From an uncultured Fimbriimonadaceae bacterium (lineage in GTDB: Bacteria; Armatimonadota; Fimbriimonadia; Fimbriimonadales; Fimbriimonadaceae), in the NCBI GenBank assembly GCA_937961665.1, contig CALGMO010000110.1, positions 1-35,892 of the forward strand: DNA of 35,892 nt, in the 5' to 3' direction. The position numbers were made by a program, and so were the translations under genes. Below the pieces are notes generated by a model. That model saw only the letters and a program-made list of their open reading frames with translations, searched no databases and had not been told where the DNA came from. Numbering within the stretch: position 1 is the stretch's first letter; the number at the start of each line of letters is the position of its first letter. Shown here piece after piece: positions 1 to 35,892 of the stretch.

Positions 1-612
1 GCGGAAGACGAACTCCGCCGAGACGCCGAGCGGGCCGCCCTGCACCCGGCGGAGGCTCCAGCCGGTGAAGGCGCGCGCCGCCTCCCGCACGTCCTCCTCG
101 GTGTAGTGCCCGATCCCCAGGGTGAACAGCTCCATCACCTCGCGGGCGAAGTTCTCGTTCGGTCGGCCCCGAACGTTCTGGGCGTTGTCCAGCCACACCA
201 GCATGGCCGGATCCCTGCTGACGGCCAGCAGCAGTTCCTCGAACGGCCCGAGCGCCAGGCGCCGCAGCGTCTCGATCTGGGCGACCATCAGCGGGGCGGC
301 GCCGACCTTGACGAGGCTGGTGGCAAAGTGGTTGTGCCAGAAGAGGGTCAGCTTCTCCCGCAGCACGCGCCGGGTGCCCAGCAGCCGCACGAGCCACCAA
401 GCGACCGCATCCGGCGGGTTCAGGCGGCCGTTCGCTCCGACGAACCTCTCCGCGTCGGGAAACGGGGCCTCCTCGGCCGCCTCTCCCAGCAGCCGGTCGA
501 CGGCGCGGGCGTAGCCTCCCTCCGCGTAGAACTCGAGCTCCTCCACGCTCGCGCCGAGGCCGAATCGCCGCAACAGGTGCGCGGTCTTGTCGCGATCGGT
601 CGCCAAGCCCAT
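1..612 (-). CDS. DUF1800 family protein (5' part, runs off the window)
   Basis: This is the N-terminal 204 codons of a minus-strand gene whose 3' end lies before base 1. The ATG is at 612 and the frame stays open to the window edge. The protein opens with a KTAHLLRRFGLG-type segment, then has WHNHFATSL near residue 100 and NENFAREVMELFTLG near residue 170. These are the recurrent motifs of DUF1800 (PF08811), a family of unknown biochemical function usually encoded beside a DUF1501 gene and often exported. Full-length members are about 450-600 residues, so more than half is missing here. No signal peptide is visible at this start. A DUF1501 partner would be expected to the left, outside the window. 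The family call is from motif memory and is fairly secure; the function is unknown. Confidence 0.85.
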   Translation of the reverse strand, partial: MGLATDRDKTAHLLRRFGLGASVEELEFYAEGGYARAVDRLLGEAAEEAPFPDAERFVGANGRLNPPDAVAWWLVRLLGTRRVLREKLTLFWHNHFATSLVKVGAAPLMVAQIETLRRLALGPFEELLLAVSRDPAMLVWLDNAQNVRGRPNENFAREVMELFTLGIGHYTEEDVREAARAFTGWSLRRVQGGPLGVSAEFVFR

Positions 613-652
613 ACACCCACTGACGCTCCCGACAAACTACGGTTCGGCGCGC

Positions 653-688
653 AAAAAGGAGAAGGGGCCGGCGTTCCGTGCCGGCCCC
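653..688 (-). terminator. Rho-independent terminator of the 66-aa gene
   Basis: A perfect 9-bp GC stem (664-672 with 680-688) encloses a 7-nt loop. On the minus strand it is followed by a T-rich run corresponding to the A-run at 653-657. It sits 25 bases past the stop of the minus-strand gene at 713-913 and before the DUF1800 start, so it separates the two transcripts. Confidence 0.8.
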
Positions 689-712
689 CTCGGTCTGGAG
701 TTTGGTCGGTGT

Positions 713-913
713 CTACTTCTTGATCTCGGGGAACGACGCCGCCTTGTAGTCCTTCTCGCTGACGAACTTGTAGAGCTTGCTGCCCTCGTGTTCGGCGGTG
801 AAGGCGTAGCGGATCTGCTTCCCCTTCTTGGTCTCCCGCTCCATGGCCATCTTCTTGACCTCGGAGTCGGGGACCTCGACGTGCGAGCGAGTCTTCAGGT
901 TGTAGAACTTCAT
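713..913 (-). CDS. Small highly charged protein, 66 aa, function unknown
   Basis: The gene encodes 66 residues, very rich in Lys and Glu, starting MKFYNLKTRSHVEVPDSEV and ending KAASFPEIKK. There is no membrane segment, signal peptide or cysteine. A strong Shine-Dalgarno (AGAGGAGGG) lies 5 bases before the ATG and a clear terminator follows the stop, so this is a genuine, probably well-expressed monocistronic gene rather than a chance frame. I do not recognise a named family. The composition resembles small basic nucleic-acid-associated or ribosome-associated proteins, but that is only an impression. It is divergent from the Fur-family gene; the 180-bp interval between them contains an 18-bp palindrome. 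Confidence 0.75.
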   Translation of the reverse strand: MKFYNLKTRSHVEVPDSEVKKMAMERETKKGKQIRYAFTAEHEGSKLYKFVSEKDYKAASFPEIKK

Positions 914-976
914 GCTTTCCCTCCTCTGAGCGCCCTGCTCGGATCGCTCCTAGCGGACAGGCAACGGTCGTCGAAT

Positions 977-994
977 CAGCTTCGTTCGAAGCTG
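977..994. promoter_or_regulatory. 18-bp palindrome between the 66-aa gene and the fur-like gene
   Basis: CAGCTTCG and CGAAGCTG form a perfect inverted repeat with a 2-base centre (TT). It lies in the divergent intergenic region, 64 bases from one start and 100 from the other. It could be a protein operator, for example for the adjacent Fur-family regulator. It could also fold as an RNA hairpin followed by TTCTTTT on the plus strand, but no plus-strand gene precedes it to need a terminator. No convincing promoter pair was found around it. Confidence 0.4.
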
Positions 995-1093
995 GATTCT
1001 TTTACCAGATACTGATACGTTGAAAGGAACCTGTTCGCACCGCCTTTTTGCAGAGTCGCTCCAGTCTGGGCGGCGCCGGTCGCTCGGGGCATA

Positions 1094-1603
1094 ATGAGCC
1101 AGACCGGTCCGAGGCGGAGGCAAGTGGCGGAGAGCTTCGATTGCAACCTGGCGACGCCCGCTCAGAAGCGGGAATTCGAGGAGAAGGCGCTCGCTGAGCT
1201 GAAGGCGCGGGGCTACCGGATGACCATGACCCGGCTGCAGGTGATCCGCACGTTGGGCGAAACCCATCGGGCCCTAAGTCCCTACGAGATTCATGAGAGG
1301 ATCGTTCAGGCCGGCGGCCGGATCGACGTGGTCAGCGTGTACCGGATTCTCGCCACGCTCGAGGAGACCGGCCTGGCGCACCACGTGGCGTCGGTCAACG
1401 GCTACATCCCTTGCCGCGCCGCCGAGGCCCACGGCTTCCAGCAGCGCCTCGTCTGCCGACGGTGTGGCTGCGTGACCGAGGTGGCCTTGGCCCAATCCTG
1501 CCTCGACACGTTGGAGGGCGGCGCGGAAAGCCTCGGATTTCAGGTCGAAACGGCGCGGCTGGAGCTGATCGGAGTGTGCGGACACTGCGCCGGAGCGTCC
1601 TAG
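1094..1603 (+). CDS. Fur-family metal-responsive transcriptional regulator
   Basis: This is a DNA-binding repressor of the Fur/Zur/PerR family, about 160-169 aa and the usual size. The N-terminal winged helix includes RMTMTRLQVIRTL and the recognition region VDVVSVYRILATLEETGL-like segment (seen as IDVVSVYRILATLEETG). The C-terminal metal-binding and dimerisation part carries CRRCG and CGHC, the two CxxC pairs of the structural zinc site. A histidine is kept in the AHGF segment, as in Zur/Fur. The metal sensed cannot be told from sequence. The ATG at 1094 overlaps a CATAAT hexamer (1090-1095); if that is the -10, translation would start at the in-frame GTG 1124, which follows GGAGG at 1116-1120. 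The last 4 bases overlap the convergent methyltransferase gene. Confidence 0.88.
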   Translation: MSQTGPRRRQVAESFDCNLATPAQKREFEEKALAELKARGYRMTMTRLQVIRTLGETHRALSPYEIHERIVQAGGRIDVVSVYRILATLEETGLAHHVASVNGYIPCRAAEAHGFQQRLVCRRCGCVTEVALAQSCLDTLEGGAESLGFQVETARLELIGVCGHCAGAS

Positions 1604-2712
1604 ACGGGACCTTCCGCGAGCGCGTGCCGCAGGCTCCGACCGTTGGGCCAGACGATCAGCGACAGCGGGCGGTCGCCCTCGGGCCGGAATGCCCTCGGCG
1701 CGACGGGCGGCGCGGGGGCGCGGTGCTTGACCTCGGCCACGCGGGCCCCCAGCTCTCGCAGGGCGCGCTGCGTTCGCTTGGTGTCCGCGGGAGCCGACCA
1801 TAGAACCCTGTAGGCCCGCAGCCACGGCGACTCCGCCCTCCGCGAGCCGGTCAGGTAGCCGTTCGAGTCTCCGAGCAGCGCCAAGCCGTGGTCCCTGGCC
1901 AATGCGCCGAGGCAGCCGGCCCGGATGGCGGCGGGGTGGGCCTCGTGCAGCCACTCCGCCGGCTCCTCGGCGGCCTCTCCCCCGGGCTCGCTGCCCAAGA
2001 CCGGGCCGTCGGCGAGCGCCGCCTCCACGGCGCCGGGATCCCGAACGTCGGATCCCAGCAGAACGAGCGCCTCGCGGCACTCCCAGCCGCAGCCGAGGAA
2101 CCGCACCCTTCCGCCGACCGACTCCAGAACGGCGTCGCTCGCCAGCGGGCTGAGCTTCAGGGCGGCGAGCCGGAGAGGGCGCAGCCGCGGAAGCAGCTCG
2201 GTCAGGGGCGGTTCGGAGCGCATCGGGTCGGAGGAGCGTGTCTCGCCCGATCGGCGGGCCGGATCGGCGAAGGCGAAGTCGAAGTCCCAGCGTGCCTCGA
2301 AGCAGTTCCCACAGCGAACCTCGGCCTCCAGCCCGAGGCTGGCTAGGTTGAAGCGGGCCAGGGCGGCCCGGTCGGGGTCCTTCTCGAACCCGAGCGCGGG
2401 CCCGCGCCGGGCCAGAGCGATGAGATCGGCGCCGACGCCGGCCGTCAGGTCCGCAACGAGCTCTCCGCGTGGGAAGAGGGAGGCGTGGTGGCGGGAAGCC
2501 TCGTCCGAGGAGGCCATCTCGAGGCCCTCGCGGTCGAACAGCATCCGGTGGGCCTCGGGGAACTTCCGGGCGGCGCGCCGCCGCAGGTCCGCCTGCTCGA
2601 AGGCCCAGCGGGCGGCGTCGTCCCCCCAACGTTGGGCTAGCCTCCGGCGGTTGGCGACCGTCGGCTCCAGGTCTGCGGCCGCGTCCAGCGCCCGGAGAAA
2701 GCGATCGTCCAT
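1600..2712 (-). CDS. Class I SAM-dependent methyltransferase with THUMP-like domain
   Basis: The protein has 370 aa. The Rossmann SAM-binding motif VADLTAGVGAD is at about 86-96, with an acidic residue closing the next strand (FEKD). FADPARR at about 148-154 takes the place of the catalytic DPPY-type motif. The C-terminal roughly 100 residues (VLWSAPADTKRTQRALRELG onward) match the THUMP-like domain (PF18096) found after this methyltransferase type. The family is presumed to modify RNA; the target is not known. It is convergent with the fur-like gene (4-bp overlap) and divergent from pdxS. A TAGAAC hexamer lies 11 bases before the ATG, so the leader would be only a few bases. Confidence 0.8.
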   Translation of the reverse strand: MDDRFLRALDAAADLEPTVANRRRLAQRWGDDAARWAFEQADLRRRAARKFPEAHRMLFDREGLEMASSDEASRHHASLFPRGELVADLTAGVGADLIALARRGPALGFEKDPDRAALARFNLASLGLEAEVRCGNCFEARWDFDFAFADPARRSGETRSSDPMRSEPPLTELLPRLRPLRLAALKLSPLASDAVLESVGGRVRFLGCGWECREALVLLGSDVRDPGAVEAALADGPVLGSEPGGEAAEEPAEWLHEAHPAAIRAGCLGALARDHGLALLGDSNGYLTGSRRAESPWLRAYRVLWSAPADTKRTQRALRELGARVAEVKHRAPAPPVAPRAFRPEGDRPLSLIVWPNGRSLRHALAEGPV

Positions 2713-2762
2713 GGGCTGTGTCGTTCTACCCTGCCGACGAGCCCGGATCGGCGGCGTTAAGA

Positions 2763-2768
2763 CATAAT
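2763..2768 (+). promoter_or_regulatory. Possible -10 element of pdxS
   Basis: CATAAT lies 46 bases before the pdxS ATG, giving a leader of roughly 39 nt. No good -35 is visible 16-19 bp upstream. Confidence 0.4.
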
Positions 2769-2813
2769 TGAACCGGCGAAGGGGCGCTCAGACCCCTCCC
2801 CGGGTGTTCTCCC

Positions 2814-3710
2814 ATGGCAGTTCCGAATCAACCTGCGAAGACTTGGCGCGAGAAGGTCGGCTTGGCCGAAATGCTGAAGGGCGGCGTGATCATGGACGTG
2901 GTCACGCCGGAGCAGGCGCGCATCGCCGAGGACGCGGGCGCGGTGGCCGTGATGGCCCTCGAGCGGGTCCCGGCCGACATCCGTCGGGATGGCGGCGTCG
3001 CGCGCATGAGCGACCCCGAGCTGATCCTGCAGATCAAGGCCGCCGTTTCGATCCCGGTGATGGCCAAGTGCCGCATCGGGCACTTCGTGGAGGCGGAGAT
3101 CCTCGAGGCTCTGGAGGTGGACTTCATCGACGAGAGCGAGGTTCTCACTCCGGCCGACGAGGAGAACCACGTGGACAAGCACCGCTTCACCGTGCCGTTC
3201 GTGTGCGGGGCGAGGAACCTCGGCGAGGCGCTGCGACGCTGCTCGGAGGGTGCGGCGATGATCCGCACCAAGGGCGAGGCCGGAACGGGCGACGTGGTCG
3301 AGGCCGTCCGGCACATGCGCACGATCATGGCCGAGATCCGCCGGGTGCAGTCCTGCCGCGAGGACGAGCTGTACGTCCTGGCCAAGGAGATGCAGGCTCC
3401 CTTGGAGTTCGTACGGATGGTGAGGGAGCTGGGCAAGCTGCCGGTGCCGAACTTCTCGGCCGGTGGCATCGCCACGCCCGCGGATGCCGCTCTGATGATG
3501 AAGCTCGGCGCCGAGTCCGTGTTCGTCGGCTCCGGCATCTTCAAGTCCGGCGATCCGGCGCGGCGCGCCAAGGCGATCGTCGAGGCCGTTCTGTTCCACA
3601 ACGACCCGAAGCGGCTCGCGGAGATCAGCCGCAACCTCGGCGAGCCGATGGTGGGCATCAGCGCGTCGACGGTGCCGCCGGAGCAGCAGATGGCCGTCCG
3701 CGGCTGGTGA
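2814..3710 (+). CDS. pdxS: Pyridoxal 5'-phosphate synthase, lyase subunit PdxS
   Basis: PdxS condenses ribose 5-phosphate, glyceraldehyde 3-phosphate and ammonia into PLP (DXP-independent vitamin B6 route). The 298-aa length is standard. The protein shows GGVIMDVV with the first-strand Asp at about residue 28, [13 protein letters not shown] with the Schiff-base Lys at about 85, RTKGEAGTG with the second catalytic Lys, and the phosphate-binding [13 protein letters not shown] and FVGSGIFKS segments. PdxS forms a dodecamer that normally receives ammonia from the glutaminase PdxT. No pdxT is adjacent or elsewhere in this window, so it must be encoded away from here. The HIT gene follows after 58 bases and is probably co-transcribed. 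Confidence 0.97.
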
Positions 3711-3768
3711 GGTCCCAGACGGCTCGCGCCGGGCAGGAAACGCCGAGCGGGCGGCGAACAGAGGAGCC

Positions 3769-4101
3769 ATGGCGACGCTTTTCACGCGGATCATCAACGG
3801 AGAGATCCCGGCGGAGATCGTGTATCAGGACGAGCACTGCGTGGCGTTCAAGGACATCAACCCGCAGGCCCCCGTGCACATCCTGATCGTCACGCGGCAG
3901 GAGATCCCCGGCTTGGCGGATCTGCCGGAGGACGGAGACCACAAGTTCCTGCTCAACGCGGCCAAGAAGATCGCCGAGCAGATGGGGCTGGCGGGCGGAT
4001 ACCGCCTGGTGATCAACCAGGGCCTCGATGCAGGCCAGACCGTGGACCATCTGCACGTGCATCTGCTCGGCGGCCGGCCGATGAACTGGCCCCCCGGCTA
4101 G
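3769..4101 (+). CDS. HIT (histidine triad) family protein, HINT-like
   Basis: This is a 110-aa purine-nucleotide phosphoramidase-type protein of the HINT branch. The triad HLHVHLL is at residues 94-100, close to the C-terminus as expected. The N-terminal half has FTRIINGEIPAEIVYQDE and FKDINPQAPVHILIV, both typical of HINT. Family members hydrolyse AMP-lysine or related adenylated adducts; the physiological substrate is usually unknown. GAGGAG sits 5 bases before the ATG, a clear ribosome-binding site that decides the start. It probably shares a transcript with pdxS. Confidence 0.95.
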   Translation: MATLFTRIINGEIPAEIVYQDEHCVAFKDINPQAPVHILIVTRQEIPGLADLPEDGDHKFLLNAAKKIAEQMGLAGGYRLVINQGLDAGQTVDHLHVHLLGGRPMNWPPG

Positions 4102-4133
4102 GTCCGGCCGAGCCCATTGGGCCACAAAGGGTC

Positions 4134-4958
4134 ATGCCTCGGTCCGAGAGCGACCTGCAGTTCCTGAGGGGCTACCTGGAGAAGGCCGCGGAGCAGGAGG
4201 AGCCCACCGCCTGGCCTGCCTTGGCGAGCTGCCTCGGGGTGGTCGTTGGGTCCGGCGCGCTCGGCTGGGCTCTGTTCCAGTGGATCGGTTGGCTGTCGAT
4301 CCCCGTCACCGTGCTGGTGGGCGTGCCCGGCATCGCCGCGCTCATCGGCGTGGCGCGCTCTCGGGCCAGCAAGGCCAAGACGCCGGAGGCGCTGCGCAGG
4401 GCGGAGATCCGCAGGGCGGCCATCGAGATGCGGGCGATGAAGAAGCGTCGGCTCGCCAAGCGGTTGGGAGTCCCTCTGGCGACGCTGATGGAGGAGGCGG
4501 CCAGACACTACTTCAGGGCGGAAGCGGCGCTGAACGGCCCGTTCTGGACGAGGCCGAACCTGCCGTCGCATTGGCGGATCATCCGCGAGCAGGCCCTCGC
4601 CAGCGCCGAAGCCGGGATGGGCGACCTCCTGCTTCTGGCGAAGAACCTGATGACGCCGGCCGGCAACAAGTCGGAGTGGCACGAGGAGGTTCGGGAGGTG
4701 GTGGACGAGATCCTCGGTCGGCCTGTCCTGCAACCGGACGCGTTCTCCTCGTTCCCGCCCGAGTTCGAGCCTGCACGGGCCATCGCCGAGCGGCTCCGGG
4801 CTCTGGCCGAGGAGGTGGAGCAGTCGACGATGATGGTCCTGCGGGACGACGCGGCCAACACCGTGAGCTCGCTCCCCTCGCTCGACGCGACGCTGCACGA
4901 GCTGCGGCAGGTGCGCCAGGCGGAGGATGAGATCCGCCAGGACCTCAGGCAGCAGTAG
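4134..4958 (+). CDS. Two-helix membrane protein with long cytoplasmic helical tail, unknown
   Basis: The protein has 274 aa. Residues about 30-50 and 53-74 are two adjacent hydrophobic segments (CLGVVVGSGALGWALF and a Pro/Gly-containing second helix), so the protein is a membrane hairpin with both ends on one side. The remaining 200 residues are soluble, rich in Ala, Arg and Glu, and helical. They end in a coiled-coil-like stretch (DATLHELRQVRQAEDEIRQD). I recognise no family. It begins 32 bases after the HIT gene and overlaps the convergent AI-2E-family gene by 14 bases. No metal or catalytic motif is apparent. It could be a scaffold or stress protein, but nothing in the sequence decides this. 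Confidence 0.75.
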   Translation: MPRSESDLQFLRGYLEKAAEQEEPTAWPALASCLGVVVGSGALGWALFQWIGWLSIPVTVLVGVPGIAALIGVARSRASKAKTPEALRRAEIRRAAIEMRAMKKRRLAKRLGVPLATLMEEAARHYFRAEAALNGPFWTRPNLPSHWRIIREQALASAEAGMGDLLLLAKNLMTPAGNKSEWHEEVREVVDEILGRPVLQPDAFSSFPPEFEPARAIAERLRALAEEVEQSTMMVLRDDAANTVSSLPSLDATLHELRQVRQAEDEIRQDLRQQ

Positions 4959-6000
4959 CTTCCCGGCGCGCCTCCCTCAGAGCGTCCGCCAGGCAGAGGG
5001 CCACGGTCAGAACCATCGGACCGGCCATCAGACCCACCGGCCCCAGAAGGAACACTCCGCCGAGCAGGCTGAAGAACACGGCCATCGGGTGGAGGTTGGT
5101 CTGCGCGCCGATGATGAACGGCCGAAGAACGTTGTCGATGTTGCTCACGACCGCGAACCCGTAGGCCATCAACAGAACGCCCGCGAGAGGCCTGCCCTGC
5201 GTGATCAGCGTGACGCCGAGCGGCACGTACACGAGAGGCGATCCGAGAAGCGGGATCGCGCAGAGCACGATGGTCACCAGGGTCCAGACGACCGGGTTCG
5301 GCACGCCCGCGACGAAGTAGCCGACGCCGGCAGCGAGCCCCTGCACGATCGCGACGAGCACGATGCCCACGAACACCGCGCGCACCGTCTGCCCGATGCG
5401 CTGGAAGAGACTCTCCGTCTGCGCCGGGGTCAGGGGGCTCAGCTCGACGGCTGGCTCCCGCAGCCTTCCGCCGTCCCTGAGCAGGAAGAACAGCGTGAGC
5501 AGTGCGACCACGGCGGTGAAAACTCCCTTGCCCGCGCCCACGGCGGCCTGGCCCAACGGCTGGCGGACGGCCTCCATCAGCATCTGCCGGTTCGACGCCA
5601 CCCAGTCGGTGAGGCTGAAGTCCTCTTGGCCCAGGGCGCGGAGCAGGGGAGCAAGGGCCTTGGTCACGCCGTCGAGCACCACCTGGAACGAGTTGCGGGT
5701 CGACGTGGACTGGCTGCCGATCGCCTGAAGGGCATCCAGAATCTGCAGGTAAAGGAACGTGCCGACCACCGTGAGGGGGAGCCCGACGAAGAGCACGGTG
5801 GCCAAAACGGTGACCCCGGCGCCGAAGCTGTCCCCGAGCCTGCGGCGACAGCGCTCATAGATCGGCTGCGTCAGGATCGCGAGGACCAGAGCCCAGACGA
5901 GGGCCGGGACGAACGGCCGCAGGATCAGACCGCCCACGACCAGCAAGGCGAGAGACAGGACGAGCAGGGCCGCGTAGCTGTAGCGTTGCGCCAACTCCAT
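4945..6000 (-). CDS. AI-2E family transporter / permease
   Basis: This is a 351-aa polytopic inner-membrane protein matching the AI-2E transporter family (PF01594). A first hydrophobic hairpin lies at about 10-45. A central amphipathic stretch (about 85-145) is followed by the family-typical loop with FFLLRDG. The C-terminal helices contain IPLLGSPLVYVP, VVSNIDNVLRPFIIG and a final HPMAVFFSLLGGVFLLGPVGLMAGPM, the most conserved part of the family. Members include autoinducer-2 exporters and Na+/H+ antiporters, so the substrate cannot be named. The gene lies downstream of rpmB on the same strand, but a terminator separates them. Its 3' end overlaps the convergent membrane-protein gene by 14 bases. 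Confidence 0.92.
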   Translation of the reverse strand: MELAQRYSYAALLVLSLALLVVGGLILRPFVPALVWALVLAILTQPIYERCRRRLGDSFGAGVTVLATVLFVGLPLTVVGTFLYLQILDALQAIGSQSTSTRNSFQVVLDGVTKALAPLLRALGQEDFSLTDWVASNRQMLMEAVRQPLGQAAVGAGKGVFTAVVALLTLFFLLRDGGRLREPAVELSPLTPAQTESLFQRIGQTVRAVFVGIVLVAIVQGLAAGVGYFVAGVPNPVVWTLVTIVLCAIPLLGSPLVYVPLGVTLITQGRPLAGVLLMAYGFAVVSNIDNVLRPFIIGAQTNLHPMAVFFSLLGGVFLLGPVGLMAGPMVLTVALCLADALREARREATAA

Positions 6001-6043
6001 GTTCGGGGGCTGATACGGCGGTCTCGCGCGGAGGGTTTCGCCC

Positions 6044-6081
6044 AGAAGAAGGGCGGGAGGCCGACCTGCGGCCTCCCGCCC
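6044..6081 (-). terminator. Rho-independent terminator after rpmB
   Basis: A perfect 12-bp stem (6051-6062 with 6070-6081) and 7-nt loop are followed on the minus strand by TTCTTCT. It lies 19 bases after the rpmB stop and upstream of the AI-2E-family gene. Confidence 0.85.
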
Positions 6082-6099
6082 GGAATCCTCGTTCGGGTC

Positions 6100-6366
6100 T
6101 CAGTCGTACCGCGGCTTCTTGAGCCACTCCTTGGGAATCGGCTTGAGGCCAGCGGCCACGGCTTGGAACTCGGGGTGCCGCATGGCCGCCGCGCTCACCT
6201 GCAGCGTCACCTTGCCGCCGGGCGTCTGGATCCGGACGGTGCGCAGATTCGGCAGCTGCTCCCGGTTCTTCTTGGGGGCGCGGAACTTCCACGCGCCGGA
6301 GTGCCGGTGCCGGATGTGCTTGGCGGCGTTCGCCTTCTTGCCTGTGACCTGACAGATCTTCGCCAT
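6100..6366 (-). CDS. rpmB: Large-subunit ribosomal protein bL28
   Basis: The 88-aa protein begins MAKICQVTGKKANAAKHIRH, the conserved bL28 opening. It continues with a basic WKFRAPKKNREQLPNLRTVRIQ segment, corresponding to the W-x-PNLQ region of other L28 proteins, and TPGGKVTLQVSAAAMR. The C-terminal LKPIPKEWLKKPRYD tail is longer than in E. coli. There is no CxxC pair of the zinc-binding type. A strong promoter lies upstream, a G-rich Shine-Dalgarno precedes the ATG, and a terminator follows, so it is monocistronic. Ribosomal protein L28 is needed for assembly of the 50S subunit. Confidence 0.96.
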   Translation of the reverse strand: MAKICQVTGKKANAAKHIRHRHSGAWKFRAPKKNREQLPNLRTVRIQTPGGKVTLQVSAAAMRHPEFQAVAAGLKPIPKEWLKKPRYD

Positions 6367-6409
6367 GGGATACCCCCGCGCCGGCCTTCGGACCGGGCAG
6401 CAACCGCAA

Positions 6410-6439
6410 AGGATACTCCAACGGGCCGGCTCGCGTCAA
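6410..6439 (-). promoter_or_regulatory. Promoter of rpmB
   Basis: On the minus strand, TTGACG (6439-6434) and TATCCT (6415-6410) are separated by 18 bp. The predicted start is near 6403, giving a leader of about 36 nt that carries the G-rich ribosome-binding site. This is one of the few genes here with both a -35 and a -10. Confidence 0.7.
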
Positions 6440-6475
6440 GACGCCGGCCGCGTGCCGGGCCCGCGGCGCATCGGG

Positions 6476-6481
6476 TAAACC
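6476..6481 (+). promoter_or_regulatory. -10-like element abutting the galK start
   Basis: TAAACC, preceded by CGGG, ends 8 bases before the A of the galK ATG. No -35 and no Shine-Dalgarno are visible. The same CGGGTAAACCC string precedes the protease gene starting at 30868. This is consistent with a leaderless transcript. Confidence 0.45.
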
Positions 6482-6488
6482 CCCGCCG

Positions 6489-7664
6489 ATGGCGTTGGGC
6501 AACCTTTCCGCGGTCGTCGAGCAGGCGAAGTCCGGCTTTTCGGAACGCTTCGGAGGGAACCCCGAGGTGGTGGCCGCCGCTCCCGGGCGCGTGAACCTCA
6601 TCGGCGAGCATACCGACTACAACGGCGGCTACGTCTTCCCGGCCGCCATCGATCGCTTCGTGGTAGTCGCGGGCCGGCGGACGCAGGGGCCGTCCCGGTT
6701 GGTCTCGCTGGAGCCCTCCGCGGGCGAGGCGGAGCCTTTTCGGGCTGCCGACCTTTACCGGAAGGAGGTGCGCGGCTGGGCTGCCTACGCGGCGGGGGTC
6801 GCGTGGGTGCTGCAGCAGGAGGGCTTCGAGGACGTGCCCGACGTAGAGGCCGTCGTCGCCTCGAACGTTCCTCTGGGCAGCGGGGTGAGCAGCAGCGCGG
6901 CGCTGGAGCTCGCCTTCGGCAAGCTGTACGACGCCCTGGGCCGCTACCAGCTCTCCAACAAGGAGCTCGCCCTTTACGGCCAGCGGTGCGAGAACCGCTT
7001 CGTGGGCGTGAACTGCGGCATCATGGATCAGATGGCGAGCGCGATGGGCGTCGCCGACTCGGCCATCTTCCTCGACACCGTCACGCTCGACATCGACCCG
7101 TGCCCGCTTCCCGACGGCATCTCGATCGTTCTCTGCGACACCCGCAAGCCTCGGCAGCTGTCGGCGTCGCAGTACAACGAGCGGCGGTCCCAGTGCGAGG
7201 CGGCCGCCAAGGCCCTCGGGCTGGAGCTCCTCCGCGACGCCACGCTCGAGATGCTCGAGGGCGCCAGGGACGCGCTCGATCCGGTGGTGTTCCGGCGGGC
7301 TTGGCACGTGGTCACCGAGAACGCCCGTTGCCTCGAGTTCCGCGAGGCGCTGAAGGCCGGCGACTCGGACCTCTGCGGATGGCTCCTCCGCGACAGCCAC
7401 CTGACCCTCCGCGACGACTACGAGGTCTCCTGCCGCGAGCTGAACGTGATGTCCGAGGCCGCGAACGCCGCCCCGGGGTGCATCGGCGCGCGCATGACCG
7501 GGGCGGGGTTCGGCGGGGCCTGCGTCGCGCTGGTCCGCATCGAGGCCCTGGGGGACTTCGTGAACAAAGCCAGCGCCGAGTACGTCAAACGCGCAGGCCG
7601 CGAGGGCGCGTTCCTGGTCTGTCGGGCGGTGGACGGCGCGCGGGTCGTGGAATCCAGTCTCTGA
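6489..7664 (+). CDS. galK: Galactokinase
   Basis: The 391-aa GHMP kinase phosphorylates galactose at C1 as the first Leloir-pathway step. APGRVNLIGEHTDYNGG (residues 31-47) is the galactokinase signature that binds the sugar. VPLGSGVSSSAALELA, near 130, is the ATP-binding GHMP motif (usually GLSSSA). NCGIMDQMASA near 178 contains the catalytic Asp. MTGAGFGGACVALV near the C-terminus is the third GHMP motif. Length and motif order are normal. No galT or galE is next to it, so the other Leloir genes are elsewhere. The downstream gene encodes a LuxR-type HTH protein. Confidence 0.97.
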   Translation: MALGNLSAVVEQAKSGFSERFGGNPEVVAAAPGRVNLIGEHTDYNGGYVFPAAIDRFVVVAGRRTQGPSRLVSLEPSAGEAEPFRAADLYRKEVRGWAAYAAGVAWVLQQEGFEDVPDVEAVVASNVPLGSGVSSSAALELAFGKLYDALGRYQLSNKELALYGQRCENRFVGVNCGIMDQMASAMGVADSAIFLDTVTLDIDPCPLPDGISIVLCDTRKPRQLSASQYNERRSQCEAAAKALGLELLRDATLEMLEGARDALDPVVFRRAWHVVTENARCLEFREALKAGDSDLCGWLLRDSHLTLRDDYEVSCRELNVMSEAANAAPGCIGARMTGAGFGGACVALVRIEALGDFVNKASAEYVKRAGREGAFLVCRAVDGARVVESSL

Positions 7665-7678
7665 GCCCTTCGAGCGGA

Positions 7679-7692
7679 TACCGGACCCGGTA
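7679..7692. promoter_or_regulatory. Short inverted repeat upstream of the LuxR-type gene
   Basis: TACCGG and CCGGTA are separated by two bases. The repeat lies 15 bases after the galK stop and 102 bases before the preferred start of the HTH gene. It may be an operator or a weak galK terminator (5-bp stem with GACC loop followed by AAGAATTCCGTTTT). The two cannot be distinguished by eye. Confidence 0.3.
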
Positions 7693-7793
7693 AGAATTCC
7701 GTTTTATCGGATCTCCGGCAGGTCCATCTCAAGGTCCGCCTCTGGCTGTGGAATCAGACAGGTAGGCGGTTGAAACGAATCGAGGGGTGGAAA

Positions 7794-8069
7794 ATGCCAA
7801 TGCCAGCAACTTCTAGGTCGGAGAACTCCCAGAGGGCCGTTCGTCTGACGAAGCGCGAGATCGAGGTGCTGAGCCTGATCGCGCAGGGCCACAGCAGCAA
7901 AGAGGCCGCCGATGTCCTGTTCGTGTCGAAGCGGACCGTCGACTTCCATCTGGCGAACATCTACGACAAGCTCGGCGTCAACAACCGCGTGCAGGCGTTC
8001 CGCGCCGCGACGCGCATGGGGTTGATCCCGTTCGAGCCGACCTTCGTGCACACGATGGGCGAGTCGTAG
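7794..8069 (+). CDS. Stand-alone LuxR/GerE-type helix-turn-helix protein
   Basis: The protein has 91 aa, almost all of it one GerE/LuxR-C HTH domain: LTKREIEVLSLIAQGHSSKE, then the recognition helix region VSKRTVDFHLANIYDKLGV and NNRVQAFRAA. There is no receiver, PAS or autoinducer-binding domain, so activity must be set by its level or by a partner. An in-frame TTG at 7770 would add 8 residues. The ATG at 7794 is preferred because GAGGGG lies about 6 bases before it. A strong terminator follows. The target genes are unknown; the inverted repeat at 7679-7692 is a candidate site. Confidence 0.9.
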   Translation: MPMPATSRSENSQRAVRLTKREIEVLSLIAQGHSSKEAADVLFVSKRTVDFHLANIYDKLGVNNRVQAFRAATRMGLIPFEPTFVHTMGES

Positions 8070-8091
8070 GCGGAGATCCGACGTCGAAGAA

Positions 8092-8134
8092 GCGGGCTGG
8101 CCGCTCGGAGAGGAGGCCGGCCCGCAGCCTTTTT
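8092..8134 (+). terminator. Rho-independent terminator after the LuxR-type gene
   Basis: An 11-bp stem with one G-T wobble (8092-8102 with 8115-8125) and a 12-nt loop are followed by AGCC and TTTTT at 8130-8134. Confidence 0.85.
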
Positions 8135-8159
8135 GAGCCTCCGACCGGGCTCGTCTGCA

Positions 8160-8185
8160 GGGCCGGGTGCCGGCCCGTAGCCTTT
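8160..8185 (+). terminator. Second terminator-like hairpin in tandem
   Basis: GGGCCGG (8160-8166) and CCGGCCC (8170-8176) form a 7-bp stem with a 3-nt loop, followed by TAGCC and TTTT. It repeats the architecture and tail of the hairpin 40 bases upstream, so it may be a backup terminator that insulates the ATP-grasp gene. Confidence 0.5.
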
Positions 8186-8226
8186 TCCAGCTCCAATTGG
8201 TGTCTCCGACGGTGTAGCATGGTCCA

Positions 8227-9267
8227 ATGGGCCTGCGCGAAGCGGGCGTTGCGCTGGAGCGCGCCTTCTGGACCTTGGCCGGGCACGTCGCCCCGAGGCT
8301 CGAGCCCAAGCCGGGCGGGGGCTACGACCGCCGGCTGCTGCAAGCGCTGAGCCGGCGCTGGCAGGGCCGCGACCTGAACTTGGATGCGCCCGTCTCGCTG
8401 GTCGACAAGTGCGCTTGGCTGAAGATCCACCACCACTCCCCCCTGATCCGGCTCTGTTCGGACAAGCTCCGCGTCCGGGACTACGTCGCGTTCAAGGGGC
8501 TGGGGGACCTTCTCGTTCCCCTGGTCGGGGTCTACCGGTCCGTCGGGGAGATCGACTGGGGCTCGCTGCCACCGCGGTTCGTGATCAAGCCCAACCACAG
8601 CAGCCAGATGGTGCTGTTCTGCCGAGACGCGGCCACTTTCGACCGAGGGCGCGCGGAGGCCCGGCTCCGCCGTTGGCTCCGCAGGGGCCGCTCTCTGGTC
8701 TACGCTGAGACGAACTACCGGGGCATTCCCCGGCGAATCCTCATCGAGCCGCTCCTCGGCGAGACGACGCCCTTGGTGGAGCACAAGATCCACTGCTCCT
8801 GCGGAGCAGTGTTCCGCATCGTCACGATCCTCGATCGCACGGACGGCAGGTTGACGCTATCCCGCAACGACCTCCAGTGGAACCGGATTCCAAAGGTTGG
8901 GGTCAACCCGAACACCGTCGAGGTGTCGGTGCCCAAGCCCTCCTACCTCGACGAACTGGTGGCGCTCGCCCGCGCGCTCTCCGAGGATTTCCTCCGTTGC
9001 CGCGTGGACCTGGTGCACGCCGACGGTCGGCTCTGGTTCGGGGAGATCACGTTCTTCAGCGAGGGAGGACACCTGCCGCGGGCAACGGAGGAGTACGATC
9101 GGTTGGAGGCTGGCCGGATCCGGCTGGACCGCCACGAGGAGTACCTGCGGCGTCACGCCGAGGTGATGGCGCGCCTGGAAGCCTGGCTCGCCGAGCGAGC
9201 CGAGCCGGCGGGCGTGGCCGGGAAGGCACCGTCCGAAGAGCTCGAGTGCGCGCGTCGGCATCCATAG
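8227..9267 (+). CDS. TupA-like ATP-grasp family protein
   Basis: The protein has 346 aa. VDKCAWL, DKLRVRDYVAFKGLGDLLVP and LPPRFVIKPNHSSQM match the TupA-like ATP-grasp family (PF14305), in which the K of FVIKPN is an ATP-grasp lysine. IEPLL near 175 and VDLVHADGRLWFGEITFFSEGG near 265-285 are the acidic metal- and ATP-binding end. Family members ligate acidic sugars or amino acids in capsule and teichuronopeptide synthesis, so a cell-envelope polymer role is likely but the substrate is unknown. No glycosyltransferase genes are adjacent. TAGCAT (8215-8220) ends 7 bases before the ATG, with no Shine-Dalgarno. Confidence 0.82.
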   Translation: MGLREAGVALERAFWTLAGHVAPRLEPKPGGGYDRRLLQALSRRWQGRDLNLDAPVSLVDKCAWLKIHHHSPLIRLCSDKLRVRDYVAFKGLGDLLVPLVGVYRSVGEIDWGSLPPRFVIKPNHSSQMVLFCRDAATFDRGRAEARLRRWLRRGRSLVYAETNYRGIPRRILIEPLLGETTPLVEHKIHCSCGAVFRIVTILDRTDGRLTLSRNDLQWNRIPKVGVNPNTVEVSVPKPSYLDELVALARALSEDFLRCRVDLVHADGRLWFGEITFFSEGGHLPRATEEYDRLEAGRIRLDRHEEYLRRHAEVMARLEAWLAERAEPAGVAGKAPSEELECARRHP

Positions 9268-9287
9268 CCCGAGCTCTCAGGCGGGGC

Positions 9288-9293
9288 CATAAT
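9288..9293 (+). promoter_or_regulatory. -10 element directly upstream of the DUF1854 gene
   Basis: CATAAT ends 6 bases before the A of the ATG at 9299, which places the predicted transcription start at or next to the start codon. There is no Shine-Dalgarno and no -35. This is one of the clearest leaderless candidates here. Confidence 0.5.
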
Positions 9294-9298
9294 GGGCC

Positions 9299-9799
9299 AT
9301 GTCCTTCGAGGAGGCGAGGTATCTCGATCCGGCCCGAGTCCGGGCCTGGTTCCCGGAGGGTTCGGCGCGGCTCCGAGTGGAGGTGGAGGGAGAGTTCTGC
9401 CTGCCCCGGGCGGTCGCCAAGCTGGCCTTCCCCCTCAGCCACCCCGACTCGCACATCGTCCTGATGGACGTGGAGAACAAGGAGTACGGCATCCTGCCCT
9501 CGCTCGAGGGGATGGACGCCGACTCGCGGGCGGCGCTGCAGAGAGAGCTGGACCGGCGGTACTTCACCCCCAAGATCCTCGCCATCCAGGACCTGAAGCA
9601 GGACGGCGGGATGTGGAGGTTCCGCGTGGTCACGCAGCGCGGACCGAGCGAGTTCTGGGTGCGCCATTGGCGCGACAACTCCGCCGAGATCCAGCCGGGC
9701 CGCTGGCAGATCCAGACGGTCGACGGCCAGAGGTACGAGATTCCCGCCTTGGATGCGCTGGACCCCAAGAGCCTCCGCCTTCTGGAACAGCTTCTGTGA
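9299..9799 (+). CDS. DUF1854 family protein
   Basis: The 166-aa protein shows the DUF1854 (PF08909) pattern throughout. It has a YLDP opening, AFPLSHPDSHIVLMD around 42-57, EYGILPSLEGMDADSR, LDRRYFTPKILAI near 95, FRVVTQRGPSEFWVR near 115, and a closing DGQRYEIPALDALDPKSLRLLEQL. Function is unknown. In other bacteria, as I recall, the family is found with ABC exporter and cyanophycin-related genes, but no such partner is adjacent here. The 3' end overlaps the ComF gene by 47 bases in another frame, which suggests coupled expression. Confidence 0.85.
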   Translation: MSFEEARYLDPARVRAWFPEGSARLRVEVEGEFCLPRAVAKLAFPLSHPDSHIVLMDVENKEYGILPSLEGMDADSRAALQRELDRRYFTPKILAIQDLKQDGGMWRFRVVTQRGPSEFWVRHWRDNSAEIQPGRWQIQTVDGQRYEIPALDALDPKSLRLLEQLL

Positions 9800-10421
9800 G
9801 GGCTTGGCCTCGCTGGCCTATCCCCCCAAGTGCGCGCTGTGCGGCGTCGCGGGCCTGCCGCCCATCTGTGGAGAGTGCCGCACCGTCCTGCCGGCGGCCG
9901 ATCGCATGGAGGACCTCGGCGACGGCTTGTTGGTGTGGGCGGCCTTCCGTTACGGCGGTCGAGCGGCCCAGGCCGTGAAGAGGCTGAAGTACGAGAGGGC
10001 CACCTCCCTCGGCAGACCGATGGCGGAGCTGCTGGCCGCCTCGTGGCGAAGGTCCGGGCTCCCGGATCCCCACGCGGTGGTTCCCGTGCCGATCCACTTC
10101 CTCCGACGCTGCTCGCGCGGCTTCAACCAGTCGGATCTGCTCGCCGATGGTTTCGAGCGCGGCCTGGTGCGCCCGGAGCTTCTCCGCAGGGTGCGGCCGA
10201 CCCGCCCCCAGGTAGGACTGAGCCGGGAGCAGCGCAGCCGGAACCTGCTCGGCGCCTTTCGGGCGAGCCCCGCGGTGGCCGGCTTGAGCGTGCTGCTGGT
10301 GGACGACGTGCTGACGGGAGGCTTCACGATGCGCGAGTGCGCCAGGACCCTGCTGGAGGCCGGCGCCGCGAACGTGGCCGGATTGGTCTTCTGCGTCGAG
10401 GAACCGGCGAACAGCGGCTGA
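9753..10421 (+). CDS. comF: ComF family phosphoribosyltransferase-like protein
   Basis: The protein has 222 aa. An N-terminal CxxC...CxxC zinc finger (CALCG and CGEC at about 27-41) is followed by a phosphoribosyltransferase fold. VVPVPIHFLRRCSRGFNQSDLLA is the ComF hallmark, and VLLVDDVLTGGFTM is the PRPP-binding loop with its two acidic residues. In Bacillus, ComF assists single-stranded DNA uptake during competence; homologues without competence genes are often named GntX. The start is uncertain: the ATG at 9753 lies inside the DUF1854 gene and has no Shine-Dalgarno. An in-frame TTG at 9804 would still include the zinc finger. Confidence 0.9.
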   Translation: MRWTPRASAFWNSFCEGLASLAYPPKCALCGVAGLPPICGECRTVLPAADRMEDLGDGLLVWAAFRYGGRAAQAVKRLKYERATSLGRPMAELLAASWRRSGLPDPHAVVPVPIHFLRRCSRGFNQSDLLADGFERGLVRPELLRRVRPTRPQVGLSREQRSRNLLGAFRASPAVAGLSVLLVDDVLTGGFTMRECARTLLEAGAANVAGLVFCVEEPANSG

Positions 10422-10430
10422 CCGATCGCG

Positions 10431-10436
10431 TACAAT
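10431..10436 (+). promoter_or_regulatory. Possible -10 element of the ABC transporter operon
   Basis: TACAAT lies 12 bases before the ATG at 10448, so the leader would be about 5 nt. No -35 is recognisable. Confidence 0.4.
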
Positions 10437-10447
10437 TCGGGGCGCGA

Positions 10448-12169
<1,722 letters not shown>

Positions 12170-12179
12170 GGAGCTTGCG

Positions 12180-13490
12180 ATGGAAGGACCGACGCCTCTT
12201 CTCGAGCTGCAGAACGTGACCCAGGCCTACGGCACGGGAGCCAAGCGCTTCGTTGCGGTCAGCGGCGTGAGCCTGACCATCCACGAGGGGGAGTTCGTCG
12301 CTCTGCTCGGACCGAGCGGCTGCGGAAAGAGCACCCTGCTGCGCATCATCACCGGGCTGCAGAAGCCCAGCGAGGGGCGCGTGCTCTACCGCGGGCAGCC
12401 GCTCACGGGAGTCAACCCGCACGCCACCATCGTGTTCCAGACGTTCGCCCTGTTCCCCTGGCTCACGGTCCAGCACAATGTGGAGCTCGGCCTCAAAGCC
12501 AGGGGAGTCCCAAAGGCCGAACGGAGGGAGAAGGCGATCGCGCTGCTGGACAAGGTCGGTCTGGACGGCTTCGAGACCGCCTTCCCCCGCGAGCTCTCCG
12601 GAGGAATGAGGCAGAAGGTCGGCTTCGCCCGCGCGATGGCCGTCGAGCCGGAGCTGCTATGCCTCGACGAACCGTTCTCGGCTCTGGACGTGCTCAGCGC
12701 GGAGACGCTCCGGGGAGAGCTGTTGGACCTCTGGACGAGCGGCGACCTGCCGACCAAGGCGATCCTCCTCGTCACGCACAACATCGAGGAGGCCGTGTTC
12801 ATGGCCGACCGCATCGTGATCATGGACAAGGATCCGGGCCGCGTGGTGCGCGACATGAAGGTGGATCTGCCGTACCCGAGGTCGCAGAAGTCGGCCAGCT
12901 TCCTGAGCATCGTCGACACCGTGTACGCCGTGCTGGCGGGCCGAACCGAGGCGGAGTACGTCGAGATGGGAACCGCCCCCGGCCAGCCCGGCCGAACCCG
13001 CAACCTCCCCGAGATCGACATCGCGGGCCTTGCGATCGTCCTCGAGCTGGTCTCCCAGTCGCCCACCCGCTCGGCCAACCTGTACGACCTCGCCCGGGAG
13101 CTGAAGCTCGACTCGGACGAGCTGCTCAAGCTGGCCGAGGCCGCCGAGCTGCTCGGCTTCGCGACCATCGACGAGGGCGACATCCGGGTGACCGATCTGG
13201 GCGTGGAGTTCGCCGAGGCCGACGTGACCGAGCGCAAGCAGCTGTTCGCCGCGCGGATCCGCCGCCTGCCGATCTTCGAGTGGCTTCTGGACATGCTCGA
13301 GAAGGAGGAGGACCACGAGATGCAGTGGGACGACGTCCAAGACCTGCTCGAGCGGGAGTTCCCGAGCGAGGAGGCGGAGAGGAACGTCGAGACGGTGGTC
13401 GAGTGGGGCCGCTACGGCGAGCTGCTCGCCTACGACGACAGCCGCGAGGTGATCTACCTCGAGACGCCCGAAAGGGAGGAGCAGGTCTAG
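12180..13490 (+). CDS. ABC transporter ATP-binding protein with AAA-associated C-terminal domain
   Basis: The protein has 436 aa. Residues 1-270 form a nitrate/sulfonate-type ATPase with Walker A GPSGCGKST (44-52), Q-loop VFQTF (Gln 87), signature LSGGM (139-143), Walker B LLCLDEP (159-165), D-loop SALD and switch His 200. A linker (about 250-280) leads to a C-terminal 150-residue helical region containing LYDLARELKLDSDELLKLAEAAEL-like and winged-helix-like segments. It resembles the AAA-associated C-terminal domain (PF09821) that occurs on ATPases paired with fused permeases. That tail may act as a regulatory or sensing module in place of a binding protein. A GGGAGC ribosome-binding site precedes the ATG. 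tilS starts one base after the stop. Confidence 0.9.
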   Translation: MEGPTPLLELQNVTQAYGTGAKRFVAVSGVSLTIHEGEFVALLGPSGCGKSTLLRIITGLQKPSEGRVLYRGQPLTGVNPHATIVFQTFALFPWLTVQHNVELGLKARGVPKAERREKAIALLDKVGLDGFETAFPRELSGGMRQKVGFARAMAVEPELLCLDEPFSALDVLSAETLRGELLDLWTSGDLPTKAILLVTHNIEEAVFMADRIVIMDKDPGRVVRDMKVDLPYPRSQKSASFLSIVDTVYAVLAGRTEAEYVEMGTAPGQPGRTRNLPEIDIAGLAIVLELVSQSPTRSANLYDLARELKLDSDELLKLAEAAELLGFATIDEGDIRVTDLGVEFAEADVTERKQLFAARIRRLPIFEWLLDMLEKEEDHEMQWDDVQDLLEREFPSEEAERNVETVVEWGRYGELLAYDDSREVIYLETPEREEQV

Positions 13491-13491
13491 G

Positions 13492-14910
13492 TTGCCGGAC
13501 CTCCTCGACCGCCTGCGCGAGAGACTGGCGGGCTGGAGCTGGCTGGGCCCGGAAGACCGCATCGTCGTGGCTTACAGCGGCGGCGCAGACTCGACGTGCC
13601 TGCTCGACCTGCTGCATCGGCTCGGCCGCGACGTCGTGGCGGCCCACCTGCACCACGGCATGAGGCCCGAGGCCGACGAGGAGATGCGTCGGTGCGAGGA
13701 CGTCTGCGCGGCGAGGGGCATTCCTTTCGTGGGAGGCCGGGCCGACGTGCCGGGGATGTCCCGCACCTACGGCATCGGTCTGGAGGAGGCCGGCCGGCGC
13801 GCGAGGTACGAGTTCCTGCAGCGGGCCGCCCTGCGCACGCTGAGCCCATGGATCGCCACCGCGCACACCGCCGACGACTGCGTCGAGACGATCCTGCTCA
13901 ACCTGGCCCGGGGCGCCGGGCTGAAGGGGCTGGAGGGCATTCCGGAGCGCCGGGGCAACATCGTCCGGCCGTTGCTGGGCGTGGCCAGGGCGGAGACGCG
14001 GGCCTACTGCCAGGAGCGCGGGCTGTGGTTCCACGACGACCCTGCGAACGACGACCCGCGCTTCGCCAGGTCTCACGTCCGAAGGGACCTGGTGCCGGCG
14101 TTCCGCCGCCTCAACCCGTCGTTCGACAAGGCGATGCTGAGGCTGGCCGCGGTCGCGGCGGCGGAGTCGGAGGTTCTGGACGAGGCCGCGGGCCGGGCGA
14201 TGGAGTCGCTCGAGGTGCCGCTGAACGGGCCACTGCGGTTCCTCACGGCGGACGCGGAGGCGGCGTTCGACCGGGCCGCGTTCGCCGGCCTGCCCATCGG
14301 CCTCGCTCGGCGCGCCGCCCGCCTCTTGGTGGAGGCCCTGGGCGGCCGCGCCGACTTCGAGCAGACCGAGGCGATCGTTCTGGGAGTCCGCCAGCCGCCG
14401 GGCTCGGTCACCGTGGACGAAGGGACCGTCGAGGCCGTCTGGGACGCGCGCACCATCCACTTCCGCCGAACGGAGCGGACCGGGTGCGGCGCCTTCCCCC
14501 TCCAGGCTCCCGGCGAGACGGAGTCGGAGACGTTCGGCTGGGTGTTCCGGGTGTCGGAGGAGCCGGTCGCCCCTCCGGTTCAGGAAGAGGGACCGTTGGT
14601 GGCCCGCATTCCCGTCGGGGCGGTGCGGGGGACGCTCCGAGTGCGCAGCGCCGAGGCGGGAGAGCGGATCGACCCGCTGGGCTTGGGAGGCACCAAGAAG
14701 CTTTCGGACGTTTTCGGCGAGATGCGGCTCACGGCCCTGGCGCGCGCGCGGCTGCCGCTGGTGGCCGACGACGCCGGTGTCCTTTGGGTGCCGGGAGGGC
14801 CTCTTTCCGAGCGGGCGCGGATCGGAGAGGGTACAACCGCCTGTTGGCGCGTGGAGTTCGGCCCCAAGCGGGCGCTCGGGGCCGCAACCCCCGCCGCCCC
14901 GTCGGCGTAG
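13492..14910 (+). CDS. tilS: tRNA(Ile)-lysidine synthase
   Basis: TilS adds lysine to C34 of the CAU-anticodon tRNA-Ile, which converts it to an AUA reader; the enzyme is essential in most bacteria. The 472-aa protein begins with the PP-loop ATPase motif SGGADS (residues 29-34). HLHHGMRPEADEE, ATAHTADDCVETILLNLARGAGLKGL and RPLLGVARAE follow in family order. DDPANDDPRFARSHVRRDLVP is the conserved tRNA-binding stretch, and a TilS_C-like domain ends the protein. The start is TTG at 13492, placed by GGGAGGAG about 10 bases upstream, and it lies one base after the ATPase stop. The ftsH gene follows after 36 bases, a widespread tilS-ftsH neighbourhood. Confidence 0.95.
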   Translation: MPDLLDRLRERLAGWSWLGPEDRIVVAYSGGADSTCLLDLLHRLGRDVVAAHLHHGMRPEADEEMRRCEDVCAARGIPFVGGRADVPGMSRTYGIGLEEAGRRARYEFLQRAALRTLSPWIATAHTADDCVETILLNLARGAGLKGLEGIPERRGNIVRPLLGVARAETRAYCQERGLWFHDDPANDDPRFARSHVRRDLVPAFRRLNPSFDKAMLRLAAVAAAESEVLDEAAGRAMESLEVPLNGPLRFLTADAEAAFDRAAFAGLPIGLARRAARLLVEALGGRADFEQTEAIVLGVRQPPGSVTVDEGTVEAVWDARTIHFRRTERTGCGAFPLQAPGETESETFGWVFRVSEEPVAPPVQEEGPLVARIPVGAVRGTLRVRSAEAGERIDPLGLGGTKKLSDVFGEMRLTALARARLPLVADDAGVLWVPGGPLSERARIGEGTTACWRVEFGPKRALGAATPAAPSA

Positions 14911-14946
14911 ACCGAGAAGGATTCTTCCAGAGAGGCGTGTTGCTCC

Positions 14947-16908
<1,962 letters not shown>

Positions 16909-16917
16909 ACCCTGTGC

Positions 16918-16923
16918 TATACT
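16918..16923 (+). promoter_or_regulatory. Possible internal -10 for the TPR gene
   Basis: TATACT begins 10 bases after the ftsH stop and ends 15 bases before the ATG at 16938. This would give a leader of about 8 nt. No -35 is evident. Confidence 0.4.
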
Positions 16924-16937
16924 GCGCGGCATACGCG

Positions 16938-17282
16938 ATGGATCTCGAGGCCATCTATCAACGGGGATTCGCGTTGCGCTGCGAGGGGAGGTACCGGGAG
17001 GCCCGCGAGGAGCTGAACCGTGTGCTCGCGGCGGACCCCAACCATGCCAACGCGCGGTGGCAGCTCGGCTTGATCCAAGGCTTCGAGGGCGACTTCGAGG
17101 GGTCCCTCGAGACGCTCCGACAGGTGGTCGCCAAGCACCCGAACCACATCAACGCCCGCTACGATCTGGCGATGACGATGATGATGCTCGGCCTGTTCGA
17201 CGAGGCCAAGCAGCAGCTGCTCGAGGTTCTGCGCCTGAAGCCGGACCACTCGGACGCGAAGAAGCAGCTGGCCTACTTCTGA
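16938..17282 (+). CDS. Small tetratricopeptide-repeat protein
   Basis: The protein is 114 aa made almost entirely of three consecutive TPR units of about 34 residues, each ending in a P-N/D-H turn (AADPNH, AKHPNH, RLKPDH). There is no signal peptide in this form, so it is likely a cytoplasmic protein-protein interaction module. An alternative ATG at 16905 overlaps the ftsH stop as ATGA and would add [11 protein letters not shown], suggesting translational coupling. The TATACT at 16918-16923 favours the 16938 start from its own promoter. The position right behind ftsH makes an FtsH-associated role worth testing, but that is inference. Confidence 0.82.
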   Translation: MDLEAIYQRGFALRCEGRYREAREELNRVLAADPNHANARWQLGLIQGFEGDFEGSLETLRQVVAKHPNHINARYDLAMTMMMLGLFDEAKQQLLEVLRLKPDHSDAKKQLAYF

Positions 17283-17301
17283 GGCCGGCCTCGTTCATCC
17301 G

Positions 17302-17331
17302 TTGACGGCCCCCTCGCCGATTGGCTAGCAT
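17302..17331 (+). promoter_or_regulatory. Promoter of the lipoprotein gene at 17372
   Basis: TTGACG (17302-17307) and TAGCAT (17326-17331) are 18 bp apart. Transcription would start near 17338. The leader of about 34 nt contains GGAGG. Confidence 0.65.
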
Positions 17332-17371
17332 GGTGTCGGGGCTGTTCCGGACGCCCCACTGGAGGCATCGC

Positions 17372-17773
17372 ATGAAGCGTTGGATCACGTTGCTCGTTGC
17401 CGCGGCTTCCGTCCTTGGGTCGGTCGGATGCGGCGCGTCCGAGGAGTCGGGAGAGGCCTCGGCCCCGAGCCAGGCGGCGTTCGAGGGGACGCAGGACCCA
17501 GCCATCGTCGGGGTGTGGTCGAAAGAGGACGGGAAGTCGAAGTACACGTTCAACGCCGACGGCACGTACTCGTTCGAGGGAACCGTGCAGTCGCCGGGCG
17601 GCTCCTTCCCCGTCAGCGAGAAGGGGCAGTGGGCCGTCAAGGACGGCGAGATGCGCTTCAAGCGGCCCGACGGCGTGGTGCTCGCCTACACGATGGAGCA
17701 GAGCGGCGACAGCCTGAAGCTGGTGACCAAGGGCTCGCTGAAGAACGAGACCAAGCTGCGGCGCTCCCGCTGA
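17372..17773 (+). CDS. Small secreted lipoprotein, unknown function
   Basis: The protein has 133 aa. The signal peptide MKRWITLLVAAASVLGSVGC ends in a lipobox with the lipid-modified Cys at 20. A Ser/Glu/Ala-rich linker follows. The mature domain (IVGVWSKEDGKSKYTFNADGTYSFEG and a later KGQWAVKDGEMRF) looks like a small beta-barrel of the lipocalin-like type, in which a G-x-W motif opens the domain and DGTY-type hairpins recur. The ATG at 17372 is fixed by GGAGG six bases upstream; a longer in-frame start at 17321 overlaps the promoter and is unlikely. Ligand and role are unknown. Confidence 0.82.
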   Translation: MKRWITLLVAAASVLGSVGCGASEESGEASAPSQAAFEGTQDPAIVGVWSKEDGKSKYTFNADGTYSFEGTVQSPGGSFPVSEKGQWAVKDGEMRFKRPDGVVLAYTMEQSGDSLKLVTKGSLKNETKLRRSR

Positions 17774-17777
17774 GTCT

Positions 17778-17797
17778 CCCCGCAGTGATTTGCGGGG
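17778..17797 (+). terminator. Hairpin after the lipoprotein gene, weak terminator
   Basis: CCCCGCA and TGCGGGG form a 7-bp stem with a 6-nt loop, 4 bases past the stop. The downstream tract ATTCC is poor in T, so termination may be partial or factor-dependent. Confidence 0.45.
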
Positions 17798-17813
17798 ATT
17801 CCACAAAAATCGG

Positions 17814-17844
17814 TTAACGAATCAACGTCAACCTGTTGTAAGAT
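17814..17844 (+). promoter_or_regulatory. Promoter of the prepilin-lipoprotein operon
   Basis: TTAACG (17814-17819) and TAAGAT (17839-17844) have a 19-bp spacer. The transcription start would be near 17851, which leaves a leader of about 207 nt before the prepilin ATG. Confidence 0.55.
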
Positions 17845-17850
17845 AGGGGT

Positions 17851-18057
17851 GTCTCGGCATTCGGCCCGAAAGGGCGCGAACTGGAGCGGTGGATTTGCGA
17901 CGATGAGCCACCCAGCGGGAAGAACCGACCGGAGAGCACGGAGGCGCGGGCACTCGCCCGCAGGAGCGTTGCCGCTCGTTTCGAATCTCGTCGGAGGCAT
18001 CCGCCGCGGCGCATCGGTCCGCCGTTTCAGGACGAGCCAACCCAAGGAGATCCTTCC
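17851..18057 (+). promoter_or_regulatory. Long, potentially structured 5' leader of the prepilin gene
   Basis: This 207-base interval holds no convincing gene. It contains three short helices in a row. The first is TTCG-GCCC-GAAA-GGGC-(G)-CGAA at 17860-17880, a hairpin with a GAAA tetraloop and a bulged G. The second pairs GGTGG (17888-17892) with CCACC (17908-17912). The third pairs GCGGGC with GCCCGC (17946-17961) across a 4-nt loop. The leader ends with AAGGAGA seven bases before the ATG. It may be a cis-regulatory RNA, but it does not match any riboswitch consensus I could recall in full. Confidence 0.4.
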
Positions 18058-18939
18058 ATGATGCGAAGAAGCATTGCCTTTACCCTCATCGAGCTGCTCG
18101 TCGTGATCGCGATCATCGCGATCCTGGCGGCCATCCTGTTCCCCGTGTTCGCGCAGGCGAAGGTCGCGGCGAAGAAGTCGCAGGACCTGTCGAACTGCAA
18201 GAACCACGCGACCGCGATCATCATGTACTCGGCGGACTACGACGACATGTTCCCGAGGCAGTGGTACAAGCGGCCGAACAACGACGTCTGGGGCTGGAAC
18301 ACTCCGTTCACCTGGCGCGAGGCGGTCATGCCCTACGTGAAGAACGGCCAGCAGGCCTATGACGACGGCTCCCGCCGCGTTCTCCTGGCCCAGGGCGGCA
18401 TCTGGGACCACCCGATGAAGCCCGGCTCCCGCGGCACCTACCAGTCGAACCGGAACCTGATGCCCGGCGCCTGCTACTGGAACGCCTCCGGCTCCAGCTG
18501 GGACTGCGACCAGAACGACGCCGGCTACCCGACCGGCCTGCCGGTGATGCCGTCGGTGTCGACCACGCAGCTGGACGCGCCGGCTCAGATCGTCAGCACC
18601 CTGACGGTCGGCATCAACCCCGATTGGAACGCCTCCGGCGACACGGCCGAGGCCTCTTGGTGGTGGTTCGGCGGCGCGCAGTGGCCGCCGGTGTTCACCG
18701 GCCCGACCTCCCACGAGAAGTGGGACGCGGACAGCAACGTGTTCCCGTCCTGGTCGATCGCGCGGTATCGCTTCGAGGGCATGAACAACGCCTATGCGGA
18801 CGGCCACGCGCAGTTCGTCAAGAAGGGTGCGTTCAACTGGTGCAAGTACATGTATGTGAAGGGCATGGCCTCCGACATGTACGACAACTGGGACTGGCTG
18901 TTCGAGTCCTGGGCGCCGTGCGCTCCGTTCGTGAGGTGA
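18058..18939 (+). CDS. Prepilin-type protein with N-terminal methylation motif
   Basis: The protein has 293 aa. The class III signal MMRRSIA precedes FTLIELLVVIAIIAILAAILF, with cleavage expected before Phe 8 by a PilD-type peptidase. The PVFAQAK junction is typical of Armatimonadota and Planctomycetes prepilin-like families. The C-terminal MNNAYADGHAQFV resembles the H-x9-DG end motif of these pseudopilins. The large Trp/Tyr- and Gly-rich middle (for example WWWFGG) has two Cys pairs that could form disulfides. Such proteins are predicted to be exported and assembled or surface-displayed by type II secretion/type IV pilus machinery. A strong AAGGAGA ribosome-binding site sets the start. It is co-transcribed with the small lipoprotein 4 bases downstream. 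Confidence 0.93.
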   Translation: MMRRSIAFTLIELLVVIAIIAILAAILFPVFAQAKVAAKKSQDLSNCKNHATAIIMYSADYDDMFPRQWYKRPNNDVWGWNTPFTWREAVMPYVKNGQQAYDDGSRRVLLAQGGIWDHPMKPGSRGTYQSNRNLMPGACYWNASGSSWDCDQNDAGYPTGLPVMPSVSTTQLDAPAQIVSTLTVGINPDWNASGDTAEASWWWFGGAQWPPVFTGPTSHEKWDADSNVFPSWSIARYRFEGMNNAYADGHAQFVKKGAFNWCKYMYVKGMASDMYDNWDWLFESWAPCAPFVR

Positions 18940-18943
18940 TCGG

Positions 18944-19222
18944 ATGAAGACGGTCGCATGGATGCTCGCTCTCGTGCTGGGGTTTGGCGTTCTCGCGGGG
19001 TGCTCCGGGTCCGACTCCGGCGACGTGGAGAAGGCCAGGGAGGCCGCTGAGAAGGCTCCGAAGTCCGTGGACGAGCTTCCGGCGGACATGCCGGAGCAGG
19101 CTCGCAGGAACGCCGCCGCCGCCATCGAGCAGGCCAAGGCTCGCCAGCAGTTCGAGGGCGACGCTCAGGCCAAGGCGATGGAGATGATGCGCAAGCAGCA
19201 ACAGGAGCAAGGCGGCAACTGA
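18944..19222 (+). CDS. Small lipoprotein co-transcribed with the prepilin
   Basis: The protein has 92 aa. The signal peptide MKTVAWMLALVLGFGVLAGC ends in a lipobox (LAGC, lipidated Cys 20). The mature part is short, charged and helical, rich in Ala, Gln, Glu and Lys, and ends KQQQEQGGN, so it may form a coiled coil. It begins 4 bases after the prepilin stop and is followed by a strong terminator, so the two form a two-gene operon. The function is unknown. Membrane tethering plus linkage to a pseudopilin suggests a part in its assembly or anchoring, which is inference. Confidence 0.85.
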   Translation: MKTVAWMLALVLGFGVLAGCSGSDSGDVEKAREAAEKAPKSVDELPADMPEQARRNAAAAIEQAKARQQFEGDAQAKAMEMMRKQQQEQGGN

Positions 19223-19243
19223 AGCATAAAGCCTGCGAACCAC

Positions 19244-19280
19244 GGGAGGCCGCCCCGACCGGGGCGGCCTCCCTCTCTTG
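19244..19280 (+). terminator. Strong terminator of the prepilin-lipoprotein operon
   Basis: A perfect 13-bp GC-rich stem (19244-19256 with 19261-19273) with a GACC loop is followed by TCTCTTG. The rest of the interval to 19474 shows no gene. It has only one 8-bp inverted repeat (19422-19429 with 19441-19448), which lacks a T tract. Confidence 0.85.
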
Positions 19281-19474
19281 TGCCGGCCGGCGACGCTTGG
19301 CGGGCGCCCAAGAGCCCCGGTCCAGAGGCGGCCTCGCTTCTCTGCAGGGGTGGAAACGCCGGCACGGCGTATCGATCGGGAGCGCAGGGGGAACCCGTTC
19401 GGAGAGGGCCGCAACCAACAGCTTGGGGCTACGTGGGGGTGCCCCAAGGAGCGGCAGGCAGCCGTCCCAAAGCT

Positions 19475-20278
19475 CTAGAAGGCCAGTCGCTGGAAGATGC
19501 CGCCGCCGTTCTCGTCGCTCTGGATGGCGAACCACTTCGGCACGCCATACCGCTCGCAGATCGCGGCCACGCCCCGATCGGCCTCCCGCGCGGGGCCGTC
19601 GATCATCTCCCGGCTTCGCCCCTTCATGGCCTGCAGCGCGCTGATCGCCGACGATGGATCCCTCTCGGCCCCGGCGATGGCCTGGAGGATGTCTCCCATC
19701 ATGCCGCCGGTCTCCCGGAGCACCTGGTCGTACCGGTCGGCGATCGGCTGGCACTCCATCGGCGGTTGGCGGCTCAGGAACTTGGCGTGCAGGTCGATCC
19801 ACGCTCGGCGCATCGTCTCCGTGTCCATCCTCGCGCGCTGGGCGGGCGAGGGCGCTGGCGGTGCCTCGCCTCCCCCCGCTTCGGCCAGCAGACCCTGGAG
19901 GGCCTCCAGCTGCGCCCCCGCGGAGAGCGAAGCGAGACTCGTCAGCGCGCGGGACACTTGGTCCCGGGCGATCTCCTGCCGCTCGGCCTCGATCGCTCGC
20001 AGGAACTCCAGCCAGTCTCGCACCTCCGGCGGCATCTGGGGCGCGGGAGGAGCGGACTGCCGGAATTCGGGGGCGGGCGGCGCCGCCTGACGCAGGGGCG
20101 GGGCCGTCGGCTCGGCGCTGGCGCGCAAGGGCGCCGGGCTCGCGGGCTCAGCTTTGGCTCGGAACCATCCCGCTGCGGCCAGTCCGCCCAGAAAGGCGGC
20201 CAGGACGAGCGCCGCGGCGGCCGCGATCCACGGCCAGACGTTCCTGCGGGGCGCGGAGGCCGGTTTCTGCGGTTCCAT
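19475..20278 (-). CDS. Single-pass membrane-anchored helical protein, unknown
   Basis: The protein has 267 aa. A short cytoplasmic N-terminus is followed by one hydrophobic segment at about 16-38. A Pro/Ala-rich linker spans about 44-85, and a helical soluble domain runs to the end. No Cys lipobox is present. I recognise no family. Features worth noting are the helix DWLEFLRAIEAERQEIARDQ and a C-terminal ERYGVPKWFAIQSDENGGG. On the minus strand TAAGAT (20290-20285) ends 7 bases before the ATG, with no Shine-Dalgarno. That supports both the start and a leaderless transcript. It is divergent from tRNA-Sec, with 57 bases between them. Confidence 0.75.
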   Translation of the reverse strand: MEPQKPASAPRRNVWPWIAAAAALVLAAFLGGLAAAGWFRAKAEPASPAPLRASAEPTAPPLRQAAPPAPEFRQSAPPAPQMPPEVRDWLEFLRAIEAERQEIARDQVSRALTSLASLSAGAQLEALQGLLAEAGGGEAPPAPSPAQRARMDTETMRRAWIDLHAKFLSRQPPMECQPIADRYDQVLRETGGMMGDILQAIAGAERDPSSAISALQAMKGRSREMIDGPAREADRGVAAICERYGVPKWFAIQSDENGGGIFQRLAF

Positions 20279-20323
20279 GATCCGATCTTACGTCCGGCGG
20301 CCGCCCGCGGATGCCCGAACGGG

Positions 20324-20329
20324 TAAAAA
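20324..20329 (+). promoter_or_regulatory. -10-like element of tRNA-Sec
   Basis: TAAAAA, preceded by CGGG, ends 7 bases before the first base of the tRNA. No -35 is clear. Confidence 0.4.
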
Positions 20330-20335
20330 AGCCGC

Positions 20336-20430
20336 GGGAGCGCATGGGTGCTGGTGTGCCTCGCGGTCTTCAAAACCGTTGTGGCCCCGAAAAGGGGCCG
20401 GGTGGGTTCGATTCCCACACGCTCCCGCCA
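20336..20430 (+). tRNA. selC: tRNA-Sec (anticodon TCA), selenocysteine tRNA
   Basis: The gene is 95 nt including encoded CCA. The acceptor stem is GGGAGCG (20336-20342) with CGCTCCC (20420-20426), followed by discriminator G and CCA. The D arm can form six pairs (with wobbles) closed by a four-base TGGT loop, as in bacterial tRNA-Sec. The anticodon stem GCGGT/ACCGT holds the loop CTTCAAA, with TCA at 20370-20372. A long variable arm has a perfect 6-bp stem (20383-20388 with 20394-20399). The T arm is GTGGG-TTCGATT-CCCAC. The eighth acceptor pair typical of tRNA-Sec would be C-A here. The long variable and D arms plus the UGA anticodon make a suppressor or tRNA-Ser very unlikely. No selA, selB or selD gene is in the window. 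Confidence 0.95.
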
Positions 20431-20438
20431 GAATGGCC

Positions 20439-21311
20439 CTACATCGACCAAGGGGCCGCGTGGCGGTCGTGCTCGTCGGACCACCGTCGGTGCAGCTCGT
20501 GGATCGCCTCCACAACCCTGGGCTCGAGCGGCTTTGCGTCCTGGCTCAGCCGGGCGAACTCCCCGATGCGCTCCGGCAGGGCCGTGGAGCCGACCGTGGC
20601 GACCACGTTCGGTAGGCCCAGCGCGTAGCGCACGCAGAACTCCGGCCAGCTCTGGGCGTCCGAAGCCAGATAGATCGGCTCCACGGCGTCCCAACGGGGC
20701 TGAAGGTAGCCCGCCGAAGGCCGGGAGCCGCCGCACACCGTGCGCATGGCGACGATCGGGAACGCCTTCTCGCTCAGCGCGTCCCAGAGTTCGTTCAGCA
20801 CGAACCGTTTTAGCGGGTTGAGGTAGAAGATGTACGCGTCCACCAGTTCCGCCGCGGCCCCGTTGCGGATGGCCTCCAGGTAGGCGGGCGGGCTCCAAGG
20901 CCAGCACTCCAGAACGAACGCCCCGACCAGGCCCTCCTCCTTCAGGCGCAACAGCGACCGGACCCCCTCGCCCGGCGACGCGACCTCTTCCGCCAAGGGG
21001 CCGCCCAAGCACAGCTGGCCCACGTCCATCTTCGGCAGCCCCAAGGCCTCGAGCTGGTGCTCCACCTGGCCGCGAATCTCTTCGGGCGTCGACCAGCCGA
21101 TCTTGAAGAGGAAGCGGGGCACCGTCTGCCGGTTCTGGTCCAGCGCCTCTCGGATCACGCGGAGTGCGTCGCCGTACTGGTGGCTGGTGTGGAAAGCCAG
21201 CCCGAGGTCCGCGGCGAACCGGGCGGCGGCGACCCTTTGCTCGAAAGGGATGCCTTGGTCGCCCAGGCGGGTCGTGCCGTAGACGAAACGGGTTAACGGA
21301 AGTCCGGCCAT
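20439..21311 (-). CDS. Aldo/keto-reductase-like protein with altered catalytic tetrad
   Basis: The protein has 290 aa with the overall AKR layout: YGTTRLGDQG start, a first strand ending in FHTSHQYGD, FLFKIGWS, and a late VVATVGSTALPERIGE that corresponds to the NADP-binding segment near the C-terminus. The usual tetrad is Asp-Tyr-Lys-His. Here the Asp position reads His 41, Tyr 46 and Lys 70 are kept, and the His position (in DVGQLCLGGPL) reads Cys 101. Reductase activity is therefore doubtful and the protein may do something else. TATGCT (21325-21320) ends 9 bases before the ATG. The gene converges on tRNA-Sec, with 8 bases between them. Confidence 0.8.
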   Translation of the reverse strand: MAGLPLTRFVYGTTRLGDQGIPFEQRVAAARFAADLGLAFHTSHQYGDALRVIREALDQNRQTVPRFLFKIGWSTPEEIRGQVEHQLEALGLPKMDVGQLCLGGPLAEEVASPGEGVRSLLRLKEEGLVGAFVLECWPWSPPAYLEAIRNGAAAELVDAYIFYLNPLKRFVLNELWDALSEKAFPIVAMRTVCGGSRPSAGYLQPRWDAVEPIYLASDAQSWPEFCVRYALGLPNVVATVGSTALPERIGEFARLSQDAKPLEPRVVEAIHELHRRWSDEHDRHAAPWSM

Positions 21312-21363
21312 GCGGCTCCAGCATAGCAGAAGCCCGCAAGGGTACTGGGTACGTTCCTCGGCC

Positions 21364-21393
21364 TTGAAACCCGCGGGCCTTCGGGGCCATAAT
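21364..21393 (+). promoter_or_regulatory. Promoter of tRNA-Val
   Basis: TTGAAA (21364-21369) and CATAAT (21388-21393) are separated by 18 bp. The predicted start is about 3-4 bases before the mature tRNA end at 21404. Confidence 0.7.
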
Positions 21394-21403
21394 GGTGCGG
21401 TCC

Positions 21404-21479
21404 GGGCGGTTAGCTCAGCTGGCAGAGCACTACAATGACACTGTAGGGGTCACAGGTTCAAGTCCTGTACCGCCCACCA
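21404..21479 (+). tRNA. tRNA-Val (anticodon GAC)
   Basis: This is a 76-nt standard cloverleaf. The acceptor GGGCGGT pairs with ACCGCCC, with discriminator A and an encoded CCA. The D arm begins TAGCTCAGCTGG. The anticodon stem CTACA/TGTAG (21430-21434 with 21442-21446) encloses ATGACAC, with GAC at 21437-21439. The T arm is ACAGG-TTCAAGT-CCTGT. The GAC anticodon reads GUC and GUU valine codons. Confidence 0.96.
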
Positions 21480-21502
21480 TCCCCTCGCTGGCTCCGCGGG
21501 TC

Positions 21503-21508
21503 TATACT
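21503..21508 (+). promoter_or_regulatory. -10 element abutting the GH5 gene
   Basis: TATACT ends 6 bases before the A of the ATG at 21514, so transcription should begin at or next to the start codon. No Shine-Dalgarno or -35 is seen. It lies 24 bases past the tRNA-Val 3' end. Confidence 0.5.
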
Positions 21509-21513
21509 GCCGC

Positions 21514-22476
21514 ATGGTTCTGTGGAGCGTTCTTCCGTTGCTCCTGACCGGGTCGGGCGAAGCGGAGCCCGGGCAGGACACCCCCGTCGCGCGGCACGGC
21601 CCTCTGCGAGTGGAGAAGGGGGCCGTGGTCGGAAGGCACGGCCGGCCGGTCAGCCTCGCGGGCCCGAGCCTCTTCTGGAGCCAGTGGATGCCCCAGTTCT
21701 ACAACCGGCGGTGCATCGACTGGATCGCTAGGGATTGGCGGGCGGGGATCGTGCGCGCCGCGGTCGCCGTCGAGCCGAACGGATACCTCGAGAATCCAGA
21801 GCGGGAGTGGCGCAAGCTCGAGGCCGTGGCGGATGCCGCGATCGCGAACGGCATCTACGTGATCGTCGACTGGCACGACCACAGGGCGCACGAGCACGCC
21901 GAGCAGGCCGTCGGGTTCTTCCAGAGGGTCGCTCGGAAGTACGGCGACAAGCCCAACGTCATCTATGAGATCTACAACGAGCCGGTGAGGGTTCCTTGGT
22001 CCGGAGTGATCAAGCCCTACAGCGAGCGGGTCGTCCGAGCGATTCGAGAGATCGATCCGGACAACCTGATCGTGATCGGCACGCCCAGCTGGTCGCAGGA
22101 CGTGGAGGTGGCGGCCGCCGATCCGGTGCAGGGTCGAAACCTCGTCTACGCGCTCCACTTCTACGCGGGCACGCACAAGGGGTGGCTTAGGGACAAGGCC
22201 GAGAAGGCTCTGGCGTCCGGTTCGGCGCTGATGGTGACCGAGTGGGGCACCACGCTGGCCTCCGGCGACGGCCCCGTCGATCGCGCCTCGACCGAGGAGT
22301 GGCTGGCCTGGATGCGCAGCAAGAGACTGAGCTGGTGCAACTGGTCGATCGCCGACAAGCGCGAGAGCTCGGCCATGCTGCAGCCGGGCGCCCATCCCGA
22401 GGGCGGCTGGAAGGACTCGGATCTGACCGAGTCCGGGCGGTACGTGCGGGACCTGATCCGGAGTTGGGGGTACTGA
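21514..22476 (+). CDS. Glycoside hydrolase family 5 (endoglucanase-like)
   Basis: The 320-aa (beta/alpha)8 enzyme is of the GH5 subfamily-2 type. YVIVDWHDH (about 115-123) is the conserved WHDH region. IYEIYNEPV carries the acid/base Glu at about 156. LHFYAGTH holds the active-site His/Tyr, and MVTEWGT carries the nucleophile Glu at about 243. WCNWSIADK supplies the substrate-stacking Trp. It is compact, with no carbohydrate-binding module. A short hydrophobic N-terminus (residues 2-12) could be a weak export signal without the usual positive charges. Activity on beta-1,4-glucan is the likely role. The next gene starts one base after its stop, so the two are translationally linked. Confidence 0.93.
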   Translation: MVLWSVLPLLLTGSGEAEPGQDTPVARHGPLRVEKGAVVGRHGRPVSLAGPSLFWSQWMPQFYNRRCIDWIARDWRAGIVRAAVAVEPNGYLENPEREWRKLEAVADAAIANGIYVIVDWHDHRAHEHAEQAVGFFQRVARKYGDKPNVIYEIYNEPVRVPWSGVIKPYSERVVRAIREIDPDNLIVIGTPSWSQDVEVAAADPVQGRNLVYALHFYAGTHKGWLRDKAEKALASGSALMVTEWGTTLASGDGPVDRASTEEWLAWMRSKRLSWCNWSIADKRESSAMLQPGAHPEGGWKDSDLTESGRYVRDLIRSWGY

Positions 22477-22477
22477 G

Positions 22478-23629
22478 GTGAGGATCGAGGCGGCGGACCT
22501 GGAGGTTCGGGAGGCGGTGTGGGACCAGCCCGGCTGGCCCTGGGAAAACCGCAACACCAACCCGATGGACGCCTACGAGGACAGCGCCTTCCAGGAGCCG
22601 AAGGCTGCGGTCGGGCGCCGCACGGTCCGGCAGACGTTCGTGCGCATCCGCGCGGAGGGCATCACGGCGCGGTACGGGCCGATCGACTCTTACGCGGCGG
22701 CCGTCGCACAGGACGCGCTTCTTCCTTGGCTGGTGGGGCAGGACGCCTCGAGGATCGTCGAGCTGAACGATCGGATGCAGAGGCTGAGCCGGCATGGTCG
22801 GAGCGGCTTGTTCATGACCGCGGTCGCCGCGGTGGATCTGTGCCTGTGGCAGCTCAAGGGCCAGGCCGTGGGCGAGCCGCTCTACCGATTGCTCGGAGGT
22901 CCCTGCCGGGACGCCGTTCCGGCCTACGCGAGCATGCTGGGATTCTCGATCGAGCCGGAACGGGCCGCCCAGAGGGCCGGCGAGGCGAAGGCGCAGGGCT
23001 ATCCGGCCCAGAAGTGGTTCTTCCGGTATGGGCCGGCGCACGGCAACGAGGGTTTTCGCCGGAACCTCGAGATGGCCAGAGCCGTGCGGCGCGCCGTGGG
23101 AGAGGGCTACCGGCTGATGTTCGACGCGTTCTGCGCCTGGACGGGACCCTACGCGACCCAGATGTGTCAGGCGCTGGAGGAGGTCAGCCCGTTCTGGGTC
23201 GAGGAGCCCCTCCCGCCCGAGGACCTGGCCTCCTGGGAGCGCCTCCGACGTTCCACGAGGGTTCCTCTGGCCGCCGGAGAGCATCTGCACAGCCGGCGAA
23301 CGCTGCTGCCGTTCCTGCGGGAGGGTCTGCTGGATGTGCTGCAGTGCGACCCGGAGTGGGCCGGTGGCGTCACCGAGATGCAGGCCATCCTGCACACCGC
23401 GGGAGCGTTCGGCGTGCCGGTGTATCCGCACGGGCACACGCTCTTGCCGGCGATCCACCTCGCCGCCTCGCACCCGCCGTCGGTCCTGCCGATGGTGGAG
23501 CACCTTCTCAACATCCAGCCGGAGCGTTACGCGCTGTTCGCGGAGCCGCCGAAGGACGAGGGCGGGCGCTTCGCGCTGCCGACCAAGCCGGGGCTTGGAG
23601 TGGAGCTCGTGGGAAGCGCGGAAGCCTGA
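22478..23629 (+). CDS. Enolase-superfamily sugar-acid dehydratase (rhamnonate dehydratase-like)
   Basis: The 383-aa mandelate-racemase-group enzyme would abstract an alpha-proton from a sugar acid and dehydrate it to a 2-keto-3-deoxy acid. QKWFFRYGPAHG (about 178-189) is a pattern I associate with L-rhamnonate dehydratase. Mg ligands are predicted at Asp 216 (LMFDAF), Glu 242 (WVEEPLPP) and Glu 268 (AAGEHLH). Asp 291 and the YPHGH histidines (about 318/320) sit where the catalytic dyad is expected. The start is GTG at 22478, one base after the GH5 stop, with a GGAG-containing stretch upstream. The neighbourhood suggests use on sugars released by the hydrolases, but the true substrate is not determinable. 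Confidence 0.85.
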   Translation: MRIEAADLEVREAVWDQPGWPWENRNTNPMDAYEDSAFQEPKAAVGRRTVRQTFVRIRAEGITARYGPIDSYAAAVAQDALLPWLVGQDASRIVELNDRMQRLSRHGRSGLFMTAVAAVDLCLWQLKGQAVGEPLYRLLGGPCRDAVPAYASMLGFSIEPERAAQRAGEAKAQGYPAQKWFFRYGPAHGNEGFRRNLEMARAVRRAVGEGYRLMFDAFCAWTGPYATQMCQALEEVSPFWVEEPLPPEDLASWERLRRSTRVPLAAGEHLHSRRTLLPFLREGLLDVLQCDPEWAGGVTEMQAILHTAGAFGVPVYPHGHTLLPAIHLAASHPPSVLPMVEHLLNIQPERYALFAEPPKDEGGRFALPTKPGLGVELVGSAEA

Positions 23630-23635
23630 TCCCCC

Positions 23636-24514
23636 TTAGCCGACGTGGTGGGCGGCGCCGAACGCGACGGCCCGCTCCAACACCCGTTGCCGCTGGTCCC
23701 GGTTGTCGCCCTCGACGCCGTGGCCGATGTTCGGCAGCAAGCACTCCTCTGCGTGCGAGCCGGCCTCGCGCCAGGCTGCCGAGGCCAGAGCCGCCTGGCG
23801 CGGATGCACGACGGCGTCCGTGGAGCCGTACACGAGCAGCGCGGGCGGAAGCGGCCCGCACTGGGCGTGCGTCAGCGGGCTGACCCAATGGTAGAGGGCC
23901 GGGTGGGCCGGAAATCCTCCGGGGCCGAAGATGTTCACCTCGGCGCCGGGACTCTGTCCATTGTCGTACCACCTCGCGACGAAGTCCAGCGGACCCCAGA
24001 ACGCGTAGAGCGCGACCGGGCGTCCCTCGGCTCCCCGGACCAAAGGGCTGCCGACTGCGAGGTGCCCCGCGAGCAGACAGCCGGCGGACTCACCGGCCAC
24101 CGCGAGCCGGCCCGGGTCCACGCCGAACTCCTTCGCCCGACCGCGAACGAGGTTCCAAGCGGCCACGGCGTCGCGGACGATGGCCTCGCCGGTGGGGTTG
24201 GCCTCGGTTCCGAGGCGGTACGAGGCTGAGACCGTCGCAACGCCGAGCGCAAGGGCCATGGCTTTGGCGAACGCGCCCATCCCGAAGGGATCTCCCATGC
24301 AGTACCCGCCCCCGTGGAAGGCCACAACCGCCGGCATGGGTTCCTGCACGGGTTCTTCGGGCGCGTAGAGCACGGCCGTCTGAGCGGGGCCCTCCTCGTC
24401 GCCGCCTATGTCGATCCCCGTGCGCAGGACGACGCCGGGGCACGGCTCGTGGCCTTCCCGGTTGAGGATCGCCGACCACAGATCTTCGGAGATCGGTCGC
24501 GGATGTGCCGCCAT
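23636..24514 (-). CDS. Alpha/beta hydrolase, esterase/lipase (HSL-like)
   Basis: The 292-aa protein has the oxyanion-hole motif HGGGY (67-71), as in hormone-sensitive-lipase-like carboxylesterases. The nucleophile elbow is GESAG with Ser 143. The acid Asp lies in VYGSTDAVV and the catalytic His in NIGHGVEG near the C-terminus. No signal peptide is present, so it is likely cytoplasmic. In this setting it could remove acetyl or other acyl groups from plant polysaccharide fragments. The start at 24514 is preferred over an upstream in-frame ATG (24586) because CAAGAT (24526-24521) ends 7 bases before it and the extra residues look non-conserved. It is convergent with the dehydratase gene, with 6 bases between them. 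Confidence 0.9.
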   Translation of the reverse strand: MAAHPRPISEDLWSAILNREGHEPCPGVVLRTGIDIGGDEEGPAQTAVLYAPEEPVQEPMPAVVAFHGGGYCMGDPFGMGAFAKAMALALGVATVSASYRLGTEANPTGEAIVRDAVAAWNLVRGRAKEFGVDPGRLAVAGESAGCLLAGHLAVGSPLVRGAEGRPVALYAFWGPLDFVARWYDNGQSPGAEVNIFGPGGFPAHPALYHWVSPLTHAQCGPLPPALLVYGSTDAVVHPRQAALASAAWREAGSHAEECLLPNIGHGVEGDNRDQRQRVLERAVAFGAAHHVG

Positions 24515-24584
24515 GGATCCATCTTGCCCGATCCGGACGACGCCGAGCTGACGGCGGTCATGGTTCCCCGGGGCGGAGAGGTCC

Positions 24585-25361
24585 ATGATCGGGAAGATGG
24601 CTGTCAGGGGCGAAGCGTTGCGGGTGCTCTTGCCGGCGGACCACGGATCGTGGGCGTTGGTGGCCGCGCCGCTGGTTCTCGGGATCTTGCTGGCGCGCGG
24701 CGGCGGCCTGGCCTGTGCGGCCGGCGTCCTGGCGGCGTTTCTCCTGCGCCAGCCGGCGAGGCTCGCTTGGACCGATCTCCGCCGCGGGAGGGTCTATCCG
24801 CGGACCCGGTGGGCCATCGCCTGGACCGCGACGCTGGCTCCCGCGGCGCTGCTCGCGTGGTTCGCGGCCTCGCCGTTGGGATCTTGGGTCGCTTGGCTCG
24901 GCGCGGGACTGCTCTTCGGGGTGCCGCAGCTCTGCGCCGAGTTCCGCGGCCAGCGGGGCGACCTCTGGGCCGAGGCGCTCGCGGCCTTCGGAGCCGGGCT
25001 GCTGGGTGGCGCGGTGGGACTCGCGGGCGGGGCCGATCCGTTGAGGACTTCCTGGGCCGCGCCGTTGGCCGCGGTGGACGGGGCCGCCGCCGTGGCTTGG
25101 GTGCATGCCGTGCTGGGGAAGCCAATGGCCTCGCGGGCCCGGGCCGTCGCAGCGAGCTTGGCGCTGATCGGAGCAGTCGTCACCGTTCTCGGAGCTGGAG
25201 TCGGAGCGCTGGGCGCTTGGGCTGCCGTCGGCTACGCCGCGGTGCAGAGCCGTCTCGTTCCGGACACGCTGGCGCGGGGGCGGGCTCCGAGGCCGATCCG
25301 GCTGGGAATTCGAGAGTCGGTGGCCAGGCTGCTCGCTGCGGTTGCGCTGGCTCTGGGTTGA
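24585..25361 (+). CDS. YwiC-like polytopic membrane protein
   Basis: The 258-aa protein has about seven or eight hydrophobic segments, Ala/Gly/Leu-rich. The opening LLPADHGSWALVAAPLVLGILLA matches the P-x-x-HGAW start of the YwiC-like family (PF14256), and the second segment ends in LLRQPARLAWTDLRRGR, a cytoplasmic basic loop. Function of the family is unknown; it is structurally reminiscent of UbiA-type prenyltransferases but lacks the DDxxD motifs. GGAGAGG four bases before the ATG at 24585 marks the start; ATG 24597 is possible. It is divergent from the esterase gene, and the GH50-like gene follows after 26 bases. Confidence 0.75.
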   Translation: MIGKMAVRGEALRVLLPADHGSWALVAAPLVLGILLARGGGLACAAGVLAAFLLRQPARLAWTDLRRGRVYPRTRWAIAWTATLAPAALLAWFAASPLGSWVAWLGAGLLFGVPQLCAEFRGQRGDLWAEALAAFGAGLLGGAVGLAGGADPLRTSWAAPLAAVDGAAAVAWVHAVLGKPMASRARAVAASLALIGAVVTVLGAGVGALGAWAAVGYAAVQSRLVPDTLARGRAPRPIRLGIRESVARLLAAVALALG

Positions 25362-25389
25362 CCGATCCTCGGTTTCCCGCGACTACAAT
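25358..25389 (+). promoter_or_regulatory. Possible promoter of the GH50-like gene
   Basis: TTGACC (25358-25363) and TACAAT (25384-25389) have a 20-bp spacer, which is long. TACAAT overlaps the ATG at 25388. If it is used, translation would begin at GTG 25409, which follows GGAGGTG at 25397-25403. Confidence 0.4.
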
Positions 25390-27457
25390 GCAGGCGGGAG
25401 GTGCCGGCGTGTTCGCGGCTTGGTGCTTGTCGATGGCGATGGGTCAAACGTGGGATTGGAAGGCCCTGGTGGAGGCCGGGAAGGCCCAGGGCAACTCGGC
25501 GGAGCTGCGGGTGGATGGATCCGGCCTGAGGGTTCGGTTCTCGGCGGCGGACTGGCCGAACGCGTCGGTGCGCTTCGACCCGCCCGAGGATTGGTCGCAG
25601 AGAGGCCGTCTGGTGTTCACCTTGGAGAACCCCGGACCGAAGGCGGTGCCGTTCTCCATTCGCGTGGACGATGCTCCGGATTCCGACGGCGTGCGCAACT
25701 GCGCGTACGGCACCGGCTCCGTGGCGGCCAGGTCGAAGACGACGTTCTGGTTCGCCCTGGGCCGCACGCCGATGGACCACGGCATGAGGGCTTTCCCTCC
25801 GATCCCGGGAAGGACGGCGTTGGGCAACTCCTCCTCCGCGGGGATCGACTTTCGCAAGGTCCACCGGTGGCAGATCTTCCTGAACCACCCTTCGGAGCCG
25901 TGCGAGCTGGTGGTGGGGCCGCTGCGCTTCGAGCCTTGGGCGGCCGAGCTGAAGGGGATCTGCGACCGCTTCGGGCAGTTCGCCAAGGCCGACTGGCCCG
26001 GCAAGCTGAAGAGCGAGAGCGAGTTCGCCCAAGACCGGGAAAGGGAGGAGGCCGACCTGGCGCGCTCGCCCCAGATGCCGGAGAGGGACCGCTTCGGCGG
26101 ATGGCTGGCCGGTCCGAAGCTCGAGGCGACCGGCCGGTTCCGAACCCAGAAGGTGGACGGCAAGTGGTGGCTGGTGGACCCGGAGGGCCGCCTCTTCTTC
26201 TCGTTCGGGTCGAACTGCGTCGGGATGGAGGAGCAGACCATGGTGACCGGCCGAGAGGAGTTCTTCCTGAACCTGCCCAAGGCCGGGGAGCCGTACTCTG
26301 AGTTCCTCCAACCGTCTTGGGCGGTGCTGTACGGCCCGACCAAGTCCGGCATCGCCTACTCGTTCGCCCCGGCGAACCTGAAGAGGAAGTACGGCGAGCG
26401 GTGGGAGGAGCGGTCGCACGAGACGGCGGTGGGGCGGCTCCGCGCCTGGGGAATGAACACGATCGGCAACTGGTCGCACGGCGGGACCTACCGCCACGGG
26501 ATGCCGTTCGTCGCGACGTTCCACATCGAGGGCGACCACGCGCGGCTCTCGACCGGCGTGGACTACTGGGGCAAGATGCACGACGTGTTCGACGTCAGGT
26601 TCCCCGCATCCGTGCGGAGTTCGCTGGCCGAGCGGGCGAAGGGAGTGGCGGGAGACCCGCTGTGCATCGGCTGGTTCGTCGACAACGAGCTGAGCTGGGG
26701 AGGCTACGGCGAGGAGGGAGGCCGGTTCGGCATCGCGTACGGGGCGCTGAACGCCGGGTCCGATCAGCCGGCCAAGCGGGAGCTGTTGCGGCAGCTGCGC
26801 GAGAAGTACGGCTCGATCGGGCGGCTGAACGAGAAGTGGGGCACGGCGTTCGCCTCTTGGGCCGAGCTGGAGAAGCCCGTCCGTCTGCCGGCCGACTCCG
26901 ATCCGGCGCGGCGGCGCGACGACCTGCTGGCGTTCTGCCGTTCGTTTCTGGAGCGCTACTTCCAGACAGTGCGCGACGAGGTCAGGGCCGCGGATCCGAA
27001 GGCGATGTACCTCGGCCCGAGGTTCGCCTGGCGAACGCCGGATGCGGTCGAGGTCTGCGCCAAGTACGCGGATTGCCTCAGTTTCAACATCTACGCTCCG
27101 TCCGTCCGGGCCGAGGAGTGGGCCGACGTGGCCAAGCTGGACAAGCCCATCCTCATCGGCGAGTTCCACATGGGGGCCACGGACCGCGGAATGTTCCACC
27201 CCGGGCTCGTGGGCGCCCCCGACCAGAAGGCGCGCGCGGAGATGTACGAGGCCTACGTGCGGTCGGTCCTCGACCATCCGAACTTCGTCGGCTGCCACTG
27301 GTTCCAGTACAGGGACCAGCCGCTCACGGGGCGGGTGCTCGACGGAGAGTGCTACAACATCGGCCTCCTGAGCGTGGTGGATCGGCCGTACCCGGAGATG
27401 GTGGAGGCAACCAAGAGGCTGGGTCGCGAGATGTACCGGCGCCGCTACGGACGGTAG
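25388..27457 (+). CDS. GH50/agarase-like glycoside hydrolase
   Basis: The protein has 689 aa. A hydrophobic N-terminus without charges (GVFAAWCLSMAMG) may be an atypical signal. Residues about 25-185 form a beta-sandwich, carbohydrate-binding-like domain. The catalytic part starts with KVDGKWWLVDPEGRLFFSFGSN, the opening of GH50 beta-agarase-like and related clan GH-A enzymes. IGWFVDNELSWG has the likely acid/base Glu 434. ILIGEFHMG has the likely nucleophile Glu 592, and GMFHPGLVG follows. Many bacteria outside the sea carry such genes, so agar need not be the substrate; another galactan or beta-galactoside is possible. ATG 25388 overlaps a -10-like TACAAT, and GTG 25409 with its own Shine-Dalgarno is an alternative start. 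Confidence 0.82.
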   Translation: MQAGGAGVFAAWCLSMAMGQTWDWKALVEAGKAQGNSAELRVDGSGLRVRFSAADWPNASVRFDPPEDWSQRGRLVFTLENPGPKAVPFSIRVDDAPDSDGVRNCAYGTGSVAARSKTTFWFALGRTPMDHGMRAFPPIPGRTALGNSSSAGIDFRKVHRWQIFLNHPSEPCELVVGPLRFEPWAAELKGICDRFGQFAKADWPGKLKSESEFAQDREREEADLARSPQMPERDRFGGWLAGPKLEATGRFRTQKVDGKWWLVDPEGRLFFSFGSNCVGMEEQTMVTGREEFFLNLPKAGEPYSEFLQPSWAVLYGPTKSGIAYSFAPANLKRKYGERWEERSHETAVGRLRAWGMNTIGNWSHGGTYRHGMPFVATFHIEGDHARLSTGVDYWGKMHDVFDVRFPASVRSSLAERAKGVAGDPLCIGWFVDNELSWGGYGEEGGRFGIAYGALNAGSDQPAKRELLRQLREKYGSIGRLNEKWGTAFASWAELEKPVRLPADSDPARRRDDLLAFCRSFLERYFQTVRDEVRAADPKAMYLGPRFAWRTPDAVEVCAKYADCLSFNIYAPSVRAEEWADVAKLDKPILIGEFHMGATDRGMFHPGLVGAPDQKARAEMYEAYVRSVLDHPNFVGCHWFQYRDQPLTGRVLDGECYNIGLLSVVDRPYPEMVEATKRLGREMYRRRYGR

Positions 27458-27468
27458 ACCCTTCCGGG

Positions 27469-27474
27469 TAACTT
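27469..27474 (+). promoter_or_regulatory. -10-like element abutting the GH31 gene
   Basis: TAACTT, preceded by CGGG, ends 8 bases before the ATG at 27482. No Shine-Dalgarno is present. Confidence 0.4.
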
Positions 27475-27481
27475 CCGACCC

Positions 27482-30172
27482 ATGCGCCGTTCGATCGCAG
27501 GGGTTGGATTGCTGAGCTTGGCGGCTTGGGCTTGCTCCGAGCCGTTCGAGCACGTCGCCGGTGACCTGAGGGTTCAGGTCCTGTCGGTCGGCTTGGTGAG
27601 GTTGGAGCAGCGGGGGCCGGCCGGCTTCGAGGACCGACCGACGTTCACGGTGGCGCGGCGCGACTGGCCCGGCGCCGACGTGGTGGTCCGTCGCATCGGC
27701 GACGCCACGGTGCTGATCGCGCCGCGCTTCCGCGTCGTCCTGAGGGGCGATGGACTTCGGGGCGCCGAGGTTCAGGACCCCATGGGCAGGCGGCTGTACG
27801 CGTGGGACGGCCACCTCGACGGAAACGTCTGGCTCCCCTCGCCGGCGGAGCTGCAGCGGCGGAAGGTCTGGGCGATGTGCGACCACCCGCGGTTGGCCCG
27901 GGTGCGCGAGCGACTGTTCCCGGTCGTTCCCGGGCAGAAGCCGTTCGATGCCTCGAACGCGGCGCCGGACGTGTACGTCTTCGTGCCGGGTCCCGAGGGC
28001 TACCCGGGCCTCCGTCGGGACTTCCTGCGCTTGACCGGCCCAGTGCCGATGCCGCCGCTCTACCTGTTCGGGTTCATCGACAGCCGCTACCACGCGTACA
28101 GCGAGCGCACGGCGTGGGAAACGATCGACCTCTACCGCCGCAAGGGGTTCCCCCTGGACGTGTTCGTTGTGGACACCGACTGGCGGATCGGAGCTTCGCA
28201 CGGCTACGCGCCGAACACCGACCTGTTTCCAGACATGCAGCGGTTCATCCGCGAGGCGTACCGGCGGCGCGTCCGGCTCATGTACAACGACCATCCGGAG
28301 CCGGTGGACCCCGACGCCCAAGGGGAGAAGGAGCTGCGGTACCGCTTCGAGGGGCTCGCCGGGCTGCTTCGCCAGGGCATGGACGTGTGGTGGTACGACC
28401 GCAACTGGGGCACGCACCTCGGCACGCCGGCCCAGGGGTTGCCGCTGGAGGTCTGGGGGATGCACCTCTACGCGGAGGCCACCCGGGCGGTGCGGCCGAG
28501 CCGGCGTCCCGCGATCATGTCCAACGTGTGGGGCATCGACAACGGCTGGTCCAGGGGATACACCCATCCGGCCGCGCACCGGTACCCGATCTGGTGGACT
28601 GGGGACACCCTCGCGCAGTGGCGCTTCCTGCGCATGGGGGTGGAGAACGGAGTGAACTTCGGCGTGCACGGGCTGCAGCCGTACGTGCACGAGGACCTGG
28701 GCGGGCACGCCGGCCAGCCGTCCCCCGAGCTGTACGTGCGCTTCCTTCAGTTCGGGTGCCTCAGCCCGATCACGCGGGTGCACTGCACCAAAGGCCAGGA
28801 ACGGTACCCCTGGTCGTTCGGCCCCGAGGCGGAGCGGATCGTCCGGCGCTACGCCCTATTGCGCTACCGTCTGCTGCCGACGATCTATGCCGCCGCCCAC
28901 CGCAGCTATTTGGACGGCACGCCGATGTTGAGGAGGTGCGATCTGGAGTGGCCCGAGGCGCCGGATCTCGCCGATCCCACGCAGTACCTCTTCGGCGACG
29001 ACCTGCTGGTGGCGCCCATCGTGGAGGGAACAGGGGACGGAGACCCGGTGCCCGCCCGCCTGTTCCGAACCCCGGACGGCGGGCAGGGGCTGCGCGGGGA
29101 GTACTTCGACAATCCCGACCTGAAGGGCTCGCCCAAGGTCGTCCGCACCGACGCCTCCGTGGACTTCGACTTCGGCCTCCGGCCTCCGGCCGAGGGGCTT
29201 CCCCGAGAGAACTACTCCGTGCGCTGGACCGGAAAGATCGGTCCGTTTCCGAGGTCCGGCACGGTTCGATTCAGCCTGCTGTCGGACGACGGCGTGCGTC
29301 TGTGGATCGGCGGCAGACCGGTGATCGACCGCTGGGTTCCGCAGGCGAGCGTCTGGAACCGAGGGAACCTGAGGGTGACTGCGGGGCAGACGCTGGACTT
29401 TCGGCTGGAGTTCTACAACGGGGCGAACGAGGGCGTGTGTCGGCTCAACTGGTCGTTCCCGGAAGGGGAGCCGGAGGTCGCCCGGCGAACGGTCGTGCTG
29501 CCGCCGGGCCGGTGGCAGGACCTCTGGACGGGCGCCATCCAAGAGGGTCCGAGGAGGGTGGCCGTGCAGGCGCCGCTGGACGTCCTGCCCCTTTGGGTTC
29601 GGCGATCGGGCATCGTCCTGACCTGCCCTCAGGTGCGGAACACGCAAGACCTGCGCTGGGACAGGATCGTGGTCGACGCCTTCGCCGGGGACGGCGCGGT
29701 TCGGCGGGAGCTCTACGAAGACGACGGTCTGTCGCTGGGTTACGAGGAGGGCCGGTTCGCCCGGACGCCGGTTCGGCTGGTGCCCGGCGCCGGCGAGATC
29801 GCGCTGGAGATCGGCCCGGCGGAAGGCCGCTGGGAGGGGATGCCGTCTGTGCGCGAGTGGACCCTGCGGCTGCACCTCCCGCCCGGCAGGCGGGCCGTGG
29901 GAGCTACTTGGAACGGTCGGCCGGTGGCCTTCCGCGTATGGGAGGCGGACGGCCGGAGACCGGAGATTCCGCTGCTCGGAGCCGGCTCGCGGCCCGCTCC
30001 TCTCGAGCCGCCGGTCGTCGAGGCCAAGGTTCGGCTTTCCTCGCGGGACCGAGGGGTGCTGCGGGTGCGCCTCGCCGCGTCAGCCGATCCAGGCGGCGTC
30101 GTTCGCGTAGGAGCGCACAAAGCGGAACGTCAGCCGCACCAGCGGGCCGTGGCCGCCGGAGTCGATCGCTAG
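27482..30172 (+). CDS. GH31 glycoside hydrolase with inserted PA14 domain
   Basis: The protein has 896 aa. The N-terminus MRRSIAGVGLLSLAAWACSEP is a signal peptide with a non-canonical lipobox-like Cys 18. A GH31 N-terminal beta-domain is followed by the catalytic barrel. FPLDVFVVDTDWR is a typical strand; VWWYDRNWG has the likely nucleophile Asp 306 and WWTGDTLAQW the likely acid/base Asp 375. Residues about 535-661 (GEYFDNPDLKG through YNGANEGVCRLNWSFPEG) form a PA14 module inserted before the C-terminal beta-domains, as in some GH31 alpha-xylosidases. DLWTG and YEDDG mark the post-insert GH31 region. Alpha-xylosidase or alpha-glucosidase is likely. The last 31 codons overlap the convergent protease gene. 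Confidence 0.92.
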   Translation: MRRSIAGVGLLSLAAWACSEPFEHVAGDLRVQVLSVGLVRLEQRGPAGFEDRPTFTVARRDWPGADVVVRRIGDATVLIAPRFRVVLRGDGLRGAEVQDPMGRRLYAWDGHLDGNVWLPSPAELQRRKVWAMCDHPRLARVRERLFPVVPGQKPFDASNAAPDVYVFVPGPEGYPGLRRDFLRLTGPVPMPPLYLFGFIDSRYHAYSERTAWETIDLYRRKGFPLDVFVVDTDWRIGASHGYAPNTDLFPDMQRFIREAYRRRVRLMYNDHPEPVDPDAQGEKELRYRFEGLAGLLRQGMDVWWYDRNWGTHLGTPAQGLPLEVWGMHLYAEATRAVRPSRRPAIMSNVWGIDNGWSRGYTHPAAHRYPIWWTGDTLAQWRFLRMGVENGVNFGVHGLQPYVHEDLGGHAGQPSPELYVRFLQFGCLSPITRVHCTKGQERYPWSFGPEAERIVRRYALLRYRLLPTIYAAAHRSYLDGTPMLRRCDLEWPEAPDLADPTQYLFGDDLLVAPIVEGTGDGDPVPARLFRTPDGGQGLRGEYFDNPDLKGSPKVVRTDASVDFDFGLRPPAEGLPRENYSVRWTGKIGPFPRSGTVRFSLLSDDGVRLWIGGRPVIDRWVPQASVWNRGNLRVTAGQTLDFRLEFYNGANEGVCRLNWSFPEGEPEVARRTVVLPPGRWQDLWTGAIQEGPRRVAVQAPLDVLPLWVRRSGIVLTCPQVRNTQDLRWDRIVVDAFAGDGAVRRELYEDDGLSLGYEEGRFARTPVRLVPGAGEIALEIGPAEGRWEGMPSVREWTLRLHLPPGRRAVGATWNGRPVAFRVWEADGRRPEIPLLGAGSRPAPLEPPVVEAKVRLSSRDRGVLRVRLAASADPGGVVRVGAHKAERQPHQRAVAAGVDR

Positions 30173-30868
30173 GAACCGGCCCCGGCCTTCGGCCGAACGG
30201 TCGAACTCGTAGCCGACCAGCAGGACGCTGTGCCCGTCGAACACCTGCTCGGCGGGCACCCACCGAACGACGGACGCCCCTGGGTCCAGGTTCTTCGGCC
30301 AGCGAGTGCCGAGCAGAACCGGCGTGCCGTGGGCCAGGGCCTCGAGGATCGCCCCGAACTCCCTCGCCGCCAAGCCCCTAGAGGCGTCCCACTCCTTGAT
30401 CCAAGTCAGCTCGAGCCCCTCGTCTCGGATCTCCCTCGCCTCGTGAATGGCGTCCGGCGCGGGGTGCCAATCGGGGTTGTAGCGCTCGTGATACGGCGCC
30501 GCATCGTACGAGCAGACCCCGTGGGCGAGGAACCCGGCCCAGAGGTCCGCGAAGGTCCCGCCGTCTTCGCGCCGGTCGAGGGCGTCGTTCTTCGCCCAGT
30601 TGAGGAACTCCGGGCTGAGCTGCGTCGGGCGGTGCCTGCGGACCGCGAGAGCGAACTGGAGCGCGTGCACCATCGCGAACACGGAGCACGTGGGTCGCGC
30701 GCCCTGCATCATGGCCGCCAGCCCGAGACCGTTCCACAGGTCCGTGAGGTCGGTTCCGCGCTTGGAGCGCTTGGGTCGCGTCGGCGGTTGGGCCAGCTTC
30801 AGGGCCACCACACCGACTGCGACGACGGACGTCCAGACGAACGCGCGGAGCAGCCTGTTGTTCGGCAT
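30080..30868 (-). CDS. Membrane-anchored papain-like cysteine protease
   Basis: The protein has 262 aa. One hydrophobic segment at about 8-26 anchors or exports it. The papain-type order is visible: MMQGARPTCSVFAMVHAL gives oxyanion Gln 55 and nucleophile Cys 61, DGHSVLLVGYEFD gives His 213, and AIDSGG supplies Asp 236 where papain has Asn. The middle FLNWAKNDALDRREDGGTFADLWAG resembles the C1A segment with the GG after the acidic turn. Substrate and role are unknown. CGGGTAAACCC overlaps the mutY stop codon and its TAAACC ends 7 bases before this ATG. The 3' end overlaps the GH31 gene by 93 bases. Confidence 0.82.
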   Translation of the reverse strand: MPNNRLLRAFVWTSVVAVGVVALKLAQPPTRPKRSKRGTDLTDLWNGLGLAAMMQGARPTCSVFAMVHALQFALAVRRHRPTQLSPEFLNWAKNDALDRREDGGTFADLWAGFLAHGVCSYDAAPYHERYNPDWHPAPDAIHEAREIRDEGLELTWIKEWDASRGLAAREFGAILEALAHGTPVLLGTRWPKNLDPGASVVRWVPAEQVFDGHSVLLVGYEFDRSAEGRGRFLAIDSGGHGPLVRLTFRFVRSYANDAAWIG

Positions 30869-30877
30869 GCGTCGGGT

Positions 30878-31933
30878 TTACCCGATGAACGGCCGAGCCA
30901 AGCGGAGGATCCGCCTCTGCGGCGTGGGCAGGGCGAGCGCATCGAGTTGGTCCCGGCCGAACCATTGGCAGCCATCGATCGGGTTCGGGGCTTCCAGCCG
31001 CACCAGCCACGCCTCGACGGTGATCTTGTGGTGCGTCACCACGTGGCGGAACGATCCGAGCCGCTCCGGCCACGCGCCCGGGATCATGCCCCGCAAGGTG
31101 GCCTCGGCCCGGTCGCGATCCTCGGTGGCGTCGACGCGGGGGAACTCCCAAAGCCCTTCCCACCACTGCCCGGGCGGAATCCGGCGCAGCGCCAGGCGGC
31201 CGTCGGCCACCGGCACCCAGACAACGTGCAGAAGGTGCACCGACGCGGTCTTGCGCCGGCCGACGGGCAGCTCGGCCACGGTCCAGCTCTGCTTGGCCAC
31301 GCAGCGCTCGGCCAGCGGGCAGGAGCCGCAGGCGGGGTCGCGGGGTGTGCAGACGGTGGCCCCCAGCTCCATCAGCGCCTGGTTCCAAGATCCGGGATCC
31401 TTGGCGAAGAGGTTGCGCCGCGCCCACTCCCAAGCCTGGCGTTTCAGCTCCGCTCCGCTCTCGCGGCAGCCGGTGAGGCGGGCGAAGACCCTCTCGACGT
31501 TGCCGTCCACCACGGGGACGGCCTCGCCGAACGCGATGGAGGCGATCGCGGCGGCGGTGTAGGCTCCGACGCCCGGCACGGAGCGCCACTCCGCCTCCGT
31601 CTGAGGCATGCCGTTCTCCAAGATCCACCGCGCGCCTTCCAGCAGCCGGCGGCATCGGCGGTAGTAGCCGAGCCCCTGCCACAGGGCGAGGGCCTCGTCC
31701 TCGGTGGCTCGGGCCAGGGCCAGCACGTTGGGGAACCTCTCCATCCACCGGAGGTAGTGGGGAACCACCGCCTCGACCCTCGTCTGCTGAAGCATCACCT
31801 CGCTGACCCACACGGCGTACGGGTCCTGGGTGCGCCTCCAAGGAAGGTCGCGCGCGCAGCGTCGGTACCAAGCCAGCAGCGGCCCGCCGTCAGGGCCACA
31901 GAGGGGGCCCGGCTTCGGAGGGCCGACCCTCAA
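30878..31933 (-). CDS. mutY: A/G-specific adenine DNA glycosylase
   Basis: MutY removes adenine mispaired with 8-oxoguanine, preventing G-to-T changes. The 351-aa protein carries VSEVMLQQTRVEAVVPHY with the catalytic Glu region, the helix-hairpin-helix VPGVGAYTAAAI and catalytic Asp in VVDGNVERV. The [4Fe-4S] ligands are CTPRDPACGSCPLAERC (C-x6-C-x2-C-x5-C). The C-terminal NUDIX-like domain, which reads 8-oxoG, contains WWEGLWEFPRV and FRHVVTHHKITVEAW. The start is TTG at 31933, overlapping the pyrF stop (TTGA), so it is translationally coupled behind pyrF. The TAA stop at 30880-30878 is part of the CGGGTAAACCC element of the next gene. Confidence 0.96.
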   Translation of the reverse strand: MRVGPPKPGPLCGPDGGPLLAWYRRCARDLPWRRTQDPYAVWVSEVMLQQTRVEAVVPHYLRWMERFPNVLALARATEDEALALWQGLGYYRRCRRLLEGARWILENGMPQTEAEWRSVPGVGAYTAAAIASIAFGEAVPVVDGNVERVFARLTGCRESGAELKRQAWEWARRNLFAKDPGSWNQALMELGATVCTPRDPACGSCPLAERCVAKQSWTVAELPVGRRKTASVHLLHVVWVPVADGRLALRRIPPGQWWEGLWEFPRVDATEDRDRAEATLRGMIPGAWPERLGSFRHVVTHHKITVEAWLVRLEAPNPIDGCQWFGRDQLDALALPTPQRRILRLARPFIG

Positions 31934-32646
31934 TGGGGGTGGCTCTCCGAGACGTCGAACCCGAGCGCCTCGAGCGCGACTTGGGGATCGAGGCAGTCGG
32001 TGAGGGCCCGGCCGATCACCAGATAGTCGGCCCCGTCCTGGAGCGCCGCCTGGGCCGTCCCCACCCGCACCTGGTCGTGCGTCTTGGCGCCCGCGGGCCG
32101 GATGCCGGGCACCACGATGATGCCCTCGTGCCCGAGGGCCCTCCGAACGGCGGCGACCTCCTGCGGCGAGCAGACCACGCCGTCGAGCCCGCAGTCCACC
32201 GCCAGCCGGGACAGGTAGACCAGATGCTCCTCGATCGTCCGTCGGATGCCGAGGTGGTCGGTGAGCACGTGCTGGTCGAGCGAGGTGAGCACCGACACCC
32301 CGACGAGAAGCGGCGGAACGTCGAAGGGGGATTGTTGAGCCTCCTCGACGGCCGCCGACATCATCGCCGGCCCGCCGGCGGTGTGCAGCGTCATCATCCA
32401 GACGCCGTACTTGACGGCCTGGCGCACGGCCAAGGCCACGGAGTTCGGGATGTCGTGGAATTTGAGGTCCAGGAAGATGCGGCTGGCGCCCACGTCCTGG
32501 AGCCGCTGGACGACGTCCAGCCCGTGGGGAAGCACGAGCGCGTGGCCGATCTTGAACGCCCCGACGTAGCCGCTCAGCCGCTGGACGATCGTGACCGCCT
32601 CCTTCAGGTCGCTGGTGTCGAGCGCGCAGATGACCTTGCGAACCAT
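31930..32646 (-). CDS. pyrF: Orotidine 5'-phosphate decarboxylase
   Basis: PyrF converts OMP to UMP, the last step of pyrimidine synthesis. The 238-aa protein opens VICALDTSDLKEA with the first Asp of the active site. It has KIGHAL, then the signature DLKFHDIPNSV (catalytic Asp-x-Lys-x-x-Asp), MMTLHTAGG, VVPGIRP and ADYLVIGRAL, which binds phosphate. The ATG at 32646 is chosen because it places the first strand at the N-terminus; an upstream in-frame ATG at 32694 adds 16 low-complexity residues. G-rich sequence (GGGGGTAGGG) precedes the start. It is the first gene of a pyrF-mutY pair. Confidence 0.96.
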   Translation of the reverse strand: MVRKVICALDTSDLKEAVTIVQRLSGYVGAFKIGHALVLPHGLDVVQRLQDVGASRIFLDLKFHDIPNSVALAVRQAVKYGVWMMTLHTAGGPAMMSAAVEEAQQSPFDVPPLLVGVSVLTSLDQHVLTDHLGIRRTIEEHLVYLSRLAVDCGLDGVVCSPQEVAAVRRALGHEGIIVVPGIRPAGAKTHDQVRVGTAQAALQDGADYLVIGRALTDCLDPQVALEALGFDVSESHPH

Positions 32647-32718
32647 AGCCCTACCCCCCGGCCCATGCGGGCCGTCGTTCCCCCTCGCTTCCATTGTCCT
32701 TCAGATTCCCGGAATTGA

Positions 32719-35892
<3,174 letters not shown>

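Follow-up and report, generated by a model that had tools for sequence, protein, structure and literature searches.

The ordinary mechanism of selenocysteine (Sec) insertion at UGA codons is known from many other bacteria, and the system of the Escherichia coli type comprises selA, selB, selD and the tRNA gene selC. Reviews describe bacterial tRNA-Sec as an 8/5 molecule with 13 bp in the acceptor and T stems (PMC7609411), and earlier work described 12-bp forms in which one nucleotide is lacking or bulged out (PMC5330540). SelD itself occurs in a Sec-containing form (TIGR00476, motif UxxK), and SelW-like proteins (PF10262) and peroxiredoxin (Prx)-like thiol:disulfide oxidoreductases (PF00578) are listed among prokaryotic selenoproteins (PMC13188914). 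A search of the open-access literature, with subscription papers and supplementary tables outside its scope, found no treatment of selenocysteine in Armatimonadota or Fimbriimonas.

The window, which is the whole stretch of 35,892 nucleotides analyzed here, contains a genuine bacterial tRNA-Sec gene (Table 1). ARAGORN calls it tRNA-SeC(tca), and the Rfam tRNA-Sec model RF01852 matches positions 20336-20426 over its full length (76.7 bits, E = 3e-14), above both its gathering score of 47 and the scores of other tRNA classes. Across 41 related genomes, true matches to this model range from 66 to 81 bits, and no other tRNA exceeds 53 bits. The predicted fold has an energy of -49.0 kcal/mol (z = -2.95), and an A-U linker is present in both sequence and fold. 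The molecule resembles the 8/5 type represented by RF01852 in its UCA anticodon, 6-bp D stem with a 4-nt loop, long variable arm, G73 and length, and here too eight positions lie between the T stem and the discriminator; it differs in that the eighth apposition is a non-canonical C-A, as in most relatives examined. An earlier note, made from the sequence alone, had described a 95-nt tRNA-Sec with a TCA anticodon, a long variable arm, a 4-nt D loop and an encoded CCA, and all of these features proved right by ARAGORN, RF01852 and folding; the covariance-model run that it proposed placed the gene in no other tRNA class.

Table 1. Features of the tRNA-Sec gene and its neighbors in the window, and TGA-containing UxxC genes of related genomes
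Feature	Position or locus	Strand	Evidence
tRNA-Sec gene (selC) with encoded CCA	20336..20430	+	ARAGORN; RF01852, 76.7 bits; fold
5' acceptor strand: 7 paired bases and C 20343 at the eighth position	20336..20343	+	sequence; tRNA alignment
D arm: 6-bp stem GGGTGC/GTGCCT, 4-nt loop TGGT (UGGU in RNA)	20346..20361	+	RF01852; fold
Anticodon arm: loop CTTCAAA, anticodon TCA (UCA) at 20370-20372	20363..20379	+	ARAGORN; fold
Long variable arm: 7-bp stem, 5-nt loop	20382..20400	+	fold
T arm: 5-bp stem GTGGG/CCCAC	20402..20418	+	fold
A 20419 (eighth position), 3' acceptor strand CGCTCCC, discriminator G (G73) 20427, CCA 20428-20430	20419..20430	+	sequence; tRNA alignment
Gene without Pfam match, upstream neighbor of tRNA-Sec	19475-20278	-	Pfam
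Aldo/keto reductase-like gene, downstream neighbor of tRNA-Sec	20439-21311	-	Pfam
TlpA/peroxiredoxin-like UxxC genes with TGA	L359, L364, L368, L373 (G030); L362 (G028); L369 (G010)		

The acceptor and T stems of this tRNA comprise eight positions and a 5-bp T stem, with the eighth position formed by the unpaired C 20343 and A 20419. The earlier note regarded this C-A as a small departure from the usual acceptor, whereas such appositions are common. At the eighth position, 25 tRNA-Sec genes from the order have G-A in 11 cases, A-A in seven, C-A in five, A-G in one and G-C in one; 24 of the 25 are thus non-canonical. When GTDB species genomes were scanned for the D-arm and anticodon pattern of this tRNA, at least 120 tRNA-Sec genes from several phyla were recovered, a motif-chosen and non-random set; among the matches listed, 101 of 120 have no canonical eighth pair. 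Within the same matches listed, and with phyla taken from record titles, non-canonical appositions occur in Planctomycetota (51/62, one case not assignable to the 8/5 frame), Bacillota (23/25), Armatimonadota (13/14), Gemmatimonadota (5/5) and others (9/11), and in none of three Nitrospinota. The C-A is therefore not an oddity of this gene, and a canonical eighth pair, absent from 101 of the 120 matches listed, is not a defining feature of the family. Compared with the 7/5 tRNA-Sec of the 12-bp branch (PMC5330540), the present molecule likewise has twelve canonical pairs in the acceptor and T stems; in that branch one nucleotide is missing or bulged, whereas here both strands have eight positions with the last unpaired. 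Tentatively, and with considerable doubt, the eighth position of bacterial tRNA-Sec may often be conserved as non-canonical, mostly purine-purine, as a putative feature for recognition by SelB or discrimination against EF-Tu. Where the matches listed (L223-L342) lack a canonical pair, as most do, Planctomycetota show G-G, Armatimonadota G-A or A-A, and Bacillota G-A or G-G.

Profile searches of the assembly from which the window comes (G000, a 2.88-Mb draft in 142 contigs, 95% complete) identified selA (456.7 bits) and selD (359 bits), both above the curated cut-offs; their translations are recognized by the NCBIfam models for selA and selD, and selA is open and full-length. In this draft, selB was found neither by profile nor with the protein of the same-genus genome G002 as the query. 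The same SelB-query searches returned no match in the EF-Tu range from G000, whereas such matches are present in G001 and G002. EF-Tu is a universal gene, and therefore missing sequence is the simplest reading; judging from these SelB-query matches, the absence of selB is likely an assembly gap. The expectation that SelA, SelB and SelD would be encoded in the genome thus held for SelA and SelD; selB is absent from the draft, although G002 carries tRNA-Sec, selA, selB and selD. Across the related genomes, tRNA-Sec (>66 bits), selA and selD (above cut-off) share a single set of 28 genomes out of 41, and selB exceeds its cut-off in 26 of these 28; the remaining two, G000 and G036, are drafts. As in the E. 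coli-type system, selA, selC and selD are present here and all four genes co-occur in relatives; the differences are that the Sec genes of G000 are scattered, that selB is missing from its assembly and that formate dehydrogenase is not a selenoprotein here. Of 291 Armatimonadota genomes sampled, 138 have a selA match above the curated cut-off. The earlier note had called the trait patchy; as indicated by selA, it is widespread in the phylum, though unevenly distributed.

The selD gene of G000 reads MRLTQLVSCAG-U-ASKLGPTQLAEVL through a TGA that lies in frame at the catalytic position. In the order, 20 SelD genes were read: TGA occupies this position in 18 of them and Cys in the other two, so that the in-frame TGA at a redox position is conserved across species. 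The protein resembles Sec-containing SelD (TIGR00476) in its N-terminal catalytic TGA, the CAG-U-ASK context and a hairpin behind it, and the comparison revealed no notable difference. An alignment of 18 selD stretches of 60 nt, each beginning at the TGA, reveals two shared hairpins, the larger at columns 30-46 and the smaller at columns 14-26. In this structure 88.9% of cells pair, compared with 27-49% when it is slid by 1-3 columns, although the structure was drawn partly from the same sequences, which biases the percentage toward it. Doubly changed cells number 16, against 6.3 ± 1.9 in shuffles, and none of 500 shuffles reaches 16, although kinship of the sequences may beat shuffles without any structure. 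A stronger point than the percentage paired is that several pairs vary on both sides (G-C, U-A and G-U at 31-45; G-C, C-G and G-U at 34-42). Folded alone, the G000 stretch does no better than its own shuffles (z = -0.95). The covarying, SECIS-like hairpin just after the selD UGA is the predicted target of SelB. With SelA and SelD present, the in-frame TGA in selD and the covarying hairpin imply that at least one of the apparent TGA stops very probably encodes Sec, and the earlier suggestion that some TGA stops are Sec codons very probably applies to selD at least. Two relatives, G028 (L046) and G003 (L064), have SelD with Cys in place of Sec despite their Sec genes. The families tested yielded no selenoprotein in G003, which must therefore either encode a different one or be losing the trait.

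SelD is the only selenoprotein found in G000, both in family searches of the whole assembly and in a read-through screen of 1.84 Mb (64%), the filter of which kept 333 of 400 Cys-to-TGA codons in confident ORFs in simulation, with candidates sorted by eye. The other read-through candidates in G000 appeared by eye to be neighboring genes in one frame or chance contexts. Inside the window the screen detected no gene interrupted by TGA, in agreement with the earlier reading of this stretch. Formate dehydrogenase, which had been proposed as a Sec protein to look for, is ruled out: across the 41 genomes, none of the FdhA matches of near full length contains an in-frame TGA, the G000 matches are weak and partial, and a few such weak partial matches among the 41 genomes contain a stop. 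The AhpD/CMD family was likewise rejected as a selenoprotein of G000, where it has no TGA; in G019 a weak CMD (AhpD-like) match (G019:C1:2266782-2267015) contains one in-frame TGA.

For most relatives, the idea that SelD is the sole selenoprotein of the clade was rejected, as a TGA-containing match of the SelW-like or TlpA-like kind is present in 21 of the 28 Sec-positive genomes; some of these matches were read. SelW-like matches to PF10262 number 13 in 13 genomes, and by TGA count all 13 contain one TGA each; that of G002 lies at G002:C57:126012-126245. No plain Cys form occurs among the PF10262 matches of the Sec-positive relatives, and the match in G009 is located about 0.6 kb from selA. 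Searches of the relatives with PF00578 yielded TlpA/peroxiredoxin-like proteins with one TGA, and in all six that were read Sec is the first residue of a UxxC motif (e.g., FWGFW-U-GPCKA and FWAWW-U-GPCKA). A profile of these UxxC proteins matched TGA-containing genes in 13 of the 28 Sec-positive genomes, including four in G030, two of which are close together on contig C6. G000 has no match to PF10262 and, among the matches listed, no PF00578-type match with TGA. These selenoprotein families are all already known: they belong to the same Pfam families as those described (PMC13188914), with the same UxxC position of Sec in the six Prx-like proteins read, and differ in that here they occur in Armatimonadota, with up to four of the Prx-like selenoproteins in one genome and neither kind of selenoprotein found in G000.

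Three other explanations of the locus were weighed. That the gene encodes a suppressor with a TCA anticodon, or a variant of tRNA-Ser or tRNA-Leu with no role in Sec, would fit the long variable arm, which is also typical of those two tRNAs, but is hardly credible given the score of the tRNA-Sec model against those of other tRNAs, the D stem and loop, and a genome that encodes selA together with a TGA-containing selD. The fragmented state of the draft assembly would allow the contig to be a contaminant and the Sec trait to be foreign to the organism. However, the contig is not a stray one, because it is collinear with G002 over 9.9 kb at 81% identity and over 3.5 kb at 75% identity, the latter spanning tRNA-Sec; the contigs carrying selA and selD align with G002 likewise, and the GC content of the contig (0.691) is close to that of the retrieved G000 sequence (0.687), which leaves contamination with a negligible probability.

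A decaying system, in which selB has been lost and the tRNA, selA and TGA-containing selD are relics, would account for the failure of both the profile and the G002 protein to recover selB and for the similar lack of selB in G036. The same searches, however, point to missing sequence by the empty EF-Tu range in G000, the tRNA is intact, selA is open over its full length and a species of the same genus retains selB, and decay is accordingly improbable, if less so than the other two explanations.

The gene is, with high confidence, the selC of a normal bacterial selenocysteine system, as judged from the genomic sequence. UGA is very probably read as selenocysteine in this bacterium by the ordinary bacterial mechanism, since tRNA-Sec, SelA and a TGA-containing SelD are encoded in the same genome. 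SerRS would charge the tRNA-Sec with serine, SelA would convert the charged tRNA to Sec-tRNA-Sec using selenophosphate from SelD, and SelB, the gene for which probably lies in a gap of the G000 assembly, would deliver it to UGA codons with a SECIS hairpin behind. SelD is the one predicted selenoprotein found in G000, to which relatives may add SelW-like proteins and TlpA/peroxiredoxin-like UxxC oxidoreductases. A branch of Armatimonadota thus very probably decodes UGA as Sec, and standard gene calls in these genomes would therefore truncate or lose the genes for SelD, SelW-like proteins and UxxC oxidoreductases. The results also suggest that SelD and small thiol-redox proteins, rather than formate dehydrogenase, are the basis of the Sec trait in the order. 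Neither point changes the known mechanism of Sec insertion.

Besides the neighboring genes in Table 1, the window contains a tRNA-Val (GAC) gene at 21404-21479, approximately 1 kb downstream of tRNA-Sec, and G002 is arranged likewise (L070).
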